Positions 1-64,000 of a stretch of DNA of 64,000 bases are shown here, piece after piece. Made by a program: the position numbers and the translations under genes. The notes below the pieces were generated by a model. It had not been told where the DNA came from. It saw nothing but the letters and a program-made list of their open reading frames with translations, and did not search any database. The DNA comes from Phycicoccus duodecadis. Lineage in GTDB: Bacteria; Actinomycetota; Actinomycetes; Actinomycetales; Dermatophilaceae. Every line of letters begins with the position of its first letter. Position 1 is the stretch's first letter. Location: positions 3,100,001-3,164,000 of the forward strand of contig NZ_PJNE01000001.1 in NCBI RefSeq assembly GCF_002846495.1, written 5' to 3'.

Positions 1-1
1 C

Positions 2-799
<798 letters not shown>

Positions 800-828
800 C
801 CCGGGTCGACCCGCGGTCGAGCCCCGAC

Positions 829-861
829 ACGACGCCCCGCCGGATGCCGGCGGGGCGTCGT
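829..861. terminator. Perfect 15-bp hairpin between convergent genes
   Basis: Arms ACGACGCCCCGCCGG (829-843) and its exact complement (847-861) enclose a three-base loop. It lies between the clpX stop and the end of the convergent operon, so it probably terminates one or both transcripts. There is no T tract, as is usual in actinobacteria. Confidence 0.7.
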
Positions 862-866
862 CGGCA

Positions 867-1388
867 TCAGGCCCGGCGGCCCGCCGCAGCGCGCAGCAGG
901 GCCGCGGTCCCGGCGACGGCCAGCAGGGCCACGGCGCCCACCCACGGGCCCCAGCCCACGGGCGTGCGCGAGGCCAGGAGCCCCAGGGCCGCACACCCGC
1001 CGCCGAGAGCGGCAAGCACACCCGTCTGGCGCGCCCACCGGGCGGCGGTGGAGCGGGGGAGCATCGCCCCCGGCGGCCAGGCCGCCAGCAGCGACAGCGC
1101 CAGGTGCGTGACGAGCAGCAGGGTGGCGCCGAGCGCTGCCAGCGACCAGTCGGTGACCGAGGCCGGTACCGTGCGCGAGGTTGCCAGCACCAGCGCCTGC
1201 AGCGCGAGCAGTACCAGCGCGCCCCACGACGCCGGGGCGAGCAGGGCCCAGACGGTGGCCCCGGCGAGCAGGGGGCCGGCGATCTTCAGCGCCCCGGGGA
1301 GCTCGGCCATGGCCACGAGCAGGACCAGCACGTCGCTGGCCACCACGGTGCCGCGGGCCAGCCGGCGCCAGAGCGTCGCCGGGATCAT
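867..1388 (-). CDS. Integral membrane protein of the MoxR/DUF58 operon
   Basis: A 173-residue protein with four or five hydrophobic segments (for example VVASDVLVLLVAMAELP and LLLVTHLALSLLAAWP), so it should be an integral membrane protein. No catalytic motif is visible and no named family is recognised. The start was chosen at 1388 because its ATG overlaps the stop of the upstream DUF58 gene (ATGA), which implies translational coupling. A longer reading from 1535 would run deep into that gene. It is the last gene of the operon and probably works with the MoxR and DUF58 proteins in the envelope. Confidence 0.75.
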   Translation of the reverse strand: MIPATLWRRLARGTVVASDVLVLLVAMAELPGALKIAGPLLAGATVWALLAPASWGALVLLALQALVLATSRTVPASVTDWSLAALGATLLLVTHLALSLLAAWPPGAMLPRSTAARWARQTGVLAALGGGCAALGLLASRTPVGWGPWVGAVALLAVAGTAALLRAAAGRRA

Positions 1389-2724
1389 CGGCCCACCGCC
1401 GTGGAGCGCCGGCGCCGGCCGAGGCCGCGCAGTACGGCGTCGAGCGACCCGGCCCCCTGCCACGGCACCACCGGGACGCCGGCCGCTGCGCAGCGCCGCA
1501 CCTCGCGCTCGCGGTCGAGCAGCCGCAGCCGCCACACCAGCCGGGCGAGCCGCGGGTCCCCGATGCCGGTCGCGGCCATCGCGTCCTCGGCGGAGACGCC
1601 GGTGCCGGCCAGCGCGGCCGGGAGGGTGTCGACGACGAGGACGACGTGCCCGCTGCGCGCCAGGCGCACGGCCTGGCCGAGCGGGCCGACCGAGACCAGC
1701 CCCGACAGGAGCACCACGACCGCCCCCGGCGAGACGGCCCGGGCCAGCTGGGCCTGGAGCAGCCGTTCCTCGGCCAGGGTCCCGCGGGCCGGCTCGGCAC
1801 GCCCCAGACCGACCAGGACGCGCGCCAGCTGATGGTGGCCGCCCACGGCCGGCACCTCGACCAGGCCGCCACCGCCGAGTACCGACAGCCCCACGCGGTC
1901 ACCCGTCGAGAGGTAGTGGGCCGCCACCGCACCCGCGGCCTCCACGGCCACGTCGAGGCTGGTCAGGCGCCCACGGGCGACGTCGCGGTGCCCGAGGTCG
2001 CGCACGGCGTCGACGACGACCTGCACCTCGGCGTCCTCGTCGGCGTAGGTGGTCGTCACGTGCAGGGCGCCGGTGCGCAGCGACACCGGCCAGTGGATGC
2101 GGCGCAGCCGGTCGCCGGTGCGGAAGGGGCGGATGTCGGCGAGCTCGGTACCGCCGCCGGGACGGGTGGAGCGGTGCTGACCCACCAGGCCGACCGGGTG
2201 CGGCAGGGCGGCCCGGGAGGTGAAGTCACCGGGCCTCGGGACGACCACCAGGGTCTCGGTGTGCTGCTCGGGCCAGCTCCACACGAACGAGCCGAGGTCA
2301 CCGACCGCTGCGACCTGCGCGGGCCCCATCCGCCGCACCCCCCAGCGGGCGGGGCGCACGCCGACTGCCACCGGCACCGCCGTGCCGTCGCCCCTCGCGG
2401 TGCCCACGACGTGCCCGTGGGCGGGGGTGGTCTCGGTCCAGCGGTCGGCGGGCAGGTGGGCCAGCACCTCGCGCAGGCCGGCGACGGGCTCGACGTCGAC
2501 CCGCCAGGTCAGGCTCTCGCCCTCGTGCACCGGGCCACCCTCGAGCCGGCTGCGGGCGGTGGGCGCGGTGCGGGGGGCGGTGAGCACCGACCACAGGGCG
2601 ACCCCGAGCAGCGGGACCCCCAGCACCGCCACGTCGCCCCGGCGCAGGCCCGTCCCGATGACGAGCAGCGCCAGCCCGACGGCGGCGGCCCGGCCGAACG
2701 CCCGGGTGGGGCGCCAGCCGCCGT

Positions 2725-2728
<4 letters not shown>
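1385..2728 (-). CDS. DUF58 domain protein (MoxR partner)
   Basis: A 447-residue protein with two N-terminal membrane segments (about residues 10-50), then a soluble region with the DUF58 signature around FRTGDRLRRIHWP and the following ALHVTTTYADEDAEV strand. DUF58 proteins have a von Willebrand A-like fold and accompany MoxR-type AAA+ ATPases, with proposed roles in assembling or activating envelope complexes. The GTG start at 2728 overlaps the stop of the moxR gene (GTGA). The ATGA junction at its own end couples it to the next membrane protein. The exact function is unknown. Confidence 0.88.
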
Positions 2729-3686
<958 letters not shown>

Positions 3687-3690
<4 letters not shown>

Positions 3691-4196
3691 GGGTTCTCCT
3701 TCGGACGGGACGGGTCGGCCGGGGTGGGGCCGGGCTGGGTGGTGCTGGAACGGGTGGCGCCGGGGGAGAGGGCCTCCAGCTCGGTCACGAGCCGCTCGAC
3801 CTCCTCGAGCGAGGTGGGTCGCGGGGGCGCCGCCAGGTACGTGGCGAGCGGGCCGGGCGGGACGCCGTGGGGCGCGCGGTCGTCGGCGATGCGGGTGACG
3901 ATGTCGTGGAGGCGCTCGGAGGCGCCGGTGTCGCGGGGCTCGGGCTGCAGCGTGCGGCGCAGCGTCGCGATGCCGGGCTCGGGCGGTACGTCGTCGGCGC
4001 GGCGCGGGAACCAGGCCCAGTCGACGTCGTCACGGCGGACGAGCACCGGCACCAGGGCGATCAGCGCGACCCCGACCGCAGCCGCGGCGAGCGCCTGGAG
4101 GACGACCGGCCCGCGGACCAGGGTCAGGAGGACGACCAGGACGACGGCCCCCGCGGCGAGTCCGGCGCGCGCCCGCGGGCTCGGGAGGTCAGCCAC
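3687..4196 (-). CDS. Two-TM membrane protein in MoxR operon
   Basis: A 169-residue protein starting with a short cytoplasmic stretch, two adjacent membrane segments (LAAGAVVLVVLLTLV and LAAAAVGVALIALVPVLV), then a charged C-terminal half of about 100 residues that should be cytoplasmic. No named family is recognised. The GTG start at 4196 overlaps the stop of the DUF4129 gene by eight bases, and its own stop overlaps the moxR start. The position suggests it anchors or regulates the MoxR complex, but this is an inference from context only. Confidence 0.75.
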
Positions 4197-4935
4197 GGCG
4201 CACGCCCGCCTCCCGCGCGGGAGCCAGCTGGGCGTCGAGCGCGCGCAGGGCGTCCTCGGCCCGGGTGCGGTCGTCCTCGGTGAGGGGGTGGTGCGACCAG
4301 CTCGCCTCGCGGTAGAGGGCGGCGAGCGCGTGCAGGGCGCCGGCATCCACCACGTAGCGCCCGAGCGCCGCGACGGTGGTCTCGGTGGACGTGCGCGAGG
4401 GCGGCATCGGCAGGCCGGCGTCGCGCAGGCTCGCCTCGAGGCGGGTCCAGGCCGCGACGATGCCCTCGGCCGGGCTGCCGCCCGACAGGGCGGCCAGGCG
4501 TCCGGAGGCGTCGGAGGCGACGGTGGCCGCCACCCGGTCGACGTCCGGCCCGGCCGTGGCGTCGCCCACGACCACGCCCCGGTCGCGGTAGGCGTCGAGC
4601 AGCTGACGGGCGACCAGGGCCAGCAGGAAGAGCACCGCGACGCCCAGCAGGACTGCAGTGCCGTAGCCGAGGACGGCGTCGAGCAGGCCGCCGTCGCGGC
4701 GGGTGCCGGTGAACGGCGGCGCGTTGATCTGCGACTGCGGTGCCTGCGAGTCGTCCAGCGGGGCGGTGGGGTCGTTCGTGAAGGTGGCCGTGGGGCTCGA
4801 GATGACCCGGGCGGGGAGTGGCACGGCGGAGGCCCAGACGACGAGGAGGACCGTGACCGTCCCCACCGCCGTGACGACGGCCCCACGGCCGAGCGGGAGC
4901 GCGCGACGGGAGAGCACGGACACACCCAAGCACAC
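4189..4935 (-). CDS. DUF4129 domain protein
   Basis: First gene of the MoxR operon. It has an N-terminal membrane segment (VVTAVGTVTVLLVVWASAVP), an extracytoplasmic loop of about 55 residues, a second membrane segment (AVLLGVAVLFLLALVARQLL), and a cytoplasmic DUF4129 domain ending in the characteristic ALYREASWSHHPLTEDD segment. DUF4129 is often found at the C-terminus of transglutaminase-like proteins in the same kind of operon; here it stands alone. The start is uncertain: in-frame GTG codons lie at 4968, 4935, 4923 and 4917, none with a clear ribosome binding site. 4935 keeps it clear of the divergent gene. Confidence 0.8.
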   Translation of the reverse strand: MCLGVSVLSRRALPLGRGAVVTAVGTVTVLLVVWASAVPLPARVISSPTATFTNDPTAPLDDSQAPQSQINAPPFTGTRRDGGLLDAVLGYGTAVLLGVAVLFLLALVARQLLDAYRDRGVVVGDATAGPDVDRVAATVASDASGRLAALSGGSPAEGIVAAWTRLEASLRDAGLPMPPSRTSTETTVAALGRYVVDAGALHALAALYREASWSHHPLTEDDRTRAEDALRALDAQLAPAREAGVRRG

Positions 4936-4965
4936 CCGGTGATGGCATCGGGAGCCGGTTGGCGT

Positions 4966-4971
4966 CACGAT
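4966..4971 (+). promoter_or_regulatory. Putative -10 (CACGAT) for leaderless start at 4978
   Basis: CACGAT lies exactly six bases before the GTG at 4978, the spacing seen at several other starts in this window where TANNNT precedes the start codon. The hexamer is weaker than those and no good -35 is seen. Confidence 0.35.
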
Positions 4972-4977
4972 GGGGCC

Positions 4978-5655
4978 GTGGCGACCACCTTCCGCCTGCG
5001 TGCGGGTGACACCGGCCCCGTCCAGCAGTCACCCGTGACGTGTGGCTCGGCGTGCCTGACGGTGGCCCGGATGCTGGTCGACCCCGTCTTCGCGTCCTGG
5101 GTCCGCACCGGCGAGCCGCACCCGCCGGGCTCGCCCGCCGGGTCGACCCCGGCCGAGCGCTTCGCCGCCTACGAGCGGGTGGTGATGCGGCGCACCAACG
5201 GGCTGCTGGCCGGGCGGCACCGACTCAACCTCCCGTGGCCGCGGGCCCTCGGCACCCCGCCCTGGGGGGCCAAGCACGAGCTCGAGTACGGCGCGTCCCG
5301 CGCGGGCACCGAGTACGTCCTCGACACGGTGCGCGGCCTCGACGAGTACGCCCTGGTCGAGGCCTTCGACCGGCTCGTCGACTGCGTGGCCGACGGTGAG
5401 CCGGGCCTGCTCTACATCGGCTCGCGGCTCCTGCCCCGCCACGTGGTGCTGGTGCTGCCCGGCGACGGGGACCGGATGCTCGACGTCTACGACCCCGGCA
5501 CCGGGCGGGTCGACCACCTGCGGCGCGACGCCCTGGTGCAGCACCGCATGGGGCTGTCGGGCTGGGACGTGCCGTGGGTCGCGGTGCGCCCGAACGGTCT
5601 TCGGCGGGTCGAGACGCGGGAGCGGGCGGTGGCGCCGAGCCCCGCCCCGGCCTGA
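4978..5655 (+). CDS. Papain-like cysteine peptidase-fold protein (C39-like), hypothetical
   Basis: A 225-residue protein without signal peptide or membrane segment. The N-terminal QQSPVTCGSACLTVARML has the Gln…Cys arrangement of papain-fold and C39-like peptidases. A later HVVLVLPG strand supplies a candidate His, and DVYDPGTG supplies a candidate Asp, giving a plausible Cys-His-Asp triad. It is transcribed divergently from the MoxR/DUF58/DUF4129 operon, so a link to that system is possible. Peptidase activity is inferred from motif order only; it might act as a transglutaminase-like or inactive protein. The GTG start fits a leaderless transcript. A long palindrome follows the stop. Confidence 0.7.
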   Translation: MATTFRLRAGDTGPVQQSPVTCGSACLTVARMLVDPVFASWVRTGEPHPPGSPAGSTPAERFAAYERVVMRRTNGLLAGRHRLNLPWPRALGTPPWGAKHELEYGASRAGTEYVLDTVRGLDEYALVEAFDRLVDCVADGEPGLLYIGSRLLPRHVVLVLPGDGDRMLDVYDPGTGRVDHLRRDALVQHRMGLSGWDVPWVAVRPNGLRRVETRERAVAPSPAPA

Positions 5656-5667
5656 CCCGACATCCCC

Positions 5668-5754
5668 ACTTTTTCGCCCGGTGCTGGAACCTTCACCATC
5701 GCCGCGGAACCGTTGCGCGGCGAGGGTGAACCTTCCCGCACGGGGAGAAAAAGT
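5668..5754. repeat. Long imperfect palindrome between convergent genes
   Basis: An 87-base imperfect inverted repeat. The outer arms ACTTTTTC (5668-5675) and GAAAAAGT (5747-5754) match exactly. The inner arms match at most positions, including TTCACC/GGTGAA and TCGCCGCG/CGCGGCGA, around a short loop near 5708-5715. It fills the gap between the convergent papain-like gene and valS. It could be a bidirectional terminator, but its length, flanking A/T tracts and near-complete symmetry also resemble a dispersed palindromic repeat. Confidence 0.75.
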
Positions 5755-5765
5755 TGGAGCGGGGG

Positions 5766-8396
5766 TCAGGCGGTGGGCTTGGCGACCGGCACCAGCTCGA
5801 CGTCGCGGGCCGCCACCTCGTCACCGGCGGCGAGGTCGAGGGTCCCGGTGAGCTTGCCGGCGGCGCGCAGGTCGGCCTCGGCCGCCCGCACGTGATCGAG
5901 CGCGGCCTCGGGCCCCACGATGGTCAGCGTCGGCACCTCGGCCCGCATCCCGACCTTGGCCTCGGACTTGGCCTTGCGCACCACGGCCAGGGCCGCGCCG
6001 ACGGACCCGAGCAGCGCCGGGTCGCCGCCACCGGGGACCTCGTCGACGGTGGGCCACGCCGCGCGGTGCACCGAGCCGTCGTGGGTCCACGACCAGACCT
6101 CCTCGGTGACGTAGGGCAGCACCGGAGCGAGCAGGCGCAGCACGACGTCGAGCGAGATCCGCAGGGTCGCACGCGCACTGGCGGCCGCGGCATCGCCCTG
6201 CGCCCCGTACGCACGGTCCTTGACCAGCTCGAGGTAGTCGTCGCAGAACGCCCAGAACCACTGCTCGGTGACCTCGAGGGCCCGGGTGAAGTCCCACGCC
6301 TCGAAGCCCGCCGTCGCCTTGGCCACGACGTCGCGCAGCCCGGTGAGCAGCGAGCGGTCGATGGGCTGGGTCACCAGCGCGGCGAGCTCGCCGTCGACGT
6401 CGCCGAACGAGAGGGCGAACTTGCTCGCGTTGAGGACCTTGATGGCCAGGCGGCGCCCGACCTTGATCTGCCCGACGTCGTAGGCGGCGTCGGTGCCGAG
6501 GCGCCCGCTGGCGGCCCAGTAGCGCACGGCATCCGCGCTGTGCTCCTTGAGCAGGTCCTCGGGCGTCACGACGTTGCCCTTGGACTTGCTCATCTTCTTG
6601 CGGTCGGGGTCGAGGATCCAGCCGCTGATGGCGGCGTCGGTCCAGGGCACGGTGCCGTGCTCGAAGTGCGCGCGCACGACCGTCGAGAACAGCCAGGTAC
6701 GGATGATGTCGTGGCCTTGGGGGCGCACGTCGAAGGGGAAGACCTTCTCGAACAGCGGGTCGGTCCCCGTGCCCGCGGCGTCGCGCCAGCCGGCGGCGAT
6801 CTGCGGGCTGAGCGAGGAGGTGGCCCAGGTGTCGAGGACGTCGGGGTCGCCCACGAAGCCGCCGGGCTCGCCGCGCTGCGTCTCGTCGTAGCCGGCGGGC
6901 GGGTTGGCGGCCGGGTCGACGGGCAGCTCGGCCTCGGAGGGCACGATCGGGTGGGCGTAGTCGGGCTCGCCGTCGGCGTCCAGGGGGTACCAGACCGGGA
7001 TCGGCACGCCGAAGAAGCGCTGGCGCGAGACCAGCCAGTCGCCGTTGAGGCCACTCACCCAGTTCGTGTAGCGCGAGCGCATGAACCCCGGGTGGAAGTC
7101 GATCTCGTCGCCGCGCGCCACCAGGGCCGCGTTGAGTTCGACGTCGCGGCCACCGTTGCGGATGTACCACTGGCGCGAGGTCACGATCTCGAGGGGCTTC
7201 TCGCCGCGCTCGTAGAAGTTGGCCTTGCGCTGGGTGGGCTTGGGCTCGCCGTCGAGGTCGCCGGACTCGCGCAGCGCCGTGACGACGGCCTCGCGGGCAC
7301 CGAACGCCGTCCTGCCGGCCAGGCCCTCGGCGTAGAGCGCCTCGCCCGGGGTGCCGGCGAGCCATGACGGCACCTCCGACTGCACCCGGCCGGTGCGGGT
7401 GATGACCGAGCGGGTGGGCAGCCGCAGCTCGCGCCACCACAGCACGTCGGTGAGGTCGCCGAAGGTGCAGCACATCGCGATGCCCGCACCCTTGTCGATC
7501 TCGGCGGCGGGGTGCGCGAGCACGGGCACCTCGACCCCGAACAGCGGCGTGCGCACCGTGGTGCCGAAGAGCGGCTGGTAGCGCTCGTCGTCGGGGTGGG
7601 CGATGAGGGCCACGCAGCTGGGGATGAGCTCGGGGCGGGTGGTCTCGATGTACACGGGGCCGTCGGCGCCGTGGAACGCGACCCGGTGGTAGGCGCCGGG
7701 GTAGTCGCGGGCCTCGAGCTCGGCCTGGGCCACGGCGGTCTGGAAGGTGACGTCCCACAGCCCGGGCGCCTCGGCCTGGTAGGCCTCGCCGCGGGCCAGG
7801 TTGCGCAGGAACGCCTGCTGCGCGGTGGCCCGCGAGTGGTCGTCGATGGTGCGGTAGGTGATCGACCAGTCGTAGCTGTGCCCGATCCGCCGGAAGAGCG
7901 ACTCGAAGGCCTCCTCGTCGCGCACCGTCAGCTCGTCGCAGAGCTCGATGAAGTTCTGCCGCGACACCGGCGTCTCGTCGGCCGCCTTGGTGCTCCTGGC
8001 GTCGCCGCGGAACGGCGGCTCGAACGCGGGGTCGTGGTGCAGCGTGGCGTCGCCGCGCACGCCGTAGTAGTTCTGCACCCGCTTCTCGGTGGGGAGCCCG
8101 TTGTCGTCCCAGCCGATCGGGTAGAAGACGTTGAAGCCGGCCATCCGCTTGTAGCGCGCCATGCAGTCGGTGTGGGTGTAGCTGAAGACGTGGCCCATGT
8201 GCAGCGAGCCGCTGGCGGTCGGCGGCGGGGTGTCGATGGAGAACACCGCCGAACGCGGGCCGGCCAGTGCGGCCGCACGGTCGAAGGCGTAGGTGCCCTG
8301 CTCCTGCCATACCGCGGCCCACTTGTCCTCGAGGCCGTCGAGCGACGGTCGGTCCGGGACGGAGGCAGCGAGGGATGGGGAGAGGTGCTCGGTCAT
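5766..8396 (-). CDS. valS: Valyl-tRNA synthetase
   Basis: An 876-residue class I aminoacyl-tRNA synthetase that charges tRNA-Val with valine. The ATP-binding HIGH motif appears as HMGH in [15 protein letters not shown], and the KMSKS motif is intact in [10 protein letters not shown] large editing (CP1) insertion lies between them, and a C-terminal coiled-coil-like arm with [10 protein letters not shown] follows the anticodon domain. The ATG at 8396 is preferred to 8405 because a GGGAGG sits nine bases upstream of it but directly against the earlier ATG. It stands alone on the reverse strand, with the end of the type VII secretion genes behind it. Confidence 0.97.
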
Positions 8397-8439
8397 GCCG
8401 CACATCCTCCCAGACGGTGGGGCCGCGGCTCATCCGGGT

Positions 8440-9696
8440 TCAGGCGGTCGGACGCCGCCGCTGGAGTCGCACCAGGGCCAGCCCGAGCAGGAGGCTGGTC
8501 CCCGCCACGGCCACCCACAGCACCTGGCGCCGGTCGGCCGCCAGCGGGTCGGGCTCCTCGCCCACGGCGACCCGGCGGGAGACCGCCCGGGGCGATGCGG
8601 TGGGGGTCGCACCGGGCAGCAGTGGTCCGGCGACTCCGGCGTCGAGGACGGCGGTGAGCGCCTCGACCGGCTGCACCAGGCCCCATCCGACGGCGTCGTC
8701 GCGGGCGTCGCGGCGCTCGCGGGCGGCGGTGGCCTCGAGCCGGTGGGCCCAGCCGCGGGGCCCTTCGGCCGGGAACCGCTGCGCGAGGAGGGCGGCGGCG
8801 GCCGAGACGTAGCCGGTGGCGTAGCTGGTGGAGCCGTCGTCGGCGCTGAGGTAGCAGTCGCCCCACGCGCCGAAGGTGGTCAGCACGTCGACGCCCGGCG
8901 CCGCGACGTCGACCTGCTCACCGCGCACCGACGTCCTGGCGACCGTGTCGTCGGCGTCGGTGGCGGCGACCCCGAGCGCGTCGCGGTAGCCCGCCGGGTA
9001 GCGCACGCCGGTGACCGGGAGCGAGTCCTCGGCCGTGGCGGTGCCGGCGGACGCCACGACGAGGGCGCCCCGGGAGGTCGCCGTGGCCACCGCCGCGGCC
9101 AGCCGCGGGTCGTCGCGGGTGGTGCTGAGCGAGACGTTGATGACCTTCGCGCCCTGGTCGGCCGCCCACACGATGGCCTCGGCGAGGGTTCCGGCGTCGG
9201 CGTCGGCGGCCCGGTCATCCTGCTCGTCGGGGACCACCTTGACCGGAAGGATCGTCGCGCGCTTGGCCAGGCCCTGCACCCCGGAGCGGGAGGCGAGGGG
9301 GCGGGCGGCGATGATGCCGGCCACGGCGGTGCCGTGCAGGCGCTTGTCGGTGGTGGCCGAGCCCCCGACAAAGCTGCGCCCCGGCAGGACCGACCCCTTC
9401 GGGAAGTGCGCGTTCGCCGCCGCCACGCCGCTGTCGACGACCGCGACGGTGACGCCCCGCCCCGTGGCCAACGGCCAGGCGCGGGTGGCTGCCAGCCGGA
9501 TGAGGCCGGCCGGGGTGTCGGCGACGTACTGGGTGCGGCCCTCCTCACAGGCCTCGCCCGCGGCGGGCGGCGCCGCGCCGGGGACCCCGGCCCGAGCGGC
9601 CGGGACGGGGGACGCCGCGGCGGGGAGGGCGGTGCCCGCCGCGAGCGCCGCGACCACGGGAACCAGGGCCACCAGGGCCCGGCGCCGACCGCTCAC
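8440..9696 (-). CDS. mycP: Type VII secretion mycosin protease (MycP), divergent active site
   Basis: A 418-residue subtilisin-family (S8) protease with a signal peptide (ALVALVPVVAALAAGTALPAAA), a protease domain, and a C-terminal membrane anchor (VAVAGTSLLLGLALVRL). Catalytic Asp is in VAVVDSGV, His in LHGTAVAG and Ser in GSTSYATGYVSAA. Mycosins are needed for ESX-type secretion and are held in the outer face of the membrane. Unusually, the segment that normally carries the oxyanion-hole Asn (AAGN) reads SAGTAT here. The GTG start overlaps the eccB stop (GTGA), so it is the last gene of the eccD-eccB-mycP operon. A second mycosin lies 4 kb away. Confidence 0.9.
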   Translation of the reverse strand: MSGRRRALVALVPVVAALAAGTALPAAASPVPAARAGVPGAAPPAAGEACEEGRTQYVADTPAGLIRLAATRAWPLATGRGVTVAVVDSGVAAANAHFPKGSVLPGRSFVGGSATTDKRLHGTAVAGIIAARPLASRSGVQGLAKRATILPVKVVPDEQDDRAADADAGTLAEAIVWAADQGAKVINVSLSTTRDDPRLAAAVATATSRGALVVASAGTATAEDSLPVTGVRYPAGYRDALGVAATDADDTVARTSVRGEQVDVAAPGVDVLTTFGAWGDCYLSADDGSTSYATGYVSAAAALLAQRFPAEGPRGWAHRLEATAARERRDARDDAVGWGLVQPVEALTAVLDAGVAGPLLPGATPTASPRAVSRRVAVGEEPDPLAADRRQVLWVAVAGTSLLLGLALVRLQRRRPTA

Positions 9697-11024
9697 GACT
9701 GTCCGCTGACGATCGTCCCGGCGGCCGCCGTGCCGAGCGACGGCCCGGAGCGGAACAGCTCGGCCCACGCCTGGGGCACCGGGACGACGTCGTCGGGCCG
9801 GTAGCCGAGGCGGGCGAGCACCTCCTTGTCGGGGGAGTCGATGGCGTAGGCGGTGGCGGTCTGGTCGATCGCCAGCACCGGACCCTTGCCGAGGACCTGC
9901 CCGGTGACGGCTCGGACGAGCGCGCCCGAGCCGGTGTCGACGGTGGTGCGGCCGCGCTCGGAGGCCGGCGGCTGGTCGACGACCGTGGTGAGGGTGACCT
10001 CGGGCGGGGTGCCGGCGGCCGCGGTCAGGGTGAGGCACGGGGTGGTCTCGAGGCCGGTCGGCAGGGCCTCGGGCCACTCGCGGGGGGCGATCTGCTGCGG
10101 GCTGACCTGGAGGCGGGCGATCTGGGCGGCCTGCACCGGGATCTCGGTGGACGAGGCGCCCGACCCCAGGCGGTACATCGCGAGGGCGACGTCGGGCAGC
10201 GGTTCGAGGTCGCCGCGCGGGGTGACCACGTAGTGGCGTCCGTCGCTGTCGAGCTTGAGGACCGAGCCGACGGTGGCCCCGGCCGGCAGCCCGGGCAGCG
10301 GCTTGCCGAGGTCGTCGACCGAGAGCGGGCCCAGCGCCGGGCCCTCGGGCACCAGGTTGAGCCAGGTGGCGGGCGCCTCGATGGGTGGGCGGCCGTCGAG
10401 GCGGAGTGCGACCGCCACCGCCGAGACGTTGCGGGCGGCCACCGGGTAGCGGAGGTTCCCGGCGACGACGAAGGTCTTCCCGGCCGCGCGGACCAGCACC
10501 GCGGCATCGGTGGCCGGGCGCCCGGCGCGCTGCGGGCCCACGGCGGTGGAGACCTGGCCCCCGGTGCCGAGGCACGAGAGCCATCCGCTGTCGACGAGCC
10601 GGTCGCGCGGGGTCAGCGAGTCGGGCGCCCCCAGGATGCCGAGGGTCGGCCCGCGCTTGATGTCGGCGAGCTCCTCGTCGGGGACCGCGACGACCTTGAA
10701 CTTGTCGGCCGGGATGAGCAGGCGGGCACTGGTGGTGTTGACGACCGGGTGCAGCACGCTCTTGATGGAGACGTAGCGAGCGCCGCTGTCCTCGGCGATG
10801 ACGAGCCGCTCGTTCTTCCAGTCGTCCGGCAGCGACGAGCGCAGCCAGCCGAAGGCCATGCTGCCGAGCACCAGCACGACCGAGAGCGCCAGACCGCCGA
10901 CGACCGCCCGCAGCGGCCGGTCGGGCTCGACCTCGCGGCCGCCCGGGGCGCCGCTGACGAAGGCGGTGGTGAGGCGTCGCCGGCTGAACGACTGGGCCTC
11001 GACGAGGTCCTTCTTGGTGGCCAT
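9693..11024 (-). CDS. eccB: Type VII secretion core protein EccB
   Basis: A 443-residue EccB-family protein. A short cytoplasmic N-terminus (MATKKDLVEAQSFSRRRL, the family's hallmark opening) is followed by one membrane segment (VVGGLALSVVLVLGSMAFGWL, about residues 40-60) and a long extracytoplasmic domain. In mycobacterial ESX systems EccB forms the core membrane complex with EccC, EccD and EccE, its domain dimerising outside the membrane. It lies three bases after eccD and overlaps mycP by four bases. The length is near the family's usual 450-500. Assignment is firm; system type is not named. Confidence 0.93.
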   Translation of the reverse strand: MATKKDLVEAQSFSRRRLTTAFVSGAPGGREVEPDRPLRAVVGGLALSVVLVLGSMAFGWLRSSLPDDWKNERLVIAEDSGARYVSIKSVLHPVVNTTSARLLIPADKFKVVAVPDEELADIKRGPTLGILGAPDSLTPRDRLVDSGWLSCLGTGGQVSTAVGPQRAGRPATDAAVLVRAAGKTFVVAGNLRYPVAARNVSAVAVALRLDGRPPIEAPATWLNLVPEGPALGPLSVDDLGKPLPGLPAGATVGSVLKLDSDGRHYVVTPRGDLEPLPDVALAMYRLGSGASSTEIPVQAAQIARLQVSPQQIAPREWPEALPTGLETTPCLTLTAAAGTPPEVTLTTVVDQPPASERGRTTVDTGSGALVRAVTGQVLGKGPVLAIDQTATAYAIDSPDKEVLARLGYRPDDVVPVPQAWAELFRSGPSLGTAAAGTIVSGQS

Positions 11025-11027
11025 GGC

Positions 11028-12362
11028 TCAGAGGACCCCGATGGCAGCGGCTCCGAGCGGCACCAGCGCGACCAGCGCGACGCCGTCGAGCGCGTCGGCG
11101 ACCCGCCCCAGCCGGACCCGGGTGCGCGGCGCCAGGACGGCCAGCGCCACGACGACGGCGCCGGTGGTCCCCAGCAGCACGGCCAGGGCGGGCCGCCACG
11201 CCGGATGGGCGAGGGCCGCGACCACGGCAGCCAGCGCCACCCCCACGATGCCGGTGGTCATGGCCAGCACGACGGCGGTGCGGGTGCGGCTGTGGCGGGT
11301 GCGGAGCAGGGTGGCGACGCAGCCGGCGGCGACCAGCGCCGTGCCCCACACCCCCGAGGCGGCCAGCTGCGGGGTGACCAGCAGGGCGGCGCCGCCGGTG
11401 GCGAGCGAGGTCGCGACCATCACGTCGTGGCCGCGCGTGACCTGGGCGCGCACCTGGGCGCGGTCGATCTCGGGGACGGCGGCGTCGATCTCGGCCTCGG
11501 TGCGGGGCGCGTGGGTCGACAGGCGGCTGGACGACAGCCCCAGCCAGGGGAGGACGTTGCCGAGGACGACGGCCAGCACGAACACCACCACGCAGGTGGT
11601 GGGCATGGCCACCCCGAGCACGCCCGTGACCACCCCGACCGCGGCCGCCACGACGCCCACCACCGCACCCGCCGCGAGCACCAGCCGGTGCTGGGGGACC
11701 GCGAGCGCGCCGAGCAGCCCGACCACGGCGACGAACAGCCCCACCCACAGCAGGTCCCGGCCCCACAGGTCGTCGCCCGCGGCGACCGCGCTGCCCGAGG
11801 TGGCGGCGAAGGCCAGCGCGGTGAGCGCGAGGGCCAGCGCACCGGCGCTCTGGGTGCGCGCGCCGAGGACGGCGGCGGCGCCGACCAGCAGGACGGCCAC
11901 GGCCCCGGCGACGGCGGCCACGAGGGCGCCGGAGTCGCGGGCGGTGAACAGCGCCCAGGCGGCGCAGAGGAAGAACACGGTGGCCGCCCCGACCGCGGTG
12001 CCGGCGCTGTGCCGGGCCGTCCAGGGGGCGAACTGGGTCTCGACCACGTCGGCGACGGCCTCGACGACGTCGTCGTAGACCTTGTCGGTGCTGGGGTCGA
12101 CCACCTCGAGCGAGAGCATGGTGCCGTCGGCGATCCCCTGGGCGGCGAGGCTGCGGTCGGGGTCGACGACGGTGCCCCCGCCGGCCACCAGGCGGAAGCC
12201 GTGCGAGGCCTGGGCGCTGTCGAGCACGCCCAGCTCGCGGGCGAGCTCGGGGACGATCTCGACCACCGGAATCCCGCCCGGCACACCGAGATCGGCGCGC
12301 CGGGTCCCCGAGGACACCGACACGCGCACGAGGGACGCGGCGGCGGCGCTGGTCTGGCTCAC
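11028..12362 (-). CDS. eccD: Type VII secretion membrane protein EccD
   Basis: A 444-residue protein with an N-terminal ubiquitin-like YukD domain (about residues 10-90, VRVSVSSGTRRADLGVP to GTMLSLEVVDP), then around eleven membrane segments, the standard EccD architecture. EccD forms the main membrane ring of the ESX channel. GTG start at 12362; a GGAGG lies somewhat far upstream (about 14 bases), so an internal GTG in VRVSVSSG cannot be excluded. It is first in the eccD-eccB-mycP operon, transcribed away from the WXG100 genes across a shared promoter region. Confidence 0.92.
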   Translation of the reverse strand: MSQTSAAAASLVRVSVSSGTRRADLGVPGGIPVVEIVPELARELGVLDSAQASHGFRLVAGGGTVVDPDRSLAAQGIADGTMLSLEVVDPSTDKVYDDVVEAVADVVETQFAPWTARHSAGTAVGAATVFFLCAAWALFTARDSGALVAAVAGAVAVLLVGAAAVLGARTQSAGALALALTALAFAATSGSAVAAGDDLWGRDLLWVGLFVAVVGLLGALAVPQHRLVLAAGAVVGVVAAAVGVVTGVLGVAMPTTCVVVFVLAVVLGNVLPWLGLSSSRLSTHAPRTEAEIDAAVPEIDRAQVRAQVTRGHDVMVATSLATGGAALLVTPQLAASGVWGTALVAAGCVATLLRTRHSRTRTAVVLAMTTGIVGVALAAVVAALAHPAWRPALAVLLGTTGAVVVALAVLAPRTRVRLGRVADALDGVALVALVPLGAAAIGVL

Positions 12363-12421
12363 GGTGATCTGCTTCCCCTCCGACGGGCGCCACGGAGGTG
12401 GCGCGGGACCGACGGCTTCCG

Positions 12422-12485
12422 AGCATAGAGGGCCGACCTTCGGGGAGTTCTCCCCATTGGCCGCATCCCCATGGCACCGTAGTGT
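12422..12485. promoter_or_regulatory. Divergent promoter region of the secretion locus with palindromic operator candidate
   Basis: On the reverse strand TATGCT (complement of 12422-12427) is a good -10 for eccD. On the forward strand TTGGCC (12457-12462), 17 bases, and TAGTGT (12480-12485) could form a promoter for the WXG100 genes. Between them a perfect 14-base palindrome, GGGGAGTTCTCCCC (12442-12455), covers the presumed -35 region of eccD and abuts the forward -35, making it a candidate operator for both directions. Confidence 0.5.
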
Positions 12486-12597
12486 CGAGGGCGGGACAAG
12501 GGCCTTGGGGACCCGGTCCGCAGGACACCAGCCCTTTCAGGGGGTCAGTGAAATCGGCTGCGGCACATCAGGACGTCGCACAAGGGAAGGACACATC

Positions 12598-12912
12598 ATG
12601 GGTGACCAGTTCAGGGCAGGCGCCGGCGTCGTCAAGGCCAGTGCCGACATCGTCTCCGTCGCTCGGGGGGACCTGCGCAAGCAGGTCATGGACCTCCGGA
12701 CGCAGATGGAGGCCGTCAAGGCGCACTGGGAGGGCCAGGGGGCGCAGAGCTTCCAGCAGGTCAGCGAGGCCTGGAAGACGCAGACGCAGGACATCGTCGA
12801 CGTGCTCGACACCTTCGAGGCCAACCTCACCGGCACGCAGCGTCAGTACGACGCCGACGACGCCAGTGCGGCCTCGAACCTCAGCAAGTACTCCAGCATG
12901 CTCGGCAACTGA
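12598..12912 (+). CDS. WXG100 family ESX-type secreted protein 1
   Basis: A 104-residue helical-hairpin protein with the WXG motif as WEG at residues 44-46 and no signal peptide. Such proteins form dimers and leave the cell through the EccC-driven type VII machine. Near the C-terminus YDADD (residues 84-88) fits the YxxxD/E export signal recognised in ESX substrates. ATG at 12598 is preceded by AAGGA about seven bases upstream. It is followed after 19 bases by a second WXG100 gene, the usual pairing for a heterodimer. Length is typical (about 100). Confidence 0.92.
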   Translation: MGDQFRAGAGVVKASADIVSVARGDLRKQVMDLRTQMEAVKAHWEGQGAQSFQQVSEAWKTQTQDIVDVLDTFEANLTGTQRQYDADDASAASNLSKYSSMLGN

Positions 12913-12931
12913 GCGAAGGAAGGGAACGATC

Positions 12932-13225
12932 ATGAGTGGTGACGGCATCAAGGTCGGCGGGGCCGGCATCGACAACCTCGTCCAGGACATGAAGACGGGC
13001 CTCGGGGCGCTCGAGCGGCGCCTGGGTGACATGAAGAACGACCTCAGCCCCTACGTGGAGCAGTGGGACGGTTCGGCCCGCGCGGCCTACCGCCAGGCGC
13101 AGGCCGACTGGGACAAGCAGATCGAGGAGTGCCGCCTCCTGCTCGAGGACGTCCGCACCGCGGTCATCTCGTCCAAGGAGGACTACCTCAACGGCGAGCT
13201 GCGCAACACCAACATGTGGGGCTGA
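12932..13225 (+). CDS. WXG100 family ESX-type secreted protein 2
   Basis: A 97-residue partner of the preceding gene, with WDG at residues 45-47 at the helical turn and a YxxxE sequence (YLNGE, 85-89) close to the end. It ends in NTNMWG. The two proteins probably form a heterodimer that is exported together through the type VII channel. The ribosome binding site GAAGGAAGGG lies just before the ATG. A strong hairpin 24 bases after its stop may separate its message level from the downstream genes. Confidence 0.92.
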   Translation: MSGDGIKVGGAGIDNLVQDMKTGLGALERRLGDMKNDLSPYVEQWDGSARAAYRQAQADWDKQIEECRLLLEDVRTAVISSKEDYLNGELRNTNMWG

Positions 13226-13248
13226 ACCGCCCCGCACGCACGACGCCT

Positions 13249-13279
13249 CGTGCCGGCACCCGGGTCGGGTGCCGGCACG
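13249..13279 (+). terminator. 13-bp perfect stem-loop after the WXG100 pair
   Basis: CGTGCCGGCACCC (13249-13261) and its exact complement (13267-13279) flank a five-base loop. There is no T tract. It may end part of the transcription or protect the 3' end of an abundant short message for the two WXG100 proteins, with read-through supplying the genes after it. Confidence 0.6.
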
Positions 13280-13334
13280 ACCGGCGTGACGGGGCCCGGC
13301 GCCCCCCGACGAGCACGACCGAGGAGGACCCGAC

Positions 13335-13916
13335 ATGAGCACCCCTGACGGACCCGCGGGCCACGGCCGGACGGTGGAGTACCCGCCGGTCGTCGAGACC
13401 CTGGGCAGGACGTACGAGACCGACTGGTCCACCTCGGCGCACCAGGAGGTCAAGCGCGTGCAGAACTCGCTGACCTCCAGCCAGAGCTTCGGGCAGATCC
13501 CGGCCGCCCAGGACTTCGCGGCCGTGTACCGCGCCGCCCAGCACGTCTACGAGGCCACGCTCCAGGGCATCCGCACCGACCTCGAGGCCGCCGGCGCCGC
13601 CCTGGCCCGGGCCGGCGCCGAGATCCGCCAGCGCGACGAGGCCAGCGCCGACACCTTCCAGCAGCTCAACGCCCAGTGGGGTGACGGCAGCGGCTTCACC
13701 AGCGCCCAGCAGCACGACCAGGCCGAGCAGCAGGAGCCCGTGCGGGAGGGCGCCCAGGCGATGCAACGTCTCGAGGGCCAGCCCGGCGCCGGGCCCACCG
13801 ACACGACCGTCACCACGGAGGCCGGGCCCACCGGCCCCGGCCCGGCCACGTCCGCCGGGGGCACGCCGCCGGCGGACGACACGATGACGACCGGGGGGTC
13901 CCCGGCGAATGGCTGA
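13335..13916 (+). CDS. Type VII secretion substrate-like helical protein
   Basis: A 193-residue protein. Residues about 25-125 are predicted to be helical (EVKRVQNSLTSS…, YRAAQHVYEATLQGIRTDLEAAGAAL, RDEASADTFQQL), resembling the helical bundle of ESX-associated secreted proteins. The last 70 residues are rich in Gly, Pro and Thr, so unstructured. There is no signal peptide or membrane segment. It lies between the WXG100 pair and a mycosin, and its stop overlaps the mycosin start by eight bases. It is probably a secreted substrate or chaperone-bound effector of this machine; no named family is claimed. Confidence 0.75.
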   Translation: MSTPDGPAGHGRTVEYPPVVETLGRTYETDWSTSAHQEVKRVQNSLTSSQSFGQIPAAQDFAAVYRAAQHVYEATLQGIRTDLEAAGAALARAGAEIRQRDEASADTFQQLNAQWGDGSGFTSAQQHDQAEQQEPVREGAQAMQRLEGQPGAGPTDTTVTTEAGPTGPGPATSAGGTPPADDTMTTGGSPANG

Positions 13917-15459
13917 CGGCGCCCGGAAGCGGCTCCTCGGGGCGGTCGCGGCGTGTGTCGCCGCCGGCCTCCTCGGGGCGCCCTCCGGTGCGCACGCCGC
14001 GCCGCACGCCGCAGCGGCTCTCGGGGCCCTGCCCGCGGCCGTCGCCCCGCTGCCCGGCGAGTGGTGGTGGGGCGCCATGGGCGTCGACGAGCTGCACGCC
14101 GCCGGCACCGGTCGGGGGATGACGGTGGCCGTGATCGACGGCCCCATCGAGCCCGACGTGCCCGACCTGGCCGGCAAGGTCGCCTCGTCCAGCACGCTGT
14201 GCCTCGACCCGACCCGGAGCACCGACGTCCTGCGGTCCTCGACCGGGCGGGGCCCGGAGGCCCAGCACGCCACCAGCATGGCCGCGCTGATCGCCGGCAC
14301 CGGCAAGGGCACCGGCCCCGGCGGTCGCGGCATCCGCGGTATCGCCCCCGACGCCACCATCCGGCACTACGCCGTCCTCTACGACGACCCGGAGGACGCC
14401 GACCGCAAGGCGTGCGGCGTCGACTTCCGCACCACCGACGACGTCGAGAAGGCCCTGGGCCTCTCGATCGCCCGGGCCGCCCGCGACGGCGCCGACGTCA
14501 TCAACCTCAGCCTCGTCACCGGCTTCGGCCAGGAGATCGAGGACGGCCTGCTCACGGCGTACCGCGAGGGCGCGATCGTCGTGGCGGGCACGGGCAACGG
14601 CAAGGGCCGGGTGCAGTGGCCGGGGCTCGGCAACGGCGTCGTGCTGGTCAACCCGGTCGGCCAGGACGCCCGCACCACCGACTTCTCGGTCACCGGCGAC
14701 CGCGCCATCGGGCTGGCCGCCCCGGGCGAGGACGTGATGGCGGGCGCCGACGACGGCTCGGGGTGGCGGAGCACCACCGTCGGGTCCGGCGCCTCCGTCG
14801 CCACCGCCCTCGTCAGCGGCGGCATCGCGGCGCTCTGGTCGGCGCACCCGCAGGCCTCGGCCGGCCAGGTCCTGCAGGCCGTCCGGCAGAACGTGGGGCT
14901 GCGGGCCAAGGACGACGGGTCGGGCTACCGCACCTGGTTCCGCCGGGTCGGCACGGGCCTGCCGCAGGTCACGGCCAAGAACCCCGCCTACGGCTGGGGC
15001 GTCTTCGACCCGGCCGACGCCGTGGAGGTCGACCCCACGACGCTGCCCACCGCCAACCCGTTCGTGCGCACCGACGACGTGGTCAACGGCCCGTCGCCCG
15101 AGGCCATCGCCGCGGCCACCGCTGCCGCCTCCTCGACCGCCGCGAGCGCCACCCCCTCCGCCTCCGCCTCGCCTTCGCCCTCGCCGTCGCCGTCCACGGC
15201 GGCGGCCCCGGCGGTCGACGACACCCCCGGCGGCTCGGGCCCCGGAGCGCTGGTCCTGCTCCTGGTGGGGGCGGTCGTCCTGGTCGCCGGCGCGGCCGCG
15301 TTCGTGCTCCGCGGGCGGGCCCGAGCGGTCGCGACGACCACGGCCGACCCCGCCACCGTGGGGCCCCCCACCGACCCCGGGGACCTCGCGGTCCCCACCG
15401 ACGACACCGCAGCACACCAGAGCCGGGGCGCCACGAGCGCCGATGGGAGGAAGTACTGA
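13909..15459 (+). CDS. Second type VII secretion-associated S8 serine protease (mycosin-like)
   Basis: A 516-residue subtilisin-family protease with a signal peptide (LLGAVAACVAAGLLGAPSGAHA), catalytic Asp in AVIDGPIE, His in QHATSMAALIAG, an Asn in AGTGNGKG that could serve as oxyanion-hole residue, and Ser in GSGASVATALVSGG. A Ser/Pro/Ala-rich linker (about residues 395-440) leads to a membrane anchor (GALVLLLVGAVVLVAGAAAFVL) and a cytoplasmic tail of about 50 residues. It differs from the first mycosin by the longer linker and tail and by HAT and GAS in place of the usual HGT and GTS. It overlaps the genes on both sides, so belongs to the WXG100 operon. Confidence 0.88.
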   Translation: MADGARKRLLGAVAACVAAGLLGAPSGAHAAPHAAAALGALPAAVAPLPGEWWWGAMGVDELHAAGTGRGMTVAVIDGPIEPDVPDLAGKVASSSTLCLDPTRSTDVLRSSTGRGPEAQHATSMAALIAGTGKGTGPGGRGIRGIAPDATIRHYAVLYDDPEDADRKACGVDFRTTDDVEKALGLSIARAARDGADVINLSLVTGFGQEIEDGLLTAYREGAIVVAGTGNGKGRVQWPGLGNGVVLVNPVGQDARTTDFSVTGDRAIGLAAPGEDVMAGADDGSGWRSTTVGSGASVATALVSGGIAALWSAHPQASAGQVLQAVRQNVGLRAKDDGSGYRTWFRRVGTGLPQVTAKNPAYGWGVFDPADAVEVDPTTLPTANPFVRTDDVVNGPSPEAIAAATAAASSTAASATPSASASPSPSPSPSTAAAPAVDDTPGGSGPGALVLLLVGAVVLVAGAAAFVLRGRARAVATTTADPATVGPPTDPGDLAVPTDDTAAHQSRGATSADGRKY

Positions 15460-16820
15460 TGGTCATTCCCGACGAGGGGGGCTACACCCCAGCACTGCCC
15501 GACGACGCCGGTCCGCACGAGCGGATGCTGCACAGGATCTACGGGTTCCAGACCTACATCGTCAGCGACACCGCCACCGACTGGGGCAAGACCGCCGACG
15601 GGGTCAGGGGTCTGGCCGCCGAGGTCCGCGGCGTCATCACCAAGCTCCAGGGCGCCGACCCGCCGTGGGAGGGCCCCGCCGCCACCGCCGCGTACGGCAC
15701 CCTCCACGAGCTGGCCAAGGCCCTCGACAGCCGGGCCGGCGAGATCGAGGACATCAAGAAGGGCCTCCAGGACGCCGCCACCGCGGGCAGCACCGCGATG
15801 GCCGCGTACTCGGCCCAGGTGCGCTCCATCTCGACCGACGTCGACCGCACGCAGTACCAGCCGTCCGGCGGCGGCACGTTCAACGTCACCGGCTACGAGG
15901 CCGCGGTCGACGCGAAGAAGGCCGAGCGCGAGGCGGCCGCCCAGCAGGTGCTGGCGACGTTCAACGCCGACATGGGCTCGGCCGCCAAGCAGATGCCGGT
16001 CGAGGCGCCGCAGGACAGCGTGATGATCGACCCGACCTCCGGCGGCGGGGGCGGCACTCCTCCCGGCGGTGGGGGCGGGAGCACGCCGAGCGGGGGGTCG
16101 TACACGCCGCCGAACGGCACCCTGGTCGGCGTCCACCACCCCGAGACCACGCCGCCACCCCAGCAGCAGCCGCCGGTCGTCATCCACCACCCACCCGTGG
16201 TCGACCCGCCCGTCTCCATCGGCTGCCCGGGACCGACCGACCCCGACCCGCGCGGTCCCGAGCTCGACGGCCCCACCACCGGCAGCACCGTCGCGGGCGG
16301 CCCCGGCAGCACCGGCTGGGCCGGTACGGCGTCGGGCGGCGGTTCCGCGTCCGGTCCCGGCCTCGGGGGCGCGGGCGCGATGACCGCCGGCGGCCTGCTC
16401 ACCGGCGGCGTCGGGATGCTGGGGCGCGCCCTGGGCCGAGGCGGCCTGGGGGCCGCCGGTCGCTCGGGCCCGGTCGTGGCCGGTAGCACCGGCGCCGCCG
16501 GGCGCGGCGCGACGGGCAGCGGGGCCCGGGGTGCGGTGGGCACGGGCGGCCGCGGGGCCGTGGGGGCCGGCGGCCAGGGCGCCGGGCGTGGCGGTCGCAG
16601 CGGCGGCATCCGCGGAGCGAAGACCGGTGGGCGCTACGGCGTCCCCAAGCTCGGCGAGGCCGGGCGCGGCGGCCGCGGCGTCGGAGCCGGCGGGGGAGCC
16701 GGCGGTCGCGGCAAGGGCAAGGACGAGCAGCGCCCCGAGGACGTCGACTCCCTCACCCACGAGGACGAGGAGACCTGGTTCGAGGGCGGGGACGACGCGA
16801 CGCCGCCCGTGTGGCGATGA
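15459..16820 (+). CDS. PPE-like, glycine-rich type VII secretion protein
   Basis: A 453-residue protein starting one base inside the mycosin stop (TGATG), with GGGAGGAAG before the ATG. The first 190 residues are helical (MLHRIYGFQTYIVSDTATDW, GLAAEVRGVITKLQGADPPWEG), with WEG reminiscent of a WXG/PPE-type bundle. Then come a Pro/Gly-rich linker and a long Gly/Ala/Arg-rich region, and an acidic tail ending ETWFEGGDDATPPVWR. No signal peptide. It is probably a secreted or surface substrate of the type VII machine. The function is unknown and the PPE-like label rests on architecture only. Confidence 0.75.
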   Translation: MVIPDEGGYTPALPDDAGPHERMLHRIYGFQTYIVSDTATDWGKTADGVRGLAAEVRGVITKLQGADPPWEGPAATAAYGTLHELAKALDSRAGEIEDIKKGLQDAATAGSTAMAAYSAQVRSISTDVDRTQYQPSGGGTFNVTGYEAAVDAKKAEREAAAQQVLATFNADMGSAAKQMPVEAPQDSVMIDPTSGGGGGTPPGGGGGSTPSGGSYTPPNGTLVGVHHPETTPPPQQQPPVVIHHPPVVDPPVSIGCPGPTDPDPRGPELDGPTTGSTVAGGPGSTGWAGTASGGGSASGPGLGGAGAMTAGGLLTGGVGMLGRALGRGGLGAAGRSGPVVAGSTGAAGRGATGSGARGAVGTGGRGAVGAGGQGAGRGGRSGGIRGAKTGGRYGVPKLGEAGRGGRGVGAGGGAGGRGKGKDEQRPEDVDSLTHEDEETWFEGGDDATPPVWR

Positions 16821-16841
16821 GCCTCACCCGTCGTCGGCCGC

Positions 16842-16867
16842 GGCGTCTCACCCCGAGGTGAGGCGCC
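16842..16867. terminator. Hairpin between convergent secretion genes
   Basis: GGCGTCTCACC (16842-16852) pairs with GGTGAGGCGCC (16857-16867) around CCGA with one T-G mismatch. It lies just after the PPE-like gene and overlaps the last codons of the convergent EccD-like gene. Confidence 0.5.
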
Positions 16868-18440
16868 GCAGTGCTTCGACCGTCCCGGCGGCCAGCACCG
16901 CGCACGGCAGCACCAGGACCACGGCCAGGGCCTCGAGCCGGTCGGCCAGCCGCGACATCCGGGGCGAGGCCCAGCCGCCGGCCAGCGCGACGGCGGCCAC
17001 CACGGCGACCACCCCCAGCACGAGGGCGGCCGCCACGACCGGCCACAACCAGCCGCCGTCCCAGCCCACCACCGCCACGCTGGCGCTCGCCGTGAGCGAG
17101 GCCGCGGCGGCCAGCATCGCGAAGCGCGCGAGCCGGTCGCGCACGTGGCGGGCCTGGTAGCCGAAGGCCAGCGCCCCGACGACCGGTGCCAGCCAGCGCG
17201 CCCAGGGCGCGATGGTCGACAGGGGCGGCGTGAGCGCCAGGACCCAGCCGGCCCCGGCGGCGAGCAGCGCCAGGTAGGCCGTCCCCACCGACACGACCGA
17301 GCGGGCCGCCGCGACCCGGCCGCGCACGTCGAGCCCGGTGACCCGGCGCCGCCGACCGGCGTGCCGCTCGCGCACCGACCAGACGGTGGTCGAGAGCCGG
17401 TCGGTGTCGACGAGCTGGGTGGGGTCGACGTCGAGGCTGGCGCTGGGCAGGGCGCGGATGACGACCGGGGCCAGGCCCAGCAGGACGGCGGCGGCGGCCG
17501 CGAGCGGGCGCCCCCACATCACCGAGGCGGCCACGACGACGGCCACGCCGCCGAGGCAGGCCATGGCGGTGCGCTCGGCGCGGTCGGCGGTGGAGCCGTC
17601 GGAGGAGGCCAGGGCCATCACCACGGCGCCGAGAGCCGCGGCCAGGGCGATGGTGACGCCGACGCGGGCGGGGGAGTCGTGCAGCGGCGCGACCAGGCCG
17701 GCCGAGACCGCCAGGGCGGGGACCCCGACGAGCCGCACCACCCCGGTGCCCGGGCGGCGCGCCGTGGTGAGGAGGGCGGCGACCACGGCGGCGACGAGGA
17801 GCACCGCGGCGGCCCCCCAGCGCACGGGCACCGAGTCGAGCAGGGCCCCGCTCGCGCCGGCCGGCTCGGCCGCGGCCAGGACCCCCGCGACCAGGCTGAC
17901 CAGCGACGTGCCGGCCACCACCGCGGGCACGGTGTCGCCGCCGAGGGCGCGGGCCGGGCGCGAGCGCCCGGGGCGCGGGCCGCGGCCCCGCCGTCGTCCG
18001 GCGTGCAGCGCGGCCCGGCTGACCGTGGCGTCGTCGTCGGTGTCGTCACGGCGCCGGGTGGACTCGTCGACGAGCGACACCCCGGGCTCGTCGTCGGCGG
18101 GTCGCGGGGAGCGCGAGCCGCCGGCCCACGCCGGGGCCGACGTCCGCGCCCCGGGGGCCGAGGAGGAGCGGTCGAGGCTCACGACGCCGCGGTGCAGCCG
18201 GTGGGTGGTGGTGCGCACGACGGTGAGCACGGCGCCGGTGGGCAGGTCCTCGCCGATGCGGTCCTGGGGGCCGTAGACGTGGCCCGCGGCCGTCGCCACC
18301 GAGCTGGGCGTGGCGCTGGAGGAGATGCCGAGGACGGCCAGGACCTCGGTGACGCGGGTCCCCACGGGCACGACGAGGTCGTAGCGACGCTCGTCGGCGA
18401 CGAGGGTCAGCTGTTGGGTCGGTCCGTCCATCCCGTCCAT
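16848..18440 (-). CDS. Second EccD-like type VII secretion membrane protein
   Basis: A 530-residue protein with an N-terminal ubiquitin-like domain (QLTLVADERRYDLVVPVGTRV to GAVLTVVRTTTHRL, about residues 8-85), an Arg/Asp-rich linker of about 85 residues, and some eleven or twelve membrane segments. The plan matches EccD, but it is longer and clearly different from the first EccD in this locus. It might be a second ring subunit or replace the missing EccE. Start at 18440 is chosen because GGGGAGG lies six bases upstream; a second ATG nine bases later is less well placed. It is divergent from eccC. Confidence 0.85.
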   Translation of the reverse strand: MDGMDGPTQQLTLVADERRYDLVVPVGTRVTEVLAVLGISSSATPSSVATAAGHVYGPQDRIGEDLPTGAVLTVVRTTTHRLHRGVVSLDRSSSAPGARTSAPAWAGGSRSPRPADDEPGVSLVDESTRRRDDTDDDATVSRAALHAGRRRGRGPRPGRSRPARALGGDTVPAVVAGTSLVSLVAGVLAAAEPAGASGALLDSVPVRWGAAAVLLVAAVVAALLTTARRPGTGVVRLVGVPALAVSAGLVAPLHDSPARVGVTIALAAALGAVVMALASSDGSTADRAERTAMACLGGVAVVVAASVMWGRPLAAAAAVLLGLAPVVIRALPSASLDVDPTQLVDTDRLSTTVWSVRERHAGRRRRVTGLDVRGRVAAARSVVSVGTAYLALLAAGAGWVLALTPPLSTIAPWARWLAPVVGALAFGYQARHVRDRLARFAMLAAAASLTASASVAVVGWDGGWLWPVVAAALVLGVVAVVAAVALAGGWASPRMSRLADRLEALAVVLVLPCAVLAAGTVEALRRLTSG

Positions 18441-18561
18441 CCCGTCCTCCCCCCTCCTGCGTACCGGCCGGTGTCGGGCATCGCCCGCGAGGAACAGTAT
18501 CCACGGGTAGCGTGGGGCCCACCTGGAGGTCGACACACAGGACAATGGGGAGGATCCGACG

Positions 18562-21500
18562 ATGACGGTGGCTGCGCGCGCCGGCGGCCGCGAGAAGGCG
18601 CCGGAGGTGCCGACCGGGCGGCTGGTCCTCCAGCCCCCGCCCGAGATCACCCCGTCCGAGGGGGCCAGCGGCATGCTGATGCAGGCCGTCCCGATGCTGG
18701 GCTCGCTGGGCTCGATCGGCTTCGTAGCCCTCTCGCAGAGCGGGCCGCGCGCCTACTTCACGGCCGGGATGTTCCTCGTCGCCTCCGTCGGCTTCGTCCT
18801 CGCCAGCGGTCTGCGCCAGCGCCAGCAGCACGCGGCCGGGGTGCTGGCCGCCCGCCGCGAGTACCTCGCCTACCTGGCCGAGGTCCGCGAGACCATCCGG
18901 GACGCGGCCTCCCGCCAGCGCGAGGCCGCCCTCTGGGACTTCCCCGACCCCGCGGCCCTGCCCGTCATCGCGGCCGAGGGCAGCCGGGTGTGGGAGCGCC
19001 AGCCCTCCGACGCCGACTTCCTCCAGGTCCGGATGGGCACCACCGCCCAGCCGCTCTGCCTCGAGCTCGAGCCGCCCGAGACCGCGCCCCTGGCCCAGCT
19101 CGACCCGGTGGCCGCCTCGGGGCTGCACCGCCTGCTGTCGACCCACAGCGTCCAGCCCGGCCTGCCGGCCTCGGCCGCCCTGCGCGCCTGGCCGCGCATC
19201 GAGGTCACCGGCGACGCCGACCCCGCGCGTTCGCTGGCCCGCTCGGTCGTGCTCTCGGCCGCGATGCAGCACGCCCCCGAGGACCTCGTCATCGCCGCGC
19301 TCGTCTCGCGCGAGGCCCGCGCCGAGTGGGAGTGGCTCAAGTGGCTCCCGCACGCCCTCAGCCCCCGCGAGCGCGACGCCGTCGGGCCGGTGCGCCTGGT
19401 CGGCGAGTCGGTGCACGACCTGCTGCCGCTGCTGCCCCACGAGATCGTCGAACGCCCGCGCTTCGGCCCGTCCGACCGCCCGGCCCTGCCGCACGTCCTG
19501 CTGGTCGTCGACGGCGGCCACGTGCCGCCCGGCAACCCGGTCGTCACCGACGACGGCGTCCTCGGCGTCACCGTCATCGACCTGCCCGAGCAGTGGGGCG
19601 AGCTCGCAACGCCCACCACGCTGCGCCTGGCCGTGGGGGCGGTGACCGCGTCGGGGCCGCGGGCCGGCACCGCACCGCTCGAGATCATCAGCCTCGCGCG
19701 GGGGGTGGCGCACGGCGTGGCCGACCAGGTGTCGACCATCCGCGCCGAGGCGGCCGCCCGCCGCCTGGCCCCGCGCTACACCGCCGACGAGCCGGAGGCC
19801 CGCGACGCGCTGTCGGCCGCCACCGAGCTCGTCGACCTGCTCGGCACCGGCGACGTGCGCGACTTCGACGTCGAGACCGCGTGGCGCCCGCGCCTCCAGC
19901 GTGACCGGCTCCGGGTGCCCATCGGGGTCGACGAGTCGGGCCAGCCGGTCGCCCTCGACATCAAGGAGTCGGCCCAGCAGGGGATGGGCCCGCACGGGCT
20001 GGTCATCGGCGCCACGGGCTCGGGCAAGTCGGAGCTGCTGCGCACCCTGGTGCTGGCGCTCGCGATGACGCACTCGTCCGAGGCGCTGAACTTCGTGCTG
20101 GTCGACTTCAAGGGCGGGGCCACCTTCGCGGGGATGGCCGACCTGCCGCACGTCTCGGCCGTCATCACCAACCTCGGCCAGGAGCTCACGCTCGTCGAGC
20201 GCATGCAGGACGCCCTCCAGGGCGAGATGACCCGCCGCCAGGAGCTCCTGCGCGCGGCCGGCAACTTCGCCAACGTCACCGACTACGAGCGGGCGCGGGC
20301 GGCCGGCGCCGACCTCGAGCCGCTGCCGGCGCTGCTCATCGTGGCCGACGAGTTCTCCGAGCTGCTCGCCGCCAAGCCCGAGTTCGCCGACCTGTTCGTG
20401 GCCATCGGGCGCCTGGGCCGCTCGCTCTCGATGCACCTGCTGCTGTCGTCGCAGCGCCTGGAGGAGGGGCGACTGCGCGGGCTCGAGTCGCACCTGTCCT
20501 ACCGGATCGGCCTGCGGACCTTCTCGGCCGGCGAGTCGCGCACCGTCATCGGCGTCCCCGACGCCTACGAGCTGCCGCCGGTGCCGGGCCTGGGCTACCT
20601 CAAGCCCGACCAGACCACGCTCACCAAGTTCAAGGCCGCCTACGTGTCCGGGCCCCCGAAGGGCCGGCGCCGCCGCGGCGGCGTGGTCGAGGGCGGGGCC
20701 ACCGGCTCGGCCGAGATCCTGCCCTTCACGCTCGCCCCGGTCACGGCCGGGCGGCGCACCGCCGCCCCCGAGCCCACCCCCCAGGAGCGGCCCGAGAGGG
20801 GCGACGAGCGCGCGGTCTTCGACATCGCCGTCGAGCGGATGCGGGGCAAGGGGCGCCCCGCGCACCAGGTGTGGCTGCCGCCGCTCGACGTCCCCAACTC
20901 GATGGACCAGCTACTGCGCGACCTCGCGCCCGACCCCGAGCTGGGGCTGGTCAGCAAGGCCTGGCGGGCCCGCGGCGACTACGTGCTGCCGGTCGGCATC
21001 GTCGACCGCCCGCTCGAGCAGCGCCGCGAGCTGTTCGTGCTCTCGCTCGGCGGCGCGGCCGGCCACGTCGCCGTCGTCGGCGGCCCGCGCGCCGGGCGCA
21101 GCACCTTCGCGCGGACCGTCGTCGCGGCCATCGCGCTGACGACGACCCCGAAGGAGAGCCAGGTCTACGTGCTCGACTTCGGCGGCGGGACCTTCACGCC
21201 GCTGGCGAAGCTCGCCCACGTGGCCGGGGTGGCCAACCGCAGCGAGCCCGAGGTCGTGCGCCGTCTGGTCGCCGAGATCCGCGGCATCGTCGACGCCCGT
21301 GAGAGCTACTTCCGCGCCCAGGGCGTCGACTCCATCGAGACCTACCGGCGCCGCCGGGCCCAGGGCCTGGTCGACGACGGCTACGGCGACGTGTTCCTCG
21401 TGGTCGACGGCTGGCCCACGCTGCGTGCCGAGTTCGACGAGCTCGAGCAGCAGATCATGGAGCTCGCCGGCCGCGGCCTGACCTTCGGCGTGCACGTGGT

Positions 21501-22548
21501 CGTCACGACCTCGCGCTGGATGGACTTCCGCAACCAGATCCGCGACGTGCTCGGCACCCGCGTCGAGCTGCGGCTCGGCGACCCCACCGACTCCGAGGTC
21601 GACCGCAAGGTCGCGGCCAACGTCCCGAAGGGCCGGCCCGGGCGGGGCCTGACCATGGCCAGGCACCACTTCCTGGGTGCCGTCCCGCGCATCGACGACA
21701 GTGGCGCGGTCGACGACCTCGGCGACGGGGTCGAGGACCTGGTCGCCCGGGTCAACGCCGCCTGGACCGGCCCGCGAGGCCCGAAGCTGCGGCTGCTGCC
21801 CGAGGAGATCACCCTCGACGCCGTCCGCGAGCTGGCCGGCCCCGACGAGCGCCGCCTCCTGCTCGGCATCGACGAGGCGGCCCTGGCGCCGCTGGCCATC
21901 GACCTCGCCGAGGACCCGCACCTGTACCTGCTCGGCGACGGCGACAGCGGCAAGACCGGGTTCCTGCGCACGGTGGCCCACGAGATCGCCCGCCTGCACA
22001 CGCCGCAGGAGGCCAAGCTCTTCGTCGTCGACTACCGCCGCGGCCTGCTCGGCGAGCTGCCCGAGGGCCACGTCGGCGAGTACCTCACGACCCAGGAGCA
22101 GACGGTCGCGGCGGTCGAGGGCATCACCGAGTTCCTGCGGACCCGACTGCCCGGGCCCGACGTCACGCCCGAGCAGCTGCGCGCCCGCTCGTGGTGGTCC
22201 GGCGCCGAGGTGTTCTTCCTGGTCGACGACTACGACCTGGTGGTCACCTCGTCCGGGTCGCCGCTGCGCCCGCTGGTGCCGCTGCTCGCCCAGGCCGGCG
22301 ACGTGGGCCTGCACCTGGTCATCACACGGCGCGCCGGTGGCGCCTCCCGCGGGATGTTCGAGCCGGTGATGCAGTCGATCCGCGACCTCGGGGCGCCGGG
22401 CATCCTGCTGTCGGGCAACCCCGACGAGGGGATGCTCATCGGGCGGGTCAAGCCCTCGCAGCAGCCGCCCGGCCGGGCCCGGATCATCTCGCGCGACCTC
22501 GGCGACCAGGTGTTCCAGACGGCCTGGCAGCCGCCGCGCCTCGGCTGA
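18562..22548 (+). CDS. eccC: Type VII secretion ATPase EccC (FtsK/SpoIIIE family)
   Basis: A 1328-residue motor protein. Two N-terminal membrane segments (about residues 40-90) are followed by three FtsK/SpoIIIE ATPase domains with P-loops GATGSGKS (483-490), GGPRAGRST (840-848) and GDGDSGKT (1125-1132). EccC powers export and recognises the C-terminus of WXG100 substrates with its last ATPase. Walker B acids are visible in LIVADEFSE and FLVVDGW. The second P-loop has Arg where Lys is expected, so that domain may bind but not hydrolyse ATP. It is a single chain, unlike the split EccCa/EccCb of ESX-1. GGGGAGG precedes the ATG. Confidence 0.96.
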   Translation: MTVAARAGGREKAPEVPTGRLVLQPPPEITPSEGASGMLMQAVPMLGSLGSIGFVALSQSGPRAYFTAGMFLVASVGFVLASGLRQRQQHAAGVLAARREYLAYLAEVRETIRDAASRQREAALWDFPDPAALPVIAAEGSRVWERQPSDADFLQVRMGTTAQPLCLELEPPETAPLAQLDPVAASGLHRLLSTHSVQPGLPASAALRAWPRIEVTGDADPARSLARSVVLSAAMQHAPEDLVIAALVSREARAEWEWLKWLPHALSPRERDAVGPVRLVGESVHDLLPLLPHEIVERPRFGPSDRPALPHVLLVVDGGHVPPGNPVVTDDGVLGVTVIDLPEQWGELATPTTLRLAVGAVTASGPRAGTAPLEIISLARGVAHGVADQVSTIRAEAAARRLAPRYTADEPEARDALSAATELVDLLGTGDVRDFDVETAWRPRLQRDRLRVPIGVDESGQPVALDIKESAQQGMGPHGLVIGATGSGKSELLRTLVLALAMTHSSEALNFVLVDFKGGATFAGMADLPHVSAVITNLGQELTLVERMQDALQGEMTRRQELLRAAGNFANVTDYERARAAGADLEPLPALLIVADEFSELLAAKPEFADLFVAIGRLGRSLSMHLLLSSQRLEEGRLRGLESHLSYRIGLRTFSAGESRTVIGVPDAYELPPVPGLGYLKPDQTTLTKFKAAYVSGPPKGRRRRGGVVEGGATGSAEILPFTLAPVTAGRRTAAPEPTPQERPERGDERAVFDIAVERMRGKGRPAHQVWLPPLDVPNSMDQLLRDLAPDPELGLVSKAWRARGDYVLPVGIVDRPLEQRRELFVLSLGGAAGHVAVVGGPRAGRSTFARTVVAAIALTTTPKESQVYVLDFGGGTFTPLAKLAHVAGVANRSEPEVVRRLVAEIRGIVDARESYFRAQGVDSIETYRRRRAQGLVDDGYGDVFLVVDGWPTLRAEFDELEQQIMELAGRGLTFGVHVVVTTSRWMDFRNQIRDVLGTRVELRLGDPTDSEVDRKVAANVPKGRPGRGLTMARHHFLGAVPRIDDSGAVDDLGDGVEDLVARVNAAWTGPRGPKLRLLPEEITLDAVRELAGPDERRLLLGIDEAALAPLAIDLAEDPHLYLLGDGDSGKTGFLRTVAHEIARLHTPQEAKLFVVDYRRGLLGELPEGHVGEYLTTQEQTVAAVEGITEFLRTRLPGPDVTPEQLRARSWWSGAEVFFLVDDYDLVVTSSGSPLRPLVPLLAQAGDVGLHLVITRRAGGASRGMFEPVMQSIRDLGAPGILLSGNPDEGMLIGRVKPSQQPPGRARIISRDLGDQVFQTAWQPPRLG

Positions 22549-22551
22549 CCC

Positions 22552-22557
22552 TAGGCT
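22552..22557 (+). promoter_or_regulatory. -10 box TAGGCT for leaderless start at 22564
   Basis: TAGGCT is six bases upstream of the ATG of the acyltransferase gene and overlaps the region just after the eccC stop. The arrangement predicts a transcript beginning at or next to the start codon. Confidence 0.5.
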
Positions 22558-22563
22558 GGCGCC

Positions 22564-23316
22564 ATGGAGCCGTTCTACCGGAGCGTCATCGGGGCCGCGC
22601 GCACGCTGTTCTTCGCGCAGGGCACGAAGTTCACGATCGTCGGCGAGGAGAACGTGCCGCGGGTCGGGGGAGCGGTGATGGCGATCAACCACACCTCCTA
22701 CCTCGACTTCATGTACGCCGGGCTGCCCCCGCGCAAGCACGGGCGCTATGTGCGGTTCATGGCCAAGAAGTCCATCTTCGTGCACCCGGTGTCGGGCCCG
22801 ATGATGCGCGGCATGCGGCACATCCCGGTCGACCGGGCCAGCGGCGGGCAGGCGTTCAAGGACGCCATCCGGGCCCTGAAGGACGGCGAGATCGTCGGGG
22901 TCTTCCCCGAGGCCACCATGTCGCGCTCGTTCGAGCTGCGCGACTTCAAGCCCGGCGCCGTCAAGATGGCCCAGGTCGCCGGCGTGCCCATCCTGCCGAC
23001 GACGATCTGGGGCGGGCACCGGGTGTGGACCAAGGACCTGCCGAAGAACCGCGGTTTCGGGCGCATCCCGGTGTTCATCACCGTCGGCGAGCCCATCGTG
23101 GTGGGCCGGCGCGACGACGTGGCCGCGGCCACCGAGCGGGTCAAGGCGGCGATGCAGGCCCAGCTCGACGTGCAGCAGGCGGCCTACCCGCCGCTCACCG
23201 GCGACGACCGGCGCTGGCTGCCGGCCCGGCTCGGCGGCACCGCGCCCACGCTCGAGGAGGCCGAGGCCCAGGACCAGGCCGACATGCGCCGCACCCGCGA
23301 CAAGTTCACCGGCTGA
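22564..23316 (+). CDS. 1-acyl-sn-glycerol-3-phosphate acyltransferase family (PlsC-like)
   Basis: A 250-residue acyltransferase of the PlsC/LPLAT family that would transfer an acyl chain to a lysophospholipid at the membrane. The catalytic NHTSYLD (residues 42-48) is the NHxxxxD motif; the substrate motif reads FPEA where FPEG is usual; MRHIPVDR follows as third block. No long membrane segment is obvious. A -10 box six bases before the ATG suggests leaderless expression, separate from eccC. The C-terminal 40 residues are charged and helical. Exact substrate is unknown; another acyltransferase occurs near 52 kb. Confidence 0.9.
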   Translation: MEPFYRSVIGAARTLFFAQGTKFTIVGEENVPRVGGAVMAINHTSYLDFMYAGLPPRKHGRYVRFMAKKSIFVHPVSGPMMRGMRHIPVDRASGGQAFKDAIRALKDGEIVGVFPEATMSRSFELRDFKPGAVKMAQVAGVPILPTTIWGGHRVWTKDLPKNRGFGRIPVFITVGEPIVVGRRDDVAAATERVKAAMQAQLDVQQAAYPPLTGDDRRWLPARLGGTAPTLEEAEAQDQADMRRTRDKFTG

Positions 23317-23356
23317 GCGCGGTGCGCGGCGGGGCCGGCCCGGCGGGGGGTGTGCG

Positions 23357-24034
23357 GTGACCAACTCGCTGCGCGAGGACGCCCGGCTGCGCGCGACGCT
23401 CGACCGGCTGCACGCCGCGAGCGCGGCCCAGGAGGACGAGAACCGGCGCTGGCTGGCGGGCGAGGGTCGGGGGACCACGACCGGCAGCGAGGCGCGGCTC
23501 GAGGCCGGGCGCGCGTTCTGGGCCGACAAGTACGTGGCGCTGGACCGCGAGAAGGCCGAGCTCTGCTACCTGCTCTGCCGGATGCGGGGCGCCCGCCGGG
23601 TGGTCGAGGCCGGGACGTCGTACGGGGTGTCGACGCTGTACCTGGCGGCCGCCGTGCGCGACAACGGCGGCGGGGTGGTCGTCGGCACCGAGCGTGAGCC
23701 GGGCAAGGTGGCGCAGGCCCGGGCCAACCTCGAGGAGGCGGGCCTGGCCGACGTGGTCGACCTGCGCGAGGGCGACCTGCGCGAGACGCTGCGACCCGAC
23801 GACGGGCCGGTCGACCTGCTGTTGCTCGACATCTGGGTGCCGATGGTCGCGGCGACCCTCGCGCTCGTGGCGCCGCGGATCCCGGTGGGCGGCTTCCTCG
23901 TCGCCGACAACACGGTGGCCCGGCGCGAGGACTATGCGGCGCTGTTCGGGTTCCTCGACGACCCCGCGAACGGGTTCACCACGATGACCCTGCCGATGCC
24001 CGACGGGCTGGAGCTGGCGGTGCGCACCACCTGA
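23357..24034 (+). CDS. Class I SAM-dependent methyltransferase (O-methyltransferase-like)
   Basis: A 225-residue Rossmann-fold methyltransferase. The SAM-binding motif I is VVEAGTSYGVSTLYLA, motif II is VVGTEREPGKVAQA, and an acidic motif LLLLDIWVPM follows, similar to catechol-type O-methyltransferases. It also has an N-terminal helix region. Starts with GTG behind a G-rich stretch (GGGGGGTG). It follows plsC by 40 bases, so they may share a transcript. The substrate cannot be told from sequence. Confidence 0.85.
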   Translation: MTNSLREDARLRATLDRLHAASAAQEDENRRWLAGEGRGTTTGSEARLEAGRAFWADKYVALDREKAELCYLLCRMRGARRVVEAGTSYGVSTLYLAAAVRDNGGGVVVGTEREPGKVAQARANLEEAGLADVVDLREGDLRETLRPDDGPVDLLLLDIWVPMVAATLALVAPRIPVGGFLVADNTVARREDYAALFGFLDDPANGFTTMTLPMPDGLELAVRTT

Positions 24035-24040
24035 GCCGGG

Positions 24041-24088
24041 CGTCCCGGGTGGAGCGCCGACCCGGCTCGCCCCCACCCGGGCGGGACG
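24041..24088. terminator. Imperfect GC hairpin between convergent genes
   Basis: CGTCCCGGGTGG (24041-24052) can pair with CCACCCGGGCGGGACG (24073-24088), leaving a small bulge. It lies between the convergent methyltransferase and DUF4916 genes. Confidence 0.4.
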
Positions 24089-24095
24089 CGCGCCG

Positions 24096-24635
24096 TCAGA
24101 CGCTGTGGCCCAGGTGCGCCAGCGCCTGGCGCAGCAGCACTCCGTGGCCGCGGTCCATCTCGGCCTGGATGCCGGGGTCGAGCGCCTGCTGCGGGGTGAG
24201 CCAGGTGAGGTCGAGCGCGTCGTTCTGGGGGGCGCAGTCGCCGGCCACCGGTACGACGAACGCCAGCGACACCGCGTGCTGGCGGGGGTCGTGGAACGGG
24301 GTGACGCCCGGGGTCGGGAAGTACTCGGCCACGGTGAACGGCTGCGGGGCCACCGGCACGCGGGGCAGCGCCACCGGCCCGAGGTCCTTCTCGATGTGCC
24401 GCAGCAGCGCGTCGCGCACCCGCTCGTGGTGCAGCACCCGGCCCGACACCAGCTCGCGGCAGACCCGCCCGTCGGCGTCCAGGCGCAGCAGCACCCCGAC
24501 CGCGGTGACCTCCCCACGGTCGTCGACCCGCACCGGCACGGCGTCGACGTAGAGGATCGGCAGCTTCTCGCGCGCCGCGTCGAGCTCCTCCCGGCTCAGC
24601 CAGGCAGGGTCGCGGTCGAGCTCGAGGGGGTTCAT
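24096..24635 (-). CDS. DUF4916 family (Nudix-like) protein
   Basis: A 179-residue cytoplasmic protein recognised as DUF4916, a family related to Nudix hydrolases. The opening MNPLELDRDPAWLSREELDAAR and the internal HAVSLAFVVPVAGD are typical. The full Nudix box with its Glu-rich REExxEE core is not obvious, so hydrolase activity is uncertain. Its ATG overlaps the stop of the ECF S-component gene (ATGA), making it the last gene of the riboswitch-controlled vitamin B12 operon. It may process a cofactor-related nucleotide, but that is context only. Confidence 0.78.
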   Translation of the reverse strand: MNPLELDRDPAWLSREELDAAREKLPILYVDAVPVRVDDRGEVTAVGVLLRLDADGRVCRELVSGRVLHHERVRDALLRHIEKDLGPVALPRVPVAPQPFTVAEYFPTPGVTPFHDPRQHAVSLAFVVPVAGDCAPQNDALDLTWLTPQQALDPGIQAEMDRGHGVLLRQALAHLGHSV

Positions 24636-25525
24636 GGAGGCGATTGTGCCAAGTGCCCCGGGGCCGCCTCCGGGGGACGCGCCGCGGCCCGGGCATCCGG
24701 GGCGTCGTCGAAGCCCACCGGCGCGTCGAAGGCCGCGCGCCGGGCCGCCCGTCGCAGGGCCCCGAGCACCGGGCGGGCCGTGAGCGAGATGAGCACGACG
24801 TTGGTCACCGCCCGCCCGAGGTCCCAGCCGAGGCTGGTCGCCAGGCTGAACACGACGAACCGGTGCAGGTTCTCGAGCAGCGGCGCACCGGCCACGAACG
24901 ACAGACCGGTCGCCGCCCCGGTGGAGAACGGCCAGAACGACAGGTTCATCACCATCCCGTAGGCGAGCCCGGCCACCGCCCCGTAGCCGGCGAGCAGCGC
25001 GACCTCGCGCCGCCCTCGGGCCCGTGGCAGCAGCCCGGCGCCCCAGCCGACCCAGGCCGCCCCGAGCATCTGGAACGGCAGCCACGGCCCGACCCCGCCG
25101 GTGATGAGGGCCGACGCGAACAGAGTGACCGCGCCCTGGACGAACCCGAAGCCGGCCCCGAACACCCGCCCGCCCAGGACCAGCAGGAAGAACACCGTCT
25201 CGAGCCCGGCCGTACCGGCCCCGAGCGGGCGCAGCGCCGCACCGACCGCGGACAGCACGCCGAGCATGGCGACCGCCTTGACGTCCATCCCGCCCTCGGC
25301 GATCTCGGCCAGGACGACGGCGAGCAGCAGCGGCAGCACGAGCGCGAAGACCAGTGGCGCGTCGGCGGAGTGCGACAGCCCGGAGCCGGGGCTCACCAGC
25401 AGCGGCCATCCGAAGGCCACGACGCCGGCCAGGCTGACGAGCGCGACGGCCGCCGCCGAGCGCGGGCGCAGCGCGATGGCGGTGACCCGCTCGCCGGCCG
25501 TGGCCGCCGCCGCCCGGGGGCTCAC
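24632..25525 (-). CDS. ECF transporter S component (predicted cobalamin-specific)
   Basis: A 297-residue integral membrane protein with about eight hydrophobic segments, ending in a charged tail. It is encoded between the ECF ATPase and DUF4916 genes and overlaps both by four bases (GTGA and ATGA). S components bind the vitamin and are driven by the EcfT/EcfA module. The region LETVFFLLVLGGRVFGAGFG and SALITGGVGPWLPFQMLGAAW resembles S components of actinobacteria. Cobalamin specificity is inferred from the cobalamin riboswitch at the head of the operon and from the transcobalamin-like gene, not from residues. Confidence 0.82.
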   Translation of the reverse strand: MSPRAAAATAGERVTAIALRPRSAAAVALVSLAGVVAFGWPLLVSPGSGLSHSADAPLVFALVLPLLLAVVLAEIAEGGMDVKAVAMLGVLSAVGAALRPLGAGTAGLETVFFLLVLGGRVFGAGFGFVQGAVTLFASALITGGVGPWLPFQMLGAAWVGWGAGLLPRARGRREVALLAGYGAVAGLAYGMVMNLSFWPFSTGAATGLSFVAGAPLLENLHRFVVFSLATSLGWDLGRAVTNVVLISLTARPVLGALRRAARRAAFDAPVGFDDAPDARAAARPPEAAPGHLAQSPP

Positions 25526-27168
25526 GACCGCACCGGCGCGGGTGCGGCGTCGCGGACGTCGGCCACGGTGAGCCAGGGGCCGCCGAGCACCTTGGACACC
25601 TGCGGGGCGAACGCGGGGGAGGAGACCACGACGTCGGCCGTCGGCCCGTCGGCCACGACTTCGCCGGTGGCCATGACCACGACCCGGTCGGCGCACTCGG
25701 CGACGAACTCGACGTCGTGGGTCGAGACCACCACCGAACGACCCCGGGCGGCGAGGTCGCGCAGCGTGGTGCTGAGGACGGCCTTGGCGGTCGGGTCGAG
25801 GCCGCGGGTGGGCTCGTCGAGCAGCAGCACCGGCGGGTCGGCGGTGAGCTGGACCGCGAGGACCAGGGCGAGGCGCTGGCCCTCGGACAGGTCGCGGGGA
25901 TGACGGTCGGCCGGGATGCCGGGGGCCAGGCGTTCGAGCAGGCCGGCGCAGGTGCCCGCCGGGGCGCCGCTCTCGCGGTCGGACTGGGCGCACTCGCCGC
26001 CCACCGTGTCGAGGTAGAGCAGGTCGCCGGCGGTCTGCGGCACCAGCCCGACCCGGGCGCGGCGCGCGGCGGGGGAGAGCGACGCCGGGTCGACCGCCGT
26101 GCCGCCGGGCCCGATGACCTCGACCCGCCCGGCCGCGAGCCGCCCGCTGCCCTGGAGGGCCCACAGCAGCGAGGACTTGCCCGAGCCGTTGCGGCCCATC
26201 AGGGCGGTGACCTCGCCGGCGCGCAGCTCGAGGTCGACGCCCGCCACGGCGATGACGTCACCGGGATGGCGCACCACGGCGCCCGCGGCGCGCAGCACCG
26301 CCGGCCCGAGGGCCGGAGCATCCGGGGGTGCTCCGGCCGGCGAGCCGTGCAGGCGCTCGCGCAGGTCGCCCGCGGCGCGCCGGGCGTCGCGCACCGACAG
26401 CGGCAGTGGCGACCACCCGGCCCACCGGCCGAGCTCGACCACGGGCGGCGCGATGTCGCTGGTGAGCATGACCTCGGCCGGCAGCCCGTCGTGCACGGTG
26501 CCGCCCGGTGCGACGTGCACGACGCGGTCGGCGTGGTGCAGCACCCGCTCGACGCGGTGCTCGGCGACGACCACGGTGACCCCGAGGTCGTGCACCAGCC
26601 GGGTGATGGTGGCCAGCACCTCCTCGGCGCCGGTGGGGTCCAGGGCCGAGGTGGGCTCGTCGAGCAGGATGACGCTGGGGTGGGCGGTGAGCACCGACCC
26701 GATGGCCACGCGCTGCTGCTGCCCGCCCGAGAGCTCGCGCAGCGGCACCCCGCGCAGCTCGGGGATGCCGAGCAGGTCGAGGGTCTCCTCGACCCGCTTG
26801 CGCATGGTGGCGGTCGGCAGGCCGAGCTGCTCCATCCCGTAGGCGAGCTCCTCCTCGACGGTGTCGGTGACGAAGCCCGCCAGCGGGTCCTGGCCGACGA
26901 CGCCGACGACGTCCGCGAGGTCGCGGGGCCGGTGCGTGCGGGTGTCGCGGCCGGCCACCACGGCCCGGCCGCGCAGGGTGCCGCCGGTGAAGTGCGGGAC
27001 CCGCCCGCACATCACGCCGAGCAGGGTCGACTTGCCCGAGCCGGTGCGCCCGACGACCAGGGCCAGCTCGCCCTCCTCGACCACGAGGTCGACGTCGCGC
27101 AGCAAGGGGACCGAGCCGTCGGTGGGCACGACGCCGACGCCGGTGAGGACGATCGCGGGGTCAGCCAC
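25522..27168 (-). CDS. ECF transporter double ATPase (fused EcfA-EcfA)
   Basis: A 548-residue protein with two complete ABC ATPase domains in one chain. The first has Walker A GRTGSGKST (about residues 38-46), signature ELSGGQQQR and Walker B VILLDEPTSALDP. The second has GRNGSGKSS, a less usual signature DLSEGQRLA, and VLLLDEPTRGLDP. In many ECF transporters the two ATPases are separate proteins; here they are fused. It powers vitamin import with EcfT and the S component. GTG at 27168 overlaps the ecfT stop by eight bases. Confidence 0.93.
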   Translation of the reverse strand: MADPAIVLTGVGVVPTDGSVPLLRDVDLVVEEGELALVVGRTGSGKSTLLGVMCGRVPHFTGGTLRGRAVVAGRDTRTHRPRDLADVVGVVGQDPLAGFVTDTVEEELAYGMEQLGLPTATMRKRVEETLDLLGIPELRGVPLRELSGGQQQRVAIGSVLTAHPSVILLDEPTSALDPTGAEEVLATITRLVHDLGVTVVVAEHRVERVLHHADRVVHVAPGGTVHDGLPAEVMLTSDIAPPVVELGRWAGWSPLPLSVRDARRAAGDLRERLHGSPAGAPPDAPALGPAVLRAAGAVVRHPGDVIAVAGVDLELRAGEVTALMGRNGSGKSSLLWALQGSGRLAAGRVEVIGPGGTAVDPASLSPAARRARVGLVPQTAGDLLYLDTVGGECAQSDRESGAPAGTCAGLLERLAPGIPADRHPRDLSEGQRLALVLAVQLTADPPVLLLDEPTRGLDPTAKAVLSTTLRDLAARGRSVVVSTHDVEFVAECADRVVVMATGEVVADGPTADVVVSSPAFAPQVSKVLGGPWLTVADVRDAAPAPVRS

Positions 27169-28285
27169 GGACCAAGACCTCCCGGGCGCCGCGCACCGGG
27201 CGGCGGGACGCGGGGCGGGGCGGCTCCGGGGTGAGGAGCCCCGGCAGCGCCGCCACCAGCAGCCCGCCCACGGCGAGCAGCGGCAGCGCCGGCACGCCCA
27301 GCGGTGAGAGGGGCATCGAGAGGGCATCCGGGGTGGTGCGCGACACGACCACGACGGCGGCCGCCGCCACCGCCCCGCATCCGAGCGTCAGCCACTCGGC
27401 GCCGCGCCACGGGTCGGGGCGGTACGTGGTGCGCTCGACGTGCCGGCCGCCGAGCCACAGACCGGCCGCCGACAGCAGCAGGCCGAGCCCCAGGGTGGGG
27501 GTTCCCATCACGGCCGGGATCGTGGCGTCGAGCACGCCGTAGAGCCCGACCGCGCACGCCAGCAGGCCGCCGAGGGTGAGAATGCCGGTGCCGACCCGCT
27601 GGCCGGCCGGGGCGGTGGGGGTGCGGCCGTAGCCGCGCGAGTCCATGGCGGCGGCCAGCAGCAGCGAGCGCTCGAGAGTGTCCTCGAGCACCGGCAGGGC
27701 CACCGAGGGCAGGGCCCGCAGCCCGCGCGCGGTGTCGCCGCGCAGCTGCCGGGCCCGGTGCACGCGCTGCACTGACTCGGCCAGCTCGGGCGCGACCGAG
27801 ACCGACACCACGACGGCCGCGCCGACCTCGTGCAGCGCGCTCGGGAGGGTGCGGAGCAGCCGCTTGGGGTTGGCCAGGGCGTTGGCGGCGCCGATGCAGG
27901 CGATGATGACGGCCAGCCGCAGGCCGAGGGTGGCCGCGCCGAGCAGCCCCTCGAGGTAGACGTCACCGCCGAGCTGGATGCCCGCCGCCCACGACGGCAG
28001 GGTCGCCTCCGGCAGCGGGAACAGCCGCACGGTGCCGAGCTTGAGCCCGACCAGCACGTGCAGCACGAGGCGGAGCACGATGATCGCGGCCCCCAGGTAG
28101 AGGTAGAACCGGAAGGCCCGCGCCCAGGGCGACGTGCCTCGCCGAGCGGCCACGACGAACCCCGCCACCGACAGCCCGAGGAGCAGCAGCAGGGGGTTGG
28201 TCGTGCTGCTGACCGCCACGGCGAGCCCGACCGCCCAGCCCCACCACGCCGCCGGATGGACGGTGCGGGGCACGAGGCGGCTCAC
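27161..28285 (-). CDS. ECF transporter transmembrane component EcfT
   Basis: A 374-residue CbiQ/EcfT family protein. Five or six membrane segments flank a long cytoplasmic region that carries the coupling motifs RARQLRG and AAMDSRGYGR (the Ala-Arg-Gly type motifs that dock onto the ATPases). Two or three additional C-terminal membrane segments make it longer than the usual 260 residues. It starts with GTG 12 bases after the stop of the surface-protein gene and overlaps the ATPase gene, so it belongs to the riboswitch-controlled operon. Confidence 0.9.
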   Translation of the reverse strand: MSRLVPRTVHPAAWWGWAVGLAVAVSSTTNPLLLLLGLSVAGFVVAARRGTSPWARAFRFYLYLGAAIIVLRLVLHVLVGLKLGTVRLFPLPEATLPSWAAGIQLGGDVYLEGLLGAATLGLRLAVIIACIGAANALANPKRLLRTLPSALHEVGAAVVVSVSVAPELAESVQRVHRARQLRGDTARGLRALPSVALPVLEDTLERSLLLAAAMDSRGYGRTPTAPAGQRVGTGILTLGGLLACAVGLYGVLDATIPAVMGTPTLGLGLLLSAAGLWLGGRHVERTTYRPDPWRGAEWLTLGCGAVAAAAVVVVSRTTPDALSMPLSPLGVPALPLLAVGGLLVAALPGLLTPEPPRPASRRPVRGAREVLVRG

Positions 28286-28297
28286 CGAGGCATCATC

Positions 28298-30466
28298 TCA
28301 GCCGCGCCGTCGCCAGACGGTCCAGCCGGCGCCCCCCGCGACCAGCGCGATGAGGGCACCGCCCGCCAGCAGCGGGACGCCGCCCGGCTCGGCGTCGCCG
28401 CTCGTGGGGGCCGACGCCACGGGCGTGGGGCCGTCGGTCGGTGTCGCGTCGTCGGTCGGCGACGGGCTCCCTGAGGCGGGCCCGGAGGCGGAGGCCGACG
28501 GGCTGGGGGTGGCCGTGGCCGACCCCGACGGGGCGGTGCTGGGGCGTGCTTCGGGGGTGGCGGGGGTGGTGCCCGCCGCCGTCGAGCCGTTGGTCGCCCG
28601 GGGTGCGGTGGGCGTCCGGCGGGGGCTGGACGCGGGCTTGGGCGCGGCGGTGGTGGTGCGCGGCGTCGACGTGGTCCTGGGCGTCGACGTGGTGGCGCTG
28701 GGGGCGGGCGGGGCGATCCTCGGCTGCTGGCCCGACCCGAAGCGCCAGCCCTGGACAGTGCCCGGCTGGGGGTCGTAGCTTCCCGCCCCGGTGCTGCTGT
28801 AGCTCCACGAGCCTCCGCGGGCCGCGTGGTAGTAGGCCCAGTAGGCGGTGGCCGGGGGAGTGCTGTGGCACGGGTCGCTGCCGGGGAAGTCGTTGATCCG
28901 GCACACGAACCCCGGCTGGGTCTGCACCTGGGTGACGCCGAACCCGGCCAGGCTCAGGGCCTGCAACCCGCTCGACGGGTCGCCGGGCGCGCAGGCCGTG
29001 ACCACCGACGAACCGGTGTCGACGACGACCGTCACCCCGCTGGTGCCCGAGCACGCGGCGGCCGCCGCCGGGACCGCCGCGGCGACGAGCCCGGCCGTGG
29101 CCAGGCCCGCCGCCGCGGCGGCGCAGGCCAGGCTGGGCGCCTGCGCCTCGGCCCCGGCGGCCGTCACCGCCCCGAGGGGGACACCCGCGAGGGCGAGGAG
29201 GCCCTGCGACGTCGAGCGCCGGTCCTGGTCGGTGGTCACCGCCCCGGCACCCTTCGTGACCTGGGTCTGGTAGGCGGCGCTGTCGTACGCGATGCCGCCG
29301 CGGAGCACCGCGGGCAGGGCGCAGCCGTACTGGAGGGTGGTGAGGTAGCGGACGGCCGCGCGCGCCTGGGCGGTGCGGCCACCGGCGAGGAAGGCCTGGC
29401 CGGCGAGGCCGGTGCTGTTGGCGTTCAGCGTGGCCGTGAGGCCGGCGCCGGGGACACCACCGGAGGCGTCCTGGAGACCGGCGAGGTAGTCGAGCCCGGC
29501 CGACGCCGCGGCGGCCTGACCCCCCACCACCAGGAGCGCCTGCACGGCCATCGCGGTGGCGTCTGGGTCGGCGGCGGTGTCGCTCGTGCAGCCCGCGTCG
29601 GTCTCGTACAGCTGGAAGCCGCCACCCGGGCACTGCTGCGCCACGAGGTAGGCGCGCGCCTGGGGGCTGACGCCGACGCCGGCGCGGGTGAGGCCGATGA
29701 GCGCGAACGACTGCCCGAAGGTGTTGGAGTTGTCGCCGTACTGTGACCGGTCGGAGAAGCGCCCGGTGGGCTGCTCGAGGCCCTGCAGGGTCGCCACGAG
29801 GTCGGTGCCCCCGAAGGCGGTGGGGTCGACCCCCTGCGCGACGGCCACGTTGAGCAGCTTGGCCAACGGGCCGGCCGGCACCTCGGTGGCGTCGCCGAAG
29901 CCGAGGTAGTCGACGAGGTGGTCGGCGAGGGTCCGGGTGGCCACGGCCGCGGCGTCCTGCCCGGTGCCGGCCGCGTCGAGGGCGAGCACGGCGTCGGCGA
30001 CGAGCCCGTACTGCGGGTACTCGACGCCGCCGAAGACGATCGGGAGGGTGTACTTCGTGGTGACCAGCTCGCGCTCGAGGTAGTCGGCACCGACCAGCAC
30101 CGGGTCGGTCGAGGTCGCCGGGCCCGCGGCCGCGGCGATGCCGTAGCGGGCGGAGGTGCCGCCGGGGACCAGGCCCGCAGCGGCGTCGGCGCTCGAGCTC
30201 GACGAGGTGGGCGTGGGTGTCGCGGTGGCGCTCGGGGTCGCCGTCGCGCTGGGCGTCGCTGTCGCGCTCGGCGACGGCGAGGCCGTGGCGCTGGGTCCGG
30301 GAGAGGTCTCGGTCGGGCTGACCGAGGGCGACGCGGAGGTGGTGGGGGTGCCCGAGGCGTCCGGCGCGACGTCGGCGAACGCCGCCGACGAGGCGCCGAC
30401 GAGGGCGGCGGACACGAGCAGAGCACCGAGCGCGCGAGCGCCGGGGCGGAGCGTGGTGGGGGACAT
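28298..30466 (-). CDS. Secreted transcobalamin/intrinsic-factor-like surface protein (alpha/alpha barrel + DUF4430-type domain)
   Basis: A 722-residue exported protein, first gene under the cobalamin riboswitch. Signal peptide residues 1-31 (cleavage likely AFA|DV), Ser/Thr/Pro linker to about 95, then an alpha/alpha barrel of prenyltransferase-like helical repeats (DATAMAVQALL, NSTGLAGQAFL, STSQGLLAL) to about 500. A C-terminal beta domain follows, opening VTVVVDTG and closing YWAYYHAARGG…GAGSYDPQPG…GWRFG, matching the DUF4430 pattern. A second Pro/Thr linker leads to a membrane anchor (LLAGGALIALVAGGAGWTVW) and RRRG; no LPxTG. Human intrinsic factor and transcobalamin have the same barrel plus beta-domain plan. 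Predicted role: catching B12 outside the cell for the ECF importer. ATG at 30466 is preceded by AGGAAGG. Confidence 0.85.
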   Translation of the reverse strand: MSPTTLRPGARALGALLVSAALVGASSAAFADVAPDASGTPTTSASPSVSPTETSPGPSATASPSPSATATPSATATPSATATPTPTSSSSSADAAAGLVPGGTSARYGIAAAAGPATSTDPVLVGADYLERELVTTKYTLPIVFGGVEYPQYGLVADAVLALDAAGTGQDAAAVATRTLADHLVDYLGFGDATEVPAGPLAKLLNVAVAQGVDPTAFGGTDLVATLQGLEQPTGRFSDRSQYGDNSNTFGQSFALIGLTRAGVGVSPQARAYLVAQQCPGGGFQLYETDAGCTSDTAADPDATAMAVQALLVVGGQAAAASAGLDYLAGLQDASGGVPGAGLTATLNANSTGLAGQAFLAGGRTAQARAAVRYLTTLQYGCALPAVLRGGIAYDSAAYQTQVTKGAGAVTTDQDRRSTSQGLLALAGVPLGAVTAAGAEAQAPSLACAAAAAGLATAGLVAAAVPAAAAACSGTSGVTVVVDTGSSVVTACAPGDPSSGLQALSLAGFGVTQVQTQPGFVCRINDFPGSDPCHSTPPATAYWAYYHAARGGSWSYSSTGAGSYDPQPGTVQGWRFGSGQQPRIAPPAPSATTSTPRTTSTPRTTTAAPKPASSPRRTPTAPRATNGSTAAGTTPATPEARPSTAPSGSATATPSPSASASGPASGSPSPTDDATPTDGPTPVASAPTSGDAEPGGVPLLAGGALIALVAGGAGWTVWRRRG

Positions 30467-30492
30467 GGGGCCTTCCTGCAGCGGTTCGTGAC

Positions 30493-30543
30493 GAATGCCC
30501 GAACCACCGGGAGACCCGGCATCTCGGGCTCCGTCCCGCATTC
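30493..30543 (-). promoter_or_regulatory. Riboswitch expression-platform hairpin
   Basis: On the reverse strand GAATGC (complement of 30538-30543) pairs with GCATTC (complement of 30493-30498), with CCCGA/TCGGG and CCGGG/CCCGG stems inside. It lies between the cobalamin aptamer and the ATG at 30466. It has no T tract, so translational control or a non-canonical terminator is likely. Confidence 0.5.
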
Positions 30544-30554
30544 CTCGACGGGTG

Positions 30555-30690
30555 TGTGGAGCCGCTCGCGCCTGGCAGGCATTCCGACTCGCCACCCCGA
30601 GGGGCGGCCTACGGCTGCGGGACAGTGCCGGAGTTGGACCGGCTTCCCCCACCAAGTGCGTGTGGTGCCGCCCGTGAGGGCGACGCCGGT
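30555..30690 (-). ncRNA. Cobalamin riboswitch (AdoCbl class)
   Basis: The reverse strand carries the conserved cobalamin-aptamer core. GGGGAAGCCGGT is followed by CTCCGGCACTGTCCCGCAG around 30610-30632, matching the family's GGGAA…CCGG…ACTGTCCCGCA core. The B12-box region AGTCGGAATGCCTGCCAGGC is complementary to 30570-30589. It lies upstream of the transcobalamin-like gene and the ECF genes, so high cobalamin should shut off the operon. A TAGCAT hexamer (complement of 30692-30697) could be its -10 box. The exact ends are approximate. Confidence 0.92.
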
Positions 30691-30738
30691 GATGCTACCC
30701 CCTCCGGAACTCGGTCGGTACCAGGCGGCCGCCGCCGC

Positions 30739-30744
30739 TAGAGT
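30739..30744 (+). promoter_or_regulatory. Putative -10 (TAGAGT) for the ileS T-box leader
   Basis: TAGAGT lies about seven bases before the presumed 5' end of the T-box RNA. No convincing -35 is seen 17 bases upstream. Confidence 0.45.
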
Positions 30745-30749
30745 GGGTC

Positions 30750-30972
30750 CACAGGCGTTCGAGCCGTCATCAGCGGCGAGCCTCCGGAAGAACGGGAACG
30801 GTCCTCGGGCCGGTCCTCACTAGACCCGGACGTCGGGGTCACGTCACGACCTGGTGCAAGAGCGGCTGCCCCCGGGTGGCAAGCGAGGTGGTACCGCGGT
30901 GGTGCCCCGGCCGGTGGTCGGGAGCCGTCGTCCTCGTCCCCACGAGTCGACGACCCGCAGGAGCAGCACGCG
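30750..30972 (+). ncRNA. Ile-specific T-box riboswitch with ultrashort stem I
   Basis: The T-box core AGGTGGTACCGCGG (30886-30899) is intact and lies just upstream of ileS. Near the 5' end GCCG and CGGC form a short stem whose loop TCATCAG contains ATC (30769-30771), an isoleucine specifier codon. This matches the ultrashort-stem-I T-boxes known for actinobacterial ileS, which regulate translation rather than termination: uncharged tRNA-Ile would free the ribosome binding site AGGAG at 30959-30963. Confidence 0.92.
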
Positions 30973-33900
30973 ATGACCTACCCCAAGGTGTCCACCACCG
31001 GCACGCACGCCGGCGCCGCGTTCGGCGTCCCGGCGAGCCCGCGCCTGCCGCAGGTCGAGGAGGCCGTGCTGGCCCACTGGGAGGCCGACGGCACCTTCGC
31101 GGCCTCGATCGAGAACCGGCCCCGGGGCGAGCGCGGCGAGAACGAGTTCGTCTTCTACGACGGCCCGCCCTTCGCCAACGGGCTGCCGCACTACGGCCAC
31201 CTGCTCACCGGTTACGTCAAGGACGTCGTGCCGCGCTACCAGACGATGCGCGGGCGCCGGGTCGAGCGCCGCTTCGGCTGGGACACCCACGGCCTGCCCG
31301 CCGAGCTCGAGGCGATGCGCCTCAACGGCATCAAGACCACCGACGAGATCCTCGAGCTGGGCATCGAGAAGTTCAACGAGGCCTGCCGCGAGTCGGTCAT
31401 GAAGTACACCGGCGAGTGGCGCGACTACGTCACCCGCCAGGCCCGCTGGGTCGACTTCGACCACGACTACCGCACCATGAACGCCGACTACATGGAGTCG
31501 GTCATCTGGGCCTTCAAGTCCCTCTACGACAAGGGCTACGTCTACGAGGGCTTCCGCGTCCTGCCGTACTGCTGGAACGACGAGACCCCGCTCTCGAACC
31601 ACGAGCTGCGGATGGACGACGAGGTCTACCAGAACCGCCAGGACCCCGCTGTCACCGTCGGCTACCGGTTCGACGACACCGGCACCGACCCGGTGCTCGA
31701 CGGCGCCCACGTCCTCATCTGGACCACGACGCCGTGGACGCTGCCCTCGAACCTGGCCGTGATGGTCGGCTCCGACATCGACTACGTGGTCGTCGAGGCG
31801 CCCGTGCCCGGCACCGAGCGCACCGCCCGCTACCTGCTGGCCGAGGCGCGTCTCGAGGCCTACCGGCGCGAGCTCGCGGACGCCGAGGGGGAGTTCCGGG
31901 TCCTCGGGCGCTACCGGGGCGCCGACCTGGTGGGCCGCACGTACACCCCGCCGTTCTCCTACTACGCGGGGCACGCCAACGCCTTCCGCGTCGTGGCCGC
32001 CGACGACGCCGTGACGACCACCGACGGTACGGGCGTGGTCCACACCGCCGGCGCCTTCGGTGAGGTGGACAAGGAGGTCACCGACCGCGAGGGCATCGAG
32101 GCCGTGATGCCGGTGGGCAAGGACGGGCGCTTCACCGCCCCGGTCGGCGACTACGAGGGCGTGCAGGTCTTCGACGCCAACGCCCTGGTCATCGAGCACC
32201 TCAAGGCCGCCACCCGCGGCGAGGGTCCGACCGGCTCGGTCAGCCCCGGCACGGTGCTGCTGCGCCGCGAGTCCTACGACCACAGCTACCCGCACTGCTG
32301 GCGCTGCCGCGAGCCCCTCATCTACAAGGGCGTCGAGTCCTGGTTCGTCGAGGTCACCGCGATCAAGGACCGGATGACCGCGCTCAACCAGGAGATCACC
32401 TGGGTGCCCGAGCACGTCAAGGACGGCCAGTTCGGCAAGTGGCTCGAGAACGCCCGTGACTGGTCGATCACGCGTAACCGGTTCTGGGGCAGCCCGGTCC
32501 CGGTGTGGAAGTCCGACGACCCCGCCTACCCGCGGATCGACGTCTACGGCTCGTTCGAGCAGATGGAGCGCGACTTCGGCGACCTGCCGCGCGACCGCGC
32601 GGGCAACCCCGACCTGCACCGCCCGTTCGTCGACGAGCTGACCCGGCCCAACCCCGACGACCCGACGGGCCGCTCCACGATGCGCCGGGTCGAGGACGTC
32701 CTCGACGTCTGGTTCGACTCGGGCTCGATGTCCTACGCCCAGGTGCACTACCCGTTCGAGAACGCGGAGTGGTTCGCGGGCACCGACACCCAGGACGCGC
32801 ACTTCCCGGCCGACTTCATCGTCGAGTACATCGGCCAGACCCGCGGCTGGTTCTACACGCTGCACATCCTGGCCACCGCGCTCTTCGACCGCCCCGCGTT
32901 CGAGAACTGCATGAGCCACGGCATCGTGCTGGGCAACGACGGCCAGAAGATGAGCAAGTCGCTGCGCAACTACCCCGACGTGCGCGAGGTGTTCGACCGT
33001 GACGGTGCCGACGCCATGCGCTGGTTCCTGATGGCCTCGCCCATCCTGCGCGGCGGCAACCTCGTCGTCACCGAGGAGGGCATCCGCGAGGGCGTCCGCC
33101 AGGTCATCCTGCCGCTGTGGTCGTGCTGGTACTTCTTCTCCCTGTACGCCAACGCCGCGAACGGCGGCGCGGGCTACGAGGCGCACTGGTCGACGGCGTC
33201 CACCGACCCCCTCGACCGCTACCTGCTCGCGAAGCTGCGCACGCTCGTCACCACGGTCTCGGGCCAGATGGACGCCTACGACGTGCCGGGGGCGTGCGAG
33301 TCGGTGCGCGGCTTCGTCGACGTGATGACGAACTGGTACATCCGCCGTTCCCGGGAACGCTTCTGGGACAGCGGGTCCGGTGACTCCTCGCGCTCCGAGG
33401 CGGCCTTCGACACGCTGTACACCGCGCTCGAGGTGCTGACCCGGGTGGCGGCGCCGCTGCTGCCGCTGGTCACCGAGGAGGTCTGGCGCGGTCTCACCGG
33501 CGGCCGCTCGGTGCACCTGGCCGACTGGCCGGACGCCGATGCGCTGCCGGCCGACGAGGCGCTGGTGGCGGCGATGGACCAGGTGCGGGCCGTGTGCTCC
33601 ACCGGCTCGTCGCTGCGCAAGGCCGAGAAGCTCCGGGTGCGCCTGCCGCTGCGCGAGCTCACCGTCGTCAGCGCCGACCCGGCCGGGCTCGAGCCCTTCG
33701 CGGGCATCGTGCGCGACGAGCTCAACGTCAAGGCCGTGCGGGTGCTCGACGTCGCCGACGCCTCGGGCGCCGACTTCGGCATCTCGCAGCGCCTCACCGT
33801 CAACGCGCGCGCGGCCGGGCCCCGGCTCGGGCGCGAGGTGCAGACCGCCATCAAGGGCTCGAAGTCGGGCGACTGGTCGGTGGCCGACGATGGCACGGTG

Positions 33901-34308
33901 ACGGCCGGTGGCCTGGCCCTGGTCGAGGGGGAGTACACCCTCGAGACCGTGGTCGACGCCGCGGCGGCCGGTGGCTCGCGGGCCACCGCGATGCTGCCGG
34001 GTGGCGGCTTCGTCGTGCTCGACACCGAGGTGACCAGCGACCTGGAGCGCGAGGGCCTGGCCCGCGACCTGGTGCGGGCGGTGCAGCAGGCCCGCAAGGA
34101 CGCCGGGCTCGAGGTCTCCGACCGCATCCGGCTCGAGGTCGGTGGCGATGACGAGGTGCTCGCGGCCGTCGAGGCGCACCGCGCGCTGGTGGCGGGCGAG
34201 ACCCTGGCCGAGGACGTCGCGACGCTCGACGCTCCCGACGGCGAGGGCGTCACCGTCGTGACCGTCGGCGACGGCCGGACGGCGCACGTCCGGGTCAGCC
34301 GCCGCTGA
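30973..34308 (+). CDS. ileS: Isoleucyl-tRNA synthetase
   Basis: An 1111-residue class I synthetase charging tRNA-Ile. The HIGH motif reads HYGH in [15 protein letters not shown], and KMSKS is intact in [13 protein letters not shown]. The CP1 editing domain lies between them ([13 protein letters not shown]). The length and sequence fit the longer, eukaryote-like type of IleRS found in many actinobacteria; this type can be less sensitive to mupirocin, but that is not tested here. ATG at 30973 lies about nine bases after AGGAG, which the upstream T-box controls. Confidence 0.97.
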
Positions 34309-34423
34309 GCGGGTGGCCGGCGGCCGGCCTCGAGGTCTCGGTGGTCACGGAACCGCGGTAGGGCGGACGGACGGCGCTCGCGACCACGCCCGCGCCCGCG
34401 GGATGGAGGCGTAGGACTGCGCG

Positions 34424-34543
34424 ACTCTCGGATGCTCCCGATGGCGGCGCAGGACCCGGCGCGCTCCCTCACCGGGAGCATCCGAGAGGCGGCGGCTGAC
34501 CCCTCTCGGCGCGGCGCGCTCCCTCACCGGGAGCATCCGAGAG
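34424..34543. repeat. Cluster of palindromic repeats between ileS and folC
   Basis: A 31-base unit starting GGCGCGCTCCCTCACC occurs twice as exact direct copies (34458-34488 and 34513-34543). Each contains its own hairpin (GCTCCC/GGGAGC). The tail CGGGAGCATCCGAGAG is also present once inverted at 34424-34439, so the inverted copy can pair with either direct copy, giving alternative structures. It might end the ileS message or regulate folC, or be a REP-like element. Confidence 0.8.
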
Positions 34544-34577
34544 CCAGCACCCCGCGCGGATGCGGGAGGATGCTGGG

Positions 34578-35969
34578 GTGAGCCCCGCACCCGATGCCGC
34601 CCAGCGCGACGCCGCGCATGCCCTCGAGGTCCGCAAGCGGATGCGCGAGGTCGAGGAGTCCATCCTGGCCCGCGCTCCCGAGCACGACCTCCAGCCCTCG
34701 CTCGACCGCATCCGCAGCGTCATGGAGCTCATGGGCGAGCCCCAGCGCACCTTCCCGGTCATCCACGTCACGGGCACCAACGGCAAGACGAGCACCGCCC
34801 GCATCATCGAGTCGGTCCTGCGCGAGATGGGCCTGAAGACCGGCCGTTTCACCAGCCCGCACCTGCACTCGATGCTCGAGCGGATCGCCGTCGGCGGCCG
34901 ACCGGTGGATGCCGAGCGCTTCCTGGCCGCCTATGACGACGTGGCGCCGTTCGTCGGCATCGTCGACGGCCGCAGCGCCGCCGAGGGCGGGCCGCGGATG
35001 ACCTACTTCGAGGTGCTCGTCGCGGTGGCCTACGCCTGCTTCGCCGACCTGCCCGTCGACGTCGCGGTCGTCGAGGTCGGGATGGGCGGCGCGTGGGACG
35101 CCACCAACGTCGTCGACGCGCCCGTCTCGGTCATCACCCCGATCGACGTCGACCACCAGCGCTTCCTCGGCGACACCCCGGCCGACATCGCGCAGGAGAA
35201 GTCGGGGATCATCAAGGCCGACGCCATCACCGTCAGCGGGACGCAGCCCGACCGCGAGGCCGCCGAGGTCCTCATCGACCGGGCCGCCGAGGTGGGCGCG
35301 CGGATCCTGTTCGAAGGCAACGACTTCGGCGTCTCCGGCCAGGACATTGCCGTGGGCGGCCAGCAGCTCTCGCTGCGCGGCCTGGCCACCGACTACCCCG
35401 ACCTGTTCCTGCCGCTGCACGGCTCGCACCAGGCCCAGAACGCGGCCGTGGCGGTGGCCGCGGTCGAGGCCTTCGTCGGTGGTGGCGAGCAGGCCCTCGA
35501 CATCGAGGTGCTGCGCGCCGGGCTCGCGGCCGTCGAGTCACCCGGCCGGCTCGAGGTCGTGCGCCGCAGCCCCACCGTGCTGGTCGACGCCGCCCACAAC
35601 CCCGCGGGCGGGCGCGCCCTGCGCACCGGCATCGAGGAGGCCTTCACCTTCGTCAAGCTCGTCGGGGTCCTGGCCGTGATGAAGGACAAGGACGCCGCCG
35701 AGATGCTCCAGACCCTCGAGCCGGTGCTCGACGAGGTCGTCGTCACCCGCAACTCCTCGCCGCGCTCGATGAGCGCGCGCGAGCTCGGCGAGATCGCTCG
35801 CGAGGTGTTCGGCGAGAACCGCGTCACGGTGGTCGCCGACCTGCCGGACGCCCTCGACCAGGCGGCCGGCCTGGCCGACGACGGCGGGGTCGGGGGCGGG
35901 GTGCTGGCCACCGGGTCGGTCGTCACCGCCGCCGACGTGCGGATGCTGCTGGGCACCACCGACGTCTGA
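34578..35969 (+). CDS. folC: Bifunctional folylpolyglutamate synthase / dihydrofolate synthase
   Basis: A 463-residue Mur-ligase-family enzyme that adds glutamate to dihydropteroate and to folates in the cytoplasm. The P-loop VTGTNGKTST (about residues 62-71), the central VVEVGMGGAWDATN and the C-terminal VDAAHNPAG motifs are all present. The GTG at 34578 is preferred over the earlier ATG at 34560 because GGGAGGA sits seven bases before it, overlapping that ATG. It precedes the conserved folC-DUF4233-ndk group, with two extra genes inserted. Confidence 0.95.
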   Translation: MSPAPDAAQRDAAHALEVRKRMREVEESILARAPEHDLQPSLDRIRSVMELMGEPQRTFPVIHVTGTNGKTSTARIIESVLREMGLKTGRFTSPHLHSMLERIAVGGRPVDAERFLAAYDDVAPFVGIVDGRSAAEGGPRMTYFEVLVAVAYACFADLPVDVAVVEVGMGGAWDATNVVDAPVSVITPIDVDHQRFLGDTPADIAQEKSGIIKADAITVSGTQPDREAAEVLIDRAAEVGARILFEGNDFGVSGQDIAVGGQQLSLRGLATDYPDLFLPLHGSHQAQNAAVAVAAVEAFVGGGEQALDIEVLRAGLAAVESPGRLEVVRRSPTVLVDAAHNPAGGRALRTGIEEAFTFVKLVGVLAVMKDKDAAEMLQTLEPVLDEVVVTRNSSPRSMSARELGEIAREVFGENRVTVVADLPDALDQAAGLADDGGVGGGVLATGSVVTAADVRMLLGTTDV

Positions 35970-36011
35970 CGGGCGCCGCCGAGCGGCCGCCGGGATGCCG
36001 CGTCGCTCGGC

Positions 36012-36638
36012 TCAGTCCAGCTCGTCGCCGGCCAGGGCCCGCGCCGCGAGCCGCTCCTCGCCGGCCAGCCTCCAGACCTCCCACGCGGCGGTGGCGTTGA
36101 GCGCGACGATGCCGACGCCGAGCACGAGGTCGGGCCACCCGGAGGCGGTCCACACCGTCACGCCGGCCACCGCGACCACGGCCAGGTTGACGGCCACGTC
36201 GTTGCGCGCCGACAGCCAGGCCGCCCGCCCGAGCGAGCCGCCGTGATGGCGCACCCGGGCCAGCAGGAGAGCGCACAGCCCGTTCACCAGGGCCGCGCCC
36301 AGGGCCGTCACGGCCAGCGGGGCGGCAGCCGGCGGCACCGGGTCGAACACCTTCTGCACCGCGGTCCACGCGGCGGCCAGGGCCGGCACCAGGATGACGA
36401 GCGCCATCGCGCGGCCGGCCAGTGCTCGCTGGGCCAGGGGCCAGCCCAGGGCCAGCGCCACCAGCAGGTTCACCGACGTGTCCTCGAGGAAGTCGACGGA
36501 GTCGGCGACCAGCGCCACCGAGCCGATGGCCAGCGCCACCGCGGCCTCGACGACGAAGCCGGCACCGTTGAGGCCCGCCACGACGAGCACCGTGCGGCGC
36601 AGGGCGGAGGGGGCGGCGAGCTGCGCATCCGGGGTCAC
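36012..36638 (-). CDS. Cation diffusion facilitator-like membrane protein (TM domain only)
   Basis: A 208-residue protein with six membrane segments. Two acidic helices resemble the metal sites of CDF transporters: ALVADSVDFLEDTSVN in helix 2 and LSARNDVAVNLAVV in helix 5, where CDF proteins usually have HxxxD. The cytoplasmic C-terminal domain found in most CDF proteins is missing. It could exchange a divalent metal for protons; the metal is unknown. It lies on the opposite strand inside the otherwise conserved folC-ndk interval and faces the small L7/L12-like gene. Confidence 0.75.
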   Translation of the reverse strand: MTPDAQLAAPSALRRTVLVVAGLNGAGFVVEAAVALAIGSVALVADSVDFLEDTSVNLLVALALGWPLAQRALAGRAMALVILVPALAAAWTAVQKVFDPVPPAAAPLAVTALGAALVNGLCALLLARVRHHGGSLGRAAWLSARNDVAVNLAVVAVAGVTVWTASGWPDLVLGVGIVALNATAAWEVWRLAGEERLAARALAGDELD

Positions 36639-36664
36639 CGCCCCATCCCATCAGAGGTGGCACC

Positions 36665-36670
36665 TACCCT
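36665..36670 (+). promoter_or_regulatory. -10 box TACCCT for leaderless start at 36677
   Basis: TACCCT is followed by exactly six bases and the ATG at 36677, predicting a leaderless message. No ribosome binding site precedes the ATG. Confidence 0.5.
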
Positions 36671-36676
36671 GGGGGC

Positions 36677-36967
36677 ATGTGGCTCCTCCGGCTCGTCCTC
36701 ATCGTGGCCGTCGTCGTCGCGGTCTGGTACGTCGTGCGGGCCGTGCGCTCCGGCGGCGCCCCCACCCTCGGCGCGACGGTCCGCTTCATCCCGGTCGAGC
36801 AGCTGCCGGACGACGAGCGCCAGGCCATCGAGGCCCAGCTCGCCCAGGACCGTACCGTCCACGCCATCAAGCTCTACCGCGAGGCGACGGGGGCCGGGCT
36901 GAAGGAAGCGAAGACGGCCGTCGAGACCTACCGCTGGAAGCAGGGCGGCGCCGGGGCGGCCTCGTGA
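36677..36967 (+). CDS. Membrane-anchored ribosomal L7/L12 C-terminal-like domain protein
   Basis: A 96-residue protein with an N-terminal membrane segment (LLRLVLIVAVVVAVWYVV), then a soluble domain whose end, IKLYREATGAGLKEAKTAVE, closely follows the helix-loop-helix of the ribosomal L7/L12 C-terminal domain (factor-binding face). Such single-pass proteins are seen in actinobacteria, but their role is not established. Its stop overlaps the GTG start of the DUF4233 gene (GTGA), so they are coupled. It is probably not part of the ribosomal stalk because it lacks the dimerising N-terminal domain and is anchored in the membrane. Confidence 0.8.
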   Translation: MWLLRLVLIVAVVVAVWYVVRAVRSGGAPTLGATVRFIPVEQLPDDERQAIEAQLAQDRTVHAIKLYREATGAGLKEAKTAVETYRWKQGGAGAAS

Positions 36968-37359
36968 GGCGGCTGCCGGTCTACGGGCGGCAGGGCAAGC
37001 TGACCTTCCGGCTGCTCGCCGTGGCCCTCGTGGGGCAGGCGATCCTGCTGTCGTTCTTCGCCCTCGCCGCCCGTGGGGTCGCGATCGCCGACGGGCGCGA
37101 CGGTGGCCGGCTGCTGTGGCTCGGCGCGGGGCTCTCGGTGCTGGCGCTGGTCGGCGCGGGCCTGATGCGCAGCCCGGTGGGGATCACCGTGGGCTGGCTG
37201 GTGCAGGTGCTCACCTGGGTCAGCGGCCTGGTGGTGCCGGCGATGTTCGGCGTGGCCGTGGTCTTCACCGCCCTCTGGCTGCTGCTCCTCGTGCAGGGGC
37301 TCAAGGCCGACGAGCTGGTGGCCCGCCACGAGGCGGAGCTCGCGGCGGCCTCCGACTAG
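36964..37359 (+). CDS. DUF4233 membrane protein
   Basis: A 131-residue protein with four membrane segments and a short charged C-terminus, of the DUF4233 family, which in actinobacteria regularly lies between folC and ndk. The function is unknown. GTG start overlapping the upstream stop indicates coupling with the L7/L12-like protein. Its TAG stop forms the first three bases of the TAGGGT -10 box of ndk. Confidence 0.85.
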   Translation: MRRLPVYGRQGKLTFRLLAVALVGQAILLSFFALAARGVAIADGRDGGRLLWLGAGLSVLALVGAGLMRSPVGITVGWLVQVLTWVSGLVVPAMFGVAVVFTALWLLLLVQGLKADELVARHEAELAAASD

Positions 37360-37362
37360 GGT
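37357..37362 (+). promoter_or_regulatory. -10 box TAGGGT for leaderless ndk
   Basis: TAGGGT is followed by six bases and the ndk GTG at 37369. The first three bases are the stop codon of the DUF4233 gene. Confidence 0.5.
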
Positions 37363-37368
37363 GGCGGC

Positions 37369-37791
37369 GTGACCACCGAACGCTCGCTCGTCCTCGTCAA
37401 GCCCGACGGCTTCGCCCGCGGCCTCACCGGTGAGGTGCTGCGCCGCATCGAGGCCAAGGGCTACCGCCTCGCCGCGCTGGCCGTGACCACCCCCGACACC
37501 GACCGTCTGCACCGGCACTACGCCGAGCACGAGGGCAAGCCGTTCTTCGAGCCGCTCGTCGCCTTCATGTCGTCGGGGCCCGTGGCCGCGGTCGTCATCG
37601 AGGGCGAGCGCTGCATCGAGGGCTTCCGGGCGCTCGCGGGGGCCACCGACCCCACGGCGGCGCTCCCCGGCACCATCCGCGGCGACCTCGGCCGCGACTG
37701 GGGCGAGAAGGTCCAGAAGAACATCGTGCACGGCTCGGACTCCCCCGAGTCGGCCGAGCGCGAGATCGGCATCTGGTTCCCCGAGCTCTGA
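37369..37791 (+). CDS. ndk: Nucleoside diphosphate kinase
   Basis: A 140-residue cytoplasmic enzyme that transfers the gamma phosphate of ATP to nucleoside diphosphates through a phosphohistidine. The active-site His is residue 121 in NIVHGSDS; the opening ERSLVLVKPDGFARGL and IRGDLGRDWG are typical. Length fits the family. GTG start; a TAGGGT box six bases upstream suggests an extra leaderless transcript in addition to read-through from DUF4233. Confidence 0.96.
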   Translation: MTTERSLVLVKPDGFARGLTGEVLRRIEAKGYRLAALAVTTPDTDRLHRHYAEHEGKPFFEPLVAFMSSGPVAAVVIEGERCIEGFRALAGATDPTAALPGTIRGDLGRDWGEKVQKNIVHGSDSPESAEREIGIWFPEL

Positions 37792-37903
37792 CCGGGCGGG
37801 TCCCGTGGGCCCCGTCCGTCACGTGAGTCACACCGGTCCCACCGGCGGGACGACGCGCCGCCGGGCTCCGGTGTGGCACCGAGGAGCCGGCGCGCGGGCC
37901 ACC

Positions 37904-37909
37904 TAGCCT
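37904..37909 (+). promoter_or_regulatory. -10 box TAGCCT for leaderless mreB
   Basis: TAGCCT is followed by six bases and the mreB ATG at 37916. The rest of the 124-base ndk-mreB gap shows no other clear element. Confidence 0.5.
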
Positions 37910-37915
37910 GCGGGC

Positions 37916-38950
37916 ATGAGCGGCTGGGCGGCGGGCTGGATCCGGGGGCGCGACCTCGCGATCGACCTCGGCACCGCCAACACCGTCGTCTACGAGCGCG
38001 GCCGTGGCGTGGTGCTCGACGAGCCCTCCGTGGTCGCCGTGCGGGCCGGGACCAGCGAGCTCGTGGCCGCCGGCCGGCGCGCCAAGGAGATGCTCGGCCG
38101 CACCCCCGAGTCGGTCACCGCGGTGCGCCCGCTGCGCGACGGCGTCATCTCCGACGCCGACGTGACCGAGCGGATGATCCGCTGGTTCGTCGACCAGGTC
38201 TCGCCCTCGCGCCTGGTGCGCCCGCGCGTGGTCGTCTGCGTCCCGAGCGACATCACCAGCGTCGAGCGCCGGGCCCTCGAGGACGCCACCCTGCGCTCGG
38301 GCGCCCGTCGCGTCTTCGTCGTCGAGGAGACGATGGCCGCGGCCATCGGGGCCGGGCTGCCGGTGGAGGAGACGATGGCCTCGATGGTCGTCGACATCGG
38401 CGGCGGCACCACCGACGTCGGCGTCGTGAGCCTCGGCGGCATCGTCACCTCGCGCACGATGCGCATCGGCGGCGACGAGATCGACGACGCCATCGTGGCC
38501 CACGTGAAGGCCGAGTACTCGCTGCTCCTGGGGGAGTCCAGCGCCGAGCAGCTGAAGATCGGCGCCGGCTCGGCGTTCCCGCTGCGCGAGGAGATCTCCG
38601 AGCGGGTGCGCGGGCGCGACCTGGTCACCGGCCTGCCGAAGACCGTGACCATCGGCTCGGCCGAGGTGCGCCGCGCCATCGAGACCCCGGTCGCCTCGAT
38701 CGTCGACCTCGTCCGCTCGGTGCTCGACGTCTGCCCGCCCGAGCTCGCCGGCGACGTCGTCGACCGCGGCATCGCCCTCACCGGCGGCGGCGCCCTCATC
38801 CGCGGGCTCGACGAGCGGCTGTCGCACGAGCTGGGCGTCCCCGTGCACGTCGCCGACGACCCGCTCCGGGCCGTCGCGCGCGGGGCCGGCCGGTGCGTCG
38901 AGGAGTTCGGCACCCTCGAGCGCGTCCTCGTCGACACCCGCCGGTCATGA
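37916..38950 (+). CDS. mreB: Rod shape-determining protein MreB
   Basis: A 344-residue actin-like ATPase that forms filaments under the membrane and directs the elongation peptidoglycan machinery. The phosphate-1 motif is AIDLGTANTVVY, phosphate-2 is VVDIGGGTTDVGVVS, and the adenosine motif is GIALTGGGALIRG. The length is standard. Its stop overlaps the mreC start (ATGA), and the mre genes continue without gaps to mrdA. An intact mre operon suggests rod or short-rod cells or wall synthesis during differentiation. Confidence 0.96.
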   Translation: MSGWAAGWIRGRDLAIDLGTANTVVYERGRGVVLDEPSVVAVRAGTSELVAAGRRAKEMLGRTPESVTAVRPLRDGVISDADVTERMIRWFVDQVSPSRLVRPRVVVCVPSDITSVERRALEDATLRSGARRVFVVEETMAAAIGAGLPVEETMASMVVDIGGGTTDVGVVSLGGIVTSRTMRIGGDEIDDAIVAHVKAEYSLLLGESSAEQLKIGAGSAFPLREEISERVRGRDLVTGLPKTVTIGSAEVRRAIETPVASIVDLVRSVLDVCPPELAGDVVDRGIALTGGGALIRGLDERLSHELGVPVHVADDPLRAVARGAGRCVEEFGTLERVLVDTRRS

Positions 38951-39747
38951 GGCGCCGGCTCCTGCTCGCGGCGGTGGCCCTGACCGCGCTCGCGCTGCTG
39001 CTCGACCTGTCCGGGGTCGGCGACCTGGGGGTCGTGCGCCGCGCCGCCGCCGCGGCGCTCGGGCCGATGGAGCGCCTGGTCGGCCCCGGGGCCACCGACC
39101 CGGCCGATGCCGCCCGCCTGCGGGCCGCCGTCACCGGTGGCACGTCGTCGGCCGAGGTCGACCGGCTCCTCGCCACCCCCGGCACCGGGGGCACCCGCGT
39201 GGTGCTGGCCCGCGTCGTGGCCGTGGGCCAGTCCGGGCCGGCGGGTCCCGAGCGGGTCACCCTCGACGTCGGCGCGCGCGACGGGGTCGAGGTCGACCGG
39301 GCCGTCGTCGCCGAGCAGGGACTGGTCGGGCGCGTCGTCTCCGTGGCCCCGTGGACCTGCGACGTGCTCCTCGTCGGCAGCCCGGAGGTCACGGTGGGTG
39401 TGCGGGTCGGGGCGGCCGGCGTCCTGGGGGAGGCCTCGGGGGCGGCGGCCGTGGGGGCGGCGGCGCCCGACCCCGGCACCCTCTCGCTGTCCCTCGTAGA
39501 GCGCGGCGCCATGGCCCCGGGCGACCCCGTCGTCACCCTCGGCAGCGTGGGCGGGCGGCCGTTCGTCCCCGGCATCCGGGTGGGGACGGTGCGCGGCGTG
39601 CGCACCGGGGTCGGGCGGCTGGCGCCCAGCGGGACGCTCGTCCCGGCCGTCGACACCACGTCCCTCGACCTGGTCGCGGTCCTGCTCGCCCCGGCCCGCA
39701 GCACCGCGCGCCCGGTGCTCACCCCGACCCCGGCGCCGGCCCGCTGA
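38947..39747 (+). CDS. mreC: Rod shape-determining protein MreC
   Basis: A 266-residue membrane-anchored protein: N-terminal segment (LLLAAVALTALALLLDL), then the periplasm-side beta-barrel domains with ARVVAVGQSGPAGPERVTLDVGARDGV and the repeating GLVGRVVSV motif typical of MreC. The coiled coil between anchor and beta domain is unusually short. It joins MreB and MreD to PBP2. It overlaps mreB by four bases and mreD by one base. Confidence 0.92.
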   Translation: MRRRLLLAAVALTALALLLDLSGVGDLGVVRRAAAAALGPMERLVGPGATDPADAARLRAAVTGGTSSAEVDRLLATPGTGGTRVVLARVVAVGQSGPAGPERVTLDVGARDGVEVDRAVVAEQGLVGRVVSVAPWTCDVLLVGSPEVTVGVRVGAAGVLGEASGAAAVGAAAPDPGTLSLSLVERGAMAPGDPVVTLGSVGGRPFVPGIRVGTVRGVRTGVGRLAPSGTLVPAVDTTSLDLVAVLLAPARSTARPVLTPTPAPAR

Positions 39748-40235
39748 TGCGTGCCGTCGCGCTCACCGGCCGCGGGGCCGCCCTCGTCGTGGCGGTCCTG
39801 CTGGGGGTGGGCCTCGGGGCGCGGCACCTCGCGCCGGTGCCGGACCTGGTCCTGGTGCTCGTCGTCGCCTGGGCGCTGTTCCGCGGGCCCACCGCCGGGG
39901 CCGTCGCCGGGCTGGCCGGGGGCTGGGTCGTCGACCTCGTCCCGCCGGGGGCCCAGCCCCTGGGCGCCCATGCGCTGGCCTACGCGCTGGCCGGCCTCCT
40001 CGCCGGGCGGGTGCGGCACGAAGGTCCCGTGGCCGCCGCCCGGGTCGCCGTCGTCACCCTGGGCGCCGCGGCCGTCGTCGAGGGCGTCGAGGTCGTGCGG
40101 GCGCTCGCGGTGTCGGCGCCGGTCGACCTCGCGGCGGTGGCGTTGCGGATGCTGCTCACCGCCACCGTCGGCGCGCTCGTGGTGCCGGTGGTCGTCCGCG
40201 CCGAGCGCGCCCTGGTCCGCCGGCGCTACGGATGA
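39747..40235 (+). CDS. mreD: Rod shape-determining protein MreD
   Basis: A 162-residue integral membrane protein with about five segments and the MreD-like stretch PVPDLVLVLVVAWALFRGPTAG. It works with MreC in the elongation complex. Recognition is mainly from position, length and topology. ATG overlaps the mreC stop (TGATG), and its stop overlaps the mrdA start (ATGA). Confidence 0.9.
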   Translation: MRAVALTGRGAALVVAVLLGVGLGARHLAPVPDLVLVLVVAWALFRGPTAGAVAGLAGGWVVDLVPPGAQPLGAHALAYALAGLLAGRVRHEGPVAAARVAVVTLGAAAVVEGVEVVRALAVSAPVDLAAVALRMLLTATVGALVVPVVVRAERALVRRRYG

Positions 40236-42232
40236 GCCGCGTTCACGCCCACCACGGCCGGATGCTGGCCGTCCTGGCCGTCGTATTGCTCGCGTTCGGT
40301 GGCCTGGTCGGGCGGCTCGGCCAGGTGCAGCTCGCCGGGGCCGCCGGCTTCGGCGACGAGCGGGCCGGCGCGGGCGCCTCCCTCGACACCCGCACCGTCG
40401 TCGTGCCGGCCCTGCGGGGCCGCATCCTCGACCGCGCCGGCCGCCCCCTGGCGGAGAACCGGATGAGCACCGTCGTCACCCTCGAGCGGCGGGTCATCGC
40501 CGACGACCGGGCCGCCGCCGAGGCCGAGGTGCGTGCCGCGGCCGCGGTGCTGCGTCTCGACCCCGCGCCGCTGCTCGGGCGCACCTGGCTGTGCGGTGAG
40601 CGCGGTGCCCCCGCGGCCCCGGTCTGCTGGAGCGGATCGCCGCAGGTGCCGGTGCCGCTGGCCGACGGGGTCGACGCCGCCGCGGCCCTGACCCTGGTCG
40701 AGCAGCCCGGGCGCTTCCCCGGCATCGCGGTGTCGTCGCGGGCGGTGCGGGTCTACCCGCGGCCCGAGGGGGCGAGTGCGGCCCAGGTGATCGGCTACCT
40801 GGGGCCGGTCACGGCCGACGAGGTGGCCGCGGGCTCCGGGCTCGTGGCCGACGACCTCGTGGGCCGGGCCGGGCTCGAGCAGCAGTACGACACCGCCCTG
40901 CGCGGCACCCCCGGCCGCACCGTGGTGGCTGTCGACGCCCGCGGCCTGGTCACCGGCGTGGTCTCGCGCACCGACCCGGTGCCGGGGCGCGACCTCGTCA
41001 CGTCCCTCGACGCCACGGTGCAGGCCTCGGCCGAGCGCGCGCTGGCGACCCAGATGCGGGCCGCCAGGAAGCGGGGCTGGGCCGCCGACACCGGGGCGGT
41101 GGTCGTCCTCGACCCGCGCAGCGGCGCCGTCGCGGCGCTCGCCAGCGCGCCCACCTACGACCTCAACGTCTGGACCGGCGGCATCTCGTCGGCCGACTAC
41201 GCCGCCCTGACCTCGGCCCGGGCGCGCACGCCGCTGCTCTCGCGCGCCACCGACGTGGGCTTCGCGCCCGCCAGCACGATGAAGCCGGCGTCGGTCGCGG
41301 CGGCGGTCCGTGCCGGGCGCTCGCTCTCGGCCACGTACGACTGCCCGGCCGTGTACCGCGTCGGCGACCGCGACTTCAAGAACTACGAGAGCTTCCCGCA
41401 GGGGCACATCAGCCTCGCCCGCAGCATCGAGATCTCCTGCGACACCGTGTTCTACGAGCTGGCCTTCACCCAGTGGCAGCGCGAGGGCGGCCTGCGGGCG
41501 CCGTCCACGGTGGCCGGCCCGTTCGCGGCCGTCGCGCGGGGGCTCGGGCTCGGTGCCCCCACGGGGGTCGACCTGCCCCAGGAGTCGGCGGGCCGCATCC
41601 CCGACCGGGCGTGGCGCCAGGCCACGTGGGAGCAGCAGCGGGGCGAGCTGTGCCGCCGCGCCCGCACCGGCTACCCCGAGGTGGCCGACCGCACCCGGGC
41701 CGCGTACCTGCGGGCCATCGCGAAGGAGAACTGCACCGCCGGCTTCCAGCTGCGCGGGGGCGACGCGGCGAACTTCGCCATCGGGCAGGGCGACGTGCTG
41801 GCCACGCCGCTCCAGATGGCCGTGATGTACGGCGCCATCGCCGACGGCGGCCTCGTCCGCACCCCGCGCCTCGGGGTCGCGCTCGTCGACCCCGCGACCG
41901 GCGTGCGCTCGCCGGTCGCGGCCGGCCCGGTACGGGCGTCCGGCGTGGCCGCCTCCACCGAGGCCTACCTGCGCTCGGCCCTGCGCTCGGTGGTGACCAC
42001 CGGCACCGCGGCCGGCGCGTTCCGCGGGATGCCGGCCGACTGGCCCGTGGCGGGCAAGACCGGCACCGGCGAGGTCCTCGGCAGCCGCGACACCTCGTGG
42101 TTCGTCTCGTACGCCCCCGCGGACCGGCCGCGCTGGGTGGTGGCGGCGGTGGTCGGGCAGGGCGGGCATGGCAGCGACACCGCGGCCCCGGTGGCACGGG
42201 CGGTGCACCTCACCCTGCGCGGCCTGGGCTGA
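40232..42232 (+). CDS. mrdA: Penicillin-binding protein 2 (elongation transpeptidase)
   Basis: A 666-residue class B penicillin-binding protein: one N-terminal membrane segment (MLAVLAVVLLAFGGLVGRLG), the pedestal domain with LRGRILDRAGRPLAENR, and the transpeptidase domain. Catalytic SxxK is STMK at 348-351; KTG is GKTGTGE with Lys609; the SxN position appears as SCD in IEISCDTVFYE, a variant of the usual Asn. It cross-links peptidoglycan during elongation with a RodA partner. Unlike many actinobacteria, no rodA follows; lpdA is next. Confidence 0.95.
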   Translation: MSRVHAHHGRMLAVLAVVLLAFGGLVGRLGQVQLAGAAGFGDERAGAGASLDTRTVVVPALRGRILDRAGRPLAENRMSTVVTLERRVIADDRAAAEAEVRAAAAVLRLDPAPLLGRTWLCGERGAPAAPVCWSGSPQVPVPLADGVDAAAALTLVEQPGRFPGIAVSSRAVRVYPRPEGASAAQVIGYLGPVTADEVAAGSGLVADDLVGRAGLEQQYDTALRGTPGRTVVAVDARGLVTGVVSRTDPVPGRDLVTSLDATVQASAERALATQMRAARKRGWAADTGAVVVLDPRSGAVAALASAPTYDLNVWTGGISSADYAALTSARARTPLLSRATDVGFAPASTMKPASVAAAVRAGRSLSATYDCPAVYRVGDRDFKNYESFPQGHISLARSIEISCDTVFYELAFTQWQREGGLRAPSTVAGPFAAVARGLGLGAPTGVDLPQESAGRIPDRAWRQATWEQQRGELCRRARTGYPEVADRTRAAYLRAIAKENCTAGFQLRGGDAANFAIGQGDVLATPLQMAVMYGAIADGGLVRTPRLGVALVDPATGVRSPVAAGPVRASGVAASTEAYLRSALRSVVTTGTAAGAFRGMPADWPVAGKTGTGEVLGSRDTSWFVSYAPADRPRWVVAAVVGQGGHGSDTAAPVARAVHLTLRGLG

Positions 42233-42258
42233 GCGCCGACGGGGGCCGGGCGCCCCGA

Positions 42259-42264
42259 TAAGGT
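42259..42264 (+). promoter_or_regulatory. -10 box TAAGGT upstream of lpdA
   Basis: TAAGGT is followed by six bases and the lpdA ATG. The same bases (AAGGTGG) could also be a ribosome binding site, so leaderless expression is not certain. Confidence 0.4.
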
Positions 42265-42270
42265 GGACGC

Positions 42271-43668
42271 ATGTCTGACTTCGACCTCGTGGTGCTCGGT
42301 GCTGGTCCTGGTGGTTACGTCGCGGCGATCCGCGCCTCCCAGCTCGGGAAGAAGGTCGCGGTCGTCGAGAAGAAGTACTGGGGCGGGGTCTGCCTCAACG
42401 TCGGCTGCATCCCCTCGAAGGCGCTCATCAAGAACGCCGAGCTCGCCCACACGCTCCAGCACGACAAGGAGCTCTACGGCATCGAGGGCGAGGCCACCAT
42501 GAAGTACGGCGTCACCCACGCCCGCTCGCGCAAGGTGTCGGCCGGCATCGTCAAGGGCGTCCACTTCCTCATGAAGAAGAACACGATCGAGGAGATCGAC
42601 GGCTGGGGCACGCTCACCGGCGCGAGCTCGATGGACGTCGCCCTCAACGACGGCTCCACCAGGCAGCTGACGTTCGACTCGCTCATCATCGCCACCGGTG
42701 CCGTCACCCGGATGCTGCCCGGCGTCGAGGTGAGCCAGAACGTCGTCACCTACGAGGAGCAGATCCTCGACGAGAACCTGCCGGGGTCGCTCATCATCGC
42801 CGGCTCCGGCGCCATCGGCGTCGAGTTCGCCTACGTGATGAAGAACTTCGGCGTCGACGTCACCATCGTCGAGTTCCTCGACCGGATGGTCCCGACCGAG
42901 GACGAGGAGGTCTCCAAGGAGCTCCTCAAGCACTACAAGAAGCTCGGCGTGAAGGTCATGCTCGGCACGAAGGTCGAGTCCGTCGAGGACACCGGGTCGG
43001 GCGTGCGGGTGACGGTCTCGCCGGCGGCCGGGGGCGATCAGCAGGTGCTCGAGGCCGACAAGCTCCTCTCGGCCATCGGCTTCGCACCGCGCACCGAGGG
43101 GTACGGGCTGGAGGCGATCGGCGTCCAGCTCACCGAGCGCGGCGCCGTCGCCATCGACGAGTACTGCCGCACCAACGTCGAGAACGTCTACGCCATCGGC
43201 GACGTCACCGCCAAGCTCATGCTCGCCCACGTGGCCGAGGCCCAGGGCGTGGTGGCCGCCGAGCACCTGTGCGGGGCCGACACGATGCCGGTCGAGTACG
43301 ACTTCGTGCCGCGCGCCACCTACTGCCACCCGCAGATCGGTTCGTTCGGCTACACCGAGGCGCAGGCGAAGGAGAAGGGCTACGACGTCAAGGTCGCCAA
43401 GTTCCCCTTCAGCGCCAACGGCAAGGCGATGGGCCTCGGCGACGCGGTCGGCTTCGTCAAGGTGGTCGCCGACGCCGAGCACAACGAGATCATCGGCGCC
43501 CACATGATCGGCCCCGACGTCACCGAGCTGTTGCCCGTGCTCACCCTCGCGCAGAAGTGGGACCTCACCGCTGACGAGGTGTCGCGCAACGTCTTCGCGC
43601 ACCCGACGCTGTCCGAGGCCGTCAAGGAGGCCGTGGAGGGCATCGCCGGCCACATGATCAACCTCTGA
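42271..43668 (+). CDS. lpdA: Dihydrolipoyl dehydrogenase
   Basis: A 465-residue flavoprotein, the E3 subunit of the 2-oxoacid dehydrogenase complexes, which reoxidises dihydrolipoamide with NAD+. FAD-binding [10 protein letters not shown] at the start, redox disulfide Cys41/Cys46 in [16 protein letters not shown]-binding [10 protein letters not shown], and the C-terminal His-Glu pair in [12 protein letters not shown] are all present. Not in an operon with E1 or E2 genes here. The coding style (more AAG, ATC) suggests high expression. Confidence 0.96.
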
Positions 43669-43699
43669 CCCGGCACCGGTTCCCCGGCAGTATGGGGGC

Positions 43700-45121
43700 A
43701 TGACCCCCGAGGAGTTCCGCGTCGCCGGCCACGCCCTGATCGACTGGATCGCCGACCACCGCGCCCGCGTGCCCGAGCTGCCGGTCGCCGCCCAGGTCCG
43801 CCCCGGTGAGGTGCGGGCCGCCCTTCCCTCCACCGCCCCCGAGAGCCCCGAGGACTTCGCGGCCGTCCTGGCCGACCTCGACCGCGTCGTCGTCCCCGGG
43901 GTCACCCAGACCCAGCACCCCGGCTTCTACGGCTGGTTCCCCAGCAACGCCTCGCTGGCCAGCGTGCTCGGCGACATCGCGTCCGGGGGAGTGGGCGCGC
44001 TCGGCATCACGTGGCAGTCGGCCCCGGCGCTCACCGAGGTCGAGCAGGTCGTCACCGACTGGCTCCGCGACCTCTGCGGCCTGTCGCCGGAGTGGAAGGG
44101 CGCCATCCAGGACACCGCCTCCACCGCCTGCCTGGTCGCGATGCTGGCCGCGCGCGAGCGGGCCAGCGGCGGCTCCGAGCACCGCGGCGGGCTGCAGGCG
44201 CTGGATGCCCCGCTCATCGCCTACACCTCGCCGCACGCCCACAGCTCGGTGCCGAAGGCGGTGCTGCTGGCCGGCTACGGCGCCGACAACCTGCGCTACG
44301 TCGACGTCGACCCGGTGACCTATGCGATGGACCCCGAGGCACTGCGCCGGGCCATGGCCGCCGACGTCGCCGCCGGGCGCGTCCCGGCCGTCGTGGTCGC
44401 GGCCGTCGGCACCACCGGCACCACCGCCATGGACCCGGTGCGCGCCATCGTCGACGTCGCCCGCGAGCACGGCGCCTGGGTGCACGTCGACGCCGCGATG
44501 GCCGGCTCGGCGATGCTGCTGCCCGAGATGCGCCATCTCTTCGACGGCGCCGACGACGCCGACTCGATCTCGTGGAACCCCCACAAGTGGATGGGCACGG
44601 TCCTCGACACCTCGCTGCTCTACGTCCGCGACGTCGACCACCTGGTGTCGGTGATGTCGACGACGCCGAGCTACCTGCGCGCCGGCACCGACGACGAGGT
44701 GGTGCAGTACAAGGACTGGGGCATCCCGCTGGGGCGCCGGTTCCGCGCGCTCAAGCTGTGGTTCCACCTGCGGCTCGACGGCGTCGAGGCCATCCGCGAG
44801 CGGCTGCGGCGCGACCTCGAGAACGCCCGCTGGCTGGCCGAGCAGGTCGAGGCCGAGCGCGGCTGGCGGGTGCTGGCGCCGGTGTCGCTGCAGACGGTGT
44901 GCCTCGTCCACGAGCCCGAGGGCCTCACCGGCGACGCGCTCGACGCCCACACCCTGGCCTGGATGGACGCCGCGAACGCCACCGGGCGCGTCTTCCTGGG
45001 GGCCAGCCAGCTCGACGGGCGGTGGATGGTGCGGGTCTCGGTCGGGGCCGAGGCCACCGAGCGCGCCGACGTCGAGGAGCTCTGGGCCCTGCTGCGCGAG
45101 GTCGTGGCCACGACCCGCTGA
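43700..45121 (+). CDS. PLP-dependent group II amino acid decarboxylase (aromatic-type)
   Basis: A 473-residue fold-type I PLP enzyme of the group II decarboxylases (DDC/TyrDC-like). The PLP lysine is Lys296 in SWNPHKWMG; HVDAAMAG supplies the pyridine-nitrogen Asp; TQHPGFYGWFPSNAS and GLQALDAPLIAYTSPHAHSS are typical of aromatic-L-amino-acid decarboxylases. It would produce an aromatic amine (for example tyramine, tryptamine or phenethylamine); the substrate is not certain. It stands alone between lpdA and a small membrane protein. Confidence 0.9.
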   Translation: MTPEEFRVAGHALIDWIADHRARVPELPVAAQVRPGEVRAALPSTAPESPEDFAAVLADLDRVVVPGVTQTQHPGFYGWFPSNASLASVLGDIASGGVGALGITWQSAPALTEVEQVVTDWLRDLCGLSPEWKGAIQDTASTACLVAMLAARERASGGSEHRGGLQALDAPLIAYTSPHAHSSVPKAVLLAGYGADNLRYVDVDPVTYAMDPEALRRAMAADVAAGRVPAVVVAAVGTTGTTAMDPVRAIVDVAREHGAWVHVDAAMAGSAMLLPEMRHLFDGADDADSISWNPHKWMGTVLDTSLLYVRDVDHLVSVMSTTPSYLRAGTDDEVVQYKDWGIPLGRRFRALKLWFHLRLDGVEAIRERLRRDLENARWLAEQVEAERGWRVLAPVSLQTVCLVHEPEGLTGDALDAHTLAWMDAANATGRVFLGASQLDGRWMVRVSVGAEATERADVEELWALLREVVATTR

Positions 45122-45164
45122 CGCCGCCGGCCCGGCGCCGTGTATCGCGCCGGGGTCGCCGCGC

Positions 45165-45201
45165 CTCCTGACCCTCGACGGACCCCGTCGAGAGTCAGGA
45201 G
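45165..45201 (+). promoter_or_regulatory. Hairpin that includes the ribosome binding site of the 45208 gene
   Basis: CTCCTGAC (45165-45172) pairs with GTCAGGAG (45194-45201), and CTCGACGG with CCGTCGAG inside. The 3' arm contains AGGAG (45197-45201), the ribosome binding site for the ATG at 45208, so the hairpin would block translation unless opened. It could also act as the terminator of the decarboxylase gene. Confidence 0.65.
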
Positions 45202-45207
45202 AGTGTC

Positions 45208-45438
45208 ATGCGCAGGAGGATGTGGACCGAGAGCGGGCTGGCGGCGGTGACCGCGGTGCTGGCGGTCGTCACGGCGGTCGACGCCGAGTGGGTCGAGTGG
45301 CTGTTCGGGGTCGACCCCGACGGTGGCTCGGGTGCCCTCGAGCTCGGGCTGGTGGTCGCGCTCGCGGTCGTCAGCCTGGTGCTCGCGGCGCTGGCCCGGC
45401 GACACCGGCTGGCCGCGCGGCGCCCCCAGCCGGCCTGA
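45208..45438 (+). CDS. Small two-TM membrane protein
   Basis: A 76-residue protein with two membrane segments (LAAVTAVLAVVTAVDAEWVEWLF and LELGLVVALAVVSLVLAALA) and a basic C-terminus. Small proteins of this kind are sometimes labelled as transporter subunits, but nothing here supports that. The AGGAG just upstream is inside a strong hairpin, suggesting regulated translation. It is followed closely by a Pro-rich small reading frame and a beta-propeller gene. Confidence 0.65.
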   Translation: MRRRMWTESGLAAVTAVLAVVTAVDAEWVEWLFGVDPDGGSGALELGLVVALAVVSLVLAALARRHRLAARRPQPA

Positions 45439-45447
45439 GCGGCAGCC

Positions 45448-45657
45448 GTGCCCGACGACGAGGCCTCGGAGGCAGCCGCTTCCGAGCCCCACCCCAAGGA
45501 GGCGTCCCGCACCCGGGGCGCGCCCTATCCGCCGGCCCCGCCGCGGGGCTTCGGCCCGGACCGCACCGCGGCACCGGTGCCGTCGTCGCGCCCGGAGGCC
45601 GACGACGCGCCACCGCAGGACGAGAACGACCAGGAGCAGGGAGAGGACCATGCCTGA
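45448..45657 (+). CDS. Small acidic/proline-rich hypothetical protein
   Basis: A 69-residue frame opening with GTG (MPDDEASEAAASEPHPKEAS) and rich in Pro, Ala, Asp and Glu, with no membrane segment; probably disordered. It begins nine bases after the small membrane protein and overlaps the next start by eight bases. Coding status is uncertain, because the composition is biased and there is no clear ribosome binding site. It may be a translational leader for the beta-propeller gene. Confidence 0.4.
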   Translation: MPDDEASEAAASEPHPKEASRTRGAPYPPAPPRGFGPDRTAAPVPSSRPEADDAPPQDENDQEQGEDHA

Positions 45658-47086
45658 AGCACACAGCAGTCGCGGCACCATCGAGGCCGAGCGGGTCGAG
45701 GGGGCGCCGTACACGCCCCTGAGACGCCGTGCACTGGGGCAGCGCCGCAAGGCCGAGCGCCCCCATGTGCGCGTCCCCGACGCCGCCGACCCGAGGCCGC
45801 TGCGCGAGCTGCCGGGCCCGGCGGAGGTCCGCAGGGGCGGCGACGACCGCGAGCCGCACGTCGACTTCTTCGACTACGGCCCGAGCGACACCCTCGACCG
45901 CGCCCTGGACAGCGCCGCCGACATGAGCGGCGCCGACAGCGAGCGCAACGTCGTGATGATGTCGTTCAACTGGGGCTGCGACGTCAGCACCGACGGCGGC
46001 GGCACCTGGAAGCGGCTCGACCCCTCGACCGTCTTCCCCAACACCCTCGGCGGTGGTTTCTGGTGCGACCAGGTGGTGATCTACGTGCCGCACGCCGACC
46101 TGTTCGTCTGGTTCCTCCAGTACTACGCCGACGCCGCTGGCCAGGGGGCCTTCCGGATCGCGGTCGCCGACTCCGCGTCGGTCGGCGCCGACCCCACGGC
46201 GTGGACGTTCTGGGACTTCCGCGCCGGCGACTTCGGTTTCCCGAAGAGCGACATGGACTACCCCGATCTGTCCTACTCCGACCGCTCGCTCTACGTCTCG
46301 ACCGACGTGATGGGCTCCGGGCGGGTCGTGCTGCGGATGCCGCTCGAGGAGCTGCGGGCCGGCGGCACGGTCGACTACCAGTACACGAACCCCGACGACG
46401 GCAAGCGCGCCTGGGGTCACCACCTCGTGCAGCAGACCACGGACGCCGGGATGTGGACCCACCACGAGGACAGCTCGACCGTGCGCCTGTTCACCTGGCC
46501 CGACGGCTCCGGGACGTACTCCTGGGGTGACGTCCCGGTCGCGGCCTGGCCCAACGGCACGGTCATGTGCTCAGGCCCGGACGGCAACGACTGGCTCACC
46601 AAGCTGCGCGACTTCCCCGGGTTCGCGGTGACCGGCGGCGTGCAGCGGGCCGACGGCACCGTCGCGCTGGCGTGGACCGCGAGCGGCGGCCAGGCGAACG
46701 GCGCCGGCAAGGACTTCAAGCAGCCGCACGTGCGCTACGTCGAGGTGGACCCGTCGACGCACACGACGGTGCGCGAGATCCCGATCTGGAACGACGACTA
46801 CGCCTTCGCCTACCCGTCGCTGGCGCGCGCCGGGGACCGCGTGGGCATCACCCTCGGCTGGGGCGGCCCGGCCGACCACGCCAACTGCGCGATGGGCGTG
46901 ATGGGCGACTACGTCGTCTACTTCATCGACGCCTCGACCCGCACCATCACCCGCTTCGGCGACTACATCACCGCGCGCCCGGCCCAGCGCCACGGCGGCT
47001 TCTCGGCCTTCGGCTACTGGCTCGAGGCGCAGGCCGGCAAGCCCACGCGCGTGACGTACCACCCGTTCTTCACCCGCTTCGGCTGA
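45650..47086 (+). CDS. Beta-propeller (BNR/Asp-box sialidase-like) protein, hypothetical
   Basis: A 478-residue protein. After a basic N-terminus of about 70 residues come repeated beta strands with an Asp-box (CDVSTDGGGTWKRL) as in sialidase-like propellers, and repeating strand-turn blocks (AWTFWDFRAGDF, LSYSDRSLYVSTDVMG, RTITRFGDYITARPA). No signal peptide or catalytic Arg triad was identified, so enzyme activity is not claimed. GAGAGGACC precedes the ATG. It follows two small genes, probably in one transcript. Confidence 0.7.
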   Translation: MPEAHSSRGTIEAERVEGAPYTPLRRRALGQRRKAERPHVRVPDAADPRPLRELPGPAEVRRGGDDREPHVDFFDYGPSDTLDRALDSAADMSGADSERNVVMMSFNWGCDVSTDGGGTWKRLDPSTVFPNTLGGGFWCDQVVIYVPHADLFVWFLQYYADAAGQGAFRIAVADSASVGADPTAWTFWDFRAGDFGFPKSDMDYPDLSYSDRSLYVSTDVMGSGRVVLRMPLEELRAGGTVDYQYTNPDDGKRAWGHHLVQQTTDAGMWTHHEDSSTVRLFTWPDGSGTYSWGDVPVAAWPNGTVMCSGPDGNDWLTKLRDFPGFAVTGGVQRADGTVALAWTASGGQANGAGKDFKQPHVRYVEVDPSTHTTVREIPIWNDDYAFAYPSLARAGDRVGITLGWGGPADHANCAMGVMGDYVVYFIDASTRTITRFGDYITARPAQRHGGFSAFGYWLEAQAGKPTRVTYHPFFTRFG

Positions 47087-47099
47087 CGCCGCCGGGTCC

Positions 47100-49205
47100 T
47101 CAGCCGGCCAGGGCCTCCGGCAGCGGGTCGCTGTGTACGACCGTGAGGCCCGACACCGCGCGGGTCAGCACGACGTAGAGGCGTCGCAGCCCGGTGCGTT
47201 GGTCGGGCTCGGCGGCGGCGATGGCGGCGGGCTCGACCACCACGACCCGGTCGAACTCGAGGCCCTTGGCGATGCTGGCCGGCACCAGCTCGACCTGGCG
47301 GTCGTCGTCGTCGCCGTGGTCGGCGTCGAGACGGCCGTGGGGGATGCCGGCCCGGGCCAGGGCCGTGCTGAGCGCCGTGACGAACGCGTCGGGGGCGATG
47401 ACGCCCACCGACCCCGGCTCGGTGACGGCGGCCCGCACGGCGGCGACCACTGCTGCCGAGCGGCGCGCCGGGTCGGCCGCCACCACGTCGAGCCGCCCGG
47501 GGTTGTCGCGCACCGAGCGCGGCGCCCCCAGCCCCGGCGCCATCGCCGGCAGCAGCCGCGCGGCGAACTCGATGACCAGCCCGGGCACCCGGAAGCCGCG
47601 GTCGAGCACCACCAGCTCGTGCTCGGGGCGGCCCAGGTGCGCCATCGCGGTCTCCCACGCGTCGGTGGCCCACGGGGTGGTGCCCTGCGCGAGGTCGCCG
47701 AGCACCGTGAGACTGCCGGTCGAGGCGCGCCGCCCCACGGCCCGCAGCTGCATCGGCGAGAGGTCCTGGGCCTCGTCGAGCACCACGTGGCCCAGGCTCG
47801 GGGTGCGCTCGAGCAGGTCGGCCAGCTCGTCGAGCAGCGCCATGTCGGCGGTGCTCCAGCGGGCGGCGCCCTTGGTGCGCGGGGGTGCGTCCCAGAGCAG
47901 GAGTCGTTGCTCGTCGGCGGCGAGGACCCCCTCGGCCGCCTCCGCCAGCGCGTCGGCATCCGAGAGGAGCCGGAACAGGACGCCGGCCGGGTCGAGCGGC
48001 GGCCAGAGGGACTTCGCGTACGCGGTGACCGGGGCCGAGCGTGCGATGGCGCCCTGTGCGGCCTCGCCGGGGAAGTCGCCCGAGGCCTCGAGGCGCAGCA
48101 TCACCAGGTGGGCCAGGCGCTGGGCCAGCAGCTCGCGCGCGGCCGAGTAGCGCACGCCCCGGGCCACCAGGGCGTCGACCTCGTCCTGGATGTCGTAGGC
48201 CGGCACCCGCCAGCGCCGGGAGCCGCGGGGCACGACCATCGCCTCGTCGGCGCGGGCGACGCGGCCCCACACCGCACGGTGCAGCACCCGCGCCATCCGG
48301 GCGTCACCCTTGAGGGCGGCGACGGGCGTGGGGTCCTGGGCGCGGACCCGGCCGTGCTCGAGCAGGGTGTCGATGGTGGCGTGCCGCACCCGGACCTCAC
48401 CGAGCGAGGGCAGCACGGCGCCGATGTGGTCGAGGAAGGCGCGGTTGGGGCCGACGACCAGCACCCCCGAGCGGTCGAGCCGCTGGCGGAAGGAGTAGAG
48501 CAGCCAGGCCGCACGGTGCAGGCCGACGGCGGTCTTGCCGGTGCCGGGGGCGCCCTGGACGCAGATGCTGGTGGCGATGTCGGAGCGGACGATCTCGTCC
48601 TGCTCGGGCTGGATGGTCGAGACGATGTCGCGCATCGGGCCCGAGCGCGGCCGCTCGATCTCGGCGGCCAGGATCGCGCTGTGGCCGGTCGAGCCGGCGG
48701 CGCCGGTGGCGGCGCTGGCGTCGTCCGTCTCGTCCGCGGCGCCCCCGTCGAGCCGCTCGTCCTCGTAGGCGGTGAGCCGGCCCCGGTCCACCCCGAAGCG
48801 GCGGCGCAGCTCGACGCCCATCGGCTCGGTGGGGGAGGCCCGGTAGAACGCGGTCGAGATGGGGGCGCGCCAGTCGACGACGACGGGGTCGCCGTGGTCG
48901 TCGCTGACGTGCCGCCGCCCGACGTGGAAGGTCTCCTCGCCGTGCTCGGTGCGGCAGTCGATGCGGCCGAAGAACAACGTGGTGCGGGGGTCGTCCTGGA
49001 GCGAGGCGACCCGGCGTGCGAGCACGAGGTCGAGGTAGGCGGCGTTGAACGCGTCGGCGGCGGTCGAGGCGTCGAGGCTCTCGGTGGTCTCGCGCATCCG
49101 GCGCAGCTCGTCGCGCGCGCGGTCGAGGTGGGCCTGCTCGCGCGCGAGGACGTCGTCGGGTGAGCCGAGGGTGGTTGGAGACGGGTGGGCGGGGGTCGCG
49201 GGCAT
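47100..49205 (-). CDS. HelD/HelR-type SF1 helicase-like ATPase
   Basis: A 701-residue UvrD-like ATPase with the HelD/HelR plan: N-terminal antiparallel coiled coil (LAREQAHLDRARDELRRMR), insertion with VVVDWRAPISTAFYRAS, Walker A QGAPGTGKTAVGLHRA, Walker B HVVLDEAQDLSPMQ, and helicase motifs near the C-terminus (GLEFDRVVVVEP, RRLYVVLTRA). HelD proteins remove RNA polymerase from stalled complexes; some HelR proteins also protect it from rifamycins. No rifamycin-associated promoter element was seen upstream, so that role is not shown here. ATG at 49205 behind GAGGGG. Confidence 0.88.
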   Translation of the reverse strand: MPATPAHPSPTTLGSPDDVLAREQAHLDRARDELRRMRETTESLDASTAADAFNAAYLDLVLARRVASLQDDPRTTLFFGRIDCRTEHGEETFHVGRRHVSDDHGDPVVVDWRAPISTAFYRASPTEPMGVELRRRFGVDRGRLTAYEDERLDGGAADETDDASAATGAAGSTGHSAILAAEIERPRSGPMRDIVSTIQPEQDEIVRSDIATSICVQGAPGTGKTAVGLHRAAWLLYSFRQRLDRSGVLVVGPNRAFLDHIGAVLPSLGEVRVRHATIDTLLEHGRVRAQDPTPVAALKGDARMARVLHRAVWGRVARADEAMVVPRGSRRWRVPAYDIQDEVDALVARGVRYSAARELLAQRLAHLVMLRLEASGDFPGEAAQGAIARSAPVTAYAKSLWPPLDPAGVLFRLLSDADALAEAAEGVLAADEQRLLLWDAPPRTKGAARWSTADMALLDELADLLERTPSLGHVVLDEAQDLSPMQLRAVGRRASTGSLTVLGDLAQGTTPWATDAWETAMAHLGRPEHELVVLDRGFRVPGLVIEFAARLLPAMAPGLGAPRSVRDNPGRLDVVAADPARRSAAVVAAVRAAVTEPGSVGVIAPDAFVTALSTALARAGIPHGRLDADHGDDDDRQVELVPASIAKGLEFDRVVVVEPAAIAAAEPDQRTGLRRLYVVLTRAVSGLTVVHSDPLPEALAG

Positions 49206-49347
49206 GGCGGAGCCGCCCCTCTCTGCCGGTGTGGGTCGCATACTGGCGAACCGATGATGGTAGCGCTGGCGGCGCGCTCCTGTCCACCGTCCGGGACGCC
49301 GCCGCGGGACCCGCATCGGTGTGGTGCCTGGTGTCGGTGCCCCGCGC

Positions 49348-49353
49348 CACACT
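49348..49353 (+). promoter_or_regulatory. Putative -10 (CACACT) for leaderless start at 49360
   Basis: CACACT stands six bases before the ATG at 49360, matching the spacing of other leaderless candidates in the window, though the first base departs from TANNNT. Confidence 0.35.
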
Positions 49354-49359
49354 GCCGGG

Positions 49360-49803
49360 ATGGACCGATCCTCAGCCCCCGTGCAGGTGGTGGTCGACTG
49401 CCTCGACCCCGCGTCCCTCGTCGAGTTCTGGGCCGCCGCGCTCGCGCCGCGCGGCTACGGGGTCCCGGCGCCGCCCGGCGGCTTCGCCGACTGGCCCGCC
49501 TTCCTGGCCGCCCAGGGCATCCCCGAGGAACGGTGGAACGACGCCTCCGCGCTCGAGGCGCCGGGCCAGCCACGGATCTTCTTCCAGCGCGTCCCCGAGC
49601 CGCGCTCCGGCAAGAACCGCGTCCACCTCGACCTCCTGGGCGGCGGCGGCCCGTCGGTGCCGATGGACGAGCAGCGCGCCCGGGTCGCGGCCGAGGTCGA
49701 GCGGCTCGTGGCGCTCGGGGCCACCCGCGGCGACGAGCACGCCGAGATGGGCGTGCACTGGGTGACCATGCAGGACCCGGAGGGCAACGAGTTCTGCGTC
49801 TGA
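49360..49803 (+). CDS. VOC family (glyoxalase-like) protein
   Basis: A 147-residue protein with two beta-alpha-beta-beta-beta units: VQVVVDCLDPASLVEFWAAAL in the first, NRVHLDLLG and VTMQDPEGNEFCV in the second. The second His and the Glu in EGNEF are typical metal ligands or their remains. The family includes glyoxalases, dioxygenases and resistance proteins; the function here is unknown. An earlier start at 49321 is possible, but the ATG at 49360 fits the fold better. It is divergent from the HelD-like gene. Confidence 0.8.
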   Translation: MDRSSAPVQVVVDCLDPASLVEFWAAALAPRGYGVPAPPGGFADWPAFLAAQGIPEERWNDASALEAPGQPRIFFQRVPEPRSGKNRVHLDLLGGGGPSVPMDEQRARVAAEVERLVALGATRGDEHAEMGVHWVTMQDPEGNEFCV

Positions 49804-49819
49804 GGGCCCCGGCCGAGCG

Positions 49820-51649
49820 TCAGGCGCTGATCCGCACCGGGCCGCTGACCAGAAGACCGTCGTGGCACCGCCGGCGGAGCACCAGGGCGGCCACGTCGTC
49901 GTCGGACGAGCCGTCCTCGACCCGGCTCAGCACCCGGGCCAGCCCGCCGTCGAGGTCGTCACCGCTCAGCGCCCCGGCCGCCCTGCGCAGGCGCCCCAGC
50001 CCGGTCTCGATGTCCTCGCCGCGCCGCTCGACCAGCCCGTCCGTGACGAGGAGCAGGGTGTCGCCGGGGCCCATCGGCACCTCGCGCCCCGTCCGCGCCC
50101 AGCCGAGCCCGAGCGGCGGGCCGTCGGCATCCGGCAGCCGGTCGACCAAGCCGTCGGGCCGCACGACGAAGGGCGGCAGGTGCCCGGCACTGGCGATGCG
50201 CAGCGTGCCCGCGGCGGCGTCGGCCAGCACGTAGACGAGCGTGACCAGCTGCTCGGTGTCGAACTGCAGCACCATCCGGTCGAGCGCGGCCAGCACCGCC
50301 TCGGGGGAGGGGTCGGCCGAGGCGAACGCGCGTACGGCCGAGCGCATCTGGGCCATCGCCGCCGAGGCCGCCACCCCGCGCCCCATCACGTCGCCGACGA
50401 ACGCGACGTAACGGCCGTCGGTGAGCGGGAACGCGTCGTAGAAGTCGCCGCCGACCTCGGTGCGCCCCGACGGCTCGTAGCGCCACGCCACGTCCCAGTC
50501 GTCGGTGCCCTCGAGGCCGAGGGGGAGGACGGCCCGTTGCAGCTGCTCGGCCACGGCCCGGGTCTGCCCGTAGAGGTCGGCGTTGTCGATGGCGCTCGCC
50601 GCGCGCCGCGCCAGGTGCTCGGCGAACTGCACGTCGTCCTCGTCGTAGCGCCGGGCCGGGTCGGTGGAGGCCCAGGTCAGCACCCCCGTGACCCGGCCGC
50701 GCACCAGCAGCGGCACGGCCAGCACGCTCGCCATGTCCAGCCCGCGCAGGGCCTCCAGGTGCTCGGCGTCCAGCGCGGACGCGGCCAGGTGGTCCTCTGT
50801 GACCTCGGGCAGCAGCAGGGGCTGGCCGGTGCGCGCGACGTCACCGAGGCTGGCCCGCTGCGAGACGCGGGTGGGCCAACGCTCCATGATGCGGGTGACC
50901 TGCTCGACGCGCTCGGGGTCGGCGTGCGCGGCGGCGAGCCGGCGCAGTGTCCCGTCGACCACGGTGTCGATGGCGCACCAGTCGGCGAAGCGCGGCACCG
51001 TGAGCCGGGTGACCTGCGCGGTCGTGGCCTCCAGGTCGAGGCTGCTCGCGAGCTGGATGGACGCCTCCGCCAGGAACGCCAGCCGCTCGGTCTGCTCGGC
51101 CGCCACCGCTGCGGCCTCGATCCGCTCGAGAGCCTGCGCGCAGGCGTCGGCGAGGATGCCGAGGAAGTCCAGCTCGACCGGGTGCGGCGGCGCCGCGTCC
51201 GGCACCGAGAGGTGGATGGCGCCGATGGTGCGACCGGCCGTCCGCAGGGGCACCGTCACCGTCGAGCGCTCGCCGCGCTGGGCGTTGACCAGGTCGGGGT
51301 AGCGCCGGGCGATGGTCGCGGCGCCCGCCAGCACCACGCGCTCCCCGGTGCGGATGACGTCGGAGATGCTGTTGGGCGTGGCCAGGTCGAACACCTGCCA
51401 GCGGTCGGCCTCGGCGGCCTCGAGCCCGCGCATCCCGATCAGCCGCACCCGGTCGGTGCCCTGCACCAGCCCGAGCACCGCGATGGTGGCGCCCACGGCA
51501 TCGGCCATGTGCTGGGTCACGACCTTGGTGACGGTCTCGATGGTCGTGGCCGTCGTGAGCTCGTTGGTGACCAGGGCCAGCCGGGTCAGCGTCGCGCCCA
51601 GCCGCCGAGGCATCCGGGTGCGACCGACGTCGCCGGTTGGGGGCTCCAC
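49820..51649 (-). CDS. GAF-domain PP2C (SpoIIE/RsbU-type) protein phosphatase
   Basis: A 609-residue regulatory protein: GAF domain 1 (about residues 20-180), GAF domain 2 (about 190-350) and a PP2C-SpoIIE phosphatase domain (about 375-595) with EVGGDFYDAF, GDVMGRGVAASAAMAQ, SAGHLPPF and TDGLVERRG. Such enzymes usually dephosphorylate an anti-anti-sigma factor (RsbV-like) in response to small-molecule or redox signals; no partner genes are next to it. The start is GTG (51649); an ATG 12 codons later is an alternative. No histidine kinase domain was seen. Confidence 0.92.
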   Translation of the reverse strand: MEPPTGDVGRTRMPRRLGATLTRLALVTNELTTATTIETVTKVVTQHMADAVGATIAVLGLVQGTDRVRLIGMRGLEAAEADRWQVFDLATPNSISDVIRTGERVVLAGAATIARRYPDLVNAQRGERSTVTVPLRTAGRTIGAIHLSVPDAAPPHPVELDFLGILADACAQALERIEAAAVAAEQTERLAFLAEASIQLASSLDLEATTAQVTRLTVPRFADWCAIDTVVDGTLRRLAAAHADPERVEQVTRIMERWPTRVSQRASLGDVARTGQPLLLPEVTEDHLAASALDAEHLEALRGLDMASVLAVPLLVRGRVTGVLTWASTDPARRYDEDDVQFAEHLARRAASAIDNADLYGQTRAVAEQLQRAVLPLGLEGTDDWDVAWRYEPSGRTEVGGDFYDAFPLTDGRYVAFVGDVMGRGVAASAAMAQMRSAVRAFASADPSPEAVLAALDRMVLQFDTEQLVTLVYVLADAAAGTLRIASAGHLPPFVVRPDGLVDRLPDADGPPLGLGWARTGREVPMGPGDTLLLVTDGLVERRGEDIETGLGRLRRAAGALSGDDLDGGLARVLSRVEDGSSDDDVAALVLRRRCHDGLLVSGPVRISA

Positions 51650-51699
51650 TCGGCGATCCTCGCAGGTCGGAGGCGATTCGTCATCCGCGGGGGAACCCG

Positions 51700-52266
51700 T
51701 CAGGTGGGGCGCTCCTCCTCGCGGAGGCGGGGCTCGGTGCGGCGCTCGGGATGGACGCCGCGCTTGTCGGCGTAGAACGCCCGCACCTGGTCCATGTCGG
51801 CCCGCACGTCGGCGGTCGGGATGAGGGTGGGCCCGAACCCGGCGGTGCGGCTCGGGCCGTCGATGAAGGCCAGCGCGATGGGCAGGTTCGCGGCGCGGGC
51901 GATGCGCCAGAAGCCCGACTTCCAGTACTCGCCCTTCTCGCGGGTGCCCTCGGCGGCCAGCACCAGCAGGAACGGCTCACCGCTACGGGCCTCGCGCACC
52001 AGCTCGCGCACGACCTCGCCGGGGTGCTCGCGGTCGAGCGGGATGCCGCCGAGCCGGTGCAGCAGCGGGCCGAGCGCGCCGCGGAACAGCTCGTGCTTGA
52101 TCAGCACCCGCGGGGTGACGTCGCCGCGCCACATGACCAGGAGCATCATCACGAAGTCCCAGTTCGAGGTGTGCGGGGCGCCGACCAGGATGCCGGTGCG
52201 CGGCACCTCGCCGACGGCCTTCCAGCGGGCGGCCCGCAGCACGGCCTTGGCGACGGCGACCCTCAT
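51700..52266 (-). CDS. Acyltransferase, PlsC-like (lysophospholipid acyltransferase family)
   Basis: A 188-residue protein with the acyltransferase motif PHTSNWD (His32, Asp37), LGGIPLDREHP as a second block and AAEGTREK where FPEG is expected. It is shorter than the 250-residue acyltransferase near 22.6 kb and more similar to the small LPLAT-like enzymes with the HTSNWD variant. It probably acylates a lipid at the membrane; the substrate is unknown. It lies between the GAF-PP2C gene and the SRPBCC gene on the same strand. Confidence 0.85.
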   Translation of the reverse strand: MRVAVAKAVLRAARWKAVGEVPRTGILVGAPHTSNWDFVMMLLVMWRGDVTPRVLIKHELFRGALGPLLHRLGGIPLDREHPGEVVRELVREARSGEPFLLVLAAEGTREKGEYWKSGFWRIARAANLPIALAFIDGPSRTAGFGPTLIPTADVRADMDQVRAFYADKRGVHPERRTEPRLREEERPT

Positions 52267-52359
52267 GGCACTCCTCGGTGACGGGCCCCGCGCCGGCCGG
52301 GGCGCCCCGCGGGTGGAGGTCCCACGCTACGGGGCGGCCGGGCCGGCCGGGGCGCCCGG

Positions 52360-52848
52360 TCAGTGCGCGGCGAGGTAGCCGTCGATCTGGTTGATGGCGG
52401 CCTTCGAGCCCTCCTCGACGCCCATGTCGAGCACCGTCTGCAGCCCCTCGGCGGTGGCGAAGGTGCTGGTGTACGTGGCCCGGGTGCCGGTCGCGGTGGC
52501 CTCCAGGACGTAGACGTTCGCGCTCACCGGGAGGCTGGAGTTCGGGGTGAGGTCCGCGTGGGCGAAGCCGTCGCTGAAGGTGAAACGCTGGGGGGCAGCG
52601 ACCTCGGCGATGTCCCAGTAGCCGGCGAACTTCTCGCCCTCGGGGGAGGTCATGTAGTAGGTCGAGCGGGTGCCGGGGCGCAGGTCGTGGTCGACGAACG
52701 TGGCGGGGTACTGCGGCGGGCCCCAGACCTGCTCGAGCTGGCGGGGGTCCTCGTACAGGGCCCAGACCCGCTCGACGGGCGCGGCGAACTCGGCCGTGAT
52801 GACGAGGGTGCGGGCGTCGAAGTCCTTGGTGATGTCGGTGACGGGCAT
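52360..52848 (-). CDS. SRPBCC (AHSA1-like) domain protein
   Basis: A 162-residue single START-like domain. The N-terminal FDARTLVITAEFAAPVERVWALYEDPRQLEQVWGPP and the end SKAAINQIDGYLAAH are characteristic of AHSA1-type SRPBCC proteins, which often bind hydrophobic ligands. It is separated from the ArsR regulator by two bases, a pairing seen widely in actinobacteria. The regulator probably controls this gene; the ligand is unknown. Confidence 0.9.
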   Translation of the reverse strand: MPVTDITKDFDARTLVITAEFAAPVERVWALYEDPRQLEQVWGPPQYPATFVDHDLRPGTRSTYYMTSPEGEKFAGYWDIAEVAAPQRFTFSDGFAHADLTPNSSLPVSANVYVLEATATGTRATYTSTFATAEGLQTVLDMGVEEGSKAAINQIDGYLAAH

Positions 52849-52850
52849 GG

Positions 52851-53267
52851 CTACTTCTCCTGGGTGGTGGTGGGGATGGTGGTGGAGCTTGCGGTGGTGG
52901 GTGCGGTCGCGGGGGTGGGGGTGTCGGTCGTGGTGCCGGCGGGCTCGCGGGCGAGGAGCTCGTCGATCCGGGCGATGCGCCCGCGCCAGACCGCCTCGAG
53001 CTCGTCGAGCATCGAGGCGACCGATCGCACCGCCTCCACGTCGCCGCTGGCCAGCTGCTCGCGGCCCTGGCGCCGCTTGGTGAGCAGGCCGGCGCGTTCG
53101 AGGACGGCGACGTGCTTCTGCACGGCGGCGAAGCTCATGTCGTAGCGCGCCGCCAGGGCCGTGACCGAGTGCTCGCCGGCCAGCACGCGGCGCAGGATGT
53201 CGCGCCGCGTCCGGTCGGAGAGGGCGTGGAAGAGGGCGTCGGCCCGGTCCTCGCTGGTCTCGTTCAC
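52851..53267 (-). CDS. ArsR-family transcriptional repressor
   Basis: A 138-residue winged-helix repressor: DALFHALSDRTRRDILRRVL, then recognition helices in VTALAARYDMSFAAVQKHVAVLERAGLL, the pattern of ArsR proteins paired with SRPBCC proteins. The metal-binding ELCVCD motif is absent, so it does not sense metals in the classic way. The C-terminal 25 residues are Thr/Pro-rich. GTG start with no ribosome binding site; promoter elements end seven bases upstream, so the message appears leaderless. An operator lies within the promoter spacer. Confidence 0.9.
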   Translation of the reverse strand: MNETSEDRADALFHALSDRTRRDILRRVLAGEHSVTALAARYDMSFAAVQKHVAVLERAGLLTKRRQGREQLASGDVEAVRSVASMLDELEAVWRGRIARIDELLAREPAGTTTDTPTPATAPTTASSTTIPTTTQEK

Positions 53268-53274
53268 GCTTGTC

Positions 53275-53305
53275 AATATACAACCGATAGGTTGTACATT
53301 GTCAA
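53275..53305 (-). promoter_or_regulatory. ArsR promoter (TTGACA…TATATT)
   Basis: On the reverse strand TTGACA (complement of 53300-53305), a 19-base spacer and TATATT (complement of 53275-53280) are followed by seven bases and the GTG start at 53267, so the transcript should begin at the start codon. Confidence 0.65.
53279..53296. promoter_or_regulatory. ArsR operator palindrome
   Basis: TACAACC-GATA-GGTTGTA is a perfect 7+4+7 inverted repeat in the spacer of the arsR promoter. Binding there would block RNA polymerase, giving autorepression of the arsR-SRPBCC pair. Confidence 0.75.
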
Positions 53306-53459
53306 CCTTCGCACGGGTGGGCGAGGGGGCGAGGTGGCCCGTGGCGGGGTCGTGCGGCCGCTGCTGCGGGGGTGGAACACTCCGGGACGGGGCCGGTCTC
53401 AGGGGTTGCAGATCGCCCGAAAAACGTTGGTGTGAGGCGCTATTGACAGAGCAAAGGGC

Positions 53460-53488
53460 TTGCCCGGCCCAGCTCGAACCGGTACGAT
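53460..53488 (+). promoter_or_regulatory. Promoter of the DUF222-HNH gene
   Basis: TTGCCC (53460-53465), a 17-base spacer and TACGAT (53483-53488) form a good sigma-70-type promoter 25 bases upstream of the ATG at 53513, leaving room for the ribosome binding site GGGGAGGGGG. Confidence 0.55.
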
Positions 53489-53512
53489 GGAGGCACAGGG
53501 GAGGGGGTTGCG

Positions 53513-55129
53513 ATGGCTGACACGTTCGAGGTCGCCGACGGCGCGATGAGCGCCGCGGATGCCGCCCTGCGCCGGCTCGACGCCGCGGTCCACGACCCCG
53601 CATCCCTGAGTCAGGGTGAGTGGCTGGCGGTGGCGGGCCACTGCCAGGCGCTGGTCAACCGGCTCGCCGCGGTGCAGAGCGTCGCAGTCGCCCGGGCCGC
53701 GCGGTTCGAGCAGGTCGTGCTCGACGACGGCACCCTGGGCACCCACGAGCACGGCCCCGGCCGGGTCGCGCTGGATGCCGCCGACCTCGTCGCGCCCCAC
53801 CTCGGGGTCTCGCACCACCAGGCCCAGAACGTGGTCGAGGCCGCGGTCCGCCGCACCGGCCGGGAGCCCGTCCCGGCCGAGTGCGACGAACGTCCCGGCG
53901 CCACGGGCCTCGGCGGCCTGCACGACGCGATGCGCGCGGGTCGTCTCGACGCCTACCGAGCGGGTGTCGTCGCCGACGAGCTCGTCGAGGCTCCGGCGGC
54001 CGTGGCCGAGGCGGTCGTCGCCGCCCTCGACCCCCACCTCGGCACCGAGCCCGCGGCCGGCCTGCGCCGGCGGGCCCGCCGGGTGCTCGCCCGCCTCTCG
54101 CCCGACCTGCTGCGCCAGCGGGCCCAGCGGGCTCGCCGCGAGACCGGGCTGCGCCGCTGGGTCGCCGAGCCGGGGGTCGACGCGTGGCACGGCACCTTCC
54201 CGTCCGAGGACTCCGCTGCCGCCTGGGCCGCGGTCGACCGGCTCGCCCGCCAGTACGTCACCGACGGCGTCTGCAGCACCATCGAGCAGGCGCGGGGCCG
54301 CGCCCTCACCGACCTCGTCACCCAGCAGGCCGACGTCCAGGTCCGGCTGGTGCTCACGACCCCGGCCGAGGCAGCGCCGGCTGCCGGGGCCCTGGATGCC
54401 GTGGCCGCGTTTCCCGCCTCGACTCCGGGCGACGCCGCGCCGGAGGCGGCCTCCGGCGCGGTCGGCGACCTGGTCCAGGTGACCGGCATCCGCCCGAGCG
54501 AGCCGATGCTCGTCGAGCGCGGCTGGCTCGAGCGGGTGGGTGCCGCCGCCGGCACCACCGTGGTCACCCAGCCGTGCCACCCGGGGTCGGGGGCGCTGGT
54601 CGACGTCCTCGGTGGTCTCGCCCGCGACGGGTACCGGCCCGGGAAGCGGCTCACCGCAATGGTCACGGCCCGCGATGGGCGCTGTCGCTTCCCCGGCTGC
54701 TCGGTCGCCGCCCGCTTCTGCGACCTCGACCACGTGCGGCCGTGGCCCGGCGGACCCACCGACGCCGCGAACCTCCTCTGCCTCTGCCGGCGACATCACC
54801 GCATCAAACAGCTGCCGGGATGGTCGGTCCGACTCGCGCCCGACGGCACCGCCACCTGGAAGGACCCCACCGGGCGGGTGCGCACCACCGAGCCCCTCGA
54901 CGCCCTCGCCCTCCTGGTGCTGCGTGCCGACCCCGCGGATCCCGCCGACCAGGCCGATGCCGCGGCGCCGGCAGCCGCCGTGCCGGAGCTCCCCAGCGTG
55001 CTCGAGGAGTCGTTCGAGCGAGTCATCGAGCAGTACCGGGTCGCACTGCGGCACCGCGCCACGGCGGCTGCCGCGGCGCCCGCCATCCCCCCTCCGCAAC
55101 TTTCGCTCGACGACGCCCCGCCCTTCTGA
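53513..55129 (+). CDS. DUF222 / HNH endonuclease domain protein
   Basis: A 538-residue protein: DUF222 region (residues about 25-330) followed by an HNH nuclease domain near 380-440 with CRFPGC, FCDLDHVRPWPGGPT and NLLCLCRRHHRIK, including the paired Cys that bind a structural zinc. It belongs to the 13E12-type repeat family common in actinobacterial genomes, often in many copies. The function is not known; such genes are sometimes considered mobile or selfish. The C-terminal 80 residues are Ala/Pro-rich. It has its own promoter and ribosome binding site. Confidence 0.9.
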   Translation: MADTFEVADGAMSAADAALRRLDAAVHDPASLSQGEWLAVAGHCQALVNRLAAVQSVAVARAARFEQVVLDDGTLGTHEHGPGRVALDAADLVAPHLGVSHHQAQNVVEAAVRRTGREPVPAECDERPGATGLGGLHDAMRAGRLDAYRAGVVADELVEAPAAVAEAVVAALDPHLGTEPAAGLRRRARRVLARLSPDLLRQRAQRARRETGLRRWVAEPGVDAWHGTFPSEDSAAAWAAVDRLARQYVTDGVCSTIEQARGRALTDLVTQQADVQVRLVLTTPAEAAPAAGALDAVAAFPASTPGDAAPEAASGAVGDLVQVTGIRPSEPMLVERGWLERVGAAAGTTVVTQPCHPGSGALVDVLGGLARDGYRPGKRLTAMVTARDGRCRFPGCSVAARFCDLDHVRPWPGGPTDAANLLCLCRRHHRIKQLPGWSVRLAPDGTATWKDPTGRVRTTEPLDALALLVLRADPADPADQADAAAPAAAVPELPSVLEESFERVIEQYRVALRHRATAAAAAPAIPPPQLSLDDAPPF

Positions 55130-55181
55130 GCGCGGGGGCTCCGCTCATCCCGCCTGCGGCCGGGGAAGCAAGGCCGCGGCG

Positions 55182-55526
55182 TCAGCGGCTCTCGGAGCCC
55201 TCCCCGAAGACGCGCACCTCCTGGGCGCACCGGCACGCGGTGGCGATGCGGGTGGCCCACTCGTGCGCAGCCTCGCGGGTCGGCAGGTCGAGGATCGTGT
55301 AGCCGCCCTCGAGCTGCGCAGTCTGCGGGTAGGTGTCGTCGGTGATCGTGCCGTCGCCGGCCACCCGCACCGGCGGGGTCGTCTCGTCGATGCCGCCGGC
55401 GAAGACCAGCACGCCGGCCTCCCGCGCAGCGTGCACGACGGCCATGGCGGCCTCGCCCACGGCGGGCAGCTCGTCGGGGGTCGCGTCCATGGCGCCGCTC
55501 GGGAACGAGATCAGGTAGTGGGTCAT
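55182..55526 (-). CDS. YciI-like (YCII-related) protein
   Basis: A 114-residue protein of the YCII-related/DGPF family: MTHYLISFPSG at the start, GVLVFAGGIDETTPPV, and GGYTILDLPTREAAHEWA. The Asp and His typical of the fold are visible. The role is unknown, and related proteins often accompany ECF sigma factors, but none is next to it. GGAGGAGA precedes the ATG at 55526. Confidence 0.85.
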   Translation of the reverse strand: MTHYLISFPSGAMDATPDELPAVGEAAMAVVHAAREAGVLVFAGGIDETTPPVRVAGDGTITDDTYPQTAQLEGGYTILDLPTREAAHEWATRIATACRCAQEVRVFGEGSESR

Positions 55527-55657
55527 CGGGTCTCCTCCAGGTGGTGACGACGGCGAGCGCCTCGCGCCCGCTCCCCAGGCGTCCGAGTCAACCGCACCTC
55601 GGCGCGCGCCGGCCAGTGCGCGCCCGGTTCGTCCCTCCGCCGGGCCGCCGGTGCGCC

Positions 55658-55663
55658 TACCGT
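55658..55663 (+). promoter_or_regulatory. -10 box TACCGT for leaderless start at 55670
   Basis: TACCGT is followed by six bases and GTG at 55670, which supports that codon rather than the ATG right after it as the start of the small membrane protein. Confidence 0.5.
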
Positions 55664-55669
55664 GGAACG

Positions 55670-55795
55670 GTGATGTTCGTCGTCCTGGGCCTCGCGGTCC
55701 TGGTGCTGTACGGGGTGATGGCGGTGCGCATGACCGTCGTCGCCCGCTCCGACCCCCCGCCCGGACGTTCGTGGTCGGCGCCCACGGCCGGATGA
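55670..55795 (+). CDS. Small single-TM membrane protein (41 aa)
   Basis: A 41-residue frame with one membrane segment (VMFVVLGLAVLVLYGVMAVRM) and a polar tail. The TACCGT-6-GTG arrangement and the ATGA overlap with the next small frame argue that it is real. Too small for family recognition. Confidence 0.55.
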   Translation: MMFVVLGLAVLVLYGVMAVRMTVVARSDPPPGRSWSAPTAG

Positions 55796-55908
55796 GGCGG
55801 CGCGAGCTCACCGCCGCCGAGTGGGTCCGCCGGTACCTGCCCTGGGGTCTCGCGGGTGGGATCGGTTGCGTCGTCATCGGCCTCGTCCTGATGGCCCTGG
55901 GCCGTTGA
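55792..55908 (+). CDS. Small single-TM membrane protein (38 aa)
   Basis: A 38-residue frame with basic N-terminus (MRRRELTAAEWVRRYLPWG) and one membrane segment (LAGGIGCVVIGLVLMALG). The start overlaps the preceding stop (ATGA), implying coupled translation of the two tiny membrane proteins. No known family. Confidence 0.55.
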   Translation: MRRRELTAAEWVRRYLPWGLAGGIGCVVIGLVLMALGR

Positions 55909-56019
55909 CCCGGCGGACGACGACCGCGTGTCGGTTCGTGACCGACGGAGCCCGGCCGGGCAGGGTGGTGCCGGCCGTGGAGCGCCCGCGGCCGGGGGGA
56001 CGTGCGAGGAAGAGTGCTG

Positions 56020-57132
56020 ATGGTCAACATCCTGCTGGCGGGGGGTGTCTCGATGGTGGTGGCGCTGCTGGGGACACCGCTGTTCGCCCGGTACCTGGTA
56101 CGCCGACGGTACGGGCAGTTCATCCACGACGACCTGACCCACCACCACTACAAGCGGGGCAAGCCCACGATGGGCGGCGTCGTCATCCTGGGCGCGACGG
56201 TGGTGGGGTACCTCGTCTCGCACGGGCTGCTGCTGCTGGCCGACGTCAGCGGGCTGCGGCCCGGCATGCACGACCCGCTGTCGCCGAGCGCCGGGCTGGT
56301 GCTGTTCCTGATGCTCGGGCTGGGGCTGGTCGGCCTCCTCGACGACTACACCAAAGTCAGCCGCGAGCGGAGCCTGGGCCTGACGTCGCGGCAGAAGCTG
56401 GCCGGGCAGGCCGTCGTGACGTTGATGTTCGCGCTGGGAGCCCTGTTCGTGACCGACGACGCCGGGCGCGCGCCGGCCTCGACGGCGATCTCGTTCATCC
56501 GCGACACCGGCCTCGACCTCGCGTTCGCCGGGCCGGTGCTGGGGGTGGTGCTGTTCGTCGTCTGGGCCAACCTGCTGATCACCGGGGCGTCGAACGGGGT
56601 CAACATCAGCGACGGGCTCGACGGACTGGCCGCTGGTGCGTCGGTGATGGTGTTCGGGGCGTACACGCTGATCGCGCTGTGGCAGAACAACCAGAGCTGC
56701 GCGGCGGTGCCGGGTGCCGCCTGCTACGAGGTGCCGAACGCGCTCGACCTGGCCGTGGTGGCGTGCTCGGTGGCGGGGGCGTGCTTCGGGTTCCTGTGGT
56801 GGAACGCGTCGCCGGCGCAGATCATCATGGGCGACACCGGGTCACTGTCGCTGGGGGCCGGGCTTGCGGGGATGGCGATCCTCACCCGCACCGAGCTGCT
56901 GCTGGCGGTGCTCGGTGGGCTGTTCGTCATCATCACGCTGTCGGTGATCATCCAGGTGGCGAGCTTCAGGCTGCGCGGCACGCGGGTCTTCCGGATGGCG
57001 CCGCTGCACCACCACTTCGAGCTGCTCGGCTGGGCCGAGATCACCATCGTCATCCGGTTCTGGATCATCGCCGGCATCTGCGTGGCCGCCGGGCTGGGGT
57101 TGTTCTACGCCGAATGGGTCGTCGCCCTCTGA
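56020..57132 (+). CDS. mraY: Phospho-N-acetylmuramoyl-pentapeptide transferase (MraY), outside the dcw cluster
   Basis: A 370-residue integral membrane enzyme with about ten segments that makes lipid I from UDP-MurNAc-pentapeptide and undecaprenyl phosphate. Signature motifs are complete: KRGKPTMGG, LLDDYTKV, NISDGLDGLAAG, IIMGDTGSLSLG and MAPLHHHFELLGW. mraY normally lies between murF and murD, so this copy is displaced and may be a paralogue. G-ending codons (GGG, CTG, GTG) are more frequent than in the mre genes. GAGGA lies nine bases before the ATG; a GTG at 56002 is an alternative start. Confidence 0.93.
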   Translation: MVNILLAGGVSMVVALLGTPLFARYLVRRRYGQFIHDDLTHHHYKRGKPTMGGVVILGATVVGYLVSHGLLLLADVSGLRPGMHDPLSPSAGLVLFLMLGLGLVGLLDDYTKVSRERSLGLTSRQKLAGQAVVTLMFALGALFVTDDAGRAPASTAISFIRDTGLDLAFAGPVLGVVLFVVWANLLITGASNGVNISDGLDGLAAGASVMVFGAYTLIALWQNNQSCAAVPGAACYEVPNALDLAVVACSVAGACFGFLWWNASPAQIIMGDTGSLSLGAGLAGMAILTRTELLLAVLGGLFVIITLSVIIQVASFRLRGTRVFRMAPLHHHFELLGWAEITIVIRFWIIAGICVAAGLGLFYAEWVVAL

Positions 57133-57167
57133 GGTGATGCCCGCTCTACCCGGGCGCACGCGTCCGG

Positions 57168-58241
57168 TCAGCCGCGTCGACTCCTCTCGTGAGCCCGCAC
57201 CGCGACGGCCAGCGCGAGCACGCCGTCCGTGGCGAACGGGTCCTTCCCGGTGAGCTCCTTGATGAGCGAGAGCCGGTGCCGCACCGTGTTGGGGTGGAGG
57301 AACTGGGCTTTCGCCGTCCGGCCGACGGACAGGTCGTGGTCGAGGAACTCGCGCAGCGTGTCCAGGTAGGTCGGTGAGGCGTGGCCGCCTGCTGCCACCA
57401 GGGGTTCGATGAGTCGGATCAGGAAGGGCTGCAGCCTCTCCCGGGGGATCGACTCGAGGAGCAGGCTGAACGACGCGACGTCGTCGGGTCCACACGCGCC
57501 GCCCCCGTTCGGCGCGGCCGCGAAGGCGAGTCGGGCCGCCGAGAGGGCCGAGCCGAGGTCGGCCAGGGCGACCGGGTCGGCGTACCCGCAGCGAAGCCGG
57601 GTGGCATCCGCGGCCGCCAGCACCGGCCTCAGCGACCCGGAGAGGGTCACCGTCTGGTCGTCGGTCTCGGCCACCGCGCCGCCCTCGAGCCGGCCCAGGA
57701 GCAGTGGAGCGGACCCGGGCGGCCAGGCGGCCACGACGAGCGACCTCGGGTCGAGCCCGTGCCCGGCGAGGGTGTCGCCCAACGACTCGGGTCGTGCCAT
57801 GCCCGACTGGACGAGGTCGACGAGGTGCCCGAGCGACTCTGCCTGGGACGCCTGCCCGCGCAGCGTCTCCACCACGTCCGCGACCGCGAGGAAGGCGACC
57901 CCGTACGGCAGTGCCAGGAGCGGCAGGCCCAGTCGCTCGCAGGCCTCGGCCAGGCCGTCCGGGAGGTCGTCGTGGACGTCACCCAGACCGAAGCACAGCG
58001 CCGCCGCCCGCGCCGCGACGGCCTCGGCGAAGGTGGTGACGGCCCCACGGTCGAGCAACGAGGTGCCCACGGTGCAGACCAGCTCGTCCGGCCGCAGGTA
58101 CTGCGAGGGGTCGACGAGCTCGGTCGTCTGGACCCACCGGACCGGCCGCGTGAGGTCGGCCGCGGGCGTCGCGAGGCCCAAGCCGAGGTCCGAGGCGGCG
58201 AGCAGGTCGGCCACCGTGCAGGACGGCGGGCGCTCGCGCAT
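57168..58241 (-). CDS. PucR-family transcriptional regulator
   Basis: A 357-residue regulator: N-terminal PucR domain (CTVADLLAASDLGLGLATP… TTELVDPSQYLRPDELVCTVG), central region and C-terminal HTH_30 DNA-binding domain (FLDHDLSVGRTAKAQFLHPNTVRHRLSLIKELTG). PucR-type proteins control purine, amino acid and polyamine catabolism. It is divergent from the permease operon, which it probably controls. The start at 58241 is supported by TACATT six bases upstream; it is likely leaderless and autoregulated through the inverted repeat overlapping that box. Confidence 0.92.
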   Translation of the reverse strand: MRERPPSCTVADLLAASDLGLGLATPAADLTRPVRWVQTTELVDPSQYLRPDELVCTVGTSLLDRGAVTTFAEAVAARAAALCFGLGDVHDDLPDGLAEACERLGLPLLALPYGVAFLAVADVVETLRGQASQAESLGHLVDLVQSGMARPESLGDTLAGHGLDPRSLVVAAWPPGSAPLLLGRLEGGAVAETDDQTVTLSGSLRPVLAAADATRLRCGYADPVALADLGSALSAARLAFAAAPNGGGACGPDDVASFSLLLESIPRERLQPFLIRLIEPLVAAGGHASPTYLDTLREFLDHDLSVGRTAKAQFLHPNTVRHRLSLIKELTGKDPFATDGVLALAVAVRAHERSRRG

Positions 58242-58242
58242 G

Positions 58243-58287
58243 GTGCGAATGTAGCCCAGTGGACCGCCGGCGGTTGGACATTCGCAC
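58243..58287. promoter_or_regulatory. Inverted repeat, candidate PucR operator
   Basis: GTGCGAATGT (58243-58252) and its exact complement ACATTCGCAC (58278-58287) are separated by 25 bases. The left arm covers the pucR -10 (TACATT on the reverse strand, complement of 58248-58253). Position and symmetry fit a regulator site. Confidence 0.65.
58248..58253 (-). promoter_or_regulatory. -10 box TACATT for leaderless pucR
   Basis: On the reverse strand TACATT is followed by six bases (CGCACC) and the ATG at 58241. It lies inside the left arm of the inverted repeat. Confidence 0.55.
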
Positions 58288-58407
58288 AACCACCTCGGCG
58301 GCCGTTATGGGTTGCACCCTTCTACGGCCCAAACACTTGCCACCCCACCCCGTGGGCCATCACCGTGGGCGCAAAGGGTCAACGGAGTCCCTCACCGGAG
58401 GTTTCAC

Positions 58408-59871
58408 ATGTCGCAGACCGTCAACCCCGACCACGTCCTCAAGCGGGAGTTCTCGCTCTGGTCGTCCTTCGCCTTCGCTTTCGCCTTCATCTCCCCGATC
58501 GTCGCCCTCTACGGCATCTTCGGGCTCGCCATCGGCGCGGCCGGCCCCAGCTTCTGGTGGGCGTTCCTCGTCGTCTTCGGCGGTCAGCTGATCGTGGCCT
58601 TCGTCTTCGCGATGCTCGTCTCGCGCTGGCCGCTCGAAGGCTCGATCTACCAGTGGTCCCGACGGCTCATCGGCAACGGCTACGGCTGGTTCGCCGGGTG
58701 GACGTACATGTGGACCCTCGTGATCGCCATGGTCGCAGTGGGCCTGGGCGCGGCCGGTTTCGTCGCGAACATCGCGGGTGTGGAGGCGCCCACCGGCACC
58801 CAGCGGGCCCTGATCGCCGCGGTGATCCTCGTGCTCGCCACCGGCCTGAACCTCGTCGGTCGGCAGGCGCTGAAGATCTTCATGACGGCGAGCATCATCG
58901 CCGAGGTCGTCGGCTCCCTGGGGCTCGGCACCTGGCTGCTGCTGGCCCACCGGGTCAACCCCCTGTCCGTCCTGACCCAGGGCAGCGGCGGGGCCGGCGG
59001 CTACCTGGCGGTCTCCGGGCCCTTCCTGGTCGCCGTGATGTTCGTCGGCTGGTCCTTCGTGGGCTTCGAGAGTGCCGGTGCCATCGCCGAAGAGGTGCAC
59101 GAGCCGCGGCGCAACCTGCCCAAGGCGGTCATCTCCTCGATCGTGCTCATCGCGATCGTCGTCATGTACTCCAGCCTGGCGATCATCCTCGCGATCCCCG
59201 ACCTGGGCGCCGTCGCCAGCGGTGACGTCGCGGACCCCGTCTACGAGACCCTGACGAGCGCCCTCGGCCCGTCGATCGCCAAGCCCGTGGAGATCCTCTT
59301 CCTCATCGGCTTCGTCGCCAGCTTCCTGGCCCTGCAGACCTCGGCCTCGCGCGTCATCTGGTCCTACGCGAGGGACGGCGCGCTCCCCGGGTCCGGGGTC
59401 CTGGGCAGGCTGAGCACGGGCCAGCGCATCCCGGCCAACGCGATCTTCGTGACCACCGTGATCGGCATGGCCCTCCTCCTGCTCAGCCGGGTCGCCGAGA
59501 ACGTCTACACGATCATGGTGAACTTCACCTCCGGGGGCTTCTACCTGGCGTTCCTGTTCCCGCTGGTCGGCCTCCTGGTCGCGCGGGCCCGTGGGACGTG
59601 GCGAGCCGGACCCTTCAGCCTGGGCCGCTTCACGCCGGTCGTCGCCGTCGTCGCGGCCGTCTGGGCGGCCCTGCAGTTCCTGAACATCTCCTGGCCCCGC
59701 CCCGTCTACCCCGGCCAGCGGTACCTCGACTGGTCCGTCTGGCTGGCGGTTCTCGTCCTCGGGATCATCGGCGTCGGGATCTATGCCAGCGTGCGCACCC
59801 GCCTGGTGCCGACCTCCGTCATCGACGACGAGGAGGCCGCCGACGAGGCCGGCCTCGCCGTCACCCAGTGA
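58408..59871 (+). CDS. APC superfamily amino acid/polyamine permease
   Basis: A 487-residue permease with twelve membrane segments. The FAFAFISPIVALYGIFGLAI opening and FVGFESAGAIAEEVHEPRRNLPKAV loop (with the conserved Glu-rich E-x-x-x-P segment) are typical of the APC superfamily. First gene of the PucR-linked operon, with GGAGG eight bases before the ATG. Substrate is probably an amino acid, agmatine or polyamine, judging by the following ureohydrolase gene. Confidence 0.92.
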   Translation: MSQTVNPDHVLKREFSLWSSFAFAFAFISPIVALYGIFGLAIGAAGPSFWWAFLVVFGGQLIVAFVFAMLVSRWPLEGSIYQWSRRLIGNGYGWFAGWTYMWTLVIAMVAVGLGAAGFVANIAGVEAPTGTQRALIAAVILVLATGLNLVGRQALKIFMTASIIAEVVGSLGLGTWLLLAHRVNPLSVLTQGSGGAGGYLAVSGPFLVAVMFVGWSFVGFESAGAIAEEVHEPRRNLPKAVISSIVLIAIVVMYSSLAIILAIPDLGAVASGDVADPVYETLTSALGPSIAKPVEILFLIGFVASFLALQTSASRVIWSYARDGALPGSGVLGRLSTGQRIPANAIFVTTVIGMALLLLSRVAENVYTIMVNFTSGGFYLAFLFPLVGLLVARARGTWRAGPFSLGRFTPVVAVVAAVWAALQFLNISWPRPVYPGQRYLDWSVWLAVLVLGIIGVGIYASVRTRLVPTSVIDDEEAADEAGLAVTQ

Positions 59872-59881
59872 CGGCTCGACC

Positions 59882-60604
59882 ATGAGCCCGGACAGTCCCC
59901 AGCCCCCTCGCGCCGGCGGTGTCGCGGTCGTCTCCGGTGCGGCCAGCGGCATCGGCGCCGCCGTTGTGGCCATGCTGGCCGCCCATGGCTGGCGGGTGGG
60001 TGGCCTGGACCTTTTGGCGAGTGCCGGGTGCGACATGAGCGTGGCCGTCGACGTCACCGACGCTGCGGCCGTGGCGGCCGCGGTCGAGGCCATCCGCGGC
60101 GAGCTCGGGCCGGTCGATGCGGCGGTCAGCGTCGCCGGCCACTACGCGATGGCGCCGGTCAGCGACATCACCCTCGAGCAGTGGACGAGGATGCTCCGGG
60201 TGCATCTCGGCGGGCTGCGCAACCTGAGCAGGAGCGTCCTGCCCGCGATGGTGGACCGGGGTGCGGGCAGCATCGTCGCCATCACCAGCGAGCTGGCGGT
60301 CGGTGGCGGCGACGGGGACGCGCACTACGCCGCGGCCAAGGGGGCCATCATCGGGTTCGTGCGGTCGCTCGCCGCTGAGGTCGCTCCCCGCGACGTCCGC
60401 GTCAACGCCGTCGCCCCCGGCCCGACGGACACCCCGCTGCTCGCCCCCGACTCGCCGTGGCGGGCCGCCGAGTACCTCGAGACCCTGCCGATCCGCCGCC
60501 TGGGCTCGCCCGAGGAGGTCGCCCGGTGCGTGGCCTGGCTCATCGAGGAGGGCACCTTCTGTGTCGGCGAGATCCTCAACCCCAACGCCGGGGCGGTGAT
60601 CTGA
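59882..60604 (+). CDS. Short-chain dehydrogenase/reductase (SDR) 1
   Basis: A 240-residue NAD(P)-dependent oxidoreductase: SGAASGIGAA cofactor-binding loop, VSVAGHYAMAP, catalytic Ser in ITSELAVGGG and Tyr/Lys in HYAAAKGA. It starts 11 bases after the permease stop, so is in the same operon. Similar to 3-oxoacyl-type reductases; the substrate is unknown. Together with the next SDR it may oxidise an alcohol or hydroxy acid derived from the imported compound. Confidence 0.9.
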   Translation: MSPDSPQPPRAGGVAVVSGAASGIGAAVVAMLAAHGWRVGGLDLLASAGCDMSVAVDVTDAAAVAAAVEAIRGELGPVDAAVSVAGHYAMAPVSDITLEQWTRMLRVHLGGLRNLSRSVLPAMVDRGAGSIVAITSELAVGGGDGDAHYAAAKGAIIGFVRSLAAEVAPRDVRVNAVAPGPTDTPLLAPDSPWRAAEYLETLPIRRLGSPEEVARCVAWLIEEGTFCVGEILNPNAGAVI

Positions 60605-60605
60605 G

Positions 60606-61370
60606 GTGGCCGGCATCCTCGAGGGCCGCGTCGCCCTGGTCACCGGTGCCGCGCGCGGGATGGGCGTCGCTCACGCCCGGCGGCTGGCCGCTGACGGGGC
60701 GGTCGTCGCTCTCAACGACCTGGCCGAGAGCCCCGAGCTGACCTCGCTGGCCCACGAGCTCGGTGGCGTGACGGCGGTCGGCGACGTCAGCGACCCGGCG
60801 GCCGTGGCCCGGGTCGTCGCCCACGTCGAGGGTCGGGTGGGCCCCATCCGGATCCTCGTGGCGAACCACGCCTACATGTCGATGTCGCCCCTGACCCAGG
60901 ACGACGAGGACGACTGGTGGCGGGTCGTCGACACCAACCTCGGTGGGACCTTCCACCTCATCCAGGCTGTCCTGCCGGGGATGCGCGCGAGTGGGGGAGG
61001 GCGCATCGTGATCATCGCGAGCGAGTGGGGGGTCATCGGCTGGCCCGACGCGACCGCCTACGCGGCCTCGAAGGCCGGGCTGGTCTCGCTGACCAAGACC
61101 CTGGGCCGCGAGCTGGCCCCCGAAGGGATCGTCGTCAACGCGATCGCTCCGGGCGTCATCGACACCCCGCAGCTCCTCGTCGACGCCGATGCCGCCGGGG
61201 TGAGCCTGAGCGAGATGCACGAGACCTACGCGCAGAGCATCCCCCTCGGTCGCATCGGTGCCGCCGAGGAAGTCGCCGCGGCGGTCGCGCTGCTCGCCGA
61301 CCACCGCCTCGGGTCCATGGTCGGTCAGGTCGTCCAGGTCAACGGCGGCTCCACCCGCGCCCGGGCCTAG
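60606..61370 (+). CDS. Short-chain dehydrogenase/reductase (SDR) 2
   Basis: A 254-residue SDR starting with GTG two bases after the preceding gene. Cofactor loop [23 protein letters not shown], catalytic Ser in IIASEWGV, Tyr/Lys in AYAASKAGL, and GQVVQVNGG at the C-terminus are present. Two adjacent SDRs may form a heteromer or act in successive steps. It is the second oxidoreductase in the PucR operon. Confidence 0.9.
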
Positions 61371-61386
61371 AGGAAAGAGGAGTCAG

Positions 61387-62352
61387 ATGAGCGAAGAGTA
61401 CGTACGCCACAGCAACGGCAACGTGGGCCAGGTCGACGGGATGCGCTCGCCCCGCTACGCCGGCTTCCCCACGTTCGCGCGGCTGCCCCGGCGCGAGGAC
61501 GTACCCGACTTCGACATCGCCGTCCTGGGGGTCCCCTTCGACGCGGGGGTGACCTACCGGCCGGGCGCGCGCTTCGGGCCGTCGGCGATCCGGGCGGCGT
61601 CACGGCTGCTGCGGCCGTATAACCCCGCGCAGGACGTCAGCCCCTTCGAGGTGGCCCAGGTCGTCGACGCCGGGGACGTGGTGGCCAACCCGTTCGACAT
61701 CACCGAGGGCCTCGAGGCGATCTCCGCCGCCGCGACCGAGCTCATCGGCCCCGGCCGCCCCCTGGTGGCCCTCGGCGGGGACCACACCATCTCGCTGCCG
61801 CTGCTGCGTGCGCTGCACACCGCGTACGGACCGATCGCCCTCGTGCACTTCGATGCTCACCTCGACACGTGGGACACCTACTTCGGGGCGCCCTGCACCC
61901 ACGGGACGCCCTTCCGCCGGGCCTCGGAGGAGGGCCTGGTCGCCAAGGGGCACTCGGCCCACGTCGGCATCCGCGGGTCGCTCTACGACCGGCGTGACCT
62001 GCTCGACGACGCCGAGCTCGGGTTCACCTGCATCCACGCCCGTGACCTGGACAGCATCGGGGTGGCGGGCGCGGTGGAGCGGATCAAGGCCCGGGTCGGT
62101 GACCTCCCGGTGCACGTCTCGATCGACATCGACGTCCTCGACCCGGCCTTCGCGCCCGGCACGGGCACGCCCGAGGCCGGGGGGCTGACCAGCCGCGAGC
62201 TGCTCGCGATCCTGCGGGGCCTGGGCGACCTGAGGCTGGTCAGTGCGGACATCGTCGAGGTGGCTCCCGCCTACGACCACGCCGAGGTGACCGCGGTCGC
62301 CGCCGCGCACCTCGCCTACGACCTCATCAGCCTCCTCGCGGTGCGCACATGA
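61387..62352 (+). CDS. speB: Agmatinase/ureohydrolase family protein
   Basis: A 321-residue binuclear manganese ureohydrolase. Metal ligands are GGDHT, DAHLD and [22 protein letters not shown], as in agmatinase, guanidinobutyrase and related enzymes; [18 protein letters not shown] is typical. It would remove urea from agmatine (to putrescine) or from another guanidino compound. Operon context (permease, aminotransferase, dehydrogenases) fits catabolism. It follows SDR2 by 16 bases with AGAGGAAAGAGGA as ribosome binding site and overlaps the next gene by four bases. The gene symbol is tentative. Confidence 0.9.
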
Positions 62353-63236
62353 ACGACCGGGCGGCCGCCGCCACGGGTGGCGTGCCGGCGGACTCGGTCC
62401 CGTGGCCCGGCGGCGCACGATCGGCGGCGGCCTTCACCTTCGACGTCGACGCCGAGTCCGCCGTGCTCTGGGGATCGCCCGGCACGGCGGACCGGATGAG
62501 CGTGGTCAGCCACCAGGCCTACGGACCCCTGGTCGGGGTGCCGCGCCTCCTCGACCTGCTCGAGCGCCACGGCATCCGGTCGACGTTCTTCGTCCCGGGG
62601 TACACCGCCCATCGCTACCCCGACACGGTGCGACGCATCGCCGACGCGGGACACGAGATCGCCCACCACGGCTACCTGCACGAGCAGCCGACCGCCCTGA
62701 CCGAAGCGGAGGAGGTGGAGGCGATCGAGCGCGGCCTGGCCGCCCTACAGGAGGTCGCCGGCGTGCGACCCGTCGGCTACCGCGCCCCCATGTGGGACCT
62801 GTCCTGGCGCACCCCCGCTCTCCTCGCCGAGCGCGGGTTCCTCTACGACTCCTCCCTCATGGACGCCGACACCCCGTACGAGCTCGCCGTCGGCGACACC
62901 TCCCTCGTGGAGATCCCGATCCAGTGGGCCCTCGACGACTGGGAGCAGTACTGCTTCCTGCCCGACATCACCGGTTCCGGGCTCATCGAGACCCCGGCGA
63001 AAGCCGTCGAGCTGTGGCGGGCCGAGTTCTCGGCGCTGCGCGACGCCGGCGGATGCTGGGTGCTGACGAACCACCCCTTCCTCAGCGGCCGACCGTCGAG
63101 GGCCGCGGCCCTGTCCGACCTGATGGCGGAGGTCGTCGCCTGCGACGACGTGTGGGTCGCACCCCTCGGCGAGATCGCCGCCCACGTCCGCGGCCTGGGC
63201 CTGACGCCCCGATCGATCGAGAAGCCCGCGCTCTGA
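62349..63236 (+). CDS. NodB-type polysaccharide deacetylase family protein (PuuE-like)
   Basis: A 295-residue protein with the NodB fold: metal Asp in [10 protein letters not shown], the HxxxH-like site in [11 protein letters not shown], and RAPMWDLSW in the catalytic Arg region. No signal peptide, so it is cytoplasmic, resembling PuuE-type amidohydrolases rather than wall-acting deacetylases. It overlaps the agmatinase gene (ATGA), so is coupled with it; a role in removing an acyl, carbamoyl or ring group from an intermediate is an inference. Confidence 0.85.
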
Positions 63237-63283
63237 CCACCAGAGCACCCCATCGCACGACACCACGAGAGGCGGATGGTCCG

Positions 63284-64000
63284 ATGACCACCTTCGACAC
63301 CCGAGACTTCGTCCCCGACCCGGAGAAGGGCGCCCGGGTGGCGCAGGACGACCGGGCGCACGTGTTCCATTCGTGGTCGGCGCAGGCTCAGATCAGTCCG
63401 TTGCCGATCGCGGGGGCGTCGGGGAGTCATTTCTGGGACTTCGAGGGGAAGCGGTACCTGGACTTCTCGAGCCAGCTGGTGAACGTCAACATCGGCTACC
63501 AGCATCCGAAGCTGGTCGCGGCGATCCAGGAGGCCGCGGCCCGGCAGTGCACCATCGCGCCGAGCTTCGCGGACGAGTCGCGTTCGGAGGCGGCGCGGAT
63601 GATCGCCGAGCGCGCGCCGGGGAGCCTGGACAAGGTGTTCTTCACCAACGGTGGCGCGGAGGCCACCGAGAACGCGATGCGGATGGCGAAGCTGCACACG
63701 GGGCGGAACAAGGTGCTGACCACGTACCGCAGCTACCACGGCGCCACCGCGGGCTCGATCGCCGCGACGGGTGACCCGCGGCGGTGGGCCAACGAGCCGG
63801 GGGTGGCGGGGATCGTGCACTTCTGGGGGCCTTACCCGTACCGCTCGCCGTTCCACTCCGCCGACGCGGCGCAGGAGTGCGAGCGGGCGTTGCAGCACCT
63901 GCGCGAGACGATCATGGTCGAGGGCGCGCACACGATCGCGGCGATCATGCTCGAGACCGTGGTCGGCACCAACGGGATCCTGGTGCCGCCGGAGGGGTAC
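63284..64000 (+). CDS. Class III aminotransferase (PLP), 5' part
   Basis: The frame is open from the ATG at 63284 to the end of the window (239 residues seen). Fold-type I, class III aminotransferase: ISPLPIAGASGSHFWDFEGKR, SSQLVNVNIGYQHPKLV, FFTNGGAEATENAMRMAK (the Gly-Ala-Glu site) and TTYRSYHGATAGSIAATGD are typical of omega-amino acid or polyamine aminotransferases. The PLP lysine lies beyond the window. GAGAGGCGG is about 12 bases upstream. G-ending codons are more common than in the preceding genes. It probably transfers an amino group from the released amine. Confidence 0.92.
   Translation, partial: MTTFDTRDFVPDPEKGARVAQDDRAHVFHSWSAQAQISPLPIAGASGSHFWDFEGKRYLDFSSQLVNVNIGYQHPKLVAAIQEAAARQCTIAPSFADESRSEAARMIAERAPGSLDKVFFTNGGAEATENAMRMAKLHTGRNKVLTTYRSYHGATAGSIAATGDPRRWANEPGVAGIVHFWGPYPYRSPFHSADAAQECERALQHLRETIMVEGAHTIAAIMLETVVGTNGILVPPEGY

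Follow-up and report, generated by a model that had tools for sequence, protein, structure and literature searches.

What does the cobalamin riboswitch of Phycicoccus duodecadis govern, and how did the exported protein encoded directly behind it come to have the domain order of the animal B12 carriers? The locus lies on the reverse strand of the window, a stretch of 64,000 nucleotides from contig NZ_PJNE01000001.1 (Table 1). The first-pass annotation had placed a riboswitch at the head of an operon with ECF transporter genes and a DUF4916 gene downstream, and both points are confirmed. The covariance model RF00174 matches at 30557-30671(-) with 41.9 bits (gathering score 31.5, E 3.5e-7), and no further cobalamin riboswitch was found elsewhere in the 3.5-Mb one-contig genome by a search that scored 150 of the 232 candidates from its first look. 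Folding of the leader gives a z of -2.1. The genes that follow, in the order exported toroid and beta protein, EcfT, double EcfA, S component, and DUF4916, are tightly packed: 12 bases separate the fused gene from EcfT, EcfT and EcfAA overlap by 8 bases, and the last two junctions are coupled through GTGA (EcfAA/S component) and ATGA (S component/DUF4916). EcfT, two ATPase domains, and the S component thus share one operon, as an ECF module with its own S component; the S component itself stays below its Pfam cut-off. Among 18 loci of relatives, EcfT and the S component accompany the toroid and/or the beta protein in 16, and RF00174 reaches the gathering score in 12, including all 8 same-genus loci.

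Table 1. Features of the operon, in coordinates of the window.
Feature	Coordinates	Strand	Evidence
Cobalamin riboswitch aptamer RF00174	30557..30671	-	Covariance score above gathering
Fused exported protein, 722 aa	28298..30466	-	Open frame; halves encoded separately in relatives
Toroid (alpha/alpha) region	29126..30154	-	NCBIfam SCO2321_fam 87 bits, cut-off 300 not reached
Leftover hydrophobic segment, aa 447-465	29072..29128	-	Kyte-Doolittle mean 1.94; mostly signal-peptide core from the once separate beta protein
Fusion junction, single copy of GCCGCCGCG	29114..29122	-	In Nostocoides sp. Soil756 GCCGCCGCG flanks the extra 302 bp on both sides
Beta domain, probably of divergent DUF4430/SLBB type	28691..29071	-	hhalign against DUF4430 set
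EcfT (CbiQ family)	27161..28285	-	PF02361 35.6 bits, cut-off 25
Fused EcfA-EcfA ATPase	25522..27168	-	ABC_tran 157 bits, two stretches in one protein
S component, predicted substrate-binding membrane subunit	24632..25525	-	ECF_trnsprt PF12822 26.3 bits, below cut-off 30.7
DUF4916/NUDIX protein	24096..24635	-	PF16262 283 bits (cut-off 27), NUDIX 22.9 bits; ATGA-coupled to S component

The genome encodes MetH (1659.7 bits), methylmalonyl-CoA mutase (1169.8 bits), an IcmF-type protein, and lysine 5,6-aminomutase beta. A search of the same genome for CbiC gave no match; as a control, the search detected CbiC in 7 of a set of 14 named genomes. B12 is used by the organism, which seems unable to make it. 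Because MetH and B12-dependent mutases are present, CbiC is not found, and one cobalamin riboswitch was detected, B12 scavenging is the best reading of the operon, in line with the uptake role first proposed for it. Given the direction in which cobalamin riboswitches exert control, low intracellular cobalamin would permit expression of the operon. An association of the operon with loss of B12 synthesis was considered and rejected, as among 39 relatives CbiC occurs in 8 of the 20 genomes with a match and in 7 of the 19 without, the matches in 3 of the 20 (G015, G025, and G028) being short and possibly not the operon. Within the genus, CbiC is found in 1 of 9 genomes with a match and in 2 of 3 without.

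An alignment of 21 S component sequences has a mean column identity of 67%. The S component has no sequence match in PDB, and the sole Pfam model that it touches, below cut-off, is ECF_trnsprt; CbiM is not among the matches. Cobalamin riboswitches control cobalt uptake genes too, the S component lacks a characterised relative by sequence, and CbiC is present in some of the relatives with a match. Hence the cargo might be cobalt or another corrinoid instead of intact B12, or the operon might serve a wider salvage route. We regard this as improbable: zero CbiC matches imply little need for cobalt in B12 synthesis, and what the S component resembles is ECF_trnsprt and not CbiM. Under the B12 reading, the membrane-tethered toroid and the DUF4430-like beta domain would probably close on cobalamin or a related corrinoid outside the membrane, and the captured corrinoid would be handed to the dedicated ECF importer (S component, EcfT, and EcfAA).

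The surface protein of 722 aa consists, from N- to C-terminus, of a signal-like segment, a Ser/Thr/Pro linker, the toroid, a leftover hydrophobic segment, a beta-grasp-like domain, a Pro/Ser/Thr linker, a hydrophobic segment, and RRRG. Kyte-Doolittle means over 19 residues are 1.88 for the N-terminal segment and 1.76 for the C-terminal one, against 1.94 at the junction. From the sequence the protein had been described as a secreted, membrane-anchored toroid joined to a DUF4430-type domain. The signal, the C-terminal segment, and the toroid all hold; Pfam DUF4430 does not match, and kinship with that family appears only between profiles. Searches of Pfam and PDB with the fused protein as a single sequence returned nothing useful, and an AlphaFold model made from a 3-row alignment has a mean pLDDT of 30.8, too low to be of use. 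A profile built from 17 toroid sequences finds squalene cyclases (best E 7.8e-16), and Prenyltrans matches weakly in 9 of the 17. Sequence and profile searches of Pfam and PDB gave no transcobalamin match for the toroid, and a scan of viral contigs with the toroid alignment gave no relatives.

The beta domain looks like a remote relative of DUF4430, judging from profile comparisons. The Pfam model itself (PF14478) has no hit with an E of 1 or less in a set of 20 beta sequences that includes the one of the window, and DUF4430 has no match in the organism's own genome. When the beta alignment is compared by hhalign with a DUF4430 set, the score is 27.9 (27.8 when gap-rich columns are dropped), with E 4e-4 for a set leaving out L078 and L091 (flank cut, misread) and E 0.0016 for all 30 sequences. 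In controls, 300 column permutations score at most 18.6 and the reversed set 11.4. A second DUF4430 set of 21 sequences gives E 2.9e-4, and the toroid, taken as a negative control, gives E 0.54 against DUF4430. The hhalign probability is only 35-43%, a forced global alignment gives E 0.01, and the kinship test failed with a two-sequence DUF4430 set. Searched against PDB, the DUF4430 profile finds transcobalamin-1 (E 0.11) and transcobalamin-2 (E 0.51) among 5 sequences in total at E up to 10, neither being significant alone. The assignment of the domain to the SLBB type depends on this profile comparison; the NCBIfam model of SCO2322 scores 25 bits on the beta part (cut-off 85).

In relatives the two domains are encoded by separate genes. 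This holds for each of the 8 further genomes of the genus that gave a match, where the toroid and beta genes overlap at TGATG, and for 23 of 23 adjacent toroid/beta pairs in the sample of the order. In a DNA alignment with Nostocoides sp. Soil756, which is about 92% and 96% identical in the two domains, the window is 302 bp shorter, and the gap lies between 9-bp repeats. The missing stretch takes out the LAQTG anchor of the toroid and the start of the beta gene, and the remaining halves are in frame. Judged from this alignment, the one-chain layout is a lineage-specific fusion of two genes by deletion, a point missed by the first-pass annotation. The ancestral pair would have been a toroid, in this genus mostly with an LAQTG tail resembling a wall-sorting signal, and a beta protein carrying a membrane segment at its C-terminus; the 302-bp deletion at the 9-bp repeats would have left one chain retaining the export signal of the former and the membrane anchor of the latter. 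Against Soil756, dN/dS is 0.16 in the toroid region and 0.26 in the beta region, values that mostly mirror the time before the fusion.

Among the 26 sampled members of the order having both parts, the fused state occurs in the window only. The sample comprises one genome per species, and the gap sits between short GC-rich repeats. The 302 bp might have been lost through a fault of sequencing or assembly, with the usual split genes present in the species itself. Such an error is very improbable, as the assembly consists of one contig and has a completeness of 99.77%, and a clean deletion at 9-bp repeats leaving both domains in frame has the look of a real event.

A genuine deletion could still have yielded a damaged or processed product. 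The segment left at the junction matches the export signal and the anchor in hydrophobicity and is followed by an Ala-rich stretch. Hence it could halt the chain or be cut during export: cleavage of the leftover signal-peptide core by signal peptidase would give two chains, and a stop-transfer would put the domains on opposite sides. Of the 8 split toroids of the genus, 7 have the LAQTG tail; it is missing from the window protein, in which no L[AP]xTG sorting motif was found; a toroid without this anchor might be lost or impaired, with the ECF importer working alone. We hold this outcome to be unlikely, if distinctly less so than an assembly error. The 722-aa frame keeps both domains in frame with zero stops, and its positive C-terminal tail agrees with a beta domain on the outside, since a positively charged tail fits an outside location of the preceding domain. 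Taken as a whole, the locus is probably a B12 scavenging operon in which toroid and beta clamp, joined by deletion in one chain, serve an ECF importer. We infer that this chain binds B12 and hands it over, that B12 is the cargo of the S component, and that the chain works uncut.

The idea of B12 scavenging by toroid and SLBB operons is not new. According to Burroughs et al. 2007 (PMC1796856), bacterial surface proteins with toroid and SLBB domains in CbiO/CbiQ operons are predicted to be B12 scavengers, an independent prediction that speaks for the B12 reading given here. As described there, these systems resemble the one of the window in having exported toroid and SLBB-type domains beside CbiO/CbiQ-like genes. 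They differ in their reported distribution, which covers low-GC Gram-positives and planctomycetes and, more rarely, euryarchaea, whereas the window comes from a high-GC actinobacterium. Relative to that account, the window adds a cobalamin riboswitch, an S component, DUF4916, and the deletion fusion. What is new with respect to the published idea is that the chain with the "transcobalamin plan" is here a lineage-specific fusion. Titles and beginnings of abstracts in the open-licence literature revealed no recognisable experimental follow-up of the 2007 prediction in actinobacteria. Because the two domains exist both fused (window) and split (Soil756), the operon offers a direct test of this prediction. 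If both forms bind B12, they would mark a route from a two-protein clamp to a one-chain carrier of animal layout, and a surface protein could serve an ECF importer despite the S component being the binding subunit. ECF-CbrT of Lactobacillus delbrueckii is likewise an ECF importer for B12 (PMC5997447). It differs in working with a shared ECF module; the part of that report consulted does not mention a surface binding protein, and the S component of the window has no PDB sequence match.

Likeness to animal transcobalamin, haptocorrin, and intrinsic factor, the plan originally assigned to this protein, lies in the succession of toroid and beta domain in a single exported chain, and the beta domains are possibly remote kin via DUF4430. 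The sequence match did not follow: the window protein, the toroid profile, and the beta profile all have zero Pfam or PDB matches in the animal cobalamin-binding family. Unlike the animal proteins, that of the window is membrane-anchored, lies in a transporter operon, and owes its one-chain order to a separate fusion. Tentatively, and with more doubt than belief, one may suppose that the 302-bp deletion independently rebuilt the animal layout in one step, turning a two-protein B12 clamp, made of the toroid and a DUF4430-like lid, into a working membrane-tethered chain that feeds an ECF importer. If so, the split relatives would represent the ancestral two-part clamp, a source of one-chain B12 carriers.

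Streptomyces SCO2321 and SCO2322 (NCBIfam NF053823 and NF040672) are matching toroid and beta proteins whose relatives adjoin ECF genes. They are two proteins where the window has one, and the window protein scores below both curated cut-offs (87 of 300 and 25 of 85 bits). Copies on the Streptomyces plasmids NZ_CP016083.1 and NZ_CP108509.1 likewise combine toroid and beta in a single fused protein, next to the same ECF genes; unlike the window protein, these have the order beta-toroid-toroid, a LASTG tail, and a second, separate beta protein.

The surface protein of the window is a single chain, in contrast with its relatives, which have two separate genes. The relatives' search gives matches in 20 of 39 genomes (9 of 12 in the same genus), and in all eight other same-genus genomes with a match the toroid and beta proteins are encoded by adjacent genes in different frames, with TGATG at the toroid stop. 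Alignment with the nearest relative in the comparison, Nostocoides sp. Soil756, reveals that the window lacks 302 bp, a stretch with the left end GGCCTGC-GCCGCCGCG and the right end GGA-GCCGCCGCG; a single copy of the 9-bp repeat GCCGCCGCG remains in the window. The absent content comprises the linker of the toroid, its LAQTG motif, membrane segment and stop codon, as well as the first part of the signal peptide of the beta gene. In a sample of the order (at most five candidates scored per genome), 65 of 297 genomes match and 26 have both parts. Twenty-two of these hold 23 adjacent toroid/beta pairs, all 23 in different frames, two have the parts on different contigs, and the window alone has a frame that stays open across both parts. 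In the remaining genome, G357, the two genes share a frame but are separated by a TAG stop, and EcfT, the double EcfA, and the S component lie alongside. The toroid gene of G357 ends without an LAxTG tail.

From N- to C-terminus, the fused chain has a hydrophobic export-type segment, a Ser/Thr/Pro linker, the toroid, the beta domain, a second linker, and a hydrophobic segment ending in RRRG. Export signal and membrane anchor are kept, and the sorting motif is absent. At the junction, the former signal peptide of the beta protein persists as its core, with a hydropathy of 1.94 (the true end segments have 1.88 and 1.76). It may serve as a linker, undergo cleavage, or act as a stop-transfer segment, and is the main doubt over a working single chain. 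Relative to Soil756, dN/dS comes to 0.16 in the toroid and 0.26 in the beta domain, with 0.34 and 0.57 in the two linker parts and 0.11–0.20 in the transporter genes, values that mostly reflect the time before the fusion.

Features of the operon, its surroundings, and related loci
Feature	Locus	Position	Strand	Details
Cobalamin riboswitch (RF00174)	Window	30557-30671	minus	41.9 bits; gathering 31.5
Surface protein, 722 aa	Window	start 30466	minus	downstream of riboswitch
DUF4916/NUDIX protein	Window	24096-24635	minus	
Possible type VII secretion region	Window	13909-22548		
G357 toroid and beta genes	L098	2146-4809		
Streptomyces plasmid fusion	L065	6842-9577		
Streptomyces plasmid fusion	L067	3879-6803		
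G125 ECF cluster	L063	2-7137		
G020 toroid/ECF locus	L042	3732-12116		
Group II intron RNA match	L041	2010-2109		57.3 bits

The observation of the operon is confirmed: the coordinates and parts listed in the first-pass annotation are correct as read on the minus strand, and the riboswitch search at the proposed site gives a match above the gathering threshold, 90 bases upstream of the start of the surface protein. EcfT, the double EcfA, the S component, and the DUF4916/NUDIX protein follow in this order, neighboring genes overlapping or almost touching. The last is the operon's most constrained gene (99.4% identity to Soil756, dN/dS 0.02); among the relatives' loci, 9 of 18 were found to carry it with the operon, and at least one locus (L050) stops shortly past the S component. 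The possible type VII region contains a subtilase (83 bits), an EccD-like protein (46 bits), and a 1328-aa FtsK/EccC-like frame named from reading alone.

The genome (3.5 Mb, one contig, 99.77% complete) has nine matches to the B12-binding family PF02310, eight of which were classified as far as possible. These are MetH, methylmalonyl-CoA mutase, lysine 5,6-aminomutase beta, a radical SAM protein, an IcmF-type protein whose locus is cut, another mutase-like protein that stays below its cut-off, a CarH-like protein far under its cut-off, and a long frame matching diguanylate cyclase models only. CbiC, common to both known routes of B12 synthesis, has no match in this genome. Together with the riboswitch, also found in 12 of 18 relatives' loci, this supports B12 import as the predicted role of the operon. 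The relatives speak against a simple exchange of synthesis for uptake, since CbiC occurs in 8 of 20 with a match versus 7 of 19 without. The B12 capture system first proposed is supported in part.

The surface protein has no match in Pfam at E up to 1, and in NCBIfam it matches SCO2321_fam and SCO2322_fam, both far under cut-offs. A toroid profile of 17 sequences finds squalene cyclases in PDB (best E 7.8e-16), transcobalamin is absent among the 34 PDB sequences listed, and nine of the 17 sequences have weak Prenyltrans matches. The alpha/alpha barrel is therefore supported as an alpha/alpha toroid, but specific kinship with transcobalamin is not. As for the beta domain, none of 20 beta sequences matches DUF4430 in Pfam, but against 28 DUF4430 sequences the profile–profile score is 27.9 over 30 columns, and 27.8 over 67 once gap-rich columns are dropped; the highest score in 300 column permutations is 18.6, and the reversed set has 11.4. 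When global alignment is forced, E is 0.01; a second DUF4430 set, of 21 sequences, yields E 2.9e-4 over 69 columns, compared with 0.54 for the toroid on that set, a set of two gives nothing, and hhalign's own probability remains 35–43%. The beta profile has no meaningful match in PDB. A PDB search with the DUF4430 profile lists, up to E 10, five sequences: a putative metal-binding protein (0.0097), transcobalamin-1 (0.11), a SUI1-type factor (0.35), transcobalamin-2 (0.51), and a phosphatase (1.2). None is strong; as a group they are in line with the SLBB connection published earlier (PMC1796856).

In that paper (Burroughs et al. 2007), bacterial SLBB proteins are described as exported and often toroid-fused, with both domain orders named in other bacteria; their genes generally adjoin those of CbiO and CbiQ, key enzymes of B12 synthesis are usually missing in the hosts, and B12 scavenging is the probable role. 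Two Streptomyces plasmids carry a beta-toroid-toroid protein adjoining the same ECF genes. Given these plasmids and the 2007 paper, joining of toroid and beta domains in one protein has precedents. The fusion yielding the animal layout is the fresh point of this system, which is otherwise a variant of the predicted kind. In the open-licence literature, no paper was found on SCO2322–SCO2325, the sole match for SCO2321 concerns skin delivery of proteins, and none of six papers that mention DUF4430 points to a bacterial B12 receptor in its title or abstract beginning.

The plasmid fusions have an LASTG tail, and the plasmids also carry a separate beta protein next to the ECF genes. The G125 cluster includes a toroid and an SCO2322-like beta protein; a DUF4430 protein that passes the Pfam cut-off is encoded there as well. 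The 10.7-kb locus L041 has no ECF or beta gene match; its group II intron match lies upstream of the toroid gene. In G020 the S component is followed by a second toroid gene, and a further toroid/beta/ECF set is present at another place (L050).
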